From Modicisalibacter luteus DSM 23508 (GTDB lineage: Bacteria > Pseudomonadota > Gammaproteobacteria > Pseudomonadales > Halomonadaceae): DNA of 64,000 nt. Position 1 is the first letter of the stretch. Each line of letters opens with the position of its first letter. The stretch covers positions 62,001 to 126,000 of the forward strand of contig NZ_KB899998.1 in NCBI RefSeq assembly GCF_000378505.1, given 5' to 3'. The position numbers were made by a program, and so were the translations under genes. The notes under the pieces were generated by a model that saw nothing but the letters and a program-made list of their open reading frames with translations, was not told where the DNA came from and searched no databases. Below, piece by piece: positions 1-64,000 of the stretch.

Positions 1-69
1 CTCGTCGAGGATCTTGACGGAAAGTCGGGCGCCGCCGCGGGCGGCGGCGGGTGTTGTAGCGTTACTCAT
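1..69 (-). CDS. dut: dUTP diphosphatase, N-terminal fragment
   Basis: Only the first 23 codons are inside the window. They start with an Ala/Gly/Arg-rich stretch and then read RLSVKILDE, matching the first beta strand of Dut (VKILD). Dut hydrolyses dUTP to dUMP and pyrophosphate, keeping uracil out of DNA and feeding thymidylate synthesis. The ATG overlaps the coaBC stop as ATGA, so the two are probably translationally coupled. The coaBC-dut order is usual in gammaproteobacteria, which supports the call despite the short fragment. Confidence 0.8.
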   Translation of the reverse strand, partial: MSNATTPAAARGGARLSVKILDE

Positions 70-1388
70 GGGGTGTCCTGTTGGGGCGTCTGCAGCGCCT
101 CGCGTTGCTTGGCGTGAAAGCGCTCCATGACGGTGGTAATGATCGCATCGGCCAAGGTGGCCTTGCTCTGGGGTGGCAGTTCGAGACGGCCCGACTCGCT
201 GGTGGTGTCGCGCCACAGGAGCAGGGCGGCGTTCTCGTCGGCACCAAAACCCAGGCCGGCCTGACTGACATCGTTGGCGACGATCATGTCGAGATTCTTG
301 CGCACCAGCTTGTCGCGGGCATAGGACTCGACATCGCGCGTCTCGGCAGCGAAACCGACCACGAACGGGCGTGGTTCGGCAACGGCTATTGCGGCAACGA
401 TGTCGGGATTCTTGACCAGGCGCAGTTCCAGTGCCTCATCTCCCGATGTCTTCTTGATCTTGTGCTCGCTGAATCGCTCTGCCCGGTAGTCGGCAACGGC
501 GGCACAGCCGATAAAGATGTCGCTGTCGATGGCGGACTGCCGTGCCGCCTCATACATTTCATTGGTCGACTCGACGTCGATACGCTCGACGCCAGCCGGC
601 GTGGGCAGGTTGACCGGGCCGCTGATCAGGCGAACTCGGGCGCCCCGTCGGGCGGCGGCGGCTGCCAGGGCGTAGCCCATCTTCCCCGAGCTGTGGTTGG
701 TCAGGTAACGCACCGGATCCAGCGGCTCGCGTGTCGGCCCGGCGGTCAGCGTAATGGCCAGTCCCAGGGCATCGAGCGAAACAGTATCGTCCGGTGCGGA
801 ATCGATAGAGGCACTGGCAGAGGCCGACTCAAGAGGGAGGTTGTCTGCCGGTGCGAACAGCATTGCGACGATGGCTTCGGGCTCCAGCATGCGACCTGGG
901 CCGATGTCTCCACAGGCCTGGTCTCCTGCATCGGGTCCGAGCAGACGCCAGCCATACTCCGTGAGGCGGGTGACGTTGTCCTGAGTGGCCGGGTGGCGCC
1001 ACATGGCCTGATTCATGGCCGGCGCCATCATGCAGTCGGCTTGCGTGGCTAGGCACAAGGTGGTGAGCAGATCGTCGGCATGGCCATGGGCGAGGCGTGC
1101 CATCAGGTCCGCCGTGGCCGGAGCAATCAGTACTATGTCGGCCCAGCGGGCCATCTCGATATGCCCCATGCCGGCTTCCGCCTCCGGGTCGAGCAGTGAG
1201 GTGCGCACCGCCTCGCCGGTCAGGGCCTGCAACGTCAACGGCGTAATGAACGCCTGGGCTCCCTCGGTCATCACTACGCGGACCTCGGCCCCGGCCTTCT
1301 TCAACAGCCGCGCCAGGTGAGCGCTCTTATAAGCAGCGATGCCGGCGCTGATGCCCAGCAAAATGCGCTTTCCGGCCAGATGCGACAT
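66..1388 (-). CDS. coaBC: bifunctional phosphopantothenoylcysteine decarboxylase / phosphopantothenate-cysteine ligase
   Basis: About 440 residues carry out two steps of coenzyme A synthesis: CTP-dependent joining of cysteine to phosphopantothenate, then FMN-dependent decarboxylation. The N-terminal CoaC flavoprotein half has the GISAGIAAYKS start, GHIEMARWAD with the active-site His, PAMNQAMW, and QACGDIGPGRM with the conserved Cys. The C-terminal CoaB half has GPTREPLDPVRYLTNHSSGK and the KIKK motif. The ATG giving MSHLAGKR was chosen because AGGA lies just upstream; an in-frame TTG three codons earlier is less likely. A 20-residue Ser/Ala/Asp-rich linker joins the halves and may be lineage-specific. 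Confidence 0.95.
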   Translation of the reverse strand: MSHLAGKRILLGISAGIAAYKSAHLARLLKKAGAEVRVVMTEGAQAFITPLTLQALTGEAVRTSLLDPEAEAGMGHIEMARWADIVLIAPATADLMARLAHGHADDLLTTLCLATQADCMMAPAMNQAMWRHPATQDNVTRLTEYGWRLLGPDAGDQACGDIGPGRMLEPEAIVAMLFAPADNLPLESASASASIDSAPDDTVSLDALGLAITLTAGPTREPLDPVRYLTNHSSGKMGYALAAAAARRGARVRLISGPVNLPTPAGVERIDVESTNEMYEAARQSAIDSDIFIGCAAVADYRAERFSEHKIKKTSGDEALELRLVKNPDIVAAIAVAEPRPFVVGFAAETRDVESYARDKLVRKNLDMIVANDVSQAGLGFGADENAALLLWRDTTSESGRLELPPQSKATLADAIITTVMERFHAKQREALQTPQQDTP

Positions 1389-1579
1389 GGCAAGCAATCC
1401 TAGTGATCCCGGTGGGTTACCTTACCATTACGTGCACGCTTTTGCGTAGCGCAACCGTTTGCCAGGCGGCGTGGCGCTGTCAGTAATGGCGTACATGAAA
1501 AGAGTAGGTTGCCGATTCAGACTAGCTGCGAATGTCGCGTAATGTAAGTCCCGGTGCGTCTATGTAACGAGGAGAGGGG

Positions 1580-2254
1580 ATGGGGATCCGGGACTGGCCC
1601 GAGGGCGAGCGACCGCGTGAAAAGCTGTTGTCGTTGGGGGCGGCGGCATTGTCGGATGCGGAACTGCTGGCGATCTTTCTGCGCGTGGGCGTGAAGGGTC
1701 GCTCGGCGGTGGATCTGGCGCGGGATCTCTTGAGTGGCTTTGGCGGGCTACGCCAGTTGCTGGAAGCTGACCGTACGCTTTTCTGTGCTGAGCATGGGCT
1801 GGGGGAGGCCAAGTTCGTGCAGCTACAGGCGGTGCTGGAACTCTCCCGCCGTCACCTGGCCAGCCAGATCGAACGTGGTGGCGCGCTCACCTCGCCCGCC
1901 CTGGTCCGTGCCTTTCTGTCATCGCACCTGCGTCACCTCGGTCACGAGGAGTTCGCTGCGCTGTTTTTGGATACCCAGCATCACGTGATTCGCTTCGAAT
2001 CGATGTTTCGTGGCACGCTGGACAGTGCCTCGGTCTACCCACGGGAGGTGGCCCGGCGCGCGCTGGAGTTGGGCGCTGGTGCGGTGATCTTCGCTCACAA
2101 TCATCCATCGGGCGTTGCCGAGCCCAGCGGGGCCGACCGGCGTATCACCGAGCGGCTCAGGGAGGCGCTGGGCCTGTTCGATATTCGGGTGCTGGACCAT
2201 TTCGTGGTGGGTGATGGTGAAGTGGTGTCGTTTGCGGAACGCGGCTGGCTATAA
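1580..2254 (+). CDS. radC: RadC family JAB-domain protein
   Basis: The 224-residue product has a helix-hairpin-helix-like N-terminus (about residues 1-95) and a C-terminal JAB/MPN domain with the metal motif [14 protein letters not shown] around residues 173-186. Its role is unsettled: the early DNA-repair assignment has been questioned, and the JAB fold suggests a metal-dependent hydrolase. A GAGGAG lies just before the ATG. It is divergent from coaBC and upstream of rpmB-rpmG, the standard gammaproteobacterial order. Confidence 0.93.
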
Positions 2255-2404
2255 AGCGCAACTGGATGCACTCAGTCAGGCGGGGGTAAAAATCGAATTG
2301 CGATGCGTGTTTGCACCGGCAAACCCCGCTCACGCGTCGATTCAGCCTGGCCTGACTATTGTTCGCTCAGTTCCCTGGCACAGGGTTTGTTGAAGTAGAA
2401 AACG

Positions 2405-2433
2405 TTGCCGTGGCGGCATGTCTCTGGTATAAA
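2405..2433 (+). promoter_or_regulatory. sigma-70 promoter for rpmB-rpmG
   Basis: TTGCCG and TATAAA are separated by exactly 17 bases, close to consensus on both hexamers. It lies about 115 bases before the rpmB start and after radC, so the ribosomal protein genes have their own promoter and a long leader. I saw nothing else in the 295-base radC-rpmB gap. Confidence 0.7.
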
Positions 2434-2549
2434 GTACGCCCTTTGACTTCCTTGGGTTAATTAAGGGGCGGAAGGCGGTTACCTGCCATTCTCTCTTCCC
2501 GGTTTGCCCGACAGGTTTTGAACAACTCGCCCAGCGGTTGGAGGCTCTC

Positions 2550-2786
2550 ATGTCCAAAGTATGTCAGGTTACCGGCAAGCGTCCGGTGACTGGTAATAAC
2601 GTATCACACTCCCAGCGCAAGACGCGTCGTCGTTTCGTGCCCAATCTGCATACCCATCGGTTCTGGGTAGAGTCCGAGAAGCGCTTCGTCAAGCTGCGCA
2701 TCTCATCCAAGGGCATGCGCATCATCGATAAGAAGGGCATCGAAGAGGTGCTTGTAGACATCCGCAAGCGCGGCGAGCAGATCTAA
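2550..2786 (+). CDS. rpmB: 50S ribosomal protein L28
   Basis: The 78-residue basic protein begins [20 protein letters not shown], the hallmark of bL28, and has the expected family length. It is a structural component of the large ribosomal subunit. The ATG was preferred over an in-frame TTG four codons upstream because GGAGG sits at the right distance before it and the conserved start MSKVCQ follows. rpmG begins 12 bases after the stop, so the two are co-transcribed. Confidence 0.97.
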
Positions 2787-2798
2787 GGGAGTTGCATC

Positions 2799-2954
2799 AT
2801 GCGTGACAAGATCAAGTTGGTGTCCAGCGCCGGTACCGGCCACTTCTACACCACAGCAAAGAACAAGCGTAATACGCCGGACAAGCTTGAATTCAAGAAG
2901 TACGATCCGGTGGTTCGTAAGCACGTGATTTACCGGGAAGCCAAGATCAAGTGA
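2799..2954 (+). CDS. rpmG: 50S ribosomal protein L33
   Basis: This 51-residue frame starts [19 protein letters not shown] and ends YREAKIK, typical of gammaproteobacterial bL33 in length and sequence. It lacks the two CxxC pairs of zinc-binding L33 paralogues, so it is the C-minus form. AAGGGAG precedes the ATG. It is the last gene before a strong intrinsic terminator. Confidence 0.97.
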
Positions 2955-3003
2955 TCTGAGAGCCTCCGTGGCAGATCGGGTTTTATAGACCCGGCCCGCC
3001 GAG

Positions 3004-3031
3004 AAAGACCCGGCCAAGGCCGGGTCTTTTT
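3004..3031 (+). terminator. intrinsic terminator after rpmG
   Basis: AAAGACCCGGCC and GGCCGGGTCTTT form a 12-bp perfect stem around a two-base centre (so a loop of about four to six in practice), followed by a T run. It separates the rpmBG transcript from mutM. Confidence 0.9.
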
Positions 3032-3065
3032 GTATCTGCATCAGACGTTGTAAGTGGAGTTTCTC

Positions 3066-3896
3066 ATGCCCGAGCTACCCGAAGTCGAAACCACACGTCG
3101 CGGCATTGCACCGCACATCGTGGGTCGCGAGATTACCGAGGTAGTGGTCCGAGAGCGGCGGCTGCGTACTCCGGTTCCCGAGGACCTGATCGATCGTCTG
3201 ATTGGTCAACGTATCGGTGAGCTGGGACGACGTGCCAAGTACCTGTTGCTTCCGGTGCAGTCGCCGGAGGGCAATGAGCGTACGCTAGTCTGGCATTTGG
3301 GAATGTCGGGGAGCCTGCGTATCGCCCGGGTTGGAGATCTCCCCAAGAAGCATGACCATGTCGATGTAGTCGTCGAGGATGGCAGTGTCCTGCGCTATCA
3401 CGACCCCCGCCGCTTCGGCTTCGTCGATTGGCTGCAGGGCGACCTCGACAGCGATTCTCGCTTCCGCCGACTGGGGCCAGAGCCGCTGTCACCGGACTTC
3501 ACCGGGGAGCGGCTGTACACGATGTCACGCGGGAAGCGTCTGGCGGTCAAGCCGTTTCTGATGGATAACGCGATTGTCGTAGGTGTAGGCAATATCTACG
3601 CTACCGAAGCCTTGTATATGGCAGGCATTGATCCGCGTCGGGCGGCGGGGAGAATCTCGCGTGAACGTTACCTACGCTTGGCCGAAGCAGTGCGTGACGT
3701 GCTAGCCGCCGCCATCACCCAAGGTGGCACCACCCTGCGTGACTTTGTCAGTGGTACCGGCGAGCCGGGCTATTTCGCCCAGCGTCTCAATGTCTATGGT
3801 CGGGCTGGTCAGGCTTGCCGGCAGTGTGGCGATGAGCTGCGACTGATTACGTTGGGTCAGAGGGCGAGTGTCTATTGTGCTCACTGCCAAACCTGA
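3066..3896 (+). CDS. mutM: formamidopyrimidine-DNA glycosylase
   Basis: The 276-residue base-excision-repair enzyme removes 8-oxoguanine and formamidopyrimidines and nicks the abasic site. The start is fixed by chemistry: the catalytic proline must be residue 2, as in [13 protein letters not shown], with Glu3 also present and Lys58 in [10 protein letters not shown]-terminal zinc finger CRQC-X16-CAHC is intact. An upstream in-frame start would bury the catalytic proline. A GGAG lies seven bases before the ATG. Confidence 0.97.
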
Positions 3897-3980
3897 CACA
3901 CCACGGGCTGGCCATTGCACGTCGACATCCAGACAAGCCGAACGTCATATATCGATACGCATTTTCCTTCCTGTCATCCT

Positions 3981-4000
3981 TGCGCGTTAGAATACGCGCA
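3981..4000 (+). promoter_or_regulatory. -10-like hexamer inside a perfect 7-bp dyad, before the rlmI-like gene
   Basis: TGCGCGT and ACGCGCA flank TAGAAT exactly, 27 bases before the GTG start of the methyltransferase gene. TAGAAT is a good -10 element, but I see no convincing -35. The dyad could be a repressor site over the promoter or simply a GC-rich promoter context. Confidence 0.4.
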
Positions 4001-4026
4001 GTCCTTTCATTCTGACGGAGAGTTCC

Positions 4027-5217
4027 GTGTCCGAACGCCTGCGCCTCAAGAAGAATGCCGACCGTCGTCTCAAGGCGGGGCATCTTTGGCTCTATTCCAA
4101 CGAGATCGATATCGAGGCGACGCCGCTCAAGGGAGTCGAGCCCGGTGCCCAAGCCATTATCGAGGCTGCCAACGGCAAGCCGCTGGGGGTGGCCTACGTC
4201 AATCCGCATTCACTCATCTGTGCTCGGGTGGTCTCGCGTGACGCCAACGTACGCCTCGACCGCTCATTGCTGGTGCATCGCTTCAATCAGGCGCTGGCGC
4301 TGCGTCAGCGGTTGTTTGCCAAGCCGTTCTATCGACTGATTCATGGTGAGGGCGACCTGTTGCCTGGCCTGATAGTCGATCGCTTCGACGACGTGCTGGT
4401 CGTCCAACTCAACACGTTGGGTATGGAGCATCTGGGCGATGAGATCGTTGCCGCATTGGATAAGGTACTGTCGCCGCGGGCCATCGTGTTCAAGAACGAC
4501 TCTTCCGGGCGACGCCAGGAGCAGCTTGAGCGTCAGGTCGAGGTGGTCTTTGGCGAATTGCCGGAGCAGGTCCTGCTGGAAGAGAACGGCGTACGCTTCG
4601 TCGCACCGGTGATCGATGGCCAGAAAACTGGCTGGTTCTACGATCATCGCGCCAATCGCGCCTGGCTCAATGGACTTGTGGCCGGCAAGCGTGTGCTCGA
4701 CGTGTTCAGTTACGTTGGCGGTTGGGGCGTACAGGCGGCCGCCCATGGGGCGACGGAAGTACTGTGCATCGATAGTTCCGCCGAGGCGCTGGAGCGTGTC
4801 GCCGAGAATGCGGCGCTCAATGGACTTGCCGAGCAGGTAGCCATCGGCGAGGGCGATGCCTTTGAGGCGCTGGCCGCGCTCAAGGCCGAAGGCGAGCAGT
4901 TCGACGTGATCGTGCTCGATCCGCCGGCTTTCATCAAGAAGCGCAAGGATATTCCTAACGGCGAGCGAGCCTATTCGCGTCTCAACCGCGAGGCTATGCG
5001 CCTTCTGGGGCGCGACGGCCTGCTGCTGAGTGCTTCATGCTCGATGCACTTGGCGCCTGAGCGACTGGTCGAATGCGTGCGTGGCGCGGTACGTCACCAG
5101 GACCGGCATGGCCAGATCATCTACCAGGGTGGTCAGGGCTCGGACCATCCGGTGCATCCATCGATTCCCGAGACGGCCTACCTCAAGGCGCTGGGCGTAC
5201 GCGTCTTCCGCGACTAG
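4027..5217 (+). CDS. rlmI: class I SAM-dependent rRNA (cytosine-C5) methyltransferase, RlmI-like
   Basis: The 396-residue protein matches E. coli RlmI in length and architecture: an N-terminal PUA-like domain (about residues 1-75), a linking domain with the GEGDLLPGLIVDRF stretch, then a Rossmann methyltransferase domain with VLDVFSYVGGWG binding SAM and the catalytic LDPPAF motif, followed by a SASCSMH segment near the end. RlmI methylates 23S rRNA C1962; the exact target here is inferred. Translation starts at GTG behind a GGAG. The next gene follows after 10 bases. Confidence 0.85.
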   Translation: MSERLRLKKNADRRLKAGHLWLYSNEIDIEATPLKGVEPGAQAIIEAANGKPLGVAYVNPHSLICARVVSRDANVRLDRSLLVHRFNQALALRQRLFAKPFYRLIHGEGDLLPGLIVDRFDDVLVVQLNTLGMEHLGDEIVAALDKVLSPRAIVFKNDSSGRRQEQLERQVEVVFGELPEQVLLEENGVRFVAPVIDGQKTGWFYDHRANRAWLNGLVAGKRVLDVFSYVGGWGVQAAAHGATEVLCIDSSAEALERVAENAALNGLAEQVAIGEGDAFEALAALKAEGEQFDVIVLDPPAFIKKRKDIPNGERAYSRLNREAMRLLGRDGLLLSASCSMHLAPERLVECVRGAVRHQDRHGQIIYQGGQGSDHPVHPSIPETAYLKALGVRVFRD

Positions 5218-5227
5218 GGGAAGTTCC

Positions 5228-5557
5228 GTGACGGCCTCGGGTGAACTTTGCCTGTTTGCGCATTCCAATGCGCTGTTGGTCAGTCATGTACGGAATGTGC
5301 TCCAGGCAGCCGGCGTTGACTGCGAACTGCGCAACATGGCGCTGGGTGGTGGGGCTGGTGAGCTACCACTCAGTGAGTGCGAGCCGGAGATCTGGGTCGC
5401 GGCGCGTCATTACGGACAGGCCATGGCCCTGTTGCACGAAGCCCTGCATGGGCCGGATGATGTGCCGTCTTCCTGGTATTGCCGACAATGCGGCGAGACG
5501 CTCGATGGCGTGTTTGACGCCTGCTGGCAATGCAGCACGCCCCGTAACAAGGAATGA
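5228..5557 (+). CDS. DUF2007 domain protein with C-terminal zinc ribbon
   Basis: The 109-residue protein combines an N-terminal DUF2007 (putative signal-transducing) fold, beginning ELCLFAHSNALLVSHVRNVL, with a C-terminal zinc ribbon carrying CRQC and CWQC pairs near residues 85-104. Function is unknown. The GTG start is 10 bases after the methyltransferase stop and behind GGGGAAG, so it is probably co-transcribed with that gene. Confidence 0.8.
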   Translation: MTASGELCLFAHSNALLVSHVRNVLQAAGVDCELRNMALGGGAGELPLSECEPEIWVAARHYGQAMALLHEALHGPDDVPSSWYCRQCGETLDGVFDACWQCSTPRNKE

Positions 5558-5610
5558 TGAGAAGGGGCAGCGCTGGTCTGCCTTTTCGCAACGCTGTTCA
5601 GGGAGTCCGT

Positions 5611-6051
5611 ATGAGCTGGGACCTGCCCGATCCCTTCGTCCTCGAAATTACGGTCGCCGAAGCGGCCATTGACGTCTATGGTCATGCCAATAATGCCGAG
5701 TACCTACGCTGGGTAGAGCGAGTGAGCTGGGCGCACTCCCACGATTTGGGCCTGAGTATCGATGACTATCGCCAGCACGACCGAGCCATGGCAGTGCATC
5801 GTCACGAACTCGACTATCTGGCCCCGGCGCATGCCGGTGACCGACTGGCGATGGCAACCTGGATCGTCGCCTGTGACGGGCGCATGACCCTGACGCGCCG
5901 TTTCCAGCTCCAGCGGCCGGATGATGGCGCGACATTGTTGCGGGCGCGCACCCGCTTTGCGTGCATCGCTCTCTCAACGGGTAGGCCGCGACGCCTACCG
6001 GCGGCCTATATCGATATCTACGGCGGGGCGCTGGTCGATGAGGAGAACTAA
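5611..6051 (+). CDS. acyl-CoA thioesterase, hotdog fold (4HBT/YbgC-like)
   Basis: The 146-residue protein shows the 4HBT signature around VYGHANNAEYLRWVE (about residues 19-33), the segment that carries the thioesterase active site in this family. It probably hydrolyses acyl-CoA thioesters; the substrate cannot be read from sequence. A frame extends upstream to the previous stop, but the ATG giving MSWDLPDPF has GGGAGT at proper distance and fits family length, so it was chosen. Confidence 0.82.
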   Translation: MSWDLPDPFVLEITVAEAAIDVYGHANNAEYLRWVERVSWAHSHDLGLSIDDYRQHDRAMAVHRHELDYLAPAHAGDRLAMATWIVACDGRMTLTRRFQLQRPDDGATLLRARTRFACIALSTGRPRRLPAAYIDIYGGALVDEEN

Positions 6052-6178
6052 CGTCGAATATTGTTCTGTCATTGCTTGATTGGGTAAATAAATCGGCTTT
6101 TCCTTCCTTTGTTTAAAGAATGATGTTTCGTTCTGTGCCGTTGTTTTAACGCAATTGACGCCTTGTGCTGTACTTAGT

Positions 6179-6196
6179 GAGTAACCTGATTTACTC
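6179..6196. promoter_or_regulatory. inverted repeat before ald
   Basis: GAGTAA and TTACTC are perfectly complementary with six bases between them, 20 bases before the ald ATG in an AT-rich stretch that is unlike the surrounding coding DNA. It could be an operator (alanine dehydrogenase genes are often under Lrp/AsnC-type control) or a 5'-UTR hairpin. No regulator is encoded beside it. Confidence 0.35.
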
Positions 6197-6216
6197 CATC
6201 GTGTGCAGGAGGGGTC

Positions 6217-7332
6217 ATGAAGATCGCTGTTCCCAAGGAAATCAAGAACCATGAATATCGCGTCGCCCTGACACCCACCGGTGTACGCGAATTGGTCGAG
6301 TGTGGTCATCAAGTGACCGTGGAGGCTTCGGCTGGCGAGGGATCGGGCTTTCCCGATGGCGACTACCAGGCCGCTGGCGCCGATATCGAACAGGATATCG
6401 ACACGCTCTGGCGTAGCGCCGAACTGATCGTCAAGGTCAAGGAGCCGCAGCCCGATGAAGTTGCCAGGCTTGGAGAAGGCCAGACCCTATTTACCTATCT
6501 GCACTTGGCCGCCGAGGAAAACCTGACTCGTGGGCTCATGGAGTCCGGCGCGACTTGCATCGCTTACGAGACCATCACCGATCGTGACGGCGGCTTGCCG
6601 TTACTGGCTCCGATGAGCCGGGTGGCGGGGCGCATGGCCGTGCAGGCTGGTGCACATAGCCTGGAAAAGGCTCAGGGTGGTTCGGGTGTGCTATTACCCG
6701 GCGTTCCGGGGGTAGCACCGGCCAGCGTTACCGTCATCGGTGGCGGCGTGGTCGGTGAGAATGCCGCGCGTATGGCATTGGGGCTAGGGGCCGAGGTTTC
6801 GGTACTCGACAAGTCACTGGCACGCCTGGAAGTGCTTGACCATCGCTACCAGGGCCGGCTTCGTACCGTGTATTCGACATCAGACGCCCTGGACGAAGCG
6901 ATCCACCGTTCCGATTTGATTATCGGTGCAGTATTAGTGCCCGGTGCCGCTGCGCCCAAGCTGATCACCCGGGGACAACTTGGCGAGATGCGTCCCGGTA
7001 GCGTGCTCGTCGACGTAGCCATCGACCAGGGCGGCTGCTTCGAGACCAGCAAGGCCACGACCCACGCCGAACCCACCTATGTTGTCGATGGCATCGTGCA
7101 TTACTGCGTGGCCAACATGCCCGGGGCGGTGGCACGCACCTCCACCCAGGCATTGACCAATGCCACCCTGCCGTTTGTCATCGCTCTGGCGCAGAAGGGC
7201 TGGAAGCAGGCGCTGGCCGATGATCCTCACTTCCTGGCTGGTCTCAACGTGCACGCCGGTAAGATTGCTCATCCGGCGGTGGCCGAGGCCTTCGGCCTGG
7301 AAAATGTTGATCCGCGTAGCGAGATAGAGTGA
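6217..7332 (+). CDS. ald: alanine dehydrogenase
   Basis: The 371-residue NAD-dependent enzyme interconverts L-alanine with pyruvate and ammonia. It begins [20 protein letters not shown] and carries the substrate-binding Lys in VKVKEPQ (near residue 75) and the catalytic His in [11 protein letters not shown] (near residue 97), followed by a Rossmann domain with [15 protein letters not shown]. Length matches the family. AGGAGG lies just before the ATG, predicting strong translation. It stands alone between an AT-rich promoter region and a downstream hairpin. Confidence 0.96.
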
Positions 7333-7338
7333 GCCATT

Positions 7339-7366
7339 CCGCCGGCCTGTGGCCGGCGGTCGCTTT
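7339..7366 (+). terminator. stem-loop after ald, terminator with a weak tail
   Basis: CCGCCGGCC and GGCCGGCGG form a perfect 9-bp stem with a 3-base loop seven bases after the ald stop. The T run after it is short (CGCTTT), so termination may be partial. Confidence 0.65.
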
Positions 7367-7428
7367 AAAAAGCGCCAACGTTGTACACTAGGCGTAATTT
7401 ACCCTCGCTTACGTAGATACGCCTACTC

Positions 7429-8442
7429 ATGGAAAAAACTCGCGTTCTTACCGGTATCACGACTACCGGCACGCCGCACCTCGGCAACTACGTCGGTGCC
7501 ATCAAACCGGCGATCGACGCCAGCCAGGACCCCAATGTCCAGTCCTACTACTTCCTCGCGGATTTACATGCGCTAATCAAGTGCCAGGATCCCAAGCGCG
7601 TTCAGGAGTCACGCCTGGAGATAGCTGCCACCTGGCTGGCGCTGGGTCTGGATACCGACAATGCTATCTTCTATCGCCAGTCGGACATTCCCGAGATTCC
7701 CGAGCTGACCTGGATGCTTTCCTGCGTCTGCGCCAAGGGGCTGATGAACCGGGCGCACGCCTATAAGGCCGCTGTGGCCGATAATGAGGCCGCGGGCCAG
7801 CAGGATTTGGACAAGGGCGTGACCATGGGCCTGTTCAGCTATCCGGTACTGATGGCCGCCGACATTCTCATGTTCAATGCCAACAAGGTGCCGGTGGGAC
7901 GCGACCAGATCCAGCACATCGAGATGGCACGTGACATGGGCGGCCGCTTCAACCACCTCTTCAAGGGACAGTACTTTTCGTTGCCCGAGGCGGTGGTCGA
8001 CGAAAAGGTCGAGGTGTTGGGTGGGCTTGATGGGCGCAAGATGTCCAAGAGTTACAACAACACCATTCCGCTGTTTGTTTCCGAGAAGAAGCTGCTCAAG
8101 CTGGTGCGCAAGATCAAGACCAACTCGTTGGAGCCCGGCGAGCCGAAGGATCCCGACTCCTGTACGCTATTCCAGATCTACTCGGCCTTCGCCACGGCGG
8201 AAGATACAGAGGCCATGCGTCAGCGCTATCGCGACGGCATTGGTTGGGGCGACGCCAAAAACGAACTCTTCGAGTATCTGAATGCCCATCTGCGCGAGCC
8301 GCGCGAGCGCTACCAGGCACTCTTGGAGGACCCCGGCCATATCGAGGATGTGTTGCTCAAGGGCGCTGAGCGTGCCCGTGCCGAAGCAGCGCCGTTCATG
8401 GACAAACTGCGCCACGCGGTGGGTCTGGGGCGCTTCATCTAA
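7429..8442 (+). CDS. trpS: tryptophanyl-tRNA synthetase
   Basis: The 337-residue class I aminoacyl-tRNA synthetase charges tRNA-Trp. It has the HIGH-type motif as [12 protein letters not shown] near residue 13 and KMSKS in [14 protein letters not shown] near residue 203. Length matches the E. coli enzyme. It is monocistronic, ending in a strong UUCG-loop terminator. Regulation cannot be read from the 96-base upstream gap. Confidence 0.97.
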
Positions 8443-8460
8443 CGATTGTCATGTACTGCC

Positions 8461-8485
8461 AAAGGCGCCTTCGGGCGCCTTTTTC
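8461..8485 (+). terminator. intrinsic terminator after trpS
   Basis: AAAGGCGCC and GGCGCCTTT pair perfectly around a TTCG tetraloop and run into TTTTT, 18 bases after the trpS stop. This is a textbook Rho-independent terminator. Confidence 0.95.
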
Positions 8486-8612
8486 GTATGAGTGCTACTT
8501 ATTCATTTTGGGAATCAATACGATTGTTCTTATGCATTTCTCTATGCCTGAGTAAAAAGGTAGGCTTTGGCCAATCTGGCTCAGGCGAGCCAGCTTGCAT
8601 AGGAGGGTCTGC

Positions 8613-9815
8613 ATGACTGACATGACATTGACGCCTCGCCGTCCAGCATCTGCTGCGTTGCTGGGTGTCGGCGTACTGTTGGTAGGTGTTGTTGCGCTGG
8701 GGGCCGCCTTTGGCCCACGACTGGCTGCACTCATGCTGGTAGGCGGGGCTTTCGGTATGGTGCTGTATCATGCCGCGTTCGGCTTTACCGGTGCTTGGCG
8801 AGTTTTTATCAGTGAACGTCGAGGGCGAGGGCTGCGTGCACAGATGGTCATGCTGGCTGTCGCTGTCGTGCTGTTTTTCCCTGCATTGGCGGCGGGCACG
8901 CTGTTCGGTACTCCGGTGTCGGGCTACGTCGCACCAATTGGTGTGTCGGTAATGGTAGGAGCGTTCCTGTTTGGCCTGGGGATGCAGCTAGGGGGCGGTT
9001 GCGCTTCCGGCACGCTGTTTACGGTCGGCGGTGGAAATGCCCGCATGCTCATCACGCTGGCCTTCTTTATCGTCGGATCGTTGGTCGGTACGGCGCACTT
9101 TACCTGGTGGCAGAGCCTACCGGCCTTTCAGCCGACATCGCTGGTCGAGGTGTTCGGTGCTGGTGGCGGTATCGCTGTCAGTTTGGTGATATTCGCCTTG
9201 ATTGCCATCGCCACCGTGATCATGGAACGGCGTCGCCATGGCCAGCTGGAATCGGCACTTAAAGTGGAGAACAACCGCTCACGTTGGCTACGAGGCCCAT
9301 GGCCGTTGCTGTTCGGGGCGGTCGCGTTGGCGCTGCTCAACTTCATCACTCTGGCGCTGGCCGGTCGCCCGTGGGGTATCACATCGGCTTTCGCCCTCTG
9401 GGGAGCCAAGGGCTTCGAGGCGCTGGGCGGTGATGTCAACGGCTGGGGTTACTGGCAGTCACCCGGCAATGCTGCTGCGCTAGAGGCAAGTATCTGGACC
9501 GATATCACAACTGTCATGAATGTAGGCATCATTCTGGGCGCGTTGATTGCAGCCTCGCTGGCAGGCAGGTTCGCTCCGAAATTCAACATCCCGCTACGTT
9601 CGGCCATTGCTGCGGTCATTGGCGGGTTGTTGCTCGGGTACGGTGCTCGGTTGGCATTCGGCTGCAATATCGGCGCTTACTTCGGAGGTATCGCATCGGG
9701 CAGCCTGCATGGCTGGTTGTGGCTGGTGGCGGCCTTTGCCGGAAACATTCTGGGCGTCAAGCTGCGGCCATGGTTCTTCAATCGTCCTGCACAGCCCCTG
9801 GCGCGCAGCAATTGA
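8613..9815 (+). CDS. YeeE/YedE family membrane transporter (sulfur compound)
   Basis: The 400-residue polytopic protein has roughly ten hydrophobic segments and two copies of the family's Cys-containing motif: QLGGGCASGTLFTVGGG (about residue 130) and FGCNIGAYFGGIASG (about residue 350). Members such as TsuA import thiosulfate; others act on related sulfur compounds, and the substrate here is inferred only at family level. The ATG behind AGGAGG was chosen over a TTG six codons upstream. No rhodanese or TusA-like partner gene is adjacent. Confidence 0.85.
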   Translation: MTDMTLTPRRPASAALLGVGVLLVGVVALGAAFGPRLAALMLVGGAFGMVLYHAAFGFTGAWRVFISERRGRGLRAQMVMLAVAVVLFFPALAAGTLFGTPVSGYVAPIGVSVMVGAFLFGLGMQLGGGCASGTLFTVGGGNARMLITLAFFIVGSLVGTAHFTWWQSLPAFQPTSLVEVFGAGGGIAVSLVIFALIAIATVIMERRRHGQLESALKVENNRSRWLRGPWPLLFGAVALALLNFITLALAGRPWGITSAFALWGAKGFEALGGDVNGWGYWQSPGNAAALEASIWTDITTVMNVGIILGALIAASLAGRFAPKFNIPLRSAIAAVIGGLLLGYGARLAFGCNIGAYFGGIASGSLHGWLWLVAAFAGNILGVKLRPWFFNRPAQPLARSN

Positions 9816-9835
9816 GCATACGTCACTCGGCTCTG

Positions 9836-9862
9836 GACGCCCTGGCTCTTTGCCGGGGCGTC
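9836..9862. terminator. stem-loop between convergent genes
   Basis: GACGCCC and GGGCGTC enclose a second short GGC/GCC stem and a TCTTT loop, in the 53-base gap between the convergent YeeE-like and deacetylase genes. There is no clear T run on either strand, so this is a weak or bidirectional terminator at best. Confidence 0.45.
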
Positions 9863-9868
9863 GTCGCT

Positions 9869-10876
9869 TCAGGCGAGCAGGCTGCGGAAGAACGCCTGTG
9901 CGTTCGTTTCTAGGCTGTCCACCGCGTAGCCACCTTCCTGAATCACCAAGGTCGGTAGCGCAAGCTCGGCGATGATCTGGCCGAGTTGGGCGAAACCTTC
10001 CGTAGTGACGCTGACCTTGGCCTGAGGATCATCGGTATAGATATCGAATCCCAGAGCCAGAACCAGAGCGTCCGGGGCATACAGGGCAATGGCGCGGCAG
10101 GCCTCATCAAGCCGGGCAAAGAACTCCATTTCCGAGGCGCCATGAGGCATTGGCAGGTTGAGGTTGTAGCCATAGCCGGGCCCTTGGCCGCGCTCGTCCT
10201 CGAACCCGCAGACAGCGGGGTAGAAGTTGGTCGGGTCACCGTGAATCGAAACGTAGAGCACATCATCACGGGAGTAGAAAATCTCCTGGATACCCTGGCC
10301 GTGGTGCATGTCGGTATCGAGAATCGCGATGCGCGAATGATGATGGCTCAACCGCTGGGCGGCGATGGCTGCGTTGTTGAGGTAGCAGAACCCGCCCGCT
10401 GCATCGGCGCGTGCATGGTGGCCCGGCGGACGGCACAGTGCATAGGCCTGTCGCTCGCCTCGGGCCAGAACATCAGCGGCAGCAACGGCGCTCTGTGCCG
10501 AAGCGTAAGCGGCCTGCCAGGTATGCTTGCCTAGCGGCGCGCTGCCATCGGCCAGGTAGCGGCCGGCTTCGGCGAGTACGCCGCGTAGAGCGTTGGGCTC
10601 GCGTACGAAGACGTTGGACATGACCTCGTCGCCCCAATCCTCGGGCCATCGGCGATGAGCGCTTTCCAGAAAACGCAGGTAGGGCTGGGTATGCACCTCA
10701 GCGATGGGGCCCATCCCGGTATCGCCGGGTGTCTCGGCTGAAATGCCCAAGGATGCCACGGCCGCCAGCAACGGATCGATGCGTGCCGGTACCTCTTGCG
10801 GTGTACGCATCTTGCCGCGCGAGAAGTAGCTGTGCGGATGATGCAGGGCCTGATCGTTATGGTAGAACGTACGCAT
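9869..10876 (-). CDS. histone deacetylase family protein, acetylpolyamine amidohydrolase-like
   Basis: The 335-residue zinc hydrolase has the arginase/deacetylase core: RPPGHHARADAAGGFCYLNN with the paired His, LDTDMHHGQGIQEIFY with the zinc-binding Asp and His, and LALGFDIYTDDP with the third zinc ligand. Bacterial members deacetylate small substrates such as acetylpolyamines. The start MRTFYHNDQALHHP follows AGGAG at six bases and resembles the acetylpolyamine amidohydrolase N-terminus, so an upstream in-frame ATG was rejected. It faces maeA divergently. Confidence 0.85.
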   Translation of the reverse strand: MRTFYHNDQALHHPHSYFSRGKMRTPQEVPARIDPLLAAVASLGISAETPGDTGMGPIAEVHTQPYLRFLESAHRRWPEDWGDEVMSNVFVREPNALRGVLAEAGRYLADGSAPLGKHTWQAAYASAQSAVAAADVLARGERQAYALCRPPGHHARADAAGGFCYLNNAAIAAQRLSHHHSRIAILDTDMHHGQGIQEIFYSRDDVLYVSIHGDPTNFYPAVCGFEDERGQGPGYGYNLNLPMPHGASEMEFFARLDEACRAIALYAPDALVLALGFDIYTDDPQAKVSVTTEGFAQLGQIIAELALPTLVIQEGGYAVDSLETNAQAFFRSLLA

Positions 10877-11088
10877 GCCGGCTCCTGAAAGGCGGTTGAC
10901 TCTTCGCTGACCGTAATCGTTAACCATAGCGACCGAGGCCCGAGCTTGGAAGCTGGGTGCACGCTGCGCTCATCATCGGCAAGCATGTTAATCTAGTCGC
11001 AGAATACATCGTTCGACGCCTGGAGCGTATCCACGCACCGTTGGTTCGGCAGTCACCCATTCACCTTCGCACCATTACGAGCCGAGAC

Positions 11089-12768
11089 ATGAGCGAGCAA
11101 GCCAAACGTCCCCTGTATATTCCCTATGCCGGTCCGTCACTGTTGGAAATGCCGCTGCTCAACAAGGGCAGTGCCTTTTCGCTGAAAGAGCGCATTGAAT
11201 TCAACCTGGTCGGGCTTCTGCCACAGAATGTCGAGACCATCGAAGAGCAGGTCGAGCGGGCCTATCGCCAGTATCGGCAGAACACCACTAACCTCGACAA
11301 GCACATCTATCTGCGCTCGATCCAGGATGACAACGAGACGCTATTCTTCCGCTTGATCGAGGAACATCTCGAAGAGATGATGCCGATCATCTACACGCCG
11401 ACTGTAGGGGAGGCATGCGAGGAATTTTCGAATATTTACCGCAATCACCGCGGTATCTTCGTCTCCTATCCCGACCGTGAACACATGGACGACATTCTGC
11501 GTAGTGCGACCAAGGATAAGGTCAAGGTCATTGTCGTGACCGATGGCGAGCGCATCCTGGGGCTGGGCGATCAGGGGATAGGCGGTATGGGAATTCCCAT
11601 CGGCAAGCTATCGCTATATACCGCCTGTGGTGGGGTCAGCCCAGCCTATACGCTGCCCATCATGCTCGACGTGGGTACCAACAACCAGGCCTTGCTTGAC
11701 GATCCGATGTACATGGGCTGGCGCCATCCGCGCGTCAGTGACGAAGAGTACGCTGAATTCATCGACATGTTCATGCAAGCAGTGAAGCGTCGCTGGCCGA
11801 ATGTGCTGCTGCAGTTCGAGGATTTCGCCCAGACTAACGCTATGCCGTTGCTCGAGCGCTATCGCGACGAGTTGTGCTGCTTCAATGACGACATTCAGGG
11901 TACCGCGGCGGTTTGTGTGGGCACGTTGCTGGCCGCTTGCAAGGCGCGTGGCGTCAAGGTCAGCGATCAGCGCGTTGCTTTTCTGGGTGCCGGTTCGGCC
12001 GGTTGTGGCATTGCCGAACAGATCATTGTGGCCATGACCGAGGAAGGTATCAGCGAAGAAGAGGCGCGTCGTCGAATCTACATGGTCGATCGTCATGGCC
12101 TGCTCACCGACGACATGCAGGGGCTCTACGACTTCCAGCAGCGCCTGGCCCATACGCGGAGCGAAGTCGACGACTGGCCGGGAACGACCTTGCTGGATGT
12201 GGTGCGTAATGCCCATCCCACTGTGCTGATCGGTGTGTCGGGCCAGCCTGGCCTGTTCACCGAGTCGGTCATCCGGGCCATGCATGAGAACTGTCCTAAC
12301 CCGGTGGTCATGCCGCTGTCCAACCCGACCTCACGCGTCGAGGCTAAGCCGCAGGACATCCTCGATTGGACCAACGGCGAAGCGCTCGTCGCTACCGGTA
12401 GCCCGTTCCCGCCGGCACAGGTTGGCGATCGCAGTATCCCTATTGCCCAGTGTAACAACGCCTATATCTTCCCTGGCATTGGTCTCGGTGTGGTAGCGGC
12501 TAACGCCACGCGGGTAACGGATGCCATGCTAATGGCGGCCTCCAATGCACTGGCCAACGGGGCGCCCATTGTCAAAAACGGTGAGGGCGCACTGTTACCG
12601 GCGCTGGGAGACATTCGCGAGATCAGCAAGGCCATTGCCTTCGCTGTGGCCAAGCAGGCCCAGGAGGAGGGCGTGGCGCTGCGCTCCAGTGACGAAGTAC
12701 TGTGGGAGGCGATCGAGCGGAACTTCTGGTATCCGCGGTATCGGGGGTATCGCCGCCGCGCCTTCTAG
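11089..12768 (+). CDS. maeA: NAD-dependent malic enzyme
   Basis: The 559-residue enzyme oxidatively decarboxylates malate to pyruvate. It aligns along its length with E. coli Mae[58 protein letters not shown] and the NAD-binding [15 protein letters not shown]. The frame is open for 44 codons upstream, but homology begins at [16 protein letters not shown], so the later ATG was chosen; its ribosome-binding site is weak. It is monocistronic. Confidence 0.95.
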
Positions 12769-12911
12769 GGTGTAGGAATCGACTACGTTCGACCATACGG
12801 TATTGAAGCCAGACTCGGACTGCTCATTGAATAAAGTAAACTCCGCACCCTCGTCTGGCGTCGCCTTGTCTGGTCATCGCTCGTAACGATTATTCGGCTC
12901 TAACGGAAACG

Positions 12912-12951
12912 AAGACACCCCACCGCAAATTCGCGGTGAGGTGTCTTTTTT
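12912..12951. terminator. intrinsic terminator between convergent maeA and acnA
   Basis: AAGACACC-C-CACCGC pairs with GCGGTG-A-GGTGTCTT, a 14-bp stem with one mismatch and a 6-base loop, followed by six T on the plus strand. On the minus strand the tail is a weaker CTTCGTTT. It serves maeA from about 145 bases downstream and may also stop acnA transcripts. The rest of the 228-base gap shows nothing I recognise. Confidence 0.8.
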
Positions 12952-12996
12952 AGGATGAGCTGAATGCGCCGGGGGGGATACCCGGCGCTCTCACGC

Positions 12997-15735
12997 TTAC
13001 AGCATGCTGCGCAGCACGTAATGCAGAATGCCGCCGTGACGGTAGTATTCCATTTCGTTGACGGTATCGATGCGGCAGGTGGCGTCAATGGCTTTCTCGC
13101 CCTTATCGGACTTGATCACCACGCGGACGGTGCCGCCCGGATCGAGCTCGCCAAGCCCTTCGATGGAGAAGGTCTCGTCACCGGTCAGGCCTAACGACTT
13201 ACGATCCTCGCCTTCGGGAAACTGCAGCGGCAACACACCCATGCCGATCAGGTTGGAGCGGTGGATACGCTCGTAGGATTCGGCGATGACTGCACGCACG
13301 CCGAGCAGGCGTGTGCCTTTGGCCGCCCAGTCGCGTGATGAACCGGTGCCATATTCCTTGCCAGCGACTACGACGAGCGGCGTGTTGTCCTCGGCGTATT
13401 TCATGGCGGCATCGTAGATAGCCATCTGCTCCCCGGTCACCACGTGGCGGGTGTAGCCGCCCTCGACGCCGTCGAGCATCTCGTTGCGGATACGCACGTT
13501 GGCGAAGGTGCCGCGCATCATGACTTCGTGGTTGCCGCGCCGTGAGCCATAGGAGTTGAAGTCCTTTGGCTGCACGCCGTGTTCCTGCAGGTAGCGACCG
13601 GCAGGGCTGTCTGGCTTGATCGAGCCGGCCGGCGAGATATGGTCGGTGGTCACCGAATCGCCGAGCATGGCCAGCACGCGGGCATCCTTGATGTCTTCGA
13701 CCGGTTCCGGCTCCTTGCCCATGCCATCGAAGAATGGCGGGTGCTGGATATAGGTGGAATCCTTGGACCACTCGTAGACCTTGCTTTCCGGCACCTTGAT
13801 CGATTGCCAGGTCTCGTCGCCATTGAAGACTTCGGCGTACTCCTTGCGGAACATGTCGGTCTTGACCTGTTCCACGGCTTCGGCGATCTCTGCCTGGGAT
13901 GGCCAGATATCCTTGAGGTAGACCGGGTTGCCATCCTTGCCGTTGCCGAGCGGCTCTTTCGTTAGGTCCAGGCGCACATTGCCGGCCAGCGCATAGGCTA
14001 CCACCAGCGGCGGCGAGGCCAGCCAGTTGGTCTTGACTAGCGGATGGACACGGCCCTCGAAGTTGCGGTTACCGGACAGTACCGAGGCGACCGTAAGGTC
14101 ACCCGCATCGATGGCCTTTTCGACCTGCTCGGGCAGCGGACCGGAGTTGCCGATACAGGTTGTACAGCCATAACCCACCAGGTTGAAGCCGAGCTTGTTG
14201 AGATCCTCCTGTACGCCGCCTGCGGCCAGGTAATCGGTCACTACCTTGGAGCCAGGCGCCAACGAGGTCTTGACCCACGGCTTGGTGGACAGGCCCTTTT
14301 CGGTGGCCTTGCGCGCCAGCAGACCGGCCGCCAGCATCACGCTGGGGTTGGACGTGTTGGTGCAAGACGTGATGGCAGCGATGACCACCGCGCCAGGGTT
14401 GAGCTTGAACGATTCGCCGTTCATCTCGCAGACCTGGCTGTCGTTGTTTTCGAAATGGCTGTGCTGATCGTAGTCCGCCGGCTGGCCGCCTTCCGATTGC
14501 CAGCGGGCCTGGGCCTGGGCCGAAGCATCAGAAGCTTCACCGTCCATGAGTTTTTCGAAGGTCAGCTTCATATCGGTCAGGGCGACGCGATCCTGAGGAC
14601 GCTTGGGACCGGCCAGGCTGGCTTCGACCTCGCCCATATCGAGCTGCAGGGTGTCGGTGTAGATCGGCTCGTGGCCGGGTTCGCGCCATAGTCCTTGCGC
14701 CTTGGCATAGGCCTCGACCAGCGCGATCTGATCATCATCGCGACCGGTCAGGCGCATGTAATCCAGCGTCTGCTCATCGATCGGGAAGAAACCGCACGTT
14801 GCGCCATACTCCGGCGCCATGTTGGCAATGGTCGCTCGATCTGCGACCGGCATGTCCTTGAGGCCATCCCCGTAGAACTCGACGAACTTGCCGACCACTC
14901 CCTTCTTGCGCAGCATCTGGGTAACGGTGAGCACCAGGTCGGTGGCGGTAATGCCTTCGCGCAACTTGCCGGTGATCTTGAAACCGATGACTTCGGGAAT
15001 CAGCATCGATACTGGCTGGCCGAGCATGGCGGCCTCGGCTTCGATACCGCCAACACCCCAGCCCAGGACGCCCAGGCCGTTAATCATCGTGGTGTGAGAA
15101 TCGGTGCCCACCAATGTATCGGGATAGGCGTAGGACTTACCGTCCTCGTCCTTGGTCCATACGGCCTTGCCCAGATACTCCAGGTTGACCTGATGGCAAA
15201 TCCCGGTGCCCGGTGGTACAACGCGGAAGTTGTCGAAGGCCTGCTGTCCCCAGCGCAGGAACTCATAGCGCTCGTGGTTACGCTCCATCTCGATGGTCAC
15301 GTTGTCCTTGAACGATGACGCGTCACCGAAATGATCGACCATGACCGAGTGGTCGATCACCAGGTCTACCGGCGACAGCGGGTTAATGCGTGCCGGGTCT
15401 TCGCCCAGGCGCTGCACCGCGTCGCGCATCGAGGCGAGGTCAACCACGCCGGGAACGCCGGTGAAGTCCTGCATCAATACACGAGCCGGACGATAACCGA
15501 TCTCTCGCGTAGAGCGGGCTTCCTTCTGCCAGTCCACCAAGGCTTGCATGTCTTCACGGTAGACGCTGGGCTCACTGGCGAAACGCAGTTGGTTCTCGAG
15601 CAGGACCTTGAGCGTGAAGGGAAGCCGCTTGATATCGCCCAGTGCCTCGGCGGCCTTGGGGAGACTGTAGTAATGGTAGGTTTTGCCCCCGGCATCGAGG
15701 GTACTCAAGGTATTCGGCGTGTCTTCGGCGCTCAT
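12997..15735 (-). CDS. acnA: aconitate hydratase A
   Basis: The 912-residue iron-sulfur enzyme isomerises citrate and isocitrate in the TCA cycle. Cluster-binding cysteines lie in [15 protein letters not shown] and [13 protein letters not shown]; the swivel domain has [31 protein letters not shown] and [10 protein letters not shown]. The length and domain order fit the AcnA/IRP1 type, not AcnB. GAGGAGGAG precedes the ATG. It converges on maeA. Confidence 0.97.
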
Positions 15736-16062
15736 GGAACTCCTCCTCTTCTGTCCTTGCTGCCGGATCGCGCTCCACCATGGCTAGCCCGCTCCGGCAT
15801 GTGGGTCGCTAGTCCGCCCGCATGTCAGGTTCCCGGGACGACCACAAGAGTCTGGTCTCGGGCGGTAATTGTCGACATGTCCCTGTCTCTACTCACATGG
15901 TCATGATAGGTGCAGTTTTCAAGCATCGGCCAGCGTAATCGCGATCTGCCACCTCGGATGGATGGCGGTTGACCTTGCCTGTCAGAAAAGCTAGAGCAAT
16001 GTCATTGAAAATGGAGTCGTGCAACCTCATCTTGATGTCATTGGCTGACCCGGGAGCATGCC
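15736..16062. other. 327-base divergent intergenic region
   Basis: This gap separates acnA (minus) from the CPXCG gene (plus) and must hold both promoters. The best plus-strand candidate is TTGACC followed after 17 bases by the poor hexamer TAGAGC (15969-15997). I found no open frame, strong repeat or hairpin. Confidence 0.5.
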
Positions 16063-16272
16063 ATGCACGAAGAGTTACTCACGATACGTGAGGTGAACTG
16101 TCCCTACTGTAGCACTCCCTTTGATCTGGCGATCGATGTAAGTCAGGGAACACATCGCACTTGGGAGGACTGCCCGCTGTGCTGTGCGCCGATACAGATC
16201 GAGATTGCTGTTGCGCCTCACTCGGGGGAACTGACGGATGTCGTGCTCGGGCGTGATGATGACGTACTCTGA
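16063..16272 (+). CDS. CPXCG-motif cysteine-rich protein
   Basis: The 69-residue acidic protein has five cysteines, C13-P-Y-C16 and C37-P-L-C40-C41, spaced like a small zinc ribbon (CPXCG family, PF14255-like). Function is unknown. GGGAG precedes the ATG. It ends about 75 bases before an OxyR-like site and 196 bases before the peroxiredoxin gene, so redox-linked co-regulation is possible but not shown. Confidence 0.8.
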   Translation: MHEELLTIREVNCPYCSTPFDLAIDVSQGTHRTWEDCPLCCAPIQIEIAVAPHSGELTDVVLGRDDDVL

Positions 16273-16349
16273 GCCGAGGTCAGCGGCTACAGGTTATAGA
16301 TAGAGCCTAGCCTCAGGGTGGTGGAGATAGGTTTTATTAATGATGCTTG

Positions 16350-16364
16350 ATAGACATTGCCTAT
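16350..16364 (+). promoter_or_regulatory. OxyR-like half site before the peroxiredoxin gene
   Basis: ATAG-N7-CTAT is a perfect match to the OxyR half-site pattern. Seven bases further on, where the second half would start, lies ATTAGTCTAAT, a looser dyad. The site is about 105 bases before the peroxiredoxin ATG. OxyR activates peroxidase genes in many gammaproteobacteria, so position and target fit. No oxyR gene is in the window. Confidence 0.6.
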
Positions 16365-16468
16365 ATTCGCCATTAGTCTAATCAAATTGGAAAATCCGGA
16401 GCCGAGGGGTACTCTCGGTTCCCGTCTTCATTCACCCCCTAGTGAATATCTTAAACAAGGAGATCCGC

Positions 16469-17071
16469 ATGAGTGTATTGGTTGGCCGCCAGGCACCTGA
16501 TTTCGAAGCCGCCGCTGTACTGGGCGATGGTACTATTGTCGAGAACTTCAAGCTGTCCGACAGCAATGGCAAGCTGCGTGTGCTGTTCTTCTGGCCGCTG
16601 GATTTCACGTTCGTCTGCCCGTCAGAGATCATTGCTCACGACAATCGTCTGGCGCAGTTCAAGGAACTCGGTGTCGAAGTCATCGGTGCCTCCATCGATT
16701 CCCAGTTCACCCACTATGCATGGCGTAAGACATCTCCCGACGCAGGCGGTATCGGTGAAGTCGGTTTCCCGATCGTAGCCGACGTCAAGCACGAAATTAC
16801 CCAGGCCTACGGTATCGAGCATCCGGAAGCCGGCGTGGCACTGCGTGCTTCCTTCCTGATCGACGAGGAAGGCGTCGTTCAGCACCAGACCGTCAATAAC
16901 CTGCCGCTGGGGCGTAACGTCGACGAGATGCTGCGCATGGTCAAGGCGCTCAAGCATCACCAGAAGCACGGCGAAGTCTGCCCGGCTGGCTGGGACGAAG
17001 GTAAGGAAGGAATGAAGGACAACGCTGAAGGCGTTGCCAAGTACCTGGGTGAGTACTCGAAGGAACTGTAA
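16469..17071 (+). CDS. typical 2-Cys peroxiredoxin (AhpC/Prx1 type)
   Basis: The 200-residue thiol peroxidase reduces H2O2 and organic hydroperoxides. The peroxidatic Cys50 is in PLDFTFVCPSE and the resolving Cys171 in GEVCPAGW; the extended C-terminus is of the Prx1/AhpC type. The ATG eight residues into a longer GTG-initiated frame was chosen because AAGGAG precedes it. It is followed by a terminator and then trxB, whose product could supply reducing power through thioredoxin. No ahpF is adjacent. Confidence 0.93.
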   Translation: MSVLVGRQAPDFEAAAVLGDGTIVENFKLSDSNGKLRVLFFWPLDFTFVCPSEIIAHDNRLAQFKELGVEVIGASIDSQFTHYAWRKTSPDAGGIGEVGFPIVADVKHEITQAYGIEHPEAGVALRASFLIDEEGVVQHQTVNNLPLGRNVDEMLRMVKALKHHQKHGEVCPAGWDEGKEGMKDNAEGVAKYLGEYSKEL

Positions 17072-17085
17072 GCCTTCGGTCTGAC

Positions 17086-17110
17086 GGGGCGACCCAAGGG
17101 TCGCCCTTTA
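17086..17110 (+). terminator. intrinsic terminator after the peroxiredoxin gene
   Basis: GGGCGACCC and GGGTCGCCC pair around two A, followed by TTTAT. It lies 15 bases after the stop and separates the peroxiredoxin gene from trxB. Confidence 0.8.
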
Positions 17111-17118
17111 TCGTTTAG

Positions 17119-18213
<1,095 letters not shown>

Positions 18214-18222
18214 CTCCCTCCT

Positions 18223-18264
18223 GTAAGCCTGGCCCAATGCGTGTCGCCCTGGGGCCGGGCTTAC
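18223..18264. terminator. stem-loop between convergent trxB and slyX
   Basis: GTAAGCC-T-GGCCC pairs with GGGCC-G-GGCTTAC around an 18-base loop in the short gap between the two convergent stops. It has no long T run on either strand. It probably acts as a shared, inefficient terminator. Confidence 0.5.
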
Positions 18265-18275
18265 CTTCCAGAACC

Positions 18276-18566
18276 TCAATAATGCGGAGGTATCTCATCC
18301 TCCAGCCGATAGTCTTCCTCGCCGGGCCCACCGCTTTGGGTCTGCAATAGTTGATGCTGCTCGCGTATCCGCAACTGTAACAGTTCACTTAAACGCTCAA
18401 GCTGCGTTAACCTGCGTTCCTGTCCCGCCACGGCTTGATCCAGCGTGTCCAGCCAATGCTCCTGATAAGCAAGGCGGCTTTCCAAGGCTTCCAGGCGTTT
18501 TTCCAGCCTGTCAAGCGTATTGTCATTGGTCATGGTAGAATCGCTGCGCTGCGTGTTGCCGTTCAT
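18276..18566 (-). CDS. slyX: SlyX family coiled-coil protein
   Basis: The product (96 residues from this start) is a predicted coiled coil, DRLEKRLEALESRLAYQE onward, ending in the diagnostic PPHY tail of SlyX. Function is unknown. An AAAGGTG precedes this ATG; a second in-frame ATG eleven codons later would give an 85-residue protein closer to the usual 70-75 but lacks a ribosome-binding site, so the start is uncertain. Confidence 0.8.
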   Translation of the reverse strand: MNGNTQRSDSTMTNDNTLDRLEKRLEALESRLAYQEHWLDTLDQAVAGQERRLTQLERLSELLQLRIREQHQLLQTQSGGPGEEDYRLEDEIPPHY

Positions 18567-18646
18567 CGCGACACCTTTGGTCATTGCCCGGTATGCACAG
18601 CACACCGTGGCTTTCGTTTGTATCACAACAAGAGAAATAGAGGTCC

Positions 18647-19099
18647 ATGAATCGCAAGGTCATACTTCGTTGTAGTCTCGTCAGCCTTCTGTTCGCCATC
18701 CCCGCTCCGCTTCTGATTGCTCTGTTCGTCATGCTGCTTGGCGGTGATGTTTCCAACATGCTGGCCGGCGTCGGCATGGCACCGGTCTATATCGCGACAG
18801 GGCTGGCGGTTTTTCTGCTTTTGCTCACTGCCACTCTCGCCATGCATACGTTCTCACCACGCCTGGCAACGATAGCCGACGTCGAAAACGACGACCGTGA
18901 AATCGGCGAGGTCAAATGGTTCAACGTCAACAAGGGATACGGTTTCATCACCCGCGATGGTGGGGAAGACGTCTTCGTGCATTTTCGGGCCATTCGTGGC
19001 AAGGGGCACCGCACGCTGGCCGAGGGTCAGAAGGTGCGTTACTACGTGGTGGCCAACGAGAGGGGTCTGCAAGCAGATGATGTCACCGTCATAACCTGA
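18647..19099 (+). CDS. membrane-anchored cold-shock-domain protein
   Basis: The 150-residue protein has two hydrophobic helices (about residues 9-31 and 44-67), a short acidic linker, and a C-terminal cold-shock domain (about 85-150). The domain has both RNA-binding motifs intact, KGYGFI and VFVHF, and the GEVKWFN start. This places a nucleic-acid-binding domain at the inner membrane, with both termini predicted cytoplasmic. The architecture differs from soluble 70-residue Csp proteins and from the CSD-DUF1294 fusion. Role unknown; no operon partner. Confidence 0.85.
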
Positions 19100-19146
19100 G
19101 CGAAGCGGCTGCACCTGCCCGCTCTCGAGATATTACTCTGTTCGAA

Positions 19147-19183
19147 AACACACCCTGCCCCTGCGGTAGGGTGTGTTCGTTTT
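19147..19183 (+). terminator. intrinsic terminator after the cold-shock-domain gene
   Basis: AACACACCCT and AGGGTGTGTT form a perfect 10-bp stem with an 11-base loop, followed by CGTTTT. It lies between this gene and the convergent 128-residue hypothetical gene. Confidence 0.85.
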
Positions 19184-19191
19184 GGCGCTGA

Positions 19192-19578
19192 CTACTGTCC
19201 CGAATCGGGCCAATTGATGGCGCCTTCGCTGCCGTCGGGCAGAACCTGCCAGAAGCGATCCGGATCATCACCGGGCTGCCAGCCACCGAGGGAACAACGA
19301 ACCTCGCAGGCCAAGTGCTTCGCGGCGTCACGGGCACAATCCGTATCCCTGGGCCAAGGGGTGGCGTCGCTGTCGAACCATAGGGTGGCGAAGCCGTCGG
19401 CAACCGCTTCCACTAGCAATACAGGCACCTCCGCCTGGTTGCATTGGCCTCGGCTCCGCCATTTTCGCTTGCCTGCAGACTTGAACGGGGTGGCATCGAG
19501 GGCGTCGCGTAGCCAAGCCTCAATGTGTGGGATATCGGCCTTGGCCAGGTAGATCTCGATGTCGGGATAGCGCTCCAT
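19192..19578 (-). CDS. conserved hypothetical protein at the end of the dapE operon
   Basis: The 128-residue acidic protein starts MERYPDIEIYLAKADIPHIE, is rich in Trp and Asp, and has no signal peptide or membrane segment. I do not recognise a named family. Its ATG is two bases after the dapE stop, so it is the last gene of the map-glnD-dap run. The start suggests a small cytoplasmic protein of alpha/beta type. Translational coupling to DapE hints at, but does not prove, a link to DAP synthesis. Confidence 0.7.
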   Translation of the reverse strand: MERYPDIEIYLAKADIPHIEAWLRDALDATPFKSAGKRKWRSRGQCNQAEVPVLLVEAVADGFATLWFDSDATPWPRDTDCARDAAKHLACEVRCSLGGWQPGDDPDRFWQVLPDGSEGAINWPDSGQ

Positions 19579-19580
19579 GA

Positions 19581-20753
19581 CTAACCTCGGGTGAACAGTC
19601 GCTGCATGATCGCCTCATAGATACGGCTCAGCGTATCAAGGTCGGCGGCGTGCACACGTTCGTTGACCTTGTGAATGGTGGCATTGAGCGGGCCCAGTTC
19701 GACCACCTGGCTACCCAGCGTGGCGATGAAACGCCCATCCGAAGTGCCTCCGGCCGTCGACAGCGCCGGACGTTGACCGATGATGTCCTCGACACCGGCC
19801 AGCGTGGCATCGACCAGTTCGCCCTCAGCGGTCAAAAACGGCTCACCATTAAGTGTCCAATCCAGGCGGTAATCGAGACTGTGGGCGTCGAGGATTGCCT
19901 CGGTACGCTGGCGAAGTTGCTCGTGGGTGACTTCTGTGGAATAGCGAAAGTTGAACACTACCTCGAGTTCGCCAGGGATGACATTGGTTGCACCGGTGCC
20001 CGAGCGAATATTGGAGATCTGGAAGCTGGTTGCGGGGAAGAAGTCATTGCCAGCGTCCCAATGTTCACGGCACAGCGCATCCAGCGCTGGGGCTGTCTCA
20101 TGGATCGGGTTGCGCGCCAGATGTGGATAAGCGACATGGCCCTGCACGCCATGGACATGCAGTACGCCACCCAGTGAGCCACGGCGGCCATTCTTGATCA
20201 CATCGCCGAGGCGCGCGGTGGATGACGGTTCGCCGACGATGCAGTAGTCGAGACGCTCGTGGGCTTCGCGCAGGTGCTCTACCACTGCACGTGTACCGTC
20301 CTGGGCCGGTCCCTCCTCATCGGAGGTGATCAGGAAGGCGAGCCGACCCTCATGGTCCGGATGTGCCGAGACGAAACGCTCCACGGCGGTAATCATCGCC
20401 GCCAGGCTGCCCTTCATGTCGGCAGCGCCGCGCCCGCATAGCTCGCCTTCAGCATTGAGTTGCGGCGCGAAGGGTGGCGTATGCCATTGGCTCTCTGGGC
20501 CGCTGGGTACCACGTCGGTGTGCCCGGCAAAGGCCAGAACCGGCCCGTGATGACCGCGTACTGCCCAGAAGTTGACTACGTCGCCGAATGGCAGGCGCTG
20601 CACGTGGAAGCCGAGGCGTTCCAGACGTTCGATCATCACATCCTGGCAGCCGGCGTCGTCAGGGGTGACCGAAGGCCGGCGCATCAGATCGATGGCCAGT
20701 TCGAGCGTCGGTGACAGCGTTGTCGCCGGTTCGGCGGTATCGGGCAAGGGCAT
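19581..20753 (-). CDS. dapE: succinyl-diaminopimelate desuccinylase
   Basis: The 390-residue dinuclear zinc peptidase-family enzyme cleaves N-succinyl-LL-DAP to LL-DAP for lysine and peptidoglycan. Metal and catalytic motifs are [24 protein letters not shown] and ITSDEEGPA, and GTSDGRFIA near the end carries the dimer-contact region. The ATG giving MPLPDTAEP was preferred to a GTG 15 codons upstream; AGGA lies before it and the length is nearer to the family's 375-380. Confidence 0.95.
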
Positions 20754-20802
20754 GAAAAGTCCTGCTGGCAGTGGATGGCGCCCGGGACACGGGCGCACGG
20801 CA

Positions 20803-21828
20803 TCAGTTGTGGGCGTGAAGCGCTTCGTTGAGTGCGATGGCGCTCTTGTTGGTCAGGCACTCGATACGGCCGTTGATCGAGTTGCGGCGCAGCAGCAAAT
20901 CGTTCTGGCCGGCCAGCTCACGGGCCGCGACGGTTCTGACTTCCTGGCCTTGGTCGTCGAGGACCGCGACCTTGGCACCGGCAGTGATGTACAGGCCGGC
21001 TTCCACGGTACAGCGATCGCCCAGCGGAATGCCGATGCCGGCATTGGCACCAATCAGGCAACCTTCGCCAACCTTGATGACGATATTGCCGCCGCCGGAG
21101 AGCGTGCCCATGGTCGAGCAGCCGCCGCCGAGGTCCGAGCCTTTGCCGACCATGACGCCAGCCGAGATGCGGCCTTCGATCATGCCCGGCCCTTCGGTGC
21201 CGGCATTGAAGTTGACGAAGCCCTCGTGCATCACGGTGGTGCCCTCGCCAAGGTAGGCGCCCAGGCGGACTCGGGCGGTATCGCCGATGCGTACGCCCTT
21301 GGGCACCACGTAATCGGTCATCTTGGGGAACTTGTCTACGCAGTCCACTGACAGCGGGCGCCCTTCCAGGCGTGCCTTGAGGCGACGGGCAGGCAGCTCC
21401 TCGATGTCGATGGGGCCTTCGCTGGTCCAGGCGACGTTGCGCAACAGGCCGAACATGCCGGTCAGGTCGACGCCATGCGGCTGGACCAGGCGGTGCGAGA
21501 GCAAATGTAGCTTGAGATAGACCTCCGGAGCGCTTTCGGGCGGCTGGTCGGTCTCGAGGAAGGTAGCGATCAGCGGCCGCTGGCTGGTGGCGAAAGCCTC
21601 GGCAAGTTCGGCCTGCTCTTCGCTGCCGGCGTCCTTGAGAGCCTGGACCAGTTGGGCGCAGTGCTCCGGCAGGAAGCTGACCACAGCATTGCCGGCCGGG
21701 GCGTCAAGAGCCTTTCTGGCTGCATCGACCAGAGCGGCGTCGGGTTGGAACAGCGGGGCCGGGTAGTAGACGTCCAGCCAGTCGCCTTGGGTGTTCTGGT
21801 TACCGATTCCGAGAGCGAAGCTCAGCAT
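20803..21828 (-). CDS. dapD: tetrahydrodipicolinate N-succinyltransferase
   Basis: The 341-residue acyltransferase uses succinyl-CoA in the lysine/DAP pathway. It is the longer Pseudomonas-type DapD: an N-terminal alpha/beta part and a left-handed beta-helix from about residue 180 with repeats such as [20 protein letters not shown] and [15 protein letters not shown]. The start [11 protein letters not shown] follows CGGAG; a 45-codon upstream extension overlaps yffB and was discarded. It lies between yffB and dapE in one transcription unit. Confidence 0.94.
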
Positions 21829-21865
21829 GTGGATCTCCGGATGGATTCTGTTCAGGGTGAATGGT

Positions 21866-22216
21866 TCAGCCGGCCAGATTGGCGTAAGTATCGGCTGTGA
21901 AGCCGACCAGCAGACGCTCGCCCGTATCAAGCAGGGGCCGCTTGAGCAAGGTCGGCTGGGCAAGTATCAATCGGCGGGCGTGGGCAGGATCAGCCTTGGC
22001 CGCCTGTTGCTCTTCCACGGCCAGCGCTCGCCAGGTAGTGCTGCGGGTATTGAGCACGGAGGCCAGCTCGGCACGGGCGAGAAACGCCTCGAGCTGCTCG
22101 GCGCTCAGACCGTCGCCGCGCAGATCATGAAATTGGTAGGGCGTTCCCTGGGCGTCGAGGGCCTTGCGTGCCTTGCGACAGGTGTCGCAGGTCTTGATGC
22201 CGTAAAGCGTAATCAT
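21866..22216 (-). CDS. yffB: ArsC/Spx-family protein YffB
   Basis: The 116-residue thioredoxin-fold protein begins MITLYGIKTCDTCRKARKAL, with Cys10 and Cys13 in the redox position, and contains LLKRPLLDTG typical of the ArsC/YffB group. Its in vivo reaction is unknown. It sits between dapC and dapD; in E. coli yffB neighbours dapE, so the association with DAP genes is conserved. Confidence 0.88.
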   Translation of the reverse strand: MITLYGIKTCDTCRKARKALDAQGTPYQFHDLRGDGLSAEQLEAFLARAELASVLNTRSTTWRALAVEEQQAAKADPAHARRLILAQPTLLKRPLLDTGERLLVGFTADTYANLAG

Positions 22217-22234
22217 TGGGTGTGTTCTTCTCGA

Positions 22235-23449
22235 TTATGCGCGGGACTCGATGAATCGGCGAATGCGGCTTGCCGCCTCGACCGTGGCGTCGAGCTCAGC
22301 GACCAGCGCCAGGCGCACCCGGCCGCTGCCCGGATTGCAAAGCTTGCCGCCCGCTGCGCTGTCGCGCGACATGTAGCGCCCGGGAAGTACTGTGACATGT
22401 TGCTCGGCGAACAGGTCTCGCGCAAAGGCTTCGTCGTCCCCACCGGGCACCGCTGGCCACAGGTAGAAGCTCGCCTTCGGTGTCGGAAAATCCATGGCTG
22501 GGGCAAGAATCTCGGTGACCGCCGAGAACTTTTCTCGGTAGGCGTCGCGGTTGGCTCGCACATGCTGTTCGTCGTTCCAGGCCACGATGGAGGCGTGTTG
22601 GACCTGTAGCGGCATGGCGCAACCGTGATAGGTGCGGTAGCGCTTGAAGGGCTCGATCAGCTCGGCATCACCGGCTACGAAGCCGGAACGCAGGCCGGGT
22701 AAGTTGGAGCGCTTGGACAGCGAATGAAACACGATGCAACGACGATAATCGTGTCGGCCGAGTGCGGCGCAGGCTTGCAATAGCCCGGGGGGTGGCGCGC
22801 GCTCGTCGAGGTAGAGCTCGGAATAGCATTCGTCTGAGGCAACGATGAAATCGAATTCATCGGCCAGTTCGATCAGGCGTGTGAAATCCTCCAGTGGCGT
22901 AACCGCGCCGGTGGGATTGCCCGGCGAGCAGACAAACACGATCTGTGTATCGCGCCAGACATCAGCCGGCACCGCCTCGAGGTTGGGTCGGAAGCCATGA
23001 TCGGCACGGCAGTCCAGATAGAGCGGTTGACCGCCGGCGAGCAGAGTCGCGCCCTCATAGATCTGGTAGAACGGATTGGGCATGGCAACACGGGCCGGAC
23101 GGGTGCGATCCAGTGCCGCCTGGACAAAGGCGAAAATCGCCTCGCGTGTGCCGTTGACCGGCAGGACATGACGCTCTGGGTCGAGGCTGCCGGCCGCCAG
23201 GCCGAAGCGACGGCCAGTCCAGTCGGCCATGGCCTGACGCAATTCCAGCAGGCCGGCGGTTGCCGGGTAACGAGCAACGTCGCCTTCGTGGCGGCGTAGG
23301 GTCTCCAGTACCGCGTTCGGGGGGGCATGGCGCGGCTCGCCGATTGACAGCGGGATATGCTCCATCGTCGCTGGCGGCGTCACGCCGGCCTTGAGCGCGG
23401 CGAGCTTCTCGAAAGGGTAGGGCTTGAGAGCAGCTAATTCAGGGTTCAT
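22235..23449 (-). CDS. dapC: succinyldiaminopimelate aminotransferase
   Basis: The 404-residue class I/II PLP aminotransferase starts MNPELAALKPYPFEKLAAL, typical of DapC, and carries the PLP-lysine motif SLSKRSNLPGLRSG and the CSPGNPTGAV segment. It converts succinyl-amino-ketopimelate to succinyl-DAP. The third of several clustered in-frame ATGs was chosen for GGA at six bases and family length (about 400). Synteny with glnD, yffB, dapD and dapE makes the substrate assignment firmer than homology alone. Confidence 0.92.
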   Translation of the reverse strand: MNPELAALKPYPFEKLAALKAGVTPPATMEHIPLSIGEPRHAPPNAVLETLRRHEGDVARYPATAGLLELRQAMADWTGRRFGLAAGSLDPERHVLPVNGTREAIFAFVQAALDRTRPARVAMPNPFYQIYEGATLLAGGQPLYLDCRADHGFRPNLEAVPADVWRDTQIVFVCSPGNPTGAVTPLEDFTRLIELADEFDFIVASDECYSELYLDERAPPPGLLQACAALGRHDYRRCIVFHSLSKRSNLPGLRSGFVAGDAELIEPFKRYRTYHGCAMPLQVQHASIVAWNDEQHVRANRDAYREKFSAVTEILAPAMDFPTPKASFYLWPAVPGGDDEAFARDLFAEQHVTVLPGRYMSRDSAAGGKLCNPGSGRVRLALVAELDATVEAASRIRRFIESRA

Positions 23450-23558
23450 CGGCATTCCAGCGATGTCCGCTGAGCGCGGACAGCAATCGTTTTTATCGGG
23501 CGAGCACGAAGCCACCGATTATAGGGAAGCCGGCGGGGCGCCTCAAATCGGTGCGTCG

Positions 23559-26234
23559 TTAGACATCCAGCACGTCGCACAACCGGTCGCGCAGGCGTGC
23601 CTGACGCTCGGGGTCGGTGATCGGGGCGCCGCGCTTGTCAGTGATGAAGAATACGTCCTCGACGCGTTCGCCCAGGGTGGCGATCTTGGCCGCCGACAGC
23701 GCAATGTCCTGCTCGACGAAGATACGTCCGACCCTGGCCAGCAGGCCGGGCCGGTCGGGGGCAATCAGCTCGAGTACCGTGCGCTCGTTGGCAGGGTCCT
23801 GTTCGATAGTGACTTGGGTGGGCACGCGGAAATGCTTGAGCTGGCGTGGCGTATGTCGACTGACAATCTGCGGATAGTCATCGGGGTCGTCGAGTTCTTC
23901 GACCAGATGCTGGCGGATTCGGTCCAGGCGAGCGGGTGCGCGGATAGGCTCGTTATTGTCGTCGAGCACGATGAAGGTATTCAGCGTCCAATCATTGCTC
24001 GAGGTGGCGATGCGAGCGTCGTGGATCGATAGGTCCAGCTGATCCATGGCTGCAGCACTGGCGGCGAACAGGTCATCCACAGAGCGGGTATGGATGAAGA
24101 CCTTAGTGCCACCTTCATTGGTGTCCTCGGCCGGAGCGCTGACCAGCACCAACGGCAAATCCGGTTCGTCGTGAGCGAGAATGCCTTGGGTCTGCCATAC
24201 GACCTCGCTGGGAGAGTACTGCATGAAATAGTCGTCGCCGAAGGTGTCCCACAGCCGTTCGACGCGTTCTATGTCGGCACCGACCGTACGCAGCAGAGCC
24301 ATGGCCTCGGCGCGAGTATCATTGATCCAGTCGTCGCGATCGATGGGGTTTTCCAGGCCACGGCGCAGGGCGCGCTTGGTCTCGCCGTGCAACTGACGCA
24401 GCAGGGTGGCTCGCCAGCCGTTCCACAGCGATGGGTTGGTTGCGGTGATGTCGGCGACGGTGAGCACGTAGAGATAATCCAGGTGGACCTCGTCGCGGAC
24501 TTGGGCGGCGAATTCGCGAATGACGTCCGGGTCGGAGATGTCGCGCTTCTGGGCAGTCATCGACATCAACAGGTGATGTTCCACCAGCCACGTGACCAGG
24601 CGGGTGTCTCGGGGGGTAAGGCCGTGGCGCTCGCAGAACGCAGCAACGTCCTGAGCGCCAAGTAGCGAATGGTCGCCGCCGCGGCCCTTGCCAATGTCAT
24701 GATACAGCCCGGCGATCCAGAGTAGCTCGAGCTTGGGCAGCTGATGAACCAGGGCAGCCGCCACCGGGAACGACTCGCGCCCAGCGGGCTCGCGAATACG
24801 CTGGATCAATTTGAGCAAGCGCAGGGTATGGGCGTCGACGGTATAAATATGGAACAGGTCGTGCTGCATGAGCCCTACGGCCTGGCCGAACTCGGGCAGG
24901 TACTTGCCGAGTACACCGTAACGGTTCATGCGACGCAGCTGGCGCGGCACGTTGCCGCCGCTGCGCAGCAGTTCCATGAACAGACTCTGGTGGCGCAGGT
25001 CCTCACGGAAGGCATCGTCGATCTGGTGACGGTGATCGCGGATCAGGCGGATAGTGTCGGCGCGCACGCCCTCGACCTCAGGGTGCTGGGCCATCAGCAG
25101 GAACAGCTCGAGCAGGGCAGCGGGGCGACGCTTGAAGATGCGCCGATCGCGCGCTTGGATATAGCCGCCCTTGATTTCGAAGCGGGCATTGAGCGGCCGC
25201 GTCTCGAGTTCCTCGTCGGCGCGCAGGATCACCTCGTCGAAATGCTGCAATAGCATATCGTTGAGCCCCGCCAGGGCGGTAACGTGGCGATAGTAGCGTT
25301 TCATGAACTGTTCGACGCCCAGGCGCTCACGGGTATCGCGATAGCCGAACATCTCGGCAATGGTGCGCTGATGATCGAAAAGAAGCCGATCCTCGGCGCG
25401 CCCGGTGAGCATGTGCAGGGCATAGCGAACCTGCCAGAGGAAGGCCTGACCCTGGCTGAGGATACGTAGCTCGGCGTCGTTCATGAACCCCTGGGCGACC
25501 ACGTCCTCATATCGCAGCGGGCCGAAATGACGCTTGGCTACCCAGCCGATCATCTGAATGTCGCGCAGACCACCTGGCGAACTCTTGATATTGGGCTCGA
25601 GGTGGTACTCGGAGTTGTTGTGCTTGTAGTGACGGCTGATCTGTTCCTGCCACTTGGCTTCGAAGAAGCGGTCCGACGGCCACATGTGTTGAGTTGACAG
25701 GCGCTCACGCATGGCCCCGCGCAGCCTTTCGGGGCCGGCCAGCGTGCGCGTCTCCAGCAGGTTGGTGATAACCGTGACGTCAGCACGGGCCTCGCGTTCG
25801 CAGTCGGTCAGCGAGCGCACACTTTGGCCGATCTCCAGGCCGATGTCCCATAGGAACGTGATGAACTCGGAAAGCGGCTCGCGGTAGGGCGTGTCATCGT
25901 CATGCTCGAGCAGCATCATCAGGTCGATGTCGGAATGGGGGTGCAATTCCCCGCGTCCATAGCCGCCTACCGCGAGCAGGGCAATGCCGTCATCCGGCCA
26001 GTCGTGTCGGGCCCAGGCGCATTCCAGCAATCGATCCAGGCACCAGGCGCGGCCATGCACCAGGTCACGAATGTCGGCGCCGGCACGGAAGCGTGCATCG
26101 AGGCTGGCCTGGATCTCGCGCAGCGCTTGCTTGAACAGCACCACCGGCGAGCGACCGGTATCGAGCTCGGAGCGGAACGCCGCGATGTCGAATAGCGTCT
26201 CGTCGGGAGCAAAATGGTAGTGGTGCAGAAGCAT
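23559..26234 (-). CDS. glnD: bifunctional uridylyltransferase / uridylyl-removing enzyme
   Basis: The 891-residue nitrogen sensor uridylylates and de-uridylylates PII proteins in response to glutamine. Domains in order: nucleotidyltransferase with VGGYGRGELHPHSDIDLMML (near residue 90), a linking helical region, an HD domain with LYHDIGKGRGGDHS (near 510), and two C-terminal ACT domains (near 690-890) that bind glutamine. Length equals the E. coli protein when started at MLLHHYHFAPDETLFD; a start 11 codons upstream lacks a ribosome-binding site. It is downstream of map, as in E. coli. Confidence 0.97.
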   Translation of the reverse strand: MLLHHYHFAPDETLFDIAAFRSELDTGRSPVVLFKQALREIQASLDARFRAGADIRDLVHGRAWCLDRLLECAWARHDWPDDGIALLAVGGYGRGELHPHSDIDLMMLLEHDDDTPYREPLSEFITFLWDIGLEIGQSVRSLTDCEREARADVTVITNLLETRTLAGPERLRGAMRERLSTQHMWPSDRFFEAKWQEQISRHYKHNNSEYHLEPNIKSSPGGLRDIQMIGWVAKRHFGPLRYEDVVAQGFMNDAELRILSQGQAFLWQVRYALHMLTGRAEDRLLFDHQRTIAEMFGYRDTRERLGVEQFMKRYYRHVTALAGLNDMLLQHFDEVILRADEELETRPLNARFEIKGGYIQARDRRIFKRRPAALLELFLLMAQHPEVEGVRADTIRLIRDHRHQIDDAFREDLRHQSLFMELLRSGGNVPRQLRRMNRYGVLGKYLPEFGQAVGLMQHDLFHIYTVDAHTLRLLKLIQRIREPAGRESFPVAAALVHQLPKLELLWIAGLYHDIGKGRGGDHSLLGAQDVAAFCERHGLTPRDTRLVTWLVEHHLLMSMTAQKRDISDPDVIREFAAQVRDEVHLDYLYVLTVADITATNPSLWNGWRATLLRQLHGETKRALRRGLENPIDRDDWINDTRAEAMALLRTVGADIERVERLWDTFGDDYFMQYSPSEVVWQTQGILAHDEPDLPLVLVSAPAEDTNEGGTKVFIHTRSVDDLFAASAAAMDQLDLSIHDARIATSSNDWTLNTFIVLDDNNEPIRAPARLDRIRQHLVEELDDPDDYPQIVSRHTPRQLKHFRVPTQVTIEQDPANERTVLELIAPDRPGLLARVGRIFVEQDIALSAAKIATLGERVEDVFFITDKRGAPITDPERQARLRDRLCDVLDV

Positions 26235-26352
26235 GCGGCGTGATTCTCCCTGCAGGCACTCAGGCATCGGTACGCTGGTGCCGATCCGTCCGGCGAAGAC
26301 GATTCATGGGTCGGGCGGGACCGGACAGGTGCCAGCCAGTCCCGGAGTGCGA

Positions 26353-27144
26353 TTAGCTGGTGAGAAACGAGAAATCTTCGTCGCCGCGTGCCGTCAATAC
26401 CTCGACGCCATCGTCAGTGACCAGCAGTGTATGCTCCCATTGTGCGGACAGACTCTTGTCACGTGTAACAGCCGTCCAGCCGTCACGCAGCACCTTGGTG
26501 CGATAACCGCCGGCATTGAGCATCGGCTCGATGGTGAAGCACATGCCTGCAGCAAGCTCGATGTCGGCCTCGGGAGCATAGCCGTCATAATGCAGGATTT
26601 GCGGGTCTTCATGGAACCCCGCACCAATACCGTGGCCGCAGAAATCGCGCACTACCGAGTAGCCGTTGGCGTCGGCGTGCTGCTCGATGACCTTGGCGAG
26701 CTCGGACAAGCGTACGCCGGGTCGCACCAGGGCGATGCTCTTGTACAAGCATTCCTGAGTGACACGTGACAGGCGTGCGCCCTGGATGGTCTCGTCGATC
26801 ACGAACATCATGCTCGTGTCACCGTGATAACCATCAGCAGTCTTCACGGTAATGTCGATGTTCATGATATCGCCTTTCTTCAACTTCTTGTCGAAGTCGG
26901 GAATGCCATGACACACCACGTGGTTGAGCGAAGTGCAGATTGACTTGGGGAAGCCGTGATAATTGAGCGGCGCTGGTTGTGAGCCCAGCTCGTGAACGAT
27001 GTATTCGTGACAGAGGCGGTCGAGTTCTCCGGTGGAGACGCCGGCCTGGACATGGGGGATCAACATCTCCAGCACGGAGGCGGCCTGACGACCGGCCTCG
27101 CGCATTTTGGCGATCTCTTCGGGCGTTTTGATGGGAACGTTCAT
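26353..27144 (-). CDS. map: methionine aminopeptidase type I
   Basis: The 263-residue enzyme removes N-terminal methionine from new proteins. The five metal ligands lie in NIDITVKTADGYHGDTS (two Asp), FCGHGIGAGFHEDP (His), FTIEPMLN (Glu) and AQWEHTLLV (Glu). The start MNVPIKTPEEIAKMREAG matches E. coli MAISIKTPEDIEKMRVAG. It is divergent from rpsB and first in the minus-strand unit leading into glnD. Confidence 0.97.
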   Translation of the reverse strand: MNVPIKTPEEIAKMREAGRQAASVLEMLIPHVQAGVSTGELDRLCHEYIVHELGSQPAPLNYHGFPKSICTSLNHVVCHGIPDFDKKLKKGDIMNIDITVKTADGYHGDTSMMFVIDETIQGARLSRVTQECLYKSIALVRPGVRLSELAKVIEQHADANGYSVVRDFCGHGIGAGFHEDPQILHYDGYAPEADIELAAGMCFTIEPMLNAGGYRTKVLRDGWTAVTRDKSLSAQWEHTLLVTDDGVEVLTARGDEDFSFLTS

Positions 27145-27452
27145 GGAGTCTCGTATCAAGGTGTGGGAAGCGCCGCCAGCCGAGGTGCTGTATGCTTAAA
27201 ACGGGGCTGGCGACTTCATCTTGGCATCGTTCTATGGTATAAAGCCGCGCGCTTTCCTGCAATCCGCGTTGCTGGCTACCCGAAGTTCAGTCCATGCACC
27301 ATTGTCGAAAGCGCAAATGAGCGTAATGCCTTGAAAACACACATGCACCGGCACATGGTCCCGGGTGCCGCGAACGAGACCGCTTTGCGGGCGCGTCGTG
27401 GTCGGATCCATGGGGTGCATGGAGGCCTAACCCGATATACCTGGAGTCATCC
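27145..27452 (+). promoter_or_regulatory. map-rpsB divergent region with rpsB promoter and long leader
   Basis: A strong -10 TATAAA (27238-27243) is followed by the GC-rich discriminator GCCGCGCGC, the pattern seen at stringently controlled ribosomal promoters; the -35 is poor (TTCATC at 17 bases). This leaves an untranslated leader of about 200 bases before rpsB. In gammaproteobacteria the S2 protein represses its own mRNA through such a leader, so it is probably an S2-binding regulatory RNA; I could not confirm the fold by eye. Confidence 0.5.
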
Positions 27453-28184
27453 ATGGCACAAGTCAATATGCGTGACCTGCTGAAGGCAGGCGCCCACTTC
27501 GGTCACCAGACCAAGTACTGGAACCCGAAGATGAGCAAGTACATCTTCGGCGCCCGCAACAAGATTCACATCATCAACCTCGAGCACACTCTGCCGGCGC
27601 TGAACGACGCCGTCTCCGTGGTCGAGAAAATGGCGGCTTCCAACAACAAGATCATGTTTGTCGGCACCAAGCGTTCCGCCAGCAAGATCATCAAGGAAGA
27701 AGCCAGTCGTGCGGGTCAGCCGTTCGTCAACCATCGCTGGTTGGGCGGCATGCTGACCAACTACAAGACCATTCGTCAGTCAATCAAGCGTCTGCGCGAT
27801 CTCGAGACCATGCGTGAAGATGGCACCTTCGAGAAGCTGACCAAGAAAGAAGTCCTGATGGCGACCCGCGAGCAAGAGAAGCTCGAGCGCTCCATCGGCG
27901 GTATCAAGGACATGGGCGGCCTGCCCGATGCGCTGTTCGTGATCGACGTCGATCATGAGCGTATCGCCATCAATGAGGCCAACAAGCTGGGTATCCCGGT
28001 CATTGGCGTGGTCGATACCAACTCCGACCCGGATGGCGTCGATTACGTCATTCCCGGCAACGACGACTCGATTCGTGCCATCCAGATCTATGTCGCTGCG
28101 ATTGCCGATGCCTGCGCCAAGGCGAAGGAAGGGCGCCCCGACGAATTCGTCGAAGTGACCGAGAGCAACGAAGTCGCCGAGTGA
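27453..28184 (+). CDS. rpsB: 30S ribosomal protein S2
   Basis: The 243-residue protein begins [20 protein letters not shown] and contains [16 protein letters not shown] and the family motif [17 protein letters not shown]; length matches bacterial uS2. It joins the small subunit late in assembly. It is first in the rpsB-tsf-pyrH-frr run, preceded by a long leader and followed by a stem-loop. Confidence 0.98.
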
Positions 28185-28255
28185 TTCCGGCATGCCTATC
28201 CTGGCTGTCATGTTCTTCGCCCAGAGTGGCGGAGGTGACGGTCGGGAGGCGGGCG

Positions 28256-28276
28256 AAGGGGGCCGAGGCCCCCTTT
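28256..28276 (+). terminator. attenuator-like stem-loop between rpsB and tsf
   Basis: AAGGGGGCC and GGCCCCCTT pair around GA about 70 bases after the rpsB stop. The T run is short (CTTTG), so only part of the transcription should stop, giving more S2 than EF-Ts messenger. A partial terminator at this site is also known in E. coli. Confidence 0.6.
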
Positions 28277-28353
28277 GTCGCGCTGTGACGGTCACGCAGG
28301 AAGATATCGTTTTCCGTATATCCGACGTCGAAAATATCTAGAGGTTAACTATC

Positions 28354-29223
28354 ATGGCAGCTATCAGCGCATCTTTGGTCAAGGAACTGCGCGAGCGCAC
28401 CGGGCTCGGCATGATGGAGTGCAAAAAGGCACTCACCGAAGCCGATGGCGACATCGAGAAGGCCATTGAGGACCTGCGCAAGAACTCTGGTCTCAAGGCC
28501 GCCAAGAAGGCTGGTCGTACCGCAGCCGAAGGCGCCGTCGTGACCCGCGTTGCCGAGGACGGCAGCTACGGCGTCATGCTCGAGATCAATTCCGAGACCG
28601 ATTTCGTGGCCCGTGACGACAACTTCAAGGCGTTCGCCGAGAAGGTCCTGGCTAAGGTCTTCGAGGCCAAGTCCGAAGATATCGCCGCCATCATGGAAGG
28701 CGAGATGGAAGAAACCCGCCAGCAGCTGGTCCAGAAGATCGGTGAAAACATCTCCGTGCGTCGCGCCGTGGTCGTCGATGCGCAGGAAGGTGGTGTGGTC
28801 GGCGAGTATGTCCACGGCGGTCGTATCGGTGTGTTGACCCTGCTCAAGGGTGGTAACGCCGACGTTGCCAAGGATGTCGCCATGCACGTTGCCGCGATCA
28901 ATCCGGCCGTGGCGCATCCCGAAGACATGCCGCAGGAGCAGCTCGACAAGGAGAAGGGCATCATCCTGGCGCAGCCGGACATGGCCGGCAAGCCGGCGGA
29001 GATCGCCGAGAAGATGGTTCAGGGCCGCCTCAAGAAGTACCTGGCCGAGAACAGCCTGACCGAGCAGCCTTTCGTCAAGGACCCCAACACGTCAGTGGCC
29101 AGCTACGTCAAGGCCAATGGTGGTGAGGTGGTCAGCTTCACCCGCTTCGAAGTGGGTGAAGGCATCGAGAAGGAAGAAGTCGATTTCGCCAAGGAAGTGA
29201 TGGAACAGGCTCGTCGTAGCTGA
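28354..29223 (+). CDS. tsf: translation elongation factor Ts
   Basis: The 289-residue factor exchanges GDP for GTP on EF-Tu. It has the N-terminal UBA-like domain ([19 protein letters not shown], residues 8-26) and the core signature [10 protein letters not shown] near residue 82 that inserts into EF-Tu. Length is within the family range. It lies between two hairpins, in the conserved order rpsB-tsf-pyrH-frr. Confidence 0.98.
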
Positions 29224-29245
29224 GGTCCTAGCTTCTGGTCTTCGA

Positions 29246-29273
29246 GATGGCGTGCGCGAGAGCGCACGCCATC
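29246..29273 (+). other. 12-bp perfect hairpin with GAGA tetraloop between tsf and pyrH
   Basis: GATGGCGTGCGC and GCGCACGCCATC pair perfectly around GAGA, a stable GNRA tetraloop, 23 bases after the tsf stop. No T run follows, so it is not a standard terminator; it may protect or process the upstream mRNA, or aid termination weakly. Confidence 0.75.
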
Positions 29274-29329
29274 GTGTATCTGGCCGTCGGCCATTCGTCG
29301 TCAATTCCGCCGCCATCAGGAGATTACGC

Positions 29330-30070
29330 ATGTCTGCCAATCCCGACCGTAACGCCAAGTCGAAGTACAAGCGCATCCTGCTCAAGCTTTCGGGTGAAGC
29401 GCTGATGGGAGACGGGGACTTCGGTATCGACCCCAAGGTGCTGGACCGCATGGCGCTGGAAATCGGCCAGCTGGTCGGTATCGGTGTCCAGGTAGGTATC
29501 GTCATCGGTGGCGGTAATCTGTTCCGTGGCGCCGCCCTGCACGCCGCCGGTATGGAGCGTGTGACCGGCGATCACATGGGAATGCTGGCCACCGTAATGA
29601 ACGCCCTGGCGATGCGCGATGCGCTGGAGCGCTCCAATATACGCTCCCGCGTCATGTCGGCGATCCCAATGAGTGGAGTAGTCGAGCATTACGATCGTCG
29701 CACGGCGATTCGCTACCTCACCTCCGGTGACGTGGTAATCTTCTCGGCTGGTACCGGCAATCCGTTCTTCACCACCGACTCGGCAGCCTGTCTGCGCGGT
29801 ATCGAGATCGATGCTGACGTGATCATCAAGGCTACCAAGGTGGATGGGGTCTATGACAAGGATCCCGTTAAGTTTTCCGAAGCTGTCAAGTACGATCGCC
29901 TGGGCTATGACGAGGTACTCGACCAAAAACTGGGCGTAATGGATTTGACCGCTATCTGTCTGGTACGGGACCATGACATGCCGGTACGCGTATTTGACAT
30001 GACCAAGCCGGGCGCACTGCTCAACTTGGTCGTGGGCGGAAAGGAAGGCACGCTGATAGACAGAGGGTAA
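29330..30070 (+). CDS. pyrH: UMP kinase
   Basis: The 246-residue hexameric kinase phosphorylates UMP to UDP. It shows [14 protein letters not shown], the glycine-rich [12 protein letters not shown] and the [19 protein letters not shown] nucleotide-binding region. The ATG behind AGGAG was chosen; the frame is open 26 codons further upstream across the hairpin. frr follows after four bases. Confidence 0.97.
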
Positions 30071-30074
30071 AATC

Positions 30075-30632
30075 GTGATCAACGATATCAAGAAAGACGC
30101 CGAAACGCGCATGAAGAAAAGCCTGGAGTCGCTTCAGGCGAACTTCCACAAGATCCGTACCGGACGTGCCCATCCCAGCATCCTGGATTCGGTGACCGTG
30201 GATTACTACGGTGCTCAGATGCCGCTCAATCAGGTCGCCAGCATCAATGTCGAAGACGCCCGTACCTTGGCTGTGGTGCCCTGGGAAAGGCCCATGGTGC
30301 CCAAGATCGAGAAGGCGATAATGACCTCTGATCTGGGGCTCAACCCGTCGACCGCAGGTAACGTCATTCGTGTGCCAATGCCAGCGCTGACTGAAGAGAC
30401 GCGCAAGAACTATATCAAGCAAGCTCGCGGTGAAGCAGAAAATGCGCGCGTTGCTGTGCGTAACGTACGCCGCGATGCCAACAGTGATATCAAGGCCTTG
30501 CTCAAGGATAAAGAAATTTCCGAAGACGAAGAGCACCGCGCCGAGGACGATATCCAGAAGCTGACCGACAAGCATATTGCTGAGATCGATAAGTTGCTGG
30601 AGTCCAAGGAGCATGACCTGATGCAGGTCTGA
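30075..30632 (+). CDS. frr: ribosome recycling factor
   Basis: The 185-residue factor splits post-termination ribosomes together with EF-G. It has exactly the E. coli length and the signatures [19 protein letters not shown]-like [15 protein letters not shown], and [12 protein letters not shown]. Translation begins at GTG, four bases after pyrH, so the pair is closely coupled. Confidence 0.98.
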
Positions 30633-30687
30633 GCTGGAAACGGGCGGCACATAGGCCGCCCGAATTGACTCACACTCGCGAGTTAAC

Positions 30688-31431
30688 ATGACGTCACCGC
30701 AGTCTTTTCAAGTGCCGCGTCACGTGGCCATCATCATGGACGGCAACAACCGCTGGGCCCGGGCGCATGGGTTGTCCGGCATTCGCGGTCACCACGCTGG
30801 TGTCGAGTCTGTCCGTGCCGTCATCCGCCGTGCTGTGGAGCGCGGTGTCGAAACCCTCACGCTGTTCGCTTTCTCCAGTGAGAACTGGAAACGCCCGGCC
30901 GGCGAAGTTAGAGCGCTCATGGAGCTTTTCCTGATGGCGCTCAAGCGGGAGGTAAAGAAGCTGCATGAGCATGATATTCGGCTCACCATCGTCGGCGAGC
31001 GCGAGGCGTTCTCAAAGTCGATTCAGCAGCACATCCAGCGAGCCGAGGCGCTGACACGCAACAATCGAGGGCTGCACTTGATCGTCGCCGCCAATTATGG
31101 CGGGCAATGGGACATCACCATGGCGGCCAGGCGATTGGCAGCTCGGGTTGGAAGCGGCGAACTGCAGGCCGACGACATCGACGAAACGGTCCTGGACCGG
31201 GAAATTGCCATGAACAGTGCTCCGCCCGTGGATCTTTGCATCCGCACCAGTGGCGAGCAGCGCATTTCCAATTTCCTGCTCTGGCAGTTGGCCTATTCGG
31301 AGCTTTTCTTTTCGCCCCGGTTGTGGCCGGATTTTGATGCCGACGCGTTCGATGAGGCCATCGAGGCCTTTGCCGGCCGTCAGCGGCGTTTCGGCATGAC
31401 ACAGGAACAGATCGAGGCCCAGGGTGCTTAA
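30688..31431 (+). CDS. uppS: undecaprenyl diphosphate synthase
   Basis: The 247-residue cis-prenyltransferase makes the C55 carrier lipid for peptidoglycan and O-antigen. Motifs: HVAIIMDGNNRWARAHG (catalytic Asp near residue 17), FAFSSENWKRP and the C-terminal RTSGEQRISNFLLWQ. Its last codons overlap the start of cdsA by eight bases. Confidence 0.97.
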   Translation: MTSPQSFQVPRHVAIIMDGNNRWARAHGLSGIRGHHAGVESVRAVIRRAVERGVETLTLFAFSSENWKRPAGEVRALMELFLMALKREVKKLHEHDIRLTIVGEREAFSKSIQQHIQRAEALTRNNRGLHLIVAANYGGQWDITMAARRLAARVGSGELQADDIDETVLDREIAMNSAPPVDLCIRTSGEQRISNFLLWQLAYSELFFSPRLWPDFDADAFDEAIEAFAGRQRRFGMTQEQIEAQGA

Positions 31432-32221
31432 ACAACGCATATTGACGGCGTTGGTGCTTGCGCCGCTGGCGCTGGTGGGCCTGTTTGGCCTCACCGAAGG
31501 TGGTTTTGCCCTTTTTACCGGGGCAGTGGTGCTATGGGGAGGCTGGGAATGGGCCAACCTGTCGGGGGTGGAGCATCCGACACAACGCCTGGCCTATGTT
31601 GCCAGCCTGGTAACAGTGATGATCCTGGCCTGGCTGGGGGGCGTCGTACAGGCAGCGTGGCCGCTGTGGTTGGGGGCGATCGGCTGGTTGATCAGCGGTT
31701 ACTGGGTGGTGCGCTATCCACGGTCGAGTGATCAGTGGCGGGCTCCGGCAGTCCGTTTGACCATGGGAGTGTGGGTGCTGTTGCCATGCTGGATAGGGTT
31801 CAACCAGCTGCGTGCCATCGGTAGCGAGTGGCTGCTTTACGTACTGCTGCTGGTCTGGGTGGCCGATATCGGTGCCTACTTTGCCGGACGCCGGTTTGGG
31901 CGTCGCAAATTGGCCCCCCGCGTCAGCCCGGGCAAGTCCTGGGAGGGTGTGTATGGGGGCATGGTCGCGACCGCCTTGCTGGCCTTGCTGTTCGCCTCGT
32001 GGCTGGATATGGGCACGGCGCAGGGTGTTTGGCTTGTCGTTGCCACGCTGATCGTGACGCTGATGTCGGTGCTAGGTGACCTGCTGGAAAGCATGCTCAA
32101 GCGACTGCGCGGTATCAAGGATTCCGGCTGCCTTCTGCCCGGCCATGGCGGCATCCTTGACCGCATCGACAGCCTGACAGCCGCCATTCCGCTGTTCGCC
32201 CTGTTCAGGCTATGGGGCTGA
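31424..32221 (+). CDS. cdsA: phosphatidate cytidylyltransferase
   Basis: The 265-residue integral membrane enzyme makes CDP-diacylglycerol, the precursor of all bacterial phospholipids. About eight hydrophobic segments are visible, and the C-terminal family signature runs from [19 protein letters not shown] to [14 protein letters not shown]. It starts at GTG within the end of uppS, implying coupled translation. Confidence 0.96.
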
Positions 32222-32231
32222 GGAGCGCTTG

Positions 32232-33431
32232 ATGTTCGATATTGCCACACCGAACGACCGTAAGTCGGTCACGGTTCTGGGAGCCACTGGCTCGATTGGG
32301 ACCAGCACGCTGGATGTCCTGGCTCGCCATCCCGAACGCTACCGCGTCCATGCCCTGACGGCCTGTACTCGCCGCGAGGCGCTTCGCGATCAATGCCTGA
32401 TTCATCACCCCGCGGTGGCCGTGTTGGCGCATGAGCAGGACGCAGCCTGGTTGCGCGATGAGCTGGGGCGTGTCGGCGTTACCACCGAAGTGCGGTCTGG
32501 CGAGCACGCCTTGCAAGAGGTTGCCGAGTCGAGTGATGTGGATGTCGTCATGGCAGCTATCGTCGGTGCGGCCGGCCTGTTGCCAACGTTGGCAGCGGTG
32601 CGTGCGGGCAAGCGTGTCCTGCTGGCCAATAAGGAAGCGCTGGTCATGTCCGGAGCGCTGTTCATGGACGAAGTGGCACGCCATGACGCCATATTATTAC
32701 CCATCGATTCTGAACATAATGCCATTTACCAGTGTCTACCTCCCGGGCATCGAGGGCGCCTCGCCGAGATCGGCGTAACCCAGCTACTATTAACCGCTTC
32801 CGGGGGGCCCTTTCGAGGCTGGGACGCTGCGCGACTGACTACGGTGACTCCTGAGCAGGCCTGTGCGCACCCCAACTGGGCGATGGGGCGCAAGATATCG
32901 GTGGATAGTGCAACCCTAATGAACAAGGGGCTGGAACTGATTGAGGCGTGCTGGCTGTTCGATGCTCGACCCGAGCAGATCCAGGTCGTCGTGCATCCCC
33001 AGAGTGTGATTCATTCGATGGCGTCCTATAGCGACGGCTCGGTGCTCGCCCAGTTGGGTAATCCCGACATGCGCACGCCGATCGCCTATGGTCTGGCCTG
33101 GCCCGAACGGATTGCCGCCGGGGTCGAACGCCTTGACCTGTTCAGTGTGGCCAGGCTCGACTTCGAAGCGCCTGATGAAGTGGCTTTTCCCTGTCTGCGT
33201 CTGGCGCGGGAAGCCATGGCAGCGGGCGGCACGGCTCCGGCGCTAATGAATGCAGCCAACGAGGTCGCCGTGAAAGCTTTTCTAACCGGTGGAGTGGGTT
33301 TCACCCGGATTCCCGAGATCATCGAGTCTGTGCTGGACGCCTGTGACGTCAAGGCCGCCGATGAGTTGGACGTCATTCTTGCCGAGGACGCGCGCGCCCG
33401 CCGCGTTGCCGAGCGGCAACTGGCACGCTAA
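32232..33431 (+). CDS. dxr: 1-deoxy-D-xylulose 5-phosphate reductoisomerase
   Basis: The 399-residue enzyme makes methylerythritol 4-phosphate, the committed step of the MEP isoprenoid route, using NADPH. It has [15 protein letters not shown] (NADPH), [12 protein letters not shown], the metal-site [14 protein letters not shown] and [12 protein letters not shown]. The ATG rather than the adjacent upstream TTG is used as start; GAGGAG precedes both. Next to uppS, it keeps isoprenoid supply and carrier-lipid synthesis in one unit. Confidence 0.97.
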
Positions 33432-33448
33432 GCGGGGAGGATAGCGCT

Positions 33449-34801
33449 ATGGGTGCGATACAAAATATTTTGGCGGTCATCCTCGTTCTTGGCCTACTGA
33501 TCACGTTTCACGAATTCGGCCACTTCTGGGTGGCGCGGCGTTGCGGCGTAAAGGTGCTACGTTTCTCTGTCGGCTTCGGCAAGCCACTGTGGTCACGCTT
33601 CGACCGTCACGGTACCGAATTCGCTGTGGCGGCCATCCCCTTGGGGGGATATGTCAAAATGCTTGACGAGCGCGAAGGACCGGTCGCTCCCGATGAGCAG
33701 CATCGTGCGTTTAACCGCAAGAGCGTGTGGGCACGGATAGCCATTGTCATTGCCGGTCCGCTGGCCAACTTTCTGTTGGCTCTGGTCGCCTACTGGCTGC
33801 TTTTTGTCGCCGGCACGTCGACGGTGGCGCCTGTCATCGGTAGTGTGGCTCCCGATTCTCCCGCGGCGCAGGCCGGCTTGACGCCTGGGCAGGAAATCGT
33901 TGCTGTTCAGGGCGACAGGACCCGCTCGTGGGAAGACGTCAATCTTGAGTTGATCTCGCGTATCGGCCTCAGCGGCAACCTGGACGTCAGTGTGCTTGGA
34001 GAGAAAAGTACCGAAGCCCAGGTGCATAATGTCAATGTAAACAACTGGCTTGCTCAGCAGGATCCTCCTCGGCCTTTGCAGACGCTGGGTATCACGCCAT
34101 GGCGCCCCGAGACTCCGGCCGTGCTTGGCCAGGTGCTCGAAGGTGAAGCGGCTGCCCAGGCCGGACTTGAGGCGGGAGATCGTATCGTGGCGGTCGACGG
34201 TGCACCGGTCGAGGACTGGCTGGGTTTCGTCGACCGGGTTCGTCACCGTCCCGGCGAAACCTTGGCGTTACGCGTGGAGCGTGACGGTGAGTACCTTGAT
34301 ATGAGTCTGACGCCGGGCAGCCGAGAGGTAAAAGGCGAGACGATCGGTTATATCGGCGCCGGTGTTGAACCTGTCAGTTGGCCCGAAGAGTATCGGCGCG
34401 AGATTCGTTACGGCCCCCTGGCCGCGGTCGGGCAATCGGTGTCACGTACTGCCGAGATGACAGTGCTGACCCTTGACTCGATTCGCAAGATGCTGGTCGG
34501 GTTGATTGCGCCATCCAACCTGTCGGGGCCGATTACCATCGCACGGATTGCCGGCGATACGGCACGTAGCGGCCTTGAAAGCTTCATCAGCTTCATGGCG
34601 TATTTGTCCATTAGCCTGGGCGTTCTCAATCTACTGCCGATTCCGGTACTTGATGGCGGTCATTTGGCGTACTACCTCATCGAGGCAGTTCGAGGGCGTC
34701 CCGTGTCCGAGGCGGTCCAGGCGGTGGGGCTGCGGATTGGTCTGGCGCTGGTCGGGACGCTGATGATGATGGCACTGTATTTTGACCTGATGCGGCTGTA
34801 A
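33449..34801 (+). CDS. rseP: site-2 protease RseP
   Basis: The 450-residue inner-membrane zinc protease cleaves anti-sigma factor RseA in the sigma-E envelope stress response and clears signal peptides. The metal motif HEFGH is at about residue 22 and LDGGHL at about 402, with two central PDZ domains (about 115-310) and four membrane segments. Length equals E. coli RseP. It precedes bamA, whose product is a folding machine for the proteins this response monitors. Confidence 0.97.
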   Translation: MGAIQNILAVILVLGLLITFHEFGHFWVARRCGVKVLRFSVGFGKPLWSRFDRHGTEFAVAAIPLGGYVKMLDEREGPVAPDEQHRAFNRKSVWARIAIVIAGPLANFLLALVAYWLLFVAGTSTVAPVIGSVAPDSPAAQAGLTPGQEIVAVQGDRTRSWEDVNLELISRIGLSGNLDVSVLGEKSTEAQVHNVNVNNWLAQQDPPRPLQTLGITPWRPETPAVLGQVLEGEAAAQAGLEAGDRIVAVDGAPVEDWLGFVDRVRHRPGETLALRVERDGEYLDMSLTPGSREVKGETIGYIGAGVEPVSWPEEYRREIRYGPLAAVGQSVSRTAEMTVLTLDSIRKMLVGLIAPSNLSGPITIARIAGDTARSGLESFISFMAYLSISLGVLNLLPIPVLDGGHLAYYLIEAVRGRPVSEAVQAVGLRIGLALVGTLMMMALYFDLMRL

Positions 34802-34885
34802 TGGACTGATGCCGCAATGAATTTTACCGGCGCCTCAGGCGCCCCTCGGCCCAGGGCGGCCTGTCGTCAAGCAGTACGCTTGGCC

Positions 34886-34913
34886 TTGTCAGTTACCCTG
34901 GGAAATGTATAAG
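34886..34913 (+). promoter_or_regulatory. sigma-70 promoter before bamA
   Basis: TTGTCA and TATAAG are separated by 16 bases, about 46 bases before the bamA ATG. This gives bamA and the genes after it their own start point inside the long run. I did not see a sigma-E type GGAACTT/TCAAA pair here. Confidence 0.65.
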
Positions 34914-34959
34914 GTGCCTGTTCAGCGAGCGAGCAGAACAGATCGGGCGAAACGACTGC

Positions 34960-37293
34960 ATGAAACTCAAGACCCTCGGATTGGTGGTAGTGCTGGCAAC
35001 CAGCACCCAAGCGGCCATGGCGGCCAATTTCACGGTGTCCGATATTCGCGTAGAAGGCCTGCAGCGCGTTTCGGCCGCATCAGTATTCAATGCCTTCCCG
35101 GTGAGTGCTAACGAAAGTGTAGACGATCGGGAGTTGGCGCAAGCCGCCAAGCAGCTCTTCGCTACGGGCCTGTTCGAAGACGTCCGCCTGGCCCGGGACG
35201 GTGGCGTTCTGGTGATCCATGTGGTCGAGCGTCCGTCCATTTCTCGCATCGAGATCGAGGGCAACTCGCAAGTCGCCGAAGAGGATCTGCTCAAGGGCAT
35301 GGCCGAGACCGGCCTGGCCGAGGGGCAGGTGCTGCAGCGTGCCTCGCTTGAGGAAGTGGAGCGTCAGCTTGAGCAGCTCTACCATTCTCAAGGGCGATAT
35401 AGCGCCAGTATCGAGACCTCAGTCGAGCCGGTCGACCGCAACCGCGTGCAGGTCAATATCGATGTCAACGAAGGGGCCGTTGCCAAGATCCGCCAGATCA
35501 ACGTTGTCGGTAACGAGGCATTTGACGACGAGACCCTGCGCGATCTTATTCAGCTCGAGGATCGGCCGGGCTGGCTCTTCGGCTGGTTCTCCGACGACGA
35601 GTATTCTCGGGAGAAGCTCGCCGGTGATCTCGAGACCCTGCGTTCATACTATCTCGACCGTGGCTACGTGAACTTCGCGATCACTTCCACCCAAGTCGCC
35701 ATCAGTCCCGATAAGTCAAAGATCTATGTCACGATCAACGTTGACGAAGGTCGCCGTTATCGCATCGACGAAATTCGTTTCGCGGGAGACCTGATCCTGC
35801 CCGAGAGCCAGGCACGCTCGCTGGTGACGGCCAAGTCAGGTGACATCTACTCACGCAGCTCGTTGACCGAATCTGCCGAGGCTCTGCGCCAGGCACTGGG
35901 CGCGGAAGGATTCGCCTTCGCCAACGTCGATAGCGTGCCGGAGGTCGATGAGGTGGGTGATACCGTCGACGTGACTTTCCGTGTCGACCCCGGCCGGCGT
36001 GCTTATGTGCGTCGCATCAACTTCGAGGGTAACACCACTACCCAGGACGAGGTGCTGCGCCGCGAGATGATCCAAATGGAAGGGGCGCCAGCCTCTACCG
36101 ACAAGATCAGCCAGTCCAAGCAGCGTCTGGAGCGCCTGGGCTTCTTCCGCCAGGTTGATGTCGAGACCCGGCCCGTGGCCGGCGAGCCCGATCAGGTGGA
36201 TGTTACCTACAATGTCGAGGAACAGCCGTCCGGCTCGATCTCGGCCAGCGTCGGCTATTCGCAGTCCGCCGGGATCATCTATGGCGCTGCTCTTGCTCAG
36301 AAGAATTTCCTGGGTACAGGCAATCAGGTCAATGTCGGTGCGCAGCGGAGCGACACCTACACCAATCTGAATTTTGGCTATACCGACCCCTACTGGACGC
36401 TCGACGGGATCTCGCGTGGTTACAACCTCTTCTATCGCGAAACCGATTACGAAGACTCTGATATTTCCACGTATTCCACCGACTCATACGGTGGCAGTAT
36501 CGATTTTGGCTACCCGATCAATGACCTCAGTCGTTTGAATTTCGGGGTAGGGCTCGAGGATCTGTCCATCGAGACCTACAATGACACGCCGGCCGAGATC
36601 GTCGAATACGTCGATACCCAGGGCAACGATGCAATGAGCTACAAGCTCACCGCCAGCTGGACACGTAACAATCTCAACCGGGGTATCATGCCTACTGATG
36701 GCAGCTATCAGCGCGTGGCGCTGGAAACCGCCGTGCCCGGTTCCGATGCTGAATATTACAAGCTGCGCTACAACGGCAGGAAACTGTTCGAAGTCAGCCC
36801 TGACTGGTCGCTCAAGTTCAGCACATCGCTGGGTTATGCCGACACCATCGGCAACGATCCTTACCCGTTCTATGAAAACTTCTATTCCGGTGGACTGGGC
36901 TCGGTGCGTGGTTTCTCCGGTAACACGCTGGGGCCGGCTACCACCGAGCGAAACAACGGCGACGATGACACCTTAGGTGGTAACGTGCTGGTGGAAGGCT
37001 CTGTCGAGCTGATCTATCCCTTCCCCTGGGTTGAGGATCGCCGTTCCTTGCAGACGTCAGTTTTCATGGATGCCGGCAATACCTACCTTACCGATTGCTA
37101 TGCCGTTCCCGATGGTTATGAGTCGAACTGCGAAAGTGGTGTCGATCTCGGTGAGCTTCGCTACAGTGTGGGCCTTGGACTGTCCTGGCTGACCCCGGTG
37201 GGGCCGCTGACGTTTAGTGTGGCCAAGCCGCTCAACGAGCAGGAAGGCGACGATACCCAGACCTTCCAGTTCTCCCTTGGTCAGACATTCTGA
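34960..37293 (+). CDS. bamA: outer membrane protein assembly factor BamA
   Basis: The 777-residue Omp85 protein inserts beta-barrel proteins into the outer membrane. It has a signal peptide (residues 1-22, ending AMA), five POTRA domains (about 24-420) and a C-terminal 16-stranded barrel with the SVRGFSGNTLGP motif of loop 6. It ends in Phe (FSLGQTF), the usual barrel terminus. The lineage-typical acidic loops are Asp/Glu/Tyr-rich. skp follows 34 bases later. Confidence 0.97.
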   Translation: MKLKTLGLVVVLATSTQAAMAANFTVSDIRVEGLQRVSAASVFNAFPVSANESVDDRELAQAAKQLFATGLFEDVRLARDGGVLVIHVVERPSISRIEIEGNSQVAEEDLLKGMAETGLAEGQVLQRASLEEVERQLEQLYHSQGRYSASIETSVEPVDRNRVQVNIDVNEGAVAKIRQINVVGNEAFDDETLRDLIQLEDRPGWLFGWFSDDEYSREKLAGDLETLRSYYLDRGYVNFAITSTQVAISPDKSKIYVTINVDEGRRYRIDEIRFAGDLILPESQARSLVTAKSGDIYSRSSLTESAEALRQALGAEGFAFANVDSVPEVDEVGDTVDVTFRVDPGRRAYVRRINFEGNTTTQDEVLRREMIQMEGAPASTDKISQSKQRLERLGFFRQVDVETRPVAGEPDQVDVTYNVEEQPSGSISASVGYSQSAGIIYGAALAQKNFLGTGNQVNVGAQRSDTYTNLNFGYTDPYWTLDGISRGYNLFYRETDYEDSDISTYSTDSYGGSIDFGYPINDLSRLNFGVGLEDLSIETYNDTPAEIVEYVDTQGNDAMSYKLTASWTRNNLNRGIMPTDGSYQRVALETAVPGSDAEYYKLRYNGRKLFEVSPDWSLKFSTSLGYADTIGNDPYPFYENFYSGGLGSVRGFSGNTLGPATTERNNGDDDTLGGNVLVEGSVELIYPFPWVEDRRSLQTSVFMDAGNTYLTDCYAVPDGYESNCESGVDLGELRYSVGLGLSWLTPVGPLTFSVAKPLNEQEGDDTQTFQFSLGQTF

Positions 37294-37327
37294 TGCCGAT
37301 GCCAGTAGACGCGACAAGGAGACTTTC

Positions 37328-37822
37328 ATGCGCAAGTTGACAGGGGCTCTGTGCTTGCTGGGTATGTTGTCCGTGCCCGCCCATGCAACGGAAGTGGCGG
37401 TACTTGACTGGCGTGAGGCGCTGATGAGCTCCGAGGCAGCGCAGCACTCCATGAACGAGCTGCGTAACCAGACCAGTGGTCAGCGCCAGCGTGCTGAAAG
37501 CTTGGGGCAGGAGTTACAGCAGTTACAGCAACGGTTGCAGCAGGATAGCGACGTCATGTCCGAATCCGAGCGCAGCCGTGTGCACCAGGAGCTGAGCCAG
37601 AAAGGGAGCGAGTTCCAGCAGTTGCGCGCCCAAATCCAGCAGGCCCAGCAGCAGGCAGAGCAGAAGTTTCTGCAATCCGCCAAGCCGCAGTTGGATCGAG
37701 CCATCGAGCAGGTCGTCAGCAAGTATGACGTACAGTTGCTGGTCGATCGCGACTCGGTGGTTCATATGGCCGATGGACTCGACCTGACTCAGGAAGTTAC
37801 CGACATTCTCAACGATAAGTGA
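37328..37822 (+). CDS. skp: periplasmic chaperone Skp (OmpH)
   Basis: The 164-residue protein has a signal peptide (MRKLTGALCLLGMLSVPAHA) and then a long Gln-rich helical region (about residues 45-125) that forms the tentacles of the trimeric chaperone. It holds unfolded outer-membrane proteins on their way to BamA. The ATG has AAGGAG before it; an upstream extension overlapping bamA was rejected. Confidence 0.92.
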   Translation: MRKLTGALCLLGMLSVPAHATEVAVLDWREALMSSEAAQHSMNELRNQTSGQRQRAESLGQELQQLQQRLQQDSDVMSESERSRVHQELSQKGSEFQQLRAQIQQAQQQAEQKFLQSAKPQLDRAIEQVVSKYDVQLLVDRDSVVHMADGLDLTQEVTDILNDK

Positions 37823-37860
37823 TTGTTCGGCGCGTCCCCGGACGCCCGCTCGCCGATGCC

Positions 37861-38898
37861 ATGACAATGACGACACCTTTTACCTGCTCTCTCGCCGAGC
37901 TGGCCCAGCGGCTGGGGGCAACCCTCGTCGGCGACGGTGAACGCCGCGTGAGCGGGCTGGCTACGCTCAGCGATGCCGGCCCTCAGGACATCAGCTTTTT
38001 GGCCAACAAGGCCTATCTCAAGTACCTGGCCGAGACACGCGCCGCCGCGGTACTGATTCATCCAGCTCATGCCGCTGATTGTCCCACGGCTCGTCTTGAG
38101 CTCGACAACCCCTACCTGGCGTATGCCCAACTGTCACGACTGTTCGATCCCTTCAATGCCCAGATAGCAAGCGGCGTACATGAGACGGCATGGGTTGCTG
38201 AGGGCGTATCGCTGGGCAGCAACGTGAGTATTGGGCCCCAGGCTGTGGTCGAGGCGGGAGCGGTGATCGGTGACGATGTCGTCATCGGGGCGGGCTGCGT
38301 TATCGGGTGTGATTCGGTGATTGGCGAAGGCTCCCTGCTGCATGCCAATGTCAGCGTATATCACGGGGTCGTCATCGGTGCACGAGCCATTCTCCATAGT
38401 GGTTGTGTCATTGGAGCCGATGGCTTCGGTTTCGCTCACGATGGTGGCGGCTGGCACAAGATCGCCCAGCTCGGTGGGGTAATTCTGGGAGATGATGTCG
38501 AGATCGGCAGTTGTTCGAGCATCGATCGTGGCGCGTTGGGTGACACCATGATCGGTAACGACGTCAAGATCGACAGTCAGGTGCAGATCGCGCACAACGT
38601 ACAGATTGGCGATCACACGGCGCTGGCAGGGTGTGTGGGGATCGCCGGGTCTACCAAAGTGGGCCGTCACTGCATGCTGGGCGGCGGCGTAGGACTGGCC
38701 GGACACCTGACGATCTGTGACGGGGTGCAGGTCACCGGCATGAGCTTGGTAACCAATTCCATCACCAAGCCGGGCGTGTATTCGTCGGGAACCGGAGCTA
38801 TGAGCAACGCACTGTGGCGCAAGAACGCCGTACGCTTCAAGCAGCTCGACGATATTGCCAAGCGTTTGGCGCGACTTGAGCGTGACAATCGTACGTGA
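37861..38898 (+). CDS. lpxD: UDP-3-O-(3-hydroxyacyl)glucosamine N-acyltransferase
   Basis: The 345-residue acyltransferase performs the third step of lipid A synthesis. An N-terminal uridine-binding domain (about 1-100) is followed by a left-handed beta-helix of hexapeptide repeats and a C-terminal helix. DGFGFAHDGGGWHKIAQLG contains the conserved His pair of the active site. Starts are ambiguous: this ATG fits the family length (E. coli 341), but no clear ribosome-binding site is seen, and an in-frame GTG overlapping the skp stop would add 14 residues. Confidence 0.94.
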   Translation: MTMTTPFTCSLAELAQRLGATLVGDGERRVSGLATLSDAGPQDISFLANKAYLKYLAETRAAAVLIHPAHAADCPTARLELDNPYLAYAQLSRLFDPFNAQIASGVHETAWVAEGVSLGSNVSIGPQAVVEAGAVIGDDVVIGAGCVIGCDSVIGEGSLLHANVSVYHGVVIGARAILHSGCVIGADGFGFAHDGGGWHKIAQLGGVILGDDVEIGSCSSIDRGALGDTMIGNDVKIDSQVQIAHNVQIGDHTALAGCVGIAGSTKVGRHCMLGGGVGLAGHLTICDGVQVTGMSLVTNSITKPGVYSSGTGAMSNALWRKNAVRFKQLDDIAKRLARLERDNRT

Positions 38899-39015
38899 AC
38901 GGCTGTCAGGGCCGTAGCGTGACGCTATAATCCACCGCCTAGTCAATCAGCGGGTATCCGCTCAAGAATGCCCACCCTGTCCGGTGGGCATTACGCACTT
39001 TCAGAGGTTGCATCG

Positions 39016-39459
39016 ATGGTAATGGACATCAACGAGATTCGTGAATATCTGCCACACCGCTATCCATTCCTACTGGTGGATCGCGTGGTAGATATCACGC
39101 TGGGGGAGCGCATCGTCGCCTACAAGAACGTCAGCATCAATGAGCCGTTCTTCAATGGCCACTTTCCGCATCACCCCATCATGCCGGGTGTCCTGGTCGT
39201 CGAAGCAATGGCGCAGGTCTGCGGTATCCTGGGATTCAAGACGGTCAACAAGTTACCGCGTGACGGTTATGTCTATTATCTTGTCGGCAGCGACAACGTA
39301 CGCTTCAAGCGTCCCGTCATGCCGGGTGATCAGCTGCACCTGGAGGCGCAAGTGATACGTGAAAAGCGGGGCATCTGGAAGTTCGCCTGCCGCGCCACCG
39401 TCGATAATGAACTGGCCTGCGAGGCCGAAATCATCTGTGCTGAGAGGAAGGTCGCTTGA
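39016..39459 (+). CDS. fabZ: 3-hydroxyacyl-[acyl-carrier-protein] dehydratase FabZ
   Basis: The 147-residue hotdog enzyme dehydrates 3-hydroxyacyl-ACP in fatty acid elongation. Catalytic His49 and Glu63 are in [21 protein letters not shown]-type sequence, five residues earlier than E. coli numbering. AGAGG lies eight bases before the chosen ATG. It shares 3-hydroxyacyl-ACP with the LpxA and LpxD reactions encoded beside it. Confidence 0.97.
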
Positions 39460-40226
39460 TACATCCTACCGCCATCGTCGACTCTTCCGCCCGCCTGGCC
39501 GATGACGTCGAGGTCGGCCCGTTCAGCGTGATAGGCCCGGATGTCGAGATCGGGGCCGGTAGCGTGTTGGGACCGCATGTGGTGGTCAAGGGCCCGACGC
39601 GGCTGGGTGAGCGCAACCGAGTATTTCAGTTCGCCTCAGTGGGTGAGGATTGCCAGGACAAGAAGTATGCCGGTGAGCCGACGCGTCTCGAGGTTGGCGA
39701 CGACAACGTCATTCGCGAGGGGGTCACGCTGCATCGAGGTACCGTGCAGGATCGTGGAGTGACCTCGATCGGCAGTCGTAACCTGTTCATGGCCTATGCC
39801 CATGTCGGGCACGATTGCGTGATCGGGAACGACTGTATCCTTGCCAATCAGGCTACGCTGGGCGGTCATGTCACCCTCGGAGATCATGTTATCCTCGGCG
39901 GGCTCTCGGCCTTGCATCAATTCTGCCATGTTGGGGCCCATGCCATGTGTGGTGGGGGTTCCATCGTCACCAAGGACATCCCCGCCTACCTGATGGTCAA
40001 TGGCAACCCGGCTCAGGCGCATGGCCTGAACCTGGTTGGCCTGAAGCGGCGCGGCTTCTCCCGCGAGGCGCTCAAGGCGCTTTCCGAAGCATACAAGGTC
40101 GTATACCGGCAAGGGCAGACGCTTGATCAGGCGTTGCAGACCTTGATGTCTCGCTATGCCGACATTCCTGAAGTCGAAGTCTTCATCGACTCATTGAAGC
40201 ACTCGACCCGGGGCATCACCCGTTAG
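39456..40226 (+). CDS. lpxA: UDP-N-acetylglucosamine O-acyltransferase
   Basis: The 256-residue enzyme starts lipid A synthesis. It is built of hexapeptide repeats forming a beta-helix, with catalytic His119 in YAHVGHDC, followed by a helical C-terminus. The start is TTG, whose last bases overlap the fabZ stop as TTGA; no better start with the conserved IHPTAIVD follows. The rare start and overlap suggest that LpxA output is tied to FabZ translation. Confidence 0.95.
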
Positions 40227-40239
40227 AAGGTGGCAGGGC

Positions 40240-41418
40240 ATGCGTATCTACCTGGTTGCCGGTGAACTGTCTGGCGATATTCTCGGGGCCGGGCTGATGC
40301 GCGCCATCAAGGCGCGCCACCCCGAAGCTGAATTTCGTGGTATCGGTGGCCCGCGCATGATCGCCGAAGGTTTCGATAGCCTTTATCCGCTGGAAACGCT
40401 TTCGGTGATGGGGCTCGTCGAAGTGATCAAGCACTTGCCTGAGTTGGTTCGCGTGCGTCGCCACTTGCGACGCGATGCCTTGGCTTGGCAACCCGACGTA
40501 ATGGTCGGCATCGATGCACCGGACTTCACTCTGGGGCTGGAGCGCCAACTGCGCGAGACCGGTATCCCGACTGCACATTACGTGAGCCCCTCGGTGTGGG
40601 CCTGGCGGCAAGGGCGGGTCAAAGGCATTGCCCGTGCGGTGGATGTCATGATGACCTTCCTGCCCTTCGAGGCGGCATTCTACGAGCGGCATCATGTGCC
40701 GGTGGCCTTCGTTGGCCACCCCTTGGCCGACGAGCTGCCTCTGGTCAACGATCGTCTCGCGGCACGCCACGAGCTCGGCCTGGCTGCCGAGGCTCCGGTG
40801 CTGGCGATGCTACCCGGCTCGCGAGCCAACGAGATACGCTTTCTAGGCCGTACTTTCCTCGACTCTGCCGCCCGACTCATCGGGCGTGTCGAGGGGCTTC
40901 AGGTCGTGATTCCGGCAGCGACACCGCAGCGTCACGAAGAACTCGCTGCGCTGCTGGTCGATTACCCCACCCTCAGGGGCAGGATCTGTCTGGTGGAAGG
41001 GCAGTCCCGAGACGCCATGGTTGCCTGTGATGCCGTCCTGCTTGCCTCTGGTACGGCCGCACTCGAAGCGATGCTCTGCCATCGGCCAATGGTGGTGGCC
41101 TACCGGATGGCCCCGGCAACGCACTGGCTGGCGCAGCGCCTGGTCAAGACCGATTGGATCTCGCTGCCCAACCTTATCGCCCGCGAAACGCTGGTGCCCG
41201 AGCTGATCCAGGACGCCGCCACACCTGAGGCGATCGCTGAGCATTTAATGATTTGGCTCGGTGACGAGCGTGCACGCCAGTCGCTGGAGGCGCGTTTTGC
41301 AGCGATGCATGCGCAACTACAGCGTGGCGCCAGCGAGCGTGCCGCCGAAACAGTGCTTGCCTTGGCAGAGCGGCGTGCGCTGCCGCAGGCGGCGGATGTG
41401 TTGGAGAAAGACTCATGA
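40240..41418 (+). CDS. lpxB: lipid-A-disaccharide synthase
   Basis: The 392-residue GT19 glycosyltransferase joins UDP-diacylglucosamine and lipid X. It has the N-terminal [28 protein letters not shown], the LPGSRANEI motif and [13 protein letters not shown] near the C-terminus. Thirteen bases separate it from lpxA. Its stop overlaps the rnhB start as ATGA. Confidence 0.96.
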
Positions 41419-42089
41419 CCCTGGCCATGCTTGACAAACAGGTTGCTGTTAAGAAGAAGAGGAAAGTCCCTCTCGATGATTTTCCTGAGCTGATCGTCGA
41501 ATATACCGGCGAGCGGCTGGCCGGCGTCGATGAGGTCGGGCGCGGCCCACTGGCAGGGGCTGTGGTCGCGGCAGCGGTAATTCTCGACCCCTGTCGTCCC
41601 ATCGATGGCCTGGGCGACTCCAAGGCATTGACCGAAAAGCGCCGCCTCGAACTCGATGCCTTGATTCGTGACCGCGCCTTGGCCTTCGCTGTAGCGGAGG
41701 CATCGCCGGCGGAGATCGATGAGCTGAATATTTACCATGCCACCCACTTGGCGATGCGTCGCGCCATTGATGCGCTCAAGGTCGCAGCCGAATACCTGCT
41801 AGTGGACGGCAACTGCCTGCCAAGGCATCATCTTCCCGGTCAGGCGGTGGTGAAAGGCGACGCCCGTCACCCGGCGATCGGGGCGGCATCAATCCTGGCC
41901 AAAGTCGCGCGCGACGCGCAGATGGTCGCGCTCGATGCCCGCTTCCCCGAGTATGGTTTCGCCCGCCACAAGGGCTATCCCACGCCAGAGCATCTGGCGG
42001 CATTGTCCCGGCTCGGGCCATTGGCCGAGCACCGACGATCTTTTGCGCCGGTAAAAAAACAGCTCGAGCTTTTTTCGTCCGCCGGATAG
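41415..42089 (+). CDS. rnhB: ribonuclease HII
   Basis: The 224-residue enzyme cuts RNA in RNA-DNA hybrids and single ribonucleotides in DNA. The signature [17 protein letters not shown] carries the first two catalytic acids, and [18 protein letters not shown] the later ones. It has about 25 extra N-terminal residues, including KKKRK, compared with the 198-residue E. coli protein. The ATG overlaps lpxB as ATGA, so the extension is probably translated. Confidence 0.95.
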
Positions 42090-42179
42090 CGCGGATCCGA
42101 CCGTATTCCACCGCGCTCTGATACGCTGCGAGAGGCGACTCCACGCAGCTACCATTGCCCGAACAACCGCGAGTCCGAT

Positions 42180-45100
42180 ATGACCACGCCCTTCGTTCAC
42201 CTTCGCGTGCATAGCGAATATTCTCTCGTCGACGGCCTGGTGCGCCTCAAGCCCCTGGTTCAGGCGACTGCCGAGGCTGGCATGCCAGCCATGTCGCTCA
42301 CCGACGAAGCCAACCTGTTCGGTCTGGTCAAGGCCTACAAGAATGCGCAAGGCGCCGGACTCAAGCCAATCATCGGCGCTGACCTGTGGCTGGAAAACCC
42401 GTTCGACGAAGGGCATCCGTACCGCCTGACGTTGCTGGCCATGGACAACGACGGCTATCGCAACCTGACCGAGCTGATCTCACGGGGATGGGTCGAGGGC
42501 CAACGCCAAGGGCTAGCGATCCTCAAGAAAGAATGGGTATTCGCGCAAAGCGATGGGTTGATTGCGCTGTCTGGCGGCCGCGAGGGCGAGATTGGGCGTT
42601 TCCTGCTCGCTGAGCATAACGATGAGGCCCGCGAACTGCTGGCCGAATGGCAGCGCCATTTCCCCGAGCGATTCTATCTGGAGCTGACACGCACCGGCCG
42701 TCAGCATGAGGAAGAGTGCGTCCACCTATCGGTTCAGCTAGCCGCCGAAACCGGCACACCCGTCGTGGCCACAAACGATGTGCGCTTTCTGACACGTGAA
42801 GATTTCTGGGCCCACGAGACGCGGGTATCCATCGGCGAGGGCAAGGCACTCGACGATCCGCGTCGTGAACGTCGCTATAGCGAGGAGCAATACCTCAAGA
42901 GCCCCGAGGAAATGGCCGAGCTATTCGCCGATATTCCCGAGGCGCTAGAAAACAGCGTGATGATCGCCGCGCGCTGCAACGTCGACGTGCGTCTCGGCGA
43001 ATACTTTCTTCCCGAATTCCCGATTCCAGAGGGCATGACCCTCGACGAGTATTTCCGCAAGGTCTCCCACGATGGGCTGACCGAGCGCCTCGAGCAGCTC
43101 TTTGATGCACCCAACGCCATCTATGCGGGGCGTTCGCGTGCCGAGCACGAGCCGGCCTACCGGCAGCGCCTGGATTTTGAGCTCGATATCATTACTCAGA
43201 TGGGGTTTCCGGGCTACTTCCTGATCGTCATGGACTTCATCCAGTGGGCCAAGGACAACGACATCCCGGTGGGACCGGGGCGTGGGTCCGGGGCCGGGTC
43301 GCTGGTTGCCTATGCGCAGAAGATCACCGACCTCGATCCATTGGAATACGACTTGCTGTTCGAGCGTTTCCTCAACCCCGAGCGTGTGTCGATGCCCGAC
43401 TTCGACGTCGACTTCTGCATGGAGAAGCGCGACCGGGTGATCGATTACGTCGCCGAACGCTATGGGCGTAACGCTGTATCGCAGATCGTGACCTTTGGCA
43501 CCATGGCCGCCAAGGCGGTGGTGCGAGACGTGGCGCGTGCCCAGGGCAAGCCCTATTCACTGGGTGACAAGCTCTCCAAGCTGATTCCGTTCGAGGTTGG
43601 CATGACGCTGGCCAAGGCCATCGAACAGGAGCCAGCCCTGAAGGAGTTTCTCGAGAACGACGAGGAAGCCCAGGAAATCTGGGACATGGCGATCAAGCTC
43701 GAAGGCATAACCCGCGGCACCGGCAAGCATGCGGGTGGCGTGGTCATTGCGCCGACCAAGCTCACCGATTTTTCGCCGCTGCTCTGCGACGAGGACGGCA
43801 GCGGTCTGGTGGTACAGTTCGACAAGAACGACGTCGAGGAAGCCGGGCTGGTCAAGTTCGACTTCCTCGGCCTACGTACGCTGACCATCATCGACTGGGC
43901 GCTGGAGATGGTCGATACGGTGCGCGCGCGCAGCGGCGAGGGCCCGCTGGATATCTCGAGCATTCCGCTCAATGACGTGCCGACCTTCGACATGCTCAAG
44001 AAAGCCGAGACTACTGCGGTTTTCCAGCTCGAATCGCGCGGCATGAAGGAGCTCATCAAGCGCCTGCAGCCCGACTCGCTGGAAGACATGATTGCCCTGG
44101 TAGCCCTTTTCCGCCCGGGACCGCTGCAGTCGGGCATGGTCGATGACTTCATCAACCGCAAGCACGGGCGTGCGGAGATTTCCTATCCGCACCCCGATTA
44201 TCAGCACGAACTGCTCAAGCCTGTACTTGAGCCCACCTACGGCATCATCCTCTACCAGGAGCAGGTGATGCAGATTGCCCAGGTGCTGGCGGGCTACACG
44301 CTCGGCCAGGCCGACATGCTGCGTCGCGCGATGGGCAAGAAGAAGCCCGAGGAGATGGCCAAGCAGCGTGCCGGCTTCATGGAGGGTTGTGCGGCCAACG
44401 GTATCGACAAGGACCTGGCCGGAAATATCTTCGACCTAGTGGAAAAGTTCGCCGGCTACGGCTTCAACAAGTCGCATTCGGCCGCCTATGGCCTGGTGTC
44501 CTATCAGACTGCCTGGCTCAAGACCCACTACCCGGGCCCGTTCATGGCCGCGGTGCTGTCCACCGACATGGACAACCTCGACAAGGTCGTGCCGCTGATC
44601 GAGGAGTGCCGCAACCTTGGCCTGACGGTGACCCCGCCAGACGTCAACGTCGGCGACTACAAGTTCACCGTCGATGAGCAGGGCCGCGTGGTCTATGGCC
44701 TGGGCGCGATCCGGGGCGTTGGCGAAGGGCCGATCGGGGCGATCGTCGAGGCCCGCCGTGCCGACGGACCATTCAGCGACCTGTTCGATTTCTGCCGCCG
44801 GGTCGATGCCAAGCGTATGAACAAGCGCACCCTCGAGGCGCTGATCCGCGCCGGAGCGCTGGATAGCCTGGGGCCGTCGCGGGCAGTGCTGGCCGCTGCG
44901 CTCGACGATGCCATCAAGGCTGCGCAACAGAGTACGACCAATGCCAACCTGGGCATTATCGACATGTTCGGTGAGGCATTTGCCGAGCCCGAGACCGGCG
45001 ACGCCTATGCGGAATATCGTCAGGTGCGCGACTGGAGCGATAAGGAGCGCCTCGCTGGCGAAAAGGACACGCTCGGACTCTACCTGACCGGCCATCCCAT

Positions 45101-45683
45101 CGACGAGTACGAGAAGGAATTGGCGCGTTTTGTCTCGACGCGCATCAGCTCGCTCAAGCCATCCCGCGAACCGCAGCGGGTCGCGGGTCTCGTGGTGGCG
45201 ATGCGCACCATGAAGTCCAAGCGCGGCGACACCATGGCCTTCGTGACCCTCGATGATCGCACTGGCCGCATTGAGGCCTCGCTGTTCGGTGAACTATTCG
45301 ACCAGGTACGCGCCAAGCTCGGCCAGGATCAGGTATTGATCGTCGAGGGTGAAGTGCAGAGCGATGATTTCTCCGGTGGCTTGCGTCTACGTGGCAAGGA
45401 GATCACGATGATGGTCGATGCCCGCCTGCGCTATGGCGAGGCGGTAGAGCTCTCCGTGGATGGCAACCGCCTGAATGGCCGCTTTATTTCCAGCCTGCGT
45501 GGCAGTCTCGATCCATGGCGCAGTGACGATGGACTGCCGGTGCGCCTGAAATATCGCAACGCCCAGGCTAGTGGTTGGCTCGAGTTGGGCGACGACTGGA
45601 AAGTATCGCCTGCCGATGAGTTGATGGTCGCGCTGCACGAGGTAGAAGGGCAGGACGGCGTCAGGCTCCGCTATCGCGGCTGA
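42180..45683 (+). CDS. dnaE: DNA polymerase III alpha subunit
   Basis: The 1167-residue replicative polymerase has an N-terminal PHP domain ([15 protein letters not shown]), the palm with [14 protein letters not shown] and the catalytic PDFDVDFC, thumb and fingers, a helix-hairpin-helix, and a C-terminal OB fold (about 980-1060). The beta-binding region lies between palm and OB fold. Length agrees with E. coli (1160), and it is the proofreading-dependent DnaE1 type. Order rnhB-dnaE-accA-tilS is conserved. Confidence 0.97.
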
Positions 45684-45714
45684 ATCGACGCATGACCACT
45701 CACCGAGACGTGCC

Positions 45715-45742
45715 TTGCGTGTGCAAGCCAAGGTGCGATAAT
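45715..45742 (+). promoter_or_regulatory. extended -10 promoter before accA
   Basis: TTGCGT and GATAAT are 16 bases apart, with TGC directly before the -10 (extended -10 form). The expected start is near 45749, inside the inverted repeat that follows. This allows accA-tilS expression independently of dnaE. Confidence 0.65.
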
Positions 45743-45770
45743 GCGCAATCATCGTTATCGATTGCGCATT
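45740..45770 (+). promoter_or_regulatory. 11-bp perfect inverted repeat at the accA transcription start
   Basis: AATGCGCAATC and GATTGCGCATT are fully complementary with nine bases between. The left arm overlaps the -10 hexamer. It is either an operator for a dimeric repressor of fatty acid synthesis or a hairpin at the 5' end of the accA mRNA; with no T run it is not a terminator for dnaE. Confidence 0.6.
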
Positions 45771-45821
45771 AACGCGCTCAGCCGTGGCCTTCAGGCTGTC
45801 TATTTCAAAAAGCGAAGCCCT

Positions 45822-46775
45822 ATGAATCCCAACTATCTGGACTTTGAACAGCCCATCGCCGAACTACAGGCAAAGATCGAGGAACTGCGCCTGGTCGGCA
45901 ACGACAGCAAGATCAACATCAGTGACGAGATCGGGCGTCTCGAGGAAAAAAGCCAGAAGCTCACCGAGTCGATCTTCCGCGATCTGACGGCCTGGCAGGT
46001 GTCACAGCTGTCTCGCCATCCGCAGCGCCCTTATACCCTCGATTATTTGAAGCACGTATTCACTGACTTCGATGAACTGCATGGCGACCGCCATTTTGCC
46101 GATGACGCGGCCATCGTTGGCGGCATTGCGCGTCTCGATGACAAGCCGGTAATGGTGATCGGTCACCAGAAGGGGCGCGACGTCAAGGAGAAGGTGCGTC
46201 GCAATTTCGGCATGCCGCGCCCTGAAGGGTATCGCAAGGCCTGCCGGCTGATGGAAATGGCCGAGCGCTTCAAGATGCCGATTCTGACCTTCATCGATAC
46301 GCCTGGCGCTTACCCGGGCATCGATGCCGAGGAGCGTGGCCAGTCCGAGGCCATAGCCTATAATCTGGCGGTCATGTCGCGACTGAAGACGCCGATCGTT
46401 TCCACGGTCATCGGCGAGGGTGGCTCCGGCGGGGCCTTGGCCATCGGCGTTTGCGATGAGCTGGCCATGCTGCAGTATTCCACCTACTCGGTCATTTCGC
46501 CGGAGGGCTGCGCCTCGATCCTGTGGAAGAGCGCCGAGAAGGCCTCCGAGGCCGCTCACGCCATGGGTATCACGGCTGAGCGTTTGAAGGAGCTGGGCTT
46601 CGTCGACACCCTGATCGAAGAACCTCTAGGTGGGGCGCATCGTCATTCAGTCGTTACTGCCGAGCGGGTCAAGGAAGCGCTGCTTGCCAGCCTTGACCGA
46701 CTGCAGGCCATGGAGACCGACGCGTTGCTGGAGCGTCGGTATGCGCGGCTGATGAGTTATGGAGCACCGGCATAA
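45822..46775 (+). CDS. accA: acetyl-CoA carboxylase carboxyltransferase alpha subunit
   Basis: The 317-residue subunit, with AccD, moves CO2 from carboxybiotin to acetyl-CoA to make malonyl-CoA. It starts [22 protein letters not shown], like E. coli AccA, and has the oxyanion-hole stretch [16 protein letters not shown]. An in-frame upstream ATG lies in the inverted repeat and was rejected on homology. tilS starts 17 bases before the accA stop. Confidence 0.97.
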
Positions 46776-48036
46776 CACGGTGTCGCTGCACTCCGCGATC
46801 GATGACGCCCTGGTGGCTATACCGCCGGGGCGTCCTGTCTGGGTCGCGCTGTCGGGTGGTCTCGACTCCTGCCTATTGCTGACGCTTGCCGTTCAGGCGG
46901 CGCGGCGTCATCCCCATCCGATCTATGCCCTTCATGTAAACCATGGTCTGCAAGCGGCTGCGGCGGACTTCGAGCGCCGTTGCCGTGTGTTGTGCGATCG
47001 GTTGGGCGTGCCCCTGTACGTCGAGCGGGTGCGGGTCGACAGGCAAGGGCGGGGGATGGAAGCGGCAGCGCGCGAGGCCCGATACGCGGCCTTTGCGCAG
47101 CGGGTAGGCGTCGGCGACACGCTGTGGCTGGCGCAGCACGCCGATGATCAGGCCGAAACCCTGCTCTTGGCGGCATTGCGCGGTAGCGGTGTGCGTGGCT
47201 TGGCCGGCATGCCGGCGCAGCGCGCCTGGGCGGGGCGATATCTGGTAAGGCCGCTACTCGCCTTTACCCGTGCCGAGCTGGAGCGCGAGGCGAAGGCGCT
47301 TGGGGTTGTCTGGGCGGACGACCCGAGCAATGAAGATGTTGCGATCAGTCGCAACTACCTACGGCACGACATCATTCCTCGTCTTGCAGCGCGCTGGCCT
47401 GAGGCGCCCTTGTCGCTGGCGCGCAGCGCCACACTGGCCAGCGAAGCCGATGCCTTGCTCGACGATCTGGCGGCGCTCGATCTTGAGATGGCGGGTGGCA
47501 ACGCCGACCGCCTGGCGCTCGACCATATTGTATCGCTGTCCCCATCACGCCAACGGCTACTGATTCGCTATGCTTGCCAGCGGCTGGGACTGCCGACACC
47601 GCCCGCCAGCCGTCTGGCGACGCTGCTTGAGCAGCTTAGTGCCCGCGAAGATGCTCGAGTAAACGTCGATTGGGTTGGGGGCGAAGCGCGGCGGTGGCGC
47701 GGCGCACTCTATCTTCAGGCGCCGAGAGTGGCCTTGCCGGCGAACTGGCATGCCGACTGGACTGGGCAACCCGGACTGCAAACCCCGGCAGGTCCGGTCG
47801 AGGTGAGTCTCGTGCCCAGCGACGCACGACCATGCCGGCTGCGCCTGACCTGGCGGAAGGGAGGCGAGGCATTACGCGTCGCCGGGCGTGGCCGGCGCGA
47901 CGTCAAGCGATTGCTTCAGGAGGCCGGTATTCCCCCATGGCAGCGCGATCGCCAGCTCCTGGCCTGGGACGGCGACACGCTGGTCGCCGTGCTAGGGGTG
48001 GCCGTTGCCGAGGGCTGGGAGATGGTTGCTGGGTAG
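46759..48036 (+). CDS. tilS: tRNA(Ile)-lysidine synthetase
   Basis: The 425-residue enzyme modifies C34 of the CAU-anticodon tRNA-Ile to lysidine, switching it from Met to Ile. The N-terminal PP-loop ATPase has [13 protein letters not shown] (about residues 29-41), [14 protein letters not shown] and [21 protein letters not shown], followed by the TilS central and C-terminal domains. It overlaps accA and faces ppx with only two bases between stops, without an obvious terminator. Confidence 0.94.
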
Positions 48037-48038
48037 TT

Positions 48039-49565
48039 TCAGGCGTCGGCCGGTTCCGGCTCGAGTTCGAAAGTGAAGCCTGCGGCTTGCTGCAATGCCA
48101 TTTCCTGCTGCAGGTCGTTGATGAGCAGGGCATGTTCGGCGAGTGCTTCAGGTAGAACTAGGCGCAGTGCATCGCCGGTAGCGATGACATGGAAATCGAC
48201 CACGGCGTGCTCGGGACGGGAGTGATTGAGGATCACGGCAAGACGCAGCAGGCGTGCCAGACGGGCGTAGCGCTCTCGCAGCGACTCAGGCAGGGCCTCG
48301 AGTTCCTTGCTGGGGAACTTGCGCCGATGGGCGCGCACCAGAAAGGCCAGCGACTTTTGCTCTGGTCGGGAGAACCCCGGCAGGTCGGAGTGCTCGAGCA
48401 GATAGGCACCGTGACGATGGAACTGGCTGTGTGACACGGCCTGCCCCAGTTCATGGATCTGGGCCGCCCAGGTCAGAAACTGCTTCTGCTCATCGTCGAG
48501 CTGCCAGGCGTCGCGTACCTGTTCGAATGCATGGCAGGCACTGGCTGCCACGTTATCGGCTTGGCGCGTATCAATGCTGTAGCGGCGCTGCAAGGCGACT
48601 AGCGTCTGCAAGCGGGAATCCTCGGGTGTGTTGCGGCCGACCAGGTCGTAAAGCACACCCTCGCGCAGGGCGCCATCAGAGTAACGCATGTAGGCCAGAT
48701 CGAATGCCTCGAAGATGGCGCACAGGATCGCCACCCCGGCCGGGAAAACCCGGGCGCGGTCGGCCTTGAGCCCCTCCATGGCCACCTTGTCGAGCCGCTT
48801 GGTCTTGATCAACTGCTTACGCAGCTTCGCCAGGCCTTCTCGGTGGATTAGCCCGTCGGGGCTGTCGCCACAAGCCGCGAGCACGGCGGCGACGGCTTTG
48901 ATGGTACCGCTTGAGCCAACCGGGTCGGACCAGCCCATTTCTAGATAAGGGCGGCGAATGTTGGCTAATTCCGATAGCGCCGCCAGCTCGGCCTGGTGAA
49001 AGCTCTTTTCGGTGATTTCGCCATCTCCAAAGAAGCGGCGGGTATAAGCCACACAGCCCATGTGCAGGCTTTCCAGGGCCAGCGGTTCGAAGCGTTCACC
49101 GATAATGAACTCGGTGGATCCGCCCCCGATGTCGACGATAAGCCGCTTTCCGTGTACGTCGGCGAGGGCATGGGCGGCCCCCAGATAGATCAGGCGTGCT
49201 TCCTCGCGTCCGGCAATGATCTCTATCTCGTGGCCGAGCAATGCTTCGGCACGATGAATCAATGCGTCACTGTTGGCCGCATTGCGCAGGGCGTTGGTAC
49301 CAACGACGCGCAAGTGGCGCGGCGATACGTCCGCGATGAAGGGGGCGAACCGGGCCAGGCAATCGAGCGCGCGCTGAATAGCGTCCTCGCTCAAGCAATC
49401 ATTCTCGTCGAGACCGGCAGCCAACTGCACTTTTTCGCCCTGCTTGGCGACGACCTGCAGCTGCTCCTCATGATAGTTGGCCACCAACAGGTGGAAGCTG
49501 TTCGACCCCAGATCGATGGCCGCCAGGCGGCGAGGAGTCCGTGTTTCAGCAGGCGTCCTGCTCAT
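48039..49565 (-). CDS. ppx: exopolyphosphatase
   Basis: The 508-residue protein of the Ppx/GppA family releases phosphate from polyphosphate. The actin-like ATPase core shows AAIDLGSNSFHLLV (residues 15-28) and LIVDIGGGSTEFIIGE, followed by a C-terminal HD-like helical domain (about 315-480). Length (E. coli Ppx 513) favours Ppx over GppA-only function, though the two are hard to separate by sequence. It is divergent from the thioredoxin gene. Confidence 0.9.
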   Translation of the reverse strand: MSRTPAETRTPRRLAAIDLGSNSFHLLVANYHEEQLQVVAKQGEKVQLAAGLDENDCLSEDAIQRALDCLARFAPFIADVSPRHLRVVGTNALRNAANSDALIHRAEALLGHEIEIIAGREEARLIYLGAAHALADVHGKRLIVDIGGGSTEFIIGERFEPLALESLHMGCVAYTRRFFGDGEITEKSFHQAELAALSELANIRRPYLEMGWSDPVGSSGTIKAVAAVLAACGDSPDGLIHREGLAKLRKQLIKTKRLDKVAMEGLKADRARVFPAGVAILCAIFEAFDLAYMRYSDGALREGVLYDLVGRNTPEDSRLQTLVALQRRYSIDTRQADNVAASACHAFEQVRDAWQLDDEQKQFLTWAAQIHELGQAVSHSQFHRHGAYLLEHSDLPGFSRPEQKSLAFLVRAHRRKFPSKELEALPESLRERYARLARLLRLAVILNHSRPEHAVVDFHVIATGDALRLVLPEALAEHALLINDLQQEMALQQAAGFTFELEPEPADA

Positions 49566-49672
49566 GCGCTATCCCTATGCTGTTCTGCGTTAAGGTTGTA
49601 GGGCGTCAAGAAGCTTGTCAATCGCGTTCTGACAGCGTCCAATGTGAGCGGACATGGCAAATGGAGTAAACG

Positions 49673-49999
49673 ATGGCCGACACGTCCATGGAATGGCTGA
49701 CGGACGAGGGACTGGAAGAGTTGTTGACCCAGCCGGGCACGATCCTGATCGTGTTCATGGCGCAATGGTGTTCGCCCTGCCAAGCATTGGCGCCGCGTCT
49801 CGACAGGCTGGCTAGTCGCTACCCGACACAGCTGGGCTGCTACCTTATCGATGCCGACCGGCATCCCGCTTCGGCGCAGAAGTATGGCGTACGCGGCCTG
49901 CCTACGCTGGTACTTTTCGTGGACGGCGATCTCGAGGCGACGCGTGTCGGGGCGCTGGAGGATGACCAGCTTGACGCCTTTATTAGTACAGCGCTGTAA
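49673..49999 (+). CDS. trxA: thioredoxin, divergent TrxA at the rho locus
   Basis: The 108-residue protein has the thioredoxin fold with active site W32-C33-S-P-C36, cis-Pro77 in RGLPT, and a C-terminal KxGxL-like VGALEDDQL. Compared with E. coli TrxA, the buried Asp is Val27, the Trp of FWAEWC is Met29, and CGPC has become CSPC. Position before rho and length match trxA, so it is the positional orthologue; these changes should alter redox potential and thiol reactivity. GGAG precedes the ATG. Confidence 0.85.
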   Translation: MADTSMEWLTDEGLEELLTQPGTILIVFMAQWCSPCQALAPRLDRLASRYPTQLGCYLIDADRHPASAQKYGVRGLPTLVLFVDGDLEATRVGALEDDQLDAFISTAL

Positions 50000-50378
50000 T
50001 GGCGTCCTGATTCAGGTACAATTCCAATGTGTGGCGTGAAACGCTGACACGCAGGGGGCTTGCGTTTACCGTCCGGCTTAACTACCATCCAGACGTTCGC
50101 CTGTTCCAAAAGCTTTCCGGGCCGCCACGCGGTCAGATTCCAAGCCGTCAGTAAGCCCGCTGTTTCACATCTGCATGTGAATGTCAGGCGACAAGGAACA
50201 GCGCCTCCCTCGATTCCGATAATGCTTCTGACCTCCCCATGGGAGTCGTCGTCCAACGGCTATCTTCGGCGAGAGGAAATCCCAGGGCTCTGAACGCACC
50301 GCGCGGCGCATCGTCACCGCCTCCTGTCCTATTCCAGCTCACGCTGCCACTCTGACAAGAGCAATTTCTGACAAACCG
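50000..50378 (+). promoter_or_regulatory. 379-base rho leader region
   Basis: No protein gene is evident here; the short open frames lack ribosome-binding sites and family features. TACAAT (50017-50022) is a fair -10 but with no convincing -35. Much of the stretch from about 50078 to 50150 is pyrimidine-rich and C-over-G, and so is the segment before the rho start, as expected of Rho-loading sites. In E. coli rho limits its own expression in a similar leader; the same is inferred here. Confidence 0.45.
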
Positions 50379-51638
50379 ATGAATCTTACCGAACTCAAGC
50401 AAAAATCCGTGCCGGAACTGCTGGTAATCGCCCAGGAAATGGGGATCGATAACCTAGCGCGTTCTCGCAAGCAGGACATTATCTTCGCCATCCTCAAGAA
50501 GCATGCCAAGAGTGGCGAAGACATCTACGGTGATGGCGTGCTGGAAATCCTCCAGGATGGCTTCGGCTTCCTGCGCAGTGCCGATAGTTCATACCTGGCC
50601 GGCCCGGACGATATCTACGTCTCGCCTTCCCAGATTCGCCGCTTCAACCTGCGCAAGGGCGATTCGATTTCCGGCAAGATCCGCCCCCCCAAGGAAGGCG
50701 AACGTTATTTCGCGCTGTTGAAGGTCAACCAGATCAACCTCGACAAGCCCGAAAACGCCAAGCATAAGATTCTCTTCGAGAACCTTACGCCGCTGTTTCC
50801 CCAGGAGCGCCTGGTCATGGAGCTGGGTAACGGGTCTACCGAGGATCTCACTTCTCGCGTCATCGACCTTACTGCGCCCATCGGCAAAGGCCAGCGTGGC
50901 CTGATCGTCTCGCCGCCCAAGGCTGGCAAGACACTGATGCTCCAGAACATCGCCACGTCGATTACTCGCAACAATCCCGAGTGCCACCTGATCGTGCTGC
51001 TGATCGACGAGCGCCCGGAGGAAGTGACCGAGATGTCGCGCACCGTGCGTGGCGAAGTGGTCGCCTCTACCTTCGATGAACCGCCGGCACGCCACGTGCA
51101 GGTTGCCGAGATGGTCATCGAAAAGGCCAAGCGCCTGGTCGAGCACAAAAAGGACGTGGTTATCCTGCTCGACTCGATTACCCGTCTGGCGCGCGCCTAT
51201 AACACCGTAGTGCCTTCCTCTGGCAAGGTGCTTACCGGTGGTGTCGATGCGCATGCCCTGGAAAAGCCCAAACGCTTCTTCGGTGCGGCGCGCAATATCG
51301 AGGAGGGCGGCAGTCTGACCATTCTCGCCACCGCATTGGTCGATACCGGCTCCAAGATGGACGAGGTGATCTTCGAGGAGTTCAAGGGCACCGGTAACAT
51401 GGAAGCCCATCTCGACCGCAAGCTGGCCGAAAAGCGTGTCTACCCGGCGCTTAACATTCGCCGCTCCGGCACCCGTCGTGAAGACCTCATCGCCTCCGAG
51501 GACGAGATGCAGCGCATGTGGATCCTGCGCAAACTGCTCAACCCGATGGATGACGTGGCGGCGACTGAATTCCTGATCGATCGATTGAAAGATACGAAGA
51601 CGAATATTGAGTTCTTCGAGGCCATGAAACGGCGTTGA
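50379..51638 (+). CDS. rho: transcription termination factor Rho
   Basis: The 419-residue hexameric RNA helicase terminates untranslated transcripts. It has the N-terminal helical and cold-shock-like RNA-binding domains (1-125; [18 protein letters not shown]), Walker A in PPKAGKT, Walker B in [16 protein letters not shown], and the Q/R-loop SGTRREDL. Length equals E. coli Rho, with no insertion. A strong terminator follows. Confidence 0.98.
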
Positions 51639-51700
51639 TTCTGGCCGGCTGCCTCCCTCCGTGAGGAGTTTAGGCTGGCATCTATCTGGGATCAGAAAGC

Positions 51701-51728
51701 AAAGGGCGGCATAAGACCGCCCTTTGTG
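51701..51728 (+). terminator. intrinsic terminator after rho
   Basis: AAAGGGCGG and CCGCCCTTT pair perfectly around a 7-base loop about 60 bases after the rho stop. It lies between rho and the convergent phoD; the T run is short (TTTGT), and the A run on the other side could serve the minus strand. Confidence 0.8.
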
Positions 51729-51757
51729 CGTTCAGCGGGATGAGAGGACGCCCGCTA

Positions 51758-53509
51758 TCACACCGCCTCGAGACTTACGCTACCGGCTGGGGTTCGCCAG
51801 ACCGGGCCTTCAATGAGGCTATAGTCTCGAGACTTGACGGTGTCTATAAAGTACCAGGCGGCGCGTGCCTCGGCGTGAGTGAAATCGACGATCATGAAGC
51901 CCCGCTGCGAGAGGTTGGCGTAACGCAAGTCGTCGATCAGCACCGTCAACGCCTGAGCTAGCGTATCGCTATCGAGATCGCCGAGATAACTTTCCAGTCC
52001 GGGCGAGCTGACCGAGCTCACAGCGAACTCCACGCCGACCGCCGTGCCGTCCTGGCGAGTGAGGAGTGACGCCCATGCATTGTGGGTATCGCCAGCGAGC
52101 ACCACGAGGTTGCTGCCGGCCTGCTGAAAGATCGCCAGTGTTCGCTCCCGTGCGGCGGAATAACCGTCCCAGGCATCCAGGTTGTAGGGCAGCACGGTAT
52201 CGAGGCGTGACTGCTCGCTGGCACTGAGCGTGTCGCCTTGTGCCTGTCGCTGCTTGAGTTCGATGTATTCGCTGATCAACGATTGCAGCGTACTGGCATC
52301 GGCCTTGCCGGCGTAGACCTCCTGCAGCTGCAGCAGCAATTCCGCGGGTAATGCCATGCGGGCCATCAGCACCTGTTGACCGAGTACTTGCCAGCGCAGT
52401 GAGAGGCTTTCAGTGACTGCGGACTGCAGCCACAATTGCTGTGCATCACCGAGTAGTTCGCGTGTTGGATCGGTCAGGTCGCTGACAAGCGAAGAGGTGT
52501 CAAGATGGCCGTCGCTAACAACATAGTTGGCGTAGTCGAGCTGTTCGTCACGCGCGATGATTCGAGTGTCGAGCATCTGTAATGCGACGAGGTCGCCGAA
52601 TCGGAAGCTGCGATAGATAGTCTCTTTGTCATCCTCCCTGGCCGGCCGGATAGGCAGCCACTCGAAGTAGGCCTGCAAAGCCTGATACTTCCGGGCCGTG
52701 AAATCACCTTCTCCCTCATTGTGATTCTCGGCACCACTTTCCCAGGCGTCGTTGGTGACTTCGTGATCGTCCCATACGACGATCCACGGTAGGCGGGCAT
52801 GCAGTGACTGCAGATCGGTGTCAGTACGATAGAGCGCATAGCGCTTGCGGTAGTCGGTCAGGGTCAACAGTTCCGTGGCGTTGTCCTCGGGCAGCGTGCG
52901 GCCCAATGCCTCGGCGGCGTCGGTCGCATAACCGCCCATCCCGTATTCGTAGAGGTAATCGCCTAGGTGGAGTACGGCATCAAGCATCTGGCTGTCCGCT
53001 TGGTCTGCAATCGCCGCATAGGCATGGAAATAGCCGGCTGGATAGTTGGAGCAGCTGACCACTGCCAGACGCACTTGATCGGTGGTCAGCGGTAGGGTAG
53101 CGGTGATCCCCGTCGGTGAGCTTATCCCGGCGGCACGAAACCGATAATAATAGCGCGTACCTGGCAGCAGGTTGCGAACGTCAATCTTGACGGTATAGTC
53201 GTGGGCAGCGCTGGCGGTCATCTGGCCATCGTGGGTCAGGTCAGTGAACGCGGCGTCGCGGGCGACCTCCCAATTCACGCTGATGCTGCCACCTTCATCA
53301 AGGGGAGTGATGCGTGTCCACAGCATTACGCTGTCGCTGAGCGGGTCGCCACTGGCGACGCCATGCTGGAATTCCACGACGCGGCTGTTGGCGTTCCCCG
53401 TATTGTTGCCGTCGCTATCGCTACAGCCAGTCAGGCCGAAGGAGACCGATAGCGCACCAGCTGTCAGGGTCGATACCTTGAGGAACTCGCGTCGAGTCAG
53501 AGTGGGCAT
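51758..53509 (-). CDS. phoD: PhoD-like alkaline phosphatase, Tat-exported lipoprotein
   Basis: The 583-residue enzyme hydrolyses phosphate mono- and diesters outside the cytoplasm. The N-terminus has a twin-arginine motif (TRREFLK) and a lipobox ending at Cys29 (GLTGC), so it is exported folded and lipid-anchored. An N-terminal Ig-like part is followed by the metallophosphatase core with VVSCSNYPAGYFHAY, HLGDYLYEYG, WDDHEVTND and LAGDTHNAW. Fe/Ca cofactors are known for the family. Located near ppx, but with no visible Pho box. Confidence 0.92.
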   Translation of the reverse strand: MPTLTRREFLKVSTLTAGALSVSFGLTGCSDSDGNNTGNANSRVVEFQHGVASGDPLSDSVMLWTRITPLDEGGSISVNWEVARDAAFTDLTHDGQMTASAAHDYTVKIDVRNLLPGTRYYYRFRAAGISSPTGITATLPLTTDQVRLAVVSCSNYPAGYFHAYAAIADQADSQMLDAVLHLGDYLYEYGMGGYATDAAEALGRTLPEDNATELLTLTDYRKRYALYRTDTDLQSLHARLPWIVVWDDHEVTNDAWESGAENHNEGEGDFTARKYQALQAYFEWLPIRPAREDDKETIYRSFRFGDLVALQMLDTRIIARDEQLDYANYVVSDGHLDTSSLVSDLTDPTRELLGDAQQLWLQSAVTESLSLRWQVLGQQVLMARMALPAELLLQLQEVYAGKADASTLQSLISEYIELKQRQAQGDTLSASEQSRLDTVLPYNLDAWDGYSAARERTLAIFQQAGSNLVVLAGDTHNAWASLLTRQDGTAVGVEFAVSSVSSPGLESYLGDLDSDTLAQALTVLIDDLRYANLSQRGFMIVDFTHAEARAAWYFIDTVKSRDYSLIEGPVWRTPAGSVSLEAV

Positions 53510-53643
53510 GATCGGGACCTTGAGAGTATTAGAACGTCTCGATGGTAAGGGTGACCCATGACGTCGGCGTGACTACACAAATGGCAGCCAGCCAGCACGT
53601 TGAGTGATACCCTGAGAGCATTCAATCGGACAGGAAAAGCCAC

Positions 53644-55131
53644 ATGAAATATAAGGACTTGCGCGAGTTCGTGGCGGCCCTGGAGTCGATGGGCGAGCTG
53701 CACCGCGTGAGCGCTGAGGTCGATCCCTATCTTGAAATTACCGAGATCTGCGACCGGACGCTACGAGCCTGTGGCCCGGCTTTGCTGTTCGAGAACGTCA
53801 AGGGGCACCACATGCCAGTGTTGGGCAACCTGTTCGGCACTCCCAAGCGGGTCGCGCTAGGCATGGGACAGGAGTCGGTCGAGGCATTGCGTGAGGTGGG
53901 CGAGCTGTTGGCCTTTCTCAAGGAGCCGGAGCCGCCCAAGGGATTCCGTGATGCCATCGACAAGCTGCCGGTATTCCGCCAGGTGATGAGCATGGGCCCC
54001 AAAACGCTGCGCAAGGCGCCAGTACAGGATGTCGTGCTCGAAGGTGAGGCAGTCGATCTCGATCGCATACCCATCCAGCACTGCTGGCCCGGTGACGTGG
54101 CGCCACTGGTGACTTGGGCGCTGGTGGTCACCAAGGGCCCGCACAAGGCTCGCCAGAATCTGGGAATCTACCGCCAGCAGAAGCTTGGCAAGAATCGGCT
54201 GATCATGCGCTGGTTGTCACATCGCGGCGGAGCGCTGGACTTTCAGGAGTGGCAGCAGGTCCATCCCGGCGAGCCGTTTCCGGTTGCCGTGGCACTGGGG
54301 GCCGATCCGGCGACCATTCTCGGTGCGGTGACGCCCGTACCGGACACGCTCTCGGAATACGCCTTCGCCGGGCTGCTCCGAGGCTCGCGGACCGAGCTGG
54401 TCAAGTGCGGGCATGCCGATCTCGAGGTGCCGGCCTCCAGCGAGATCGTACTGGAAGGTTTCATCTATCCCGACGATACCGCCCCGGAAGGCCCCTACGG
54501 AGACCACACCGGTTACTACAATGAGGTCGAGACCTTCCCGGTCTTTACTGTCGAGCGCATCACGCATCGTCGCGATCCCATCTATCATTCGACCTATACC
54601 GGCCGCCCCCCGGACGAGCCCGCAATCCTTGGGCTGGCGCTCAACGAGGTCTTCGTGCCGATCCTGCGCAAGCAGTTCCCCGAAATCGTCGATTTTTACC
54701 TCCCGCCCGAGGGATGCTCCTATCGCATGGCAGTGGTAACCATGAAGAAACAGTATCCTGGCCACGCCAAGCGGGTGATGATGGGCGTCTGGAGCTTCCT
54801 GCGCCAGTTCATGTACACGAAATTCGTGATCGTGCTCGACGACGATGTCGATGCCCGTCAATGGGAAGACGTGATCTGGGCCATTACCACGCGCATGGAC
54901 CCGGCACGTGATACGGTAATGGTGGAGAACACACCCATCGATTATCTTGATTTCGCTTCACCGGTGGCCGGGTTGGGTTCGAAGATGGGGCTCGACGCCA
55001 CCGCCAAGTGGCCCGGTGAAACCGAGCGCGAATGGGGCACACCCATCGTCATGGATGCCGAAGTCAGGGCCCGTGTCGATGACCGCTGGGACGAGTTGGG
55101 CATTCCGTTGCCCGCTGCGACGCATCGCTGA
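53644..55131 (+). CDS. ubiD: 3-octaprenyl-4-hydroxybenzoate carboxy-lyase
   Basis: The 495-residue decarboxylase of ubiquinone synthesis uses prenylated FMN made by UbiX. It starts [14 protein letters not shown], like E. coli UbiD (497), and has the conserved [19 protein letters not shown] and [11 protein letters not shown] stretches. The flavin reductase gene follows in 30 bases, the same pairing as ubiD-fre in E. coli. Confidence 0.96.
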
Positions 55132-55161
55132 TGCTCCCCGATCTAGCCATTTGAGGAAAGC

Positions 55162-55956
55162 ATGACGCCAAGGACCCTGACCTGCCGGGTCATCTCGGTA
55201 GAGGACCTGACACCCGATGTCTTTCGCGTGCAACTGGAAGGCCGCAGCGAAGCGGTTGCCCACGCACCTGGACAATATCTCGAGCTGCTGCTCGATGACC
55301 AGACCTGGGTCCCGTTCTCCATCGCCAATGCCCACCGTGGCGACGGTACCATCGAGCTGCATATCCAGCACTGGCCGGAGCGTTCCAATTCGCAGCGCAT
55401 GCGAGAGCTGATCCAGCAGTCGCAGCGGCTGACGATTCGCATGCCCAGCGGCGAATGTGTGCTGGATACAACAAGTGGGCGACCGATGCTGATGGTGGCG
55501 GCGGGGACCGGGTTCGCCCAGATGAAAGCCCTGCTCGAGGCAGCCTTCGCGGCCAACCGTGACCTGCCGGTCTCATTCTGGTGGGCGGTGCGTGAGCGTC
55601 GCGATTTCTATCTGGAGGCGCTGGCCCGCGAGTGGGCCGAGACGCATCCCAACTTCACGTTCCATGCCGTTTCGGAAACGCCGCTGGATGACGATTTTGC
55701 TGGGCCTCGCATCCATGCCCATCTCGGTCGTATCGATGAGGCGCTGGCAGCGACGCTCTCGGACGTTTCTGGCCATGACGTCTACCTGTCCGGCTCTCCG
55801 GGGATGGTCTATGCCTGTGTCGATGCATTGGCTCCGCGAGGGCTCGACGCGGCCCGCGTGCGCTCCGATGTCTTCGCCTACGCGCCGCGCGATCCTCTGA
55901 TCCAGGTAGCCGACGACACTTCAGGAGACGATGTCGCTCGGGAGGACCGATCATGA
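55162..55956 (+). CDS. NAD(P)H-flavin reductase, Fre-like
   Basis: The 264-residue protein has a ferredoxin-reductase fold: FAD/FMN-binding barrel with VPFSIANAH (about residues 51-59, equivalent to RPFSxAS) and an NAD(P)-binding half with AAGTGFAQMKALLE. It lacks an iron-sulfur domain, as expected for Fre. Reduced flavin from such enzymes supports the UbiX/UbiD system and other reactions; that link is inference from adjacency. About 30 residues longer than E. coli Fre at the C-terminus, with a polar acidic tail. Confidence 0.85.
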   Translation: MTPRTLTCRVISVEDLTPDVFRVQLEGRSEAVAHAPGQYLELLLDDQTWVPFSIANAHRGDGTIELHIQHWPERSNSQRMRELIQQSQRLTIRMPSGECVLDTTSGRPMLMVAAGTGFAQMKALLEAAFAANRDLPVSFWWAVRERRDFYLEALAREWAETHPNFTFHAVSETPLDDDFAGPRIHAHLGRIDEALAATLSDVSGHDVYLSGSPGMVYACVDALAPRGLDAARVRSDVFAYAPRDPLIQVADDTSGDDVAREDRS

Positions 55957-56666
55957 GCGCCTCGCCGATTCTGATCACCGGAGGTGCCCAGCGCCTGGGA
56001 CGTCACTGTGCCGAGCGCTTGGTCGACGATGGTCACGACGTCATCATCACCTACCGCCGTGAACGTGCCGAACTCGACGTGTTGCGCCAACGGGGGATTG
56101 TCACGCTGCGAGCGGATTTCTCCAGCGAGGCCGGTATCCTCGATTTCATCGACCACTTGAAATCGCAGATTCGCTCGCTACGTGCCATCGTGCACAATGC
56201 CAGCGACTGGGCGCCGGACTCGAGCGGCGAGGATGCCGGAATCAACTTCGAGCGCCTGTTCCGGGTGCATATGCAAGCCCCCTACCTGATCAACCTGCAT
56301 TGCCGTGAGTTGCTCAATGCCTGCAGCGAGCCCCAGCGCGACATTGTGCACATGACCGACTACGTGGCCGGCACGGGATCGAAGAAGCACGCTGCCTATG
56401 CCGCCACCAAGGCAGGCCTGGAAAACCTCACGCTGTCGTTCGCTGCGATGTTTGCGCCTGACATCCAGGTCAACGCCATCGCCCCGGCACTGATCATGCT
56501 CAACGAAGGTGATGACGAGGCTTACGCCGCCAAGGCGAGGGCCAAGTCGGCTATGGCGATGGTGCCCGGGCCGGGCGTGATCTACCAGAGCCTGCGCTAT
56601 CTGCTCGATAATCGTTATGTGACCGGCATTACCCTGCCTGTAGATGGTGGGCGCCACCTGCGCTGA
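55953..56666 (+). CDS. folM: dihydromonapterin reductase FolM
   Basis: The 237-residue short-chain dehydrogenase reduces dihydromonapterin (and weakly dihydrofolate) with NADPH. It has ILITGGAQRLG (cofactor), the NAS motif IVHNASDWAP, the catalytic YAATKAGLEN and a VTGITLPVDGGRHLR end, close to E. coli FolM. Its ATG overlaps the flavin reductase stop as ATGA, so it is the third gene of the ubiD unit. Confidence 0.9.
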   Translation: MSASPILITGGAQRLGRHCAERLVDDGHDVIITYRRERAELDVLRQRGIVTLRADFSSEAGILDFIDHLKSQIRSLRAIVHNASDWAPDSSGEDAGINFERLFRVHMQAPYLINLHCRELLNACSEPQRDIVHMTDYVAGTGSKKHAAYAATKAGLENLTLSFAAMFAPDIQVNAIAPALIMLNEGDDEAYAAKARAKSAMAMVPGPGVIYQSLRYLLDNRYVTGITLPVDGGRHLR

Positions 56667-56734
56667 GTCTGCGCTCGGTGTTGGTGTGCGCTAGGATGCA
56701 GTCATTCTTTCACGATTACGTTGGAGACAATGGC

Positions 56735-56863
56735 ATGGCTGAATACGACCCCAATTTCAAGGACACTAGCGGTTTCATGACGCTCTTTCTGGGACTGGTC
56801 GTGCTAGTCGGCATGAGTTGTCTGCCGGCGACCATCGTCTGGGTCAAATATTTCGGGCTGTAA
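56735..56863 (+). CDS. 42-residue single-span membrane protein
   Basis: The frame MAEYDPNFKDTSGF... encodes a short acidic N-terminus and one hydrophobic helix (about residues 14-37) ending KYFGL. GGAGAC sits eight bases before the ATG. I do not know the family. It follows folM by 68 bases and ends about 20 bases before the promoter of the aromatic leader region. A longer frame exists upstream, but it lacks a ribosome-binding site at its start. Confidence 0.65.
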   Translation: MAEYDPNFKDTSGFMTLFLGLVVLVGMSCLPATIVWVKYFGL

Positions 56864-56881
56864 CGTTGACCTGGGGCGGGG

Positions 56882-56909
56882 TTGCCAAACGGCATCATCC
56901 GTGTAGGAT
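56882..56909 (+). promoter_or_regulatory. sigma-70 promoter of the aromatic leader-aroF unit
   Basis: TTGCCA and TAGGAT are 16 bases apart. The predicted start is near 56916, giving a 45-base 5' UTR before the first leader peptide. It lies downstream of the 42-residue membrane gene and upstream of both leader peptides, the position expected of an attenuated operon. Confidence 0.6.
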
Positions 56910-56960
56910 GAAAACTACGCTGAGTGATACGCCCTTAGCACACTAAACTCGGAGACGACC

Positions 56961-57098
56961 ATGTCCGCCATTTCCGCCGCACACACAATCGTTGCCCAGC
57001 CTTCGCTGGTGGGTATGCGTGCGTGCCGTTGGGCAGGTTATGGCTATTGGTATTGGTTTAGTCGCGGTGCGCCCGGCGGTCCGGCCAAGATGGCCTGA
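56961..57098 (+). CDS. first aromatic leader peptide (45 residues)
   Basis: The frame begins MSAISAAHTIVAQPSLVGMR and then has Trp24, Tyr27, Tyr29, Trp30, Tyr31, Trp32, Phe33: seven aromatic residues in ten. It ends APGGPAKMA. GGAG lies six bases before the ATG. A peptide of this kind, directly followed by an intrinsic terminator and before an aromatic biosynthesis gene, is the standard form of an attenuator leader: ribosomes would stall there when charged tRNA-Trp, -Tyr or -Phe is scarce. The peptide itself needs no function. Confidence 0.82.
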   Translation: MSAISAAHTIVAQPSLVGMRACRWAGYGYWYWFSRGAPGGPAKMA

Positions 57099-57133
57099 GC
57101 CAAGAGGCGCACCCTGACCAGCAGGGTTGCCTC
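57066..57133 (+). promoter_or_regulatory. mutually exclusive RNA helices behind the first leader peptide
   Basis: Segment A (57066-57073, GGTGCGCC) is exactly complementary to bases inside segment B (57106-57113, GGCGCACC). Segment B (57104-57116) also pairs with segment C (57122-57133) as GAGGC/GCCTC plus CCCTG/CAGGG. A lies 7 to 25 bases after the aromatic codons, where a stalled ribosome could cover it. A:B and B:C cannot coexist, which is the switch logic of attenuators. Pairings were found by eye; energies were not computed. Confidence 0.6.
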
Positions 57134-57138
57134 CATTC

Positions 57139-57179
57139 AAAACCCCCGGTCGGCAACCCGATCGGGGGTTTTCGTTTAG
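57139..57179 (+). terminator. intrinsic terminator between the two leader peptides
   Basis: AAAACCCCCGGTC and GATCGGGGGTTTT form a 13-bp stem (one G-T) around the 8-base loop GGCAACCC, followed by TTTTCGTTT. The loop is perfectly complementary to GGGTTGCC (57124-57131), the 3' arm of the preceding hairpin. Termination here would stop RNA polymerase before the second leader and aroF. Confidence 0.88.
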
Positions 57180-57220
57180 TACCACAGCACGTTTCACGTT
57201 CTCGATAAGGAGCCAGGCAA

Positions 57221-57379
57221 ATGACCACCGCACCCGTCGTCCTCACCACGTATGGCAAGAACTATTACGGCTATGGCGAAGGGTATTGGCGATTTAGCGT
57301 CGCCCGGTCGGTCCAGTCAGCCGCCTCCGGCCGGGGCATTCTGGGTGGCACACGACAATCACGATGTCTTGATAAATAG
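57221..57379 (+). CDS. second aromatic leader peptide (52 residues)
   Basis: The frame begins MTTAPVVLTT and then has Tyr11, Tyr15, Tyr16, Tyr18, Tyr22, Trp23 and Phe25. AAGGAG is eight bases before the ATG. It ends 38 bases before aroF. It shares ordered sequence blocks with leader 1 (TATTGG, TTTAG, CGCCCGG, CGGTCC), so the two probably arose by duplication. There is no terminator after it, so any control must act on translation or on Rho. The Tyr bias fits the Tyr-type DAHP synthase downstream. Confidence 0.8.
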   Translation: MTTAPVVLTTYGKNYYGYGEGYWRFSVARSVQSAASGRGILGGTRQSRCLDK

Positions 57380-57413
57380 TGACGCTCGCTACGGTGAGCC
57401 AGCCAGGAAATGC
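57336..57413 (+). promoter_or_regulatory. possible anti-Shine-Dalgarno helix controlling aroF
   Basis: GCATTCTGGGTGGC (57336-57349, inside leader peptide 2) can pair with GCCAGCCAGGAAATGC (57398-57413), forming 13 base pairs with two single-base bulges and one mismatch. The second strand contains AGGAA, the aroF ribosome-binding site. Part of the first strand (57341-57346) could instead pair with GTCCAG (57311-57316). A ribosome stalled in the Tyr cluster or passing through would change which pairing forms. Found by eye only. Confidence 0.5.
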
Positions 57414-57417
57414 AACC

Positions 57418-58488
57418 ATGACTGCTTCATTGCCCCAGCTCGAACCCCTGCTCGACCCCACCCCCACCCGCCAGAACGAGAATATCCTGCCAAGCCCGGT
57501 CGAACTGCGCCGGCAGGTCCCGCTCGATGGCGAACTGCGGCAAACCATTGCCCAACATCGCCAAGCCATCCAGGCCATACTCGATGGTAAAGATGAGCGT
57601 CTGTTAGTGGTGGTCGGCCCCTGTTCCGTTCACGATCCGCGTGCCGCGCTGGAGTACGCGGAACGCTTGGCGGCCCTGTCCCGTCGCGTCGAGGATCGCC
57701 TGCTACTAGTGATGCGCGTCTATGTCGAGAAGCCGCGCACCACGGTGGGCTGGAAGGGACTGGCCTACGATCCGCATTTGGATGGTAGCGATGACATGGC
57801 TCATGGCCTGGCCCTGTCGCGTCGACTGATGCGCGATGTCGCGGCCCTGGGCCTGCCGGTCGCCACCGAGTTGCTTCAACCGATGGCGGCGGCCTACTTC
57901 GATGACCTGCTTGCCTGGGCGGCAATCGGGGCACGGACCACCGAGTCGCAGATCCATCGTGAGATGGCCAGTGGGCTGGAGGCGATCGTCGGTTTCAAGA
58001 ACGCCACGCATGGCGGGGTTGGGGTGGCCATCGACGCCATGCGCGCCGCCGCTCAGGGGCATCGCCACTTCGGGATGGATTTACATGGCCGGCCGGTGAT
58101 GCACGAGACGCAGGGCAATCCGCATACACATATCGTGCTGCGTGGCGGTGATGGCGGTCCCAACTACGATGCCGAGAGTGTCGTCGACTGTCGGCGGCAA
58201 CTGGAAGGGGCCGGCCTGCGGCCCAACCTGATGGTCGACTGCAGCCATGCCAACTCGCGCAAGGATCATCGGCGCCAGAGCGAGGTCCTGCTCGATGTGC
58301 TGGCGCAGCGTCTGGCCGGTGAGACCGCGCTCATCGGTGTCATGCTTGAGAGTCATCTCAACGAAGGCAAGCAGGCGCTCGACCTGGAGGCGCTTCGTTA
58401 CGGTGTCTCGGTAACTGATGCCTGTCTGGGATGGGAGACCACCGAACATCTGCTCGATCATGCGGCGGCCCGTCTGCGCGATCAATAA
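57418..58488 (+). CDS. aroF: 3-deoxy-7-phosphoheptulonate (DAHP) synthase, AroF-like
   Basis: The 356-residue class I enzyme joins phosphoenolpyruvate and erythrose 4-phosphate, the first step of aromatic synthesis. It has LLVVVGPCSVHDP, KPRTTVGWKGL, IGARTTESQIHRE and GFKNATHGG. Length and stretches such as MRAAAQ-HR, TQGNP-HIVLRGG and AGLRPNLMVDCSHANS resemble E. coli AroF, the Tyr-sensitive isozyme, more than AroG or AroH (comparison from memory). The ATG with AGGAA eight bases upstream was chosen over a GTG overlapping the leader stop. Confidence 0.92.
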   Translation: MTASLPQLEPLLDPTPTRQNENILPSPVELRRQVPLDGELRQTIAQHRQAIQAILDGKDERLLVVVGPCSVHDPRAALEYAERLAALSRRVEDRLLLVMRVYVEKPRTTVGWKGLAYDPHLDGSDDMAHGLALSRRLMRDVAALGLPVATELLQPMAAAYFDDLLAWAAIGARTTESQIHREMASGLEAIVGFKNATHGGVGVAIDAMRAAAQGHRHFGMDLHGRPVMHETQGNPHTHIVLRGGDGGPNYDAESVVDCRRQLEGAGLRPNLMVDCSHANSRKDHRRQSEVLLDVLAQRLAGETALIGVMLESHLNEGKQALDLEALRYGVSVTDACLGWETTEHLLDHAAARLRDQ

Positions 58489-58517
58489 TACTAGCCGTTC
58501 AGGAGGAACTGCCCGGC

Positions 58518-59033
58518 ATGCGTTTTCGTTTCGAGACCCACGATCCTGCACAGTACCGCCGCAAGGCGAAGTTCATGGCGGTGATCGTGGCCGGGCAGTT
58601 CATTATCTTTGGGTTGCTGTTTTCCCAGTTGCTGACGTCCCGCTTCGGCTCTAGCCTGGGCATGAACGCGCTTGGCGTGCTGCTCGGGCTATTGGCGACC
58701 AGCGTCGTCGTCGCCGTGCTGCGCGATCGGCCTGGGATGCGTGACCAGCGCTACGCTTGGGAGCTCAAACGTCAACTTTCCCGGGTCAGTGCCCATCTGC
58801 CGGCCTTGCGCCAGGCGGGGCTTGAGCAACATGATCCGCAGGCGCTGGATTTGCTGGCGTTCTACCATCAGGGCATGCAACAACTCGCTGACCTTAACGG
58901 CAGAACGTTCGACGATGATAGCGAGCGCTTGGCTGAGCGTCTGCGGGTACGTCAGGCTCGCGAGGAATGCCAGCTTCCCGAAGAGGTCGATGATGTCGAC
59001 CTCAAAACACTGGAGGCATTTCGCCCAGCTTAG
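58518..59033 (+). CDS. DUF3087 family membrane protein
   Basis: The 171-residue protein has two hydrophobic helices (about residues 17-38 and 45-65) and a cytoplasmic helical C-terminal domain (70-171) with LKRQLSRVSAHLPALRQAG. It matches DUF3087 in its start (MRFRFETHDPAQYRRKAKF) and spacing. Function unknown. It follows aroF by 29 bases behind AGGAGGA, so it may share the attenuated transcript. Confidence 0.78.
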   Translation: MRFRFETHDPAQYRRKAKFMAVIVAGQFIIFGLLFSQLLTSRFGSSLGMNALGVLLGLLATSVVVAVLRDRPGMRDQRYAWELKRQLSRVSAHLPALRQAGLEQHDPQALDLLAFYHQGMQQLADLNGRTFDDDSERLAERLRVRQAREECQLPEEVDDVDLKTLEAFRPA

Positions 59034-59034
59034 C

Positions 59035-59796
59035 TCAGGAAATAACGGCACCTGAATGCAAGGGGGACACAGGAAACTTGGCGGAGCCATCCTGATGCCA
59101 ATCGGACCAACCATTGAATCTCAATGGCTTTTCCTCCTCCAACTGCGTTAGCCGACGGGACCAATCCAGCTTGAGTCTTTCCAGATGCGCTCGGAAGCTA
59201 GCCTCGGCTTGGTAGGAAAGCCCGCCGCCCTGAATGCCGTGGGAGAGAAAAGGCGAAAGAACGTCATAGCCCATGTAATACAGCGAATAGTGAATTGGCC
59301 ACATAAGCCGCTCGATATCGCCTCCGCGCCCGCCGGGACCGAAGGCTGTCTGCGGCGCCCCGGTCGTGACCGAGCATATGGCCCGCCGTCCACGAAAATG
59401 CCCTTGATCGTAGCGCTGCCGCCCGGTGTATAGCCCGCCATAAACAAACACTCGATCGAACCAGCCCTTCAACATGGCGGGCTGCGCATGCCACCACAAC
59501 GGAAACTGAAAAATCAGCAAGTCGGCCCGTTCCAGCCGGCTTATCTCCCGTTTTACATCTGCCGGGAGCCGGTCATGGTCGCTGGCGCTACGTTGCTCGG
59601 TAAGGGCGGAAAAGTAAACGGGGTCCTGTCGATGCGGATAGTGTTGCGGGCCTTCGACGGGATCGAAGCCTTCGGCATAGAGATCGGACACCTCCACATG
59701 ATGGCCCTGCGCCTGCAGCGTGTCGATGGCGATATTCTTCAATCCCGCATTGAGCGAGTCGGGCTCGGGGTGGCTGTGGACAATGAGGACGTTCAT
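59035..59796 (-). CDS. NAD(P)H-dependent quinone oxidoreductase, flavodoxin-like
   Basis: The 253-residue protein of the NQO1/KefF/MdaB group starts MNVLIVHSHPEPDSLNAGLK and contains DLLIFQFPLWWHAQPAMLKGWFDRVF, the FMN-binding signature, and VTTGAP. Such enzymes reduce quinones or nitro compounds with two electrons. AGGAGA lies six bases before the ATG. It is divergent from a LysR gene in an 89-base gap, the arrangement of a LysR regulator and its target. Confidence 0.88.
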   Translation of the reverse strand: MNVLIVHSHPEPDSLNAGLKNIAIDTLQAQGHHVEVSDLYAEGFDPVEGPQHYPHRQDPVYFSALTEQRSASDHDRLPADVKREISRLERADLLIFQFPLWWHAQPAMLKGWFDRVFVYGGLYTGRQRYDQGHFRGRRAICSVTTGAPQTAFGPGGRGGDIERLMWPIHYSLYYMGYDVLSPFLSHGIQGGGLSYQAEASFRAHLERLKLDWSRRLTQLEEEKPLRFNGWSDWHQDGSAKFPVSPLHSGAVIS

Positions 59797-59838
59797 GGCT
59801 GTCTCCTGGTGGGTGCGATGCATGTCCTCACGGTATCC

Positions 59839-59887
59839 TTTGCAAAACTGAAGTGGTATTCCTGATCGATGCAAAGGAGCTTTGCAT
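59839..59887. promoter_or_regulatory. TTTGCA/TGCAAA operator-like repeats between the quinone reductase and LysR genes
   Basis: An 8-bp palindrome TTTGCAAA (59839-59846) is followed by ATGCAAA-GGAGC-TTTGCAT (59869-59887). The second dyad encloses the Shine-Dalgarno and overlaps the start codon of the LysR gene. The repeated TTTGCA units are spaced 42 bases apart, about four helical turns, as expected for a protein bound on one face of DNA. Probably the LysR binding region with autorepression; an RNA hairpin over the RBS is an alternative. Confidence 0.55.
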
Positions 59888-60779
59888 GAATGAACAGAAG
59901 TTGCAGTGGGATGACCTGAGAATTGTGCTGGCCATTGCCCAGGAAGGCTCGCTTTCAGGGGCTGCCCGACACCTCAAAGTGAGCCATGCCACGGTCTTCA
60001 GGCGATTGGAAAGCCTGGAACGTCGGCTCGGCGCCAGGCTGTTCGAGCGGGGGCGACGTGGTTATGTACCGACGATCGCTGGTGAAGACCTATCGTCAAC
60101 GGCAGCGCGCATGGAGGCGGAGTGGCTGGGGGCTCAGCGGCGGATCGCTGGTCAGGACCTTCAGCCCACCGGGACATTGCGAGTAACGACTACCGATGCG
60201 TTGTTCGAGGGACTGTTGGCCCCAATGTTTGCAGAGTTTCGCAACGCCTATCCTGAAATCGCGCTCGATGTCGTCATTTCCAATCAACTGTTCAACTTGA
60301 CCCGGCGCGAAGCCGACATCGCGATCCGTCCTACTTCCTTTCCACCTGATACCTTGGTCGGCCGGCGCATAGGTAGACTCGCGCAAGCGGTATATGGTGC
60401 CAACGCCTTGGGCCATCAAGAAGCCGATACCTGGATCGGAGCCGAGGAAGGGTTGGGATACCGGGTTCTGGATCGTTGGATGAATGAGCAGGGCGCCAAC
60501 ATGGCATGCGCTTACCGTGTCGATAGCGTGCTCGGCATGCGAGCGGCGGTCCGTTCCGGGGCGGGCAAGGCCATACTGCCGTGCTACTTGGCTGACGATG
60601 AGCCCGGCATGGCCAGGCTATCGGACCCTATCGAAGCGATGGCTACCGACCTGTGGCTGCTGACCCATCCCGACCTGCGAGGCACGCTGCGAATACGCCT
60701 GTTCTTTGACCATATCGCCCACGCCGTCGCTGATGCCCTGTCACGCAACGCTTCGGACTACCAGGCGAACTCTCGGTGA
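59886..60779 (+). CDS. LysR family transcriptional regulator
   Basis: The 297-residue regulator has an N-terminal winged helix-turn-helix (EGSLSGAARHLKVSHATVFRRLESLERRLG, split about residues 22-51) and a LysR substrate-binding domain from about residue 95. AAGGAG precedes the ATG; a frame extension of 11 codons was rejected. It probably controls the divergent quinone-reductase gene and itself. The ligand is unknown. Confidence 0.88.
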   Translation: MNEQKLQWDDLRIVLAIAQEGSLSGAARHLKVSHATVFRRLESLERRLGARLFERGRRGYVPTIAGEDLSSTAARMEAEWLGAQRRIAGQDLQPTGTLRVTTTDALFEGLLAPMFAEFRNAYPEIALDVVISNQLFNLTRREADIAIRPTSFPPDTLVGRRIGRLAQAVYGANALGHQEADTWIGAEEGLGYRVLDRWMNEQGANMACAYRVDSVLGMRAAVRSGAGKAILPCYLADDEPGMARLSDPIEAMATDLWLLTHPDLRGTLRIRLFFDHIAHAVADALSRNASDYQANSR

Positions 60780-61492
60780 ACCTTGTCGTCCGTGGCGTTC
60801 GGTTCCAGCAAGCGCCGCCAGGTCGCCAGAGGATGATCCTGGGCGAGGCGACCATTGAGCTCACCGTGGGCGCCTCCACTGGCTGCCACGTCGAGCGTGC
60901 TGGCCAGTTCGAGCCCCGGCGGATCGTTCACGCTGAGTTTCAATCGATAATCGCCGTCGCTGCCACAGGTCAGGGCCAGGCGTGCTTGCCCTAGCGGGAT
61001 GGGGTCCGGTGTCAGTAGTGTCAGGTCATCGCTGGTCAGGACGCCCTGCGTATTGACGCACCGTTGGCCACGGGTGGTCACAGCAAGCTTGCCTAACCAG
61101 TCGCCGGCCGGGGTGAGCGGCAGCTGCGACGTGTCGATGGCATGCAGCGAGCCGCCTTCGAGTTGCCATTCAACCGTCATACCGTCGATACGTGCCGTCA
61201 GTGACCAGGCATGGGCTGCCTCGCCCAGTGTGAGGTTAAGTTGTCCTGGCCACGTCACTTGCCAAACCGCGGGGCCTACCACGAGGGGGAAGGCGCCTTG
61301 CCGAGCGAATGAGAGCCGCTCGATTCGGCCATCCAGTAGACGCCCTTCGACACCCTGCCAGCCGATCCCGGTCGCCAGATCGTCTTTCACCCAGCCTGCC
61401 AGTACGGGCAGCGGCCAATAGAGCGACAGGGTGACGATAAAGACCAGTGCAATGGGCACTGCCACGAGGCCACGTAGTACCCAGCGTGTCAT
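60758..61492 (-). CDS. gspN: type II secretion system protein N
   Basis: The 244-residue protein has one N-terminal membrane helix (residues 8-30) and a periplasmic beta-rich domain with VKDDLATGIGWQGVEGRLLDG, fitting GspN (T2SSN). GspN is found in some type II secretion systems and its exact role is unclear. Its ATG overlaps the gspM stop as ATGA. Its 3' end overlaps the end of the LysR gene by 22 bases on the opposite strand. Confidence 0.82.
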   Translation of the reverse strand: MTRWVLRGLVAVPIALVFIVTLSLYWPLPVLAGWVKDDLATGIGWQGVEGRLLDGRIERLSFARQGAFPLVVGPAVWQVTWPGQLNLTLGEAAHAWSLTARIDGMTVEWQLEGGSLHAIDTSQLPLTPAGDWLGKLAVTTRGQRCVNTQGVLTSDDLTLLTPDPIPLGQARLALTCGSDGDYRLKLSVNDPPGLELASTLDVAASGGAHGELNGRLAQDHPLATWRRLLEPNATDDKVHREFAW

Positions 61493-61983
61493 GGCGTTGC
61501 CTCCTCAAGTGCCGCCATCGGTTCGCGTTCGAGCTGGGCGACGAAACGCACCTCAACGGCCAGGCCGGCCTCATCGTCTCGCGCAAGCGTCCAGTCGAGC
61601 GCCCACCAGCCCCGCTGGGCCGCCCAGGCGCTAAAGTGCTCAAACGCGTCGAGGTTGTCGGCACGGCCGACCAGGCGCCAGCCATCGTCGCTTGCCTCCA
61701 GGCGGTCCAGGACCAGGGAGTGGCGCAGCGCTCCCTGCCGCCAGGTATCGGCAGTCATCGTCGTGACGGGAGGAAGGTCGGTAAGCAGGCTTGCCTCGTA
61801 CTGCGACGGTGCATTCCACAATTCAGCGTTTATCATCTTTGCGAAATCGATCTGCTGAGCCAGTAAATAGCCGACCAGGGTCAGGCTGATGCCGGTGCCG
61901 ATACTCAACCGCAGTCGCTCTGCCGCAGGACGGCGCTGCCAGGCCTGGCGTGCATTGGCAAATAAAGGTTTGGCGGGAATCAT
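61489..61983 (-). CDS. gspM: type II secretion system protein M
   Basis: The 164-residue inner-membrane protein has an N-terminal helix (about residues 27-46) and a periplasmic ferredoxin-like domain; GspM partners GspL in the assembly platform. The chosen ATG (MIPAKPLFANARQAWQ) overlaps the gspL stop as ATGA, so a much longer frame that runs inside gspL is a shadow. Assignment relies on size, topology and position between gspL and gspN. Confidence 0.82.
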   Translation of the reverse strand: MIPAKPLFANARQAWQRRPAAERLRLSIGTGISLTLVGYLLAQQIDFAKMINAELWNAPSQYEASLLTDLPPVTTMTADTWRQGALRHSLVLDRLEASDDGWRLVGRADNLDAFEHFSAWAAQRGWWALDWTLARDDEAGLAVEVRFVAQLEREPMAALEEATP

Positions 61984-63269
61984 GAGCGGACCTCCTGAGT
62001 CAGCGCCACATGCAGCGACAGGCGTTGCGGCCTGGCTTGCCATTTGGCCTCGCCCAAGGCGGCGAGGTGCTTGGCGAGTTCGGCACCGTCGCTGGTAGCG
62101 TCTTCGTCGACTTGCCAATGCAAGGTCAATTGCGTGCCGGTGACATTGAGATAGGTCAGTTTCAGCGGTAGGGGACGGGTCTGCTGGTCTATACGCTCGA
62201 GCGTTGCCGTCAGCCACTGATTGCGTTGCTGGAGGAATTGCAGGGCGGCGTGCCTATCCTGTACCCGCTGCAGGGATGGGAAAGCGCCATCCTCGGGAAA
62301 TATGTTTTCGAGCCGGGCCTGTGCGTTATGGGCCGAGGCGCGCTGATCGAGATAGCCTTGCCAGCCGACAGCCCCTAAATGCAGCAGCGCCAAGGCTGCA
62401 ACAGCTATGGCCATGCGGCGTGTCGTACGAGAAAAGGGCAAAGGAGCGCGTCGTAGCGAGCGCGGTGACGGTGTTACGCCCGGCATGGATGGCAGCGTTA
62501 CCGGCAAATGACGAGCATAGCGTTGCAAAATTTCGGTGGAATCCGTGCCAGACGCCGTATCGGCAATGTCATGCCACGGCCAGTGCCAGGTTTTCTCGCG
62601 TATTGCCGTGGGCAGGCGTTCTTGCCACTCGCGGGGCCAGGCCAGCCAATGCTCCGCGGGGGGCGCGTGCGGGGCCGGTGGCTCCGCCAGTGTCTTGATC
62701 ATCAGACGGTGCGTGTCGGCTACTATGCTGACGTCGTCGGCCGATGTCGGAGAAGGCTGGGCCATGAAGACCGAGGCCCAGTGTGTCGTGCGAATGCCAC
62801 GCGCCGCCAGCCAGCGTTGCCATGCCAGGAGTCGCTCGCGACCGATCACGAGCAGTTCCAGGTGACCCTGCCCCTGTTGTAGCGCTGCCAGTTCCAGTAC
62901 TTCGCCATCAGTGCATAGCTGATCTTCGATGAGCAGCGGCCATTCGCGCTGACGTAGTCCTTTGGGGGCCGCCAGATGGAAATGACTGGTAGCGGTGGGG
63001 CCCAGCAGCAGCACGCTATCGTATTGCTGGCTGAGCTGCGCAAGCCGGGCGGGTACTGAGGCGTTGCTATTGGCGATCCGCCCAGCCTCGTCGCTGCCAG
63101 GCAGGCCTGTCATGGCCCAGTAGACAGCGACATGCTCGGCATCCGTTGATAAAGGCGCGGGCGATTCGCAAAGCAACAGTAGTCTAGGGCGCGACGAATC
63201 GACGGCACCGCGGCGGTTGGCAGGCAATCGTAGCCGGCCAAGAGGCAGCGAACGAAGCGAGGCTGTCAT
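61980..63269 (-). CDS. gspL: type II secretion system protein L
   Basis: The 429-residue protein has an N-terminal cytoplasmic actin-like domain (about 25-250) that binds ATPase GspE, one membrane helix (MAIAVAALALLHLGAVGW, near 285-302) and a C-terminal periplasmic ferredoxin-like domain. PLLIEDQLCTDGEVLELAAL is typical of GspL. It is coupled to gspK upstream and gspM downstream by ATGA overlaps. Confidence 0.85.
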   Translation of the reverse strand: MTASLRSLPLGRLRLPANRRGAVDSSRPRLLLLCESPAPLSTDAEHVAVYWAMTGLPGSDEAGRIANSNASVPARLAQLSQQYDSVLLLGPTATSHFHLAAPKGLRQREWPLLIEDQLCTDGEVLELAALQQGQGHLELLVIGRERLLAWQRWLAARGIRTTHWASVFMAQPSPTSADDVSIVADTHRLMIKTLAEPPAPHAPPAEHWLAWPREWQERLPTAIREKTWHWPWHDIADTASGTDSTEILQRYARHLPVTLPSMPGVTPSPRSLRRAPLPFSRTTRRMAIAVAALALLHLGAVGWQGYLDQRASAHNAQARLENIFPEDGAFPSLQRVQDRHAALQFLQQRNQWLTATLERIDQQTRPLPLKLTYLNVTGTQLTLHWQVDEDATSDGAELAKHLAALGEAKWQARPQRLSLHVALTQEVRS

Positions 63270-64000
63270 GGGGCGAAACCTTGAGGTGAAGAAGGGGGCG
63301 ACATCATCCAGGCACTCAGGTCGTCGGTACGGGAAAGAATACGAACGCGCGATGCCGGCACGTAGGGTGACCAGCTACTGACGCCTTCTGCCTTGAGGAG
63401 GCGTCGAGTATGGAATCGGTATTCTCCGACCTCGACGGTAACGTCCAGCTCGAGGTAATCGGGCGTCAGCGTCAAACGATCGCCGTAGCGTTCGAGCCAC
63501 TCGCTATCGCTACCGAGCTGAGCGCGCACCGCATCGATCCCCGAATAGCCGATGGCAGGGCGGGCATTGATCAGGCGGATCAGGTCGCCGCGAGCCACTT
63601 GACCTTCGAACAGGGCCTCGAGCAAGGGCAATTGTGCCAACTGCACGCTGTTAAGATTGAGGCGCCAGGCACCCATGTCGGGCAGTACGCATAAGTCTTT
63701 CAGGGTCTGGAAGCGGGCGCTGTCGAGCGGCTCCAGCCAATTGAGTTCGCTTATGTCCACCAACAATGTGTCGGCACTGACTCTTTGCGGCGAACCACGG
63801 GCGTAATCGACGCCATCCAGGCTGTTTTCGCGCGGCCGGGTATCGGCATCGATCCAGTCGGCAAGTCGGGCGACGAAGGCTGTCGGTGTCAGGTCGCCCA
63901 GGGCGGAGGGCGGACGGTCGGCTAGCAATCTGGTAAGTTGCTCGGCGGCGAGTGCCCCATTGCTACCGGCCAGGGCGTTGAGATTGAAACAGGTGCGCAG
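63266..64000 (-). CDS. gspK: type II secretion system minor pseudopilin GspK, C-terminal part
   Basis: The visible 244 residues continue past the window end without a start codon. They begin RTCFNLNALAG, the conserved CFNLN of GspK near the N-terminal third, followed by the alpha/beta domain with DFTP-like DISELNWLEPLDSARFQTL and a helix-hairpin-helix-like IRLINARPAIGYSGIDAV. GspK caps the pseudopilus tip with GspI and GspJ. The N-terminal prepilin signal lies outside the window. Confidence 0.88.
   Translation of the reverse strand: MRTCFNLNALAGSNGALAAEQLTRLLADRPPSALGDLTPTAFVARLADWIDADTRPRENSLDGVDYARGSPQRVSADTLLVDISELNWLEPLDSARFQTLKDLCVLPDMGAWRLNLNSVQLAQLPLLEALFEGQVARGDLIRLINARPAIGYSGIDAVRAQLGSDSEWLERYGDRLTLTPDYLELDVTVEVGEYRFHTRRLLKAEGVSSWSPYVPASRVRILSRTDDLSAWMMSPPSSPQGFAP

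Follow-up and report, generated by a model that had tools for sequence, protein, structure and literature searches.

The aroF-like gene of the window (the whole analysed stretch of 64,000 nt from Modicisalibacter luteus DSM 23508) is preceded by two short aromatic leader ORFs in series which, in the reading that we judge likely to be correct, have different tasks: leader 1 would act as a transcription attenuator and leader 2 would impose a Tyr-weighted programmed ribosome pause after the terminator. Comparison of loci and folding support leader 1 as a fit to the ribosome-mediated transcription attenuators, and conserved elements within leader 2 point to the pause.

Two aromatic leader frames upstream of aroF

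The initial annotation had described two short frames with ribosome-binding sites before aroF, each with a dense aromatic cluster, and a strong intrinsic terminator between them, and all of these are found in the window (Table 1). GGAG precedes leader 1 and AAGGAG precedes leader 2; the aromatic residues are W24, Y27, Y29, W30, Y31, W32 and F33 in leader 1 and Y11, Y15, Y16, Y18, Y22, W23 and F25 in leader 2. We rejected the possibility that these are chance aromatic ORFs, since among the 933 ORFs of the window (20 aa or longer, all six frames) no other is equally aromatic-rich: at least six aromatic residues in 10 occur in leader 1 alone, and at least seven in 15 in leaders 1 and 2 alone. The terminator folds into a 15-bp hairpin followed by a T-rich tail, and the terminator region (147 nt) has a folding z of -4.9 relative to shuffles. 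The protein encoded downstream matches the PRK12755 and aroFGH models, i.e. those of a class I DAHP synthase, and the PDB chains nearest to this AroF-like enzyme are named Tyr-sensitive.

A promoter had also been placed ahead of the leaders. The site TTGCCA-16-TAGGAT is indeed present there, but the number of promoter-like sites in the consensus scan is at chance level (1 found versus 0.8 expected). Identical hexamers with identical spacing also precede leader 1 in L004 and L006 (16/81 loci displayed), and L009 has TTGTCA-16-TAGGAT before leader 1. Over the 81 loci defined below, promoter scores are modestly above those of shuffles, with 9/12 matches in 13/81 versus 3%.

Table 1. Features of the aroF leader region, in positions of the window
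Feature	Position	Strand	Basis
Candidate promoter-like site TTGCCA-16-TAGGAT	56882..56909	+	consensus scan
Leader ORF 1, 45 codons	56961..57098	+	ORF listing, comparison of loci
Leader-1 control codons Tyr-Trp-Tyr-Trp-Phe	57045-57059	+	within leader ORF 1
Attenuator segment 1 (GGTGCGCC)	57066..57073	+	pairs with segment 2
Segment 2 (GGCGCACC)	57106..57113	+	partner is segment 1, or segment 3 within hairpin 57104-57133
Segment 3 (GGGTTGCC)	57124..57131	+	partner is segment 2, or the terminator loop (antiterminator)
Segment 4' (GGCAACCC), terminator loop and flanks, antiterminator partner	57152..57159	+	compensatory changes
Intrinsic terminator hairpin, T-rich tail to about 57178	57139..57172	+	terminator scan, folding
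Rfam RF00627 (P15), full-length match, 40.6 bits, below gathering score 70	57035..57168	+	
Leader ORF 2, 52 codons, Tyr-biased	57221..57379	+	ORF listing, comparison of loci
Leader-2 core TGGCGATTTAGC (Trp-Arg-Phe-Ser)	57287..57298	+	motif conservation
Leader-2 helix S1: 57304-57311 with 57327-57334	57304..57334	+	compensatory changes in three pairs
Leader-2 helix S2 of possible pseudoknot: 57320-57325 with 57344-57349	57320..57349	+	99.2% paired, no double change
UACG-loop hairpin between leader-2 stop and aroF ribosome-binding site	57384..57399	+	folding
aroF-like class I DAHP synthase gene	57418..58488	+	protein models, PDB comparison

Leader 1 and its alternating helices

As relatives we used the best 80 of 592 confirmed aroF matches, each with 2.5 kb flanks, a choice of best matches that leans to close relatives (25 Halomonadaceae, the others Pseudomonas-type genomes and two Gammaproteobacteria); with the window these make up 81 loci. 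Leader 1, the search being for an aromatic ORF with a Tyr-Trp-Phe-like triplet close to its end, is present in 81/81 of them, Tyr-Phe-Met replacing this triplet in L013 and L018. It was likewise found in all 22 aroF-clade genomes of a sample of the order, in 18 through a match to the Rfam family P15 and in four on reading. Its codon usage differs from that of aroF genes, TTT making up 77% of Phe codons (versus 5%) and TAT 88% of Tyr codons (versus 20%). A different aromatic bias of the two leaders had been proposed, and it holds in the relatives: mean Y/F/W counts are 2.32/2.54/1.69 in leader 1 (81 loci, best 80 of 592 relatives and the window) and 3.62/1.55/1.06 in leader 2 (n=77, from the same set), leader 2 being the richer in Tyr (3.62 vs 2.32).

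The E. coli trp, phe and his operons of amino acid synthesis are governed by ribosome-mediated transcription attenuators, and the aroF leader resembles them in having a leader ORF with product codons, alternating helices, and an intrinsic terminator ahead of a gene that belongs to the pathway concerned. Judged by its sequence, leader 1 appears to be a short ORF with clustered codons for pathway products, and an intrinsic terminator lies between it and the gene. By contrast with the E. coli systems, the gene controlled here would be that of a DAHP synthase, the codons are those of all three aromatic amino acids, and four alternating helices (1:2, 2:3, 3:4' and the terminator) are possible in the leader-1 RNA, so that helix 1:2 favours readthrough here. 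We propose that a ribosome slowed at the Tyr, Trp and Phe codons of leader 1 would leave segment 1 free to pair with segment 2, whereupon segment 3 would pair with the terminator loop (3:4'), letting RNA polymerase continue into aroF. A ribosome past the last aromatic codon would instead cover segment 1, segment 2 would pair with segment 3 (2:3), and the terminator would form, ending transcription at about 57172-57178. Ribosome stalling in cells and the direction of control are here what we infer.

Compensatory changes had been expected in relatives, and they are seen in helices 1:2 and 3:4', which are mutually exclusive with 2:3. Helices were counted in 27 loci (the window, 24 loci from the best 80 of 592, L092 and L093; other loci were left out), with segments picked by hand because an alignment misplaced segment 2 in several rows; such a choice by eye can favour pairing. 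Over these loci, pairing is 98.6% for helix 1:2, where 19 double-change cells were counted (at most 94.9% and at most 12 in 1000 shuffles), and 95.4% for helix 3:4', where 13 were counted (at most 93.1% and at most 10 in 1000 shuffles). In L092 and L093 both helices are kept with very different letters in the segments. No covariation was found for helix 2:3 in the 27 loci, the 8-nt frame being 70.8% paired, as in shuffled sequences, with no double change; helix 2:3 is offset from this counted frame, and it is therefore folding that argues for it. The spacing to the codons is regular: in the window, the start of segment 1 lies 12 nt beyond that of the last Trp codon, and in 27/27 loci it lies 9-10 nt beyond that of TTTA.

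The switch was then calculated on nascent RNA ending just before the 3' arm of the terminator, with the edge of the ribosome varied. In the window, the calculated structure flips from the antiterminator to 2:3 between edges 57066 and 57070: the terminator loop is captured at edges up to 57066, is not captured from 57070 to 57102, and is captured again from 57110 (capture 0.23 at 57106 and 0.65 at 57110). Segments 1 and 3 were placed one base off in this calculation, the effect of which is a scaling of values only. Of the 81 loci, 72 with an automatically found terminator entered the calculation (9/81 were dropped because the terminator finder failed there, and L010 is probably mis-assigned). 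Mean capture in these 72 loci is 0.98-1.0 for edges between 3 nt ahead of the Trp codon and 15 nt beyond it, falls from 1.00 at +12 and 0.98 at +15 to 0.80 at +18 and 0.34 at +21, stays at 0.32-0.39 from 21 to 33 nt past the codon, and is back to at least 0.89 from +36. The step from +12 to +24 averages 0.67 versus 0.01 in 216 shuffled controls, and the position of the ribosome selects the helix with a step of more than 0.5 in 53/72 loci versus 5% of these controls; a clear step is absent in 19/72, and these 19 include 10 of the 20 Halomonadaceae tested. When the hand-placed segments of the 27 loci are used, the mean for 3:4' is 0.93 at an edge on segment 1, where 3:4' reaches at least 0.70 in 27/27, and 0.49 eight nt further, a drop of more than 0.5 occurring in 12/27 only. 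On the basis of these values the calculated readthrough state, with the ribosome on the aromatic codons, is robust, and the model gives a clear terminated state for the window and for roughly half of the family to which it belongs. When the ribosome rests on the leader-1 stop codon, capture in the 72 loci is 0.36 at stop +12 and 0.90 at stop +15, so that a footprint difference of 3 nt decides the outcome; the window behaves alike.

The P15 model (RF00627) spans the control codons, stop and terminator of leader 1. The window matches it over its full length below the gathering cut-off (Table 1), which is reached in 12/18 loci searched (88-126 bits); the remaining 6/18 are five Halomonadaceae loci and the paralogue locus L002. 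P15 matches occur in 18/195 genomes of the order, all of them in sense before an aroF-clade gene and 41 to 329 nt from the aroF protein match, and the best reading of P15 is therefore the aroF attenuator, i.e. a cis-acting leader 1 rather than the small-RNA gene as which Rfam catalogues it. The other 4/22 genomes with a best DAHP synthase at least 59% identical have leader 1 on reading (G157 by eye). In a sample of the class, 7/276 genomes have P15 matches, three of which were already in the order sample; in G345 and G438, from another family, the match lies ahead of what looks by eye to be a DAHP synthase gene, and no DAHP synthase was seen by eye in the stretches examined around the weak matches of G206 and G461. 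P15 was reportedly presented in a 2006 paper (Livny). That it is a trans-acting small RNA or a riboswitch and not a leader, as its Rfam entry as a Pseudomonas sRNA and a 2008 suggestion of a possible riboswitch, drawn from gene neighbourhood in the available portion of PMC2527527, would have it, is most unlikely given the uniform position of all 18 matches and the aromatic ORF that enters the P15 helices. The released leader-1 RNA could act in trans. If our reading is right, the 'sRNA' family P15 becomes a cis-acting attenuator.

The genome has a second DAHP synthase gene, 51% identical. Equivalent leaders at this paralogue were ruled out by the P15 search and by a scan of upstream ORFs: the genome has a single P15 match, none being at the paralogue, and no ORF in the 703 nt up to the start of the paralogue exceeds 4 aromatic residues in 15.

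Leader 2 and the Trp-CGA-UUU-A site

Leader 2 is marked by the motif TGGCG[AC]TTTA, which is found in 76/80 loci (best 80 of 592 aroF relatives), as exact TGGCGATTTA in 75/80 and as TGGCGCTTTA in L067; together with leader 1 in 81/81 loci, this bears out the conservation upstream of aroF that the initial annotation had proposed as a check. The motif is missing from four Salinicola loci of the same 80 (L010, L011, L012 and L016), aroF coming directly after the leader-1 terminator in all three that were inspected. Among 16 order-level genomes that were read, 11 have TGGCGATTTA and G143 has CTGCGATTTA, and no leader-2 motif was found in G040, G183, G121 and G115. Leader 1 without leader 2 was seen in eight aroF loci or genomes, including G115 and three of family f40.

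Leader 2 is under coding selection ahead of the motif. In 31 distinct Pseudomonas leader-2 sequences of equal length, pN/pS before the motif is 0.39 in frame versus 1.34 and 0.74 in the other frames. The coding signal is weak in the core (0.69 in frame versus 1.19 and 1.06) and absent from the tail (0.81 versus 0.79 and 0.53). In a long class of leaders, the length of which is fixed in 31/36 Pseudomonas members, a gap-free core of 21 codons contains helix S1 and perhaps a second helix, S2, in which case the fold would be an H-type pseudoknot. Trp-Arg-Phe is present in 55/55 long-class leaders (best 80 of 592 relatives), CGA and TTT being invariant in all 55, and CGA accounts for 42% of the Arg codons of leader 2 versus 3.5% in aroF. 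Taken together, S1 and S2 have 95.1% of cells paired and 14 double-change cells, all in S1 (0/500 shuffles), with S2 almost fully paired (Table 1); when the S1/S2 partners are slid by +3 columns, 21 double-change cells appear but pairing is 49.5%. One position of S1 is mismatched in 23/24 distinct Pseudomonas cores. In a short class (Pseudomonas citronellolis, Stutzerimonas, Halopseudomonas and others) S1 and S2 are absent and the core is kept. Most lineages have a conserved hairpin after the motif. A model of the leader-2 element matches 8/195 genomes of the order, in 7 of them upstream of aroF.

We propose that leader 2, a putative second translated leader with Tyr bias, would act on transcripts that have been read through the terminator. 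Its aromatic codons would lead the ribosome to the near-invariant Trp-CGA-UUU-A site just before an RNA hairpin or pseudoknot, which begins 11 nt after the first U of UUUA, and because of this placement leader 2 most likely sets a programmed ribosome pause. The pause would add Tyr-weighted control of aroF at a step other than an intrinsic terminator or the simple hiding of a site, a mode of action that we infer throughout. The near-invariant CGA-UUU-A site thereby offers a clean, testable puzzle about codon-level pausing.

An attenuator with an intrinsic terminator was rejected for leader 2, since no such terminator lies between leader 2 and aroF; the single terminator-like site in 56600-58700 is located before leader 2. 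We likewise rejected a leader 2 that simply hides the ribosome-binding site of aroF: calculated with nested structures, access to the site stays the same wherever the ribosome is placed (three groups of 20, 36 and 18 sequences), and coevolution between core and site is absent, permutations being at least as strong in 688, 1999 and 1475 of 2000 cases. A frameshift or readthrough fusion between leader 2 and aroF was rejected because aroF occurs in all three frames relative to leader 2. On the basis that there is no terminator, no site switch and no fusion, we favour a programmed pause with Tyr-weighted input as a post-terminator step. Of the two-stage control put forward in the initial annotation, the two conserved leaders in series stand, but leader 2 comes without a terminator or a detected ribosome-binding-site switch.

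Tandem leaders elsewhere and possible modes of leader 2

No report of an aroF leader was found in the open-licence literature by titles and abstract openings, and the terms aroF, DAHP and P15 are absent from the main text of Naville and Gautheret 2010. The initial annotation knew of no tandem arrangement of this kind, and for aroF this stands, but tandem attenuators with the leader ORFs mgtM and mgtP are described for Salmonella mgtCBR in the accessible text of PMC3641672. As far as that text goes, mgtCBR is alike in having two short ORFs in one leader, one of them rich in codons for one amino acid; it differs in sensing ATP and proline and in having hairpins unlike intrinsic terminators (PMC3641672), whereas the two aroF leaders are aromatic alike and a strong terminator follows the first. 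Independent action of two leaders is shown for mgtCBR in the same text, whereas the aroF leaders are known here from DNA comparison and calculation. The aroF tandem leader is a conserved, amino-acid-linked counterpart to set beside mgtCBR and, if the joint reading is true, would explain RNA-level control of the entry step of aromatic biosynthesis in Pseudomonas and Halomonadaceae. We further advance, tentatively and as something short of probable, that leader 2 represents a new type of regulatory ORF, in which Tyr codons, the Trp-CGA-UUU-A pause site and the hairpin or pseudoknot would form a ribosome-timed switch without terminator or site hiding and, in series with leader 1, provide two-stage, three-amino-acid control of aroF across Pseudomonas and Halomonadaceae.

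Rho-dependent control was raised for mgtCBR by Lee and Groisman, by analogy with mgtA, in the accessible part of PMC3641672, and leader 2 might similarly control Rho-dependent termination before aroF. The leader-2 tail is C-rich and G-poor, with C/G of 2.02 and 1.88 in two Pseudomonas groups versus 1.14 and 1.06 in aroF, and the lack of an intrinsic terminator after leader 2 would suit such a mode. However, the C excess is modest in the family of the window (1.39 in the Halomonadaceae tail versus 1.01 in aroF) and the simple geometry has the wrong sign, as stalling of the ribosome would expose the tail and favour Rho; we regard Rho control as possible, if rather unlikely.

In translational attenuation of ermB, which is induced by erythromycin and, according to the available portion of PMC8274638, involves two leader peptides, the likeness to aroF is the presence of two leader peptides before one gene. 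An erm-type leader 2, at which a stalled ribosome would open a structure hiding the aroF ribosome-binding site, could draw on the 3' arm of S1 (CCUCCGACCG in most), whose main partner, with the ribosome edge beyond S1, is the start region of aroF (91 pairing calls at edge W+27 versus 36 at W+12 in 18 Halomonadaceae sequences). In Pseudomonas, moreover, a stable hairpin of -18.4 and -19.9 kcal/mol (33 and 15 sequences) lies between the leader-2 stop and the aroF ribosome-binding site, base-shuffled copies reaching -11.8 and -10.2 kcal/mol; in the Halomonadaceae only 2 sequences have room for this hairpin test. Yet no site-hiding switch as at ermB was found at aroF: site access is unchanged with ribosome position in the three groups folded above, and the core:site duplexes of a locus are no stronger than swapped ones, which makes this reading unlikely.

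TnaC is an example of an arrest peptide that senses an amino acid directly. An analogous arrest of leader 2 at Trp-Arg-Phe, lowering aroF when aromatic amino acids are in plenty, would agree with the presence of these residues in all long-class leaders after Tyr-rich, coding-selected residues. It is quite improbable, however, as these 55/55 leaders show no nucleotide change in CGA or TTT and G143 lacks the Trp yet keeps CGATTTA, and codons therefore seem to matter more than residues.

It is very doubtful that leader 1 alone matters, with leader 2 a mere relic or passive upstream ORF, as aroF without the leader-2 motif in the four Salinicola loci, in G115 and in the three genomes of family f40 might suggest: elsewhere the motif is near invariant, exact in all but five of the best 80 of 592 loci, and leader 2 has the fixed Pseudomonas lengths and the compensatory pairs described above.

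Conserved motifs within the two leaders

The aromatic run of leader 1, the aromatic-rich frame that precedes the intrinsic terminator, closes with TTTA in 76 of 81 sequences (the window and 80 aroF relatives). TTTA is kept at the end of the aromatic run in both leaders despite the variable amino acid that follows. A second in-frame CGA codon also occurs close to the end of leader 2, the Tyr-biased frame before aroF, in the compared relatives, mostly as CGAACAC in Pseudomonas and as CGATGT or CGAAGT in Halomonadaceae; in the aligned Pseudomonas groups, this codon is followed by a TAG stop.

Features around the leaders and aroF
Feature	Position	Strand	Remark
42-codon ORF	56735-56863	+	5' of leader 1
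TTTA closing aromatic run, leader 1	57057-57060		
Leader-1 terminator, opposite strand	57131-57200	-	hairpin and T run
TTTA closing aromatic run, leader 2	57293-57296		
Second in-frame CGA, leader 2	57362-57364	+	close to leader-2 end
DUF3087-matching gene	58518-59030	+	next gene 3' of aroF

Terminator and flanking frames

On the minus strand, too, the terminator of leader 1 has the form of a hairpin with a T run, which accounts for a weak Rfam match there; it is possibly bidirectional. Searches with the 42-codon ORF gave no match above a curated cut-off; its product resembles a small membrane protein with a single transmembrane segment, and by eye a comparable ORF can be made out upstream of leader 1 at two related loci (L092 and L093).

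A locus outside the order

L102, from genome G345, lies outside the order. Read by eye, the second of its ORFs upstream of a DAHP-synthase-like gene is Arg-rich, contains CGATTTCGA and has few aromatic codons.
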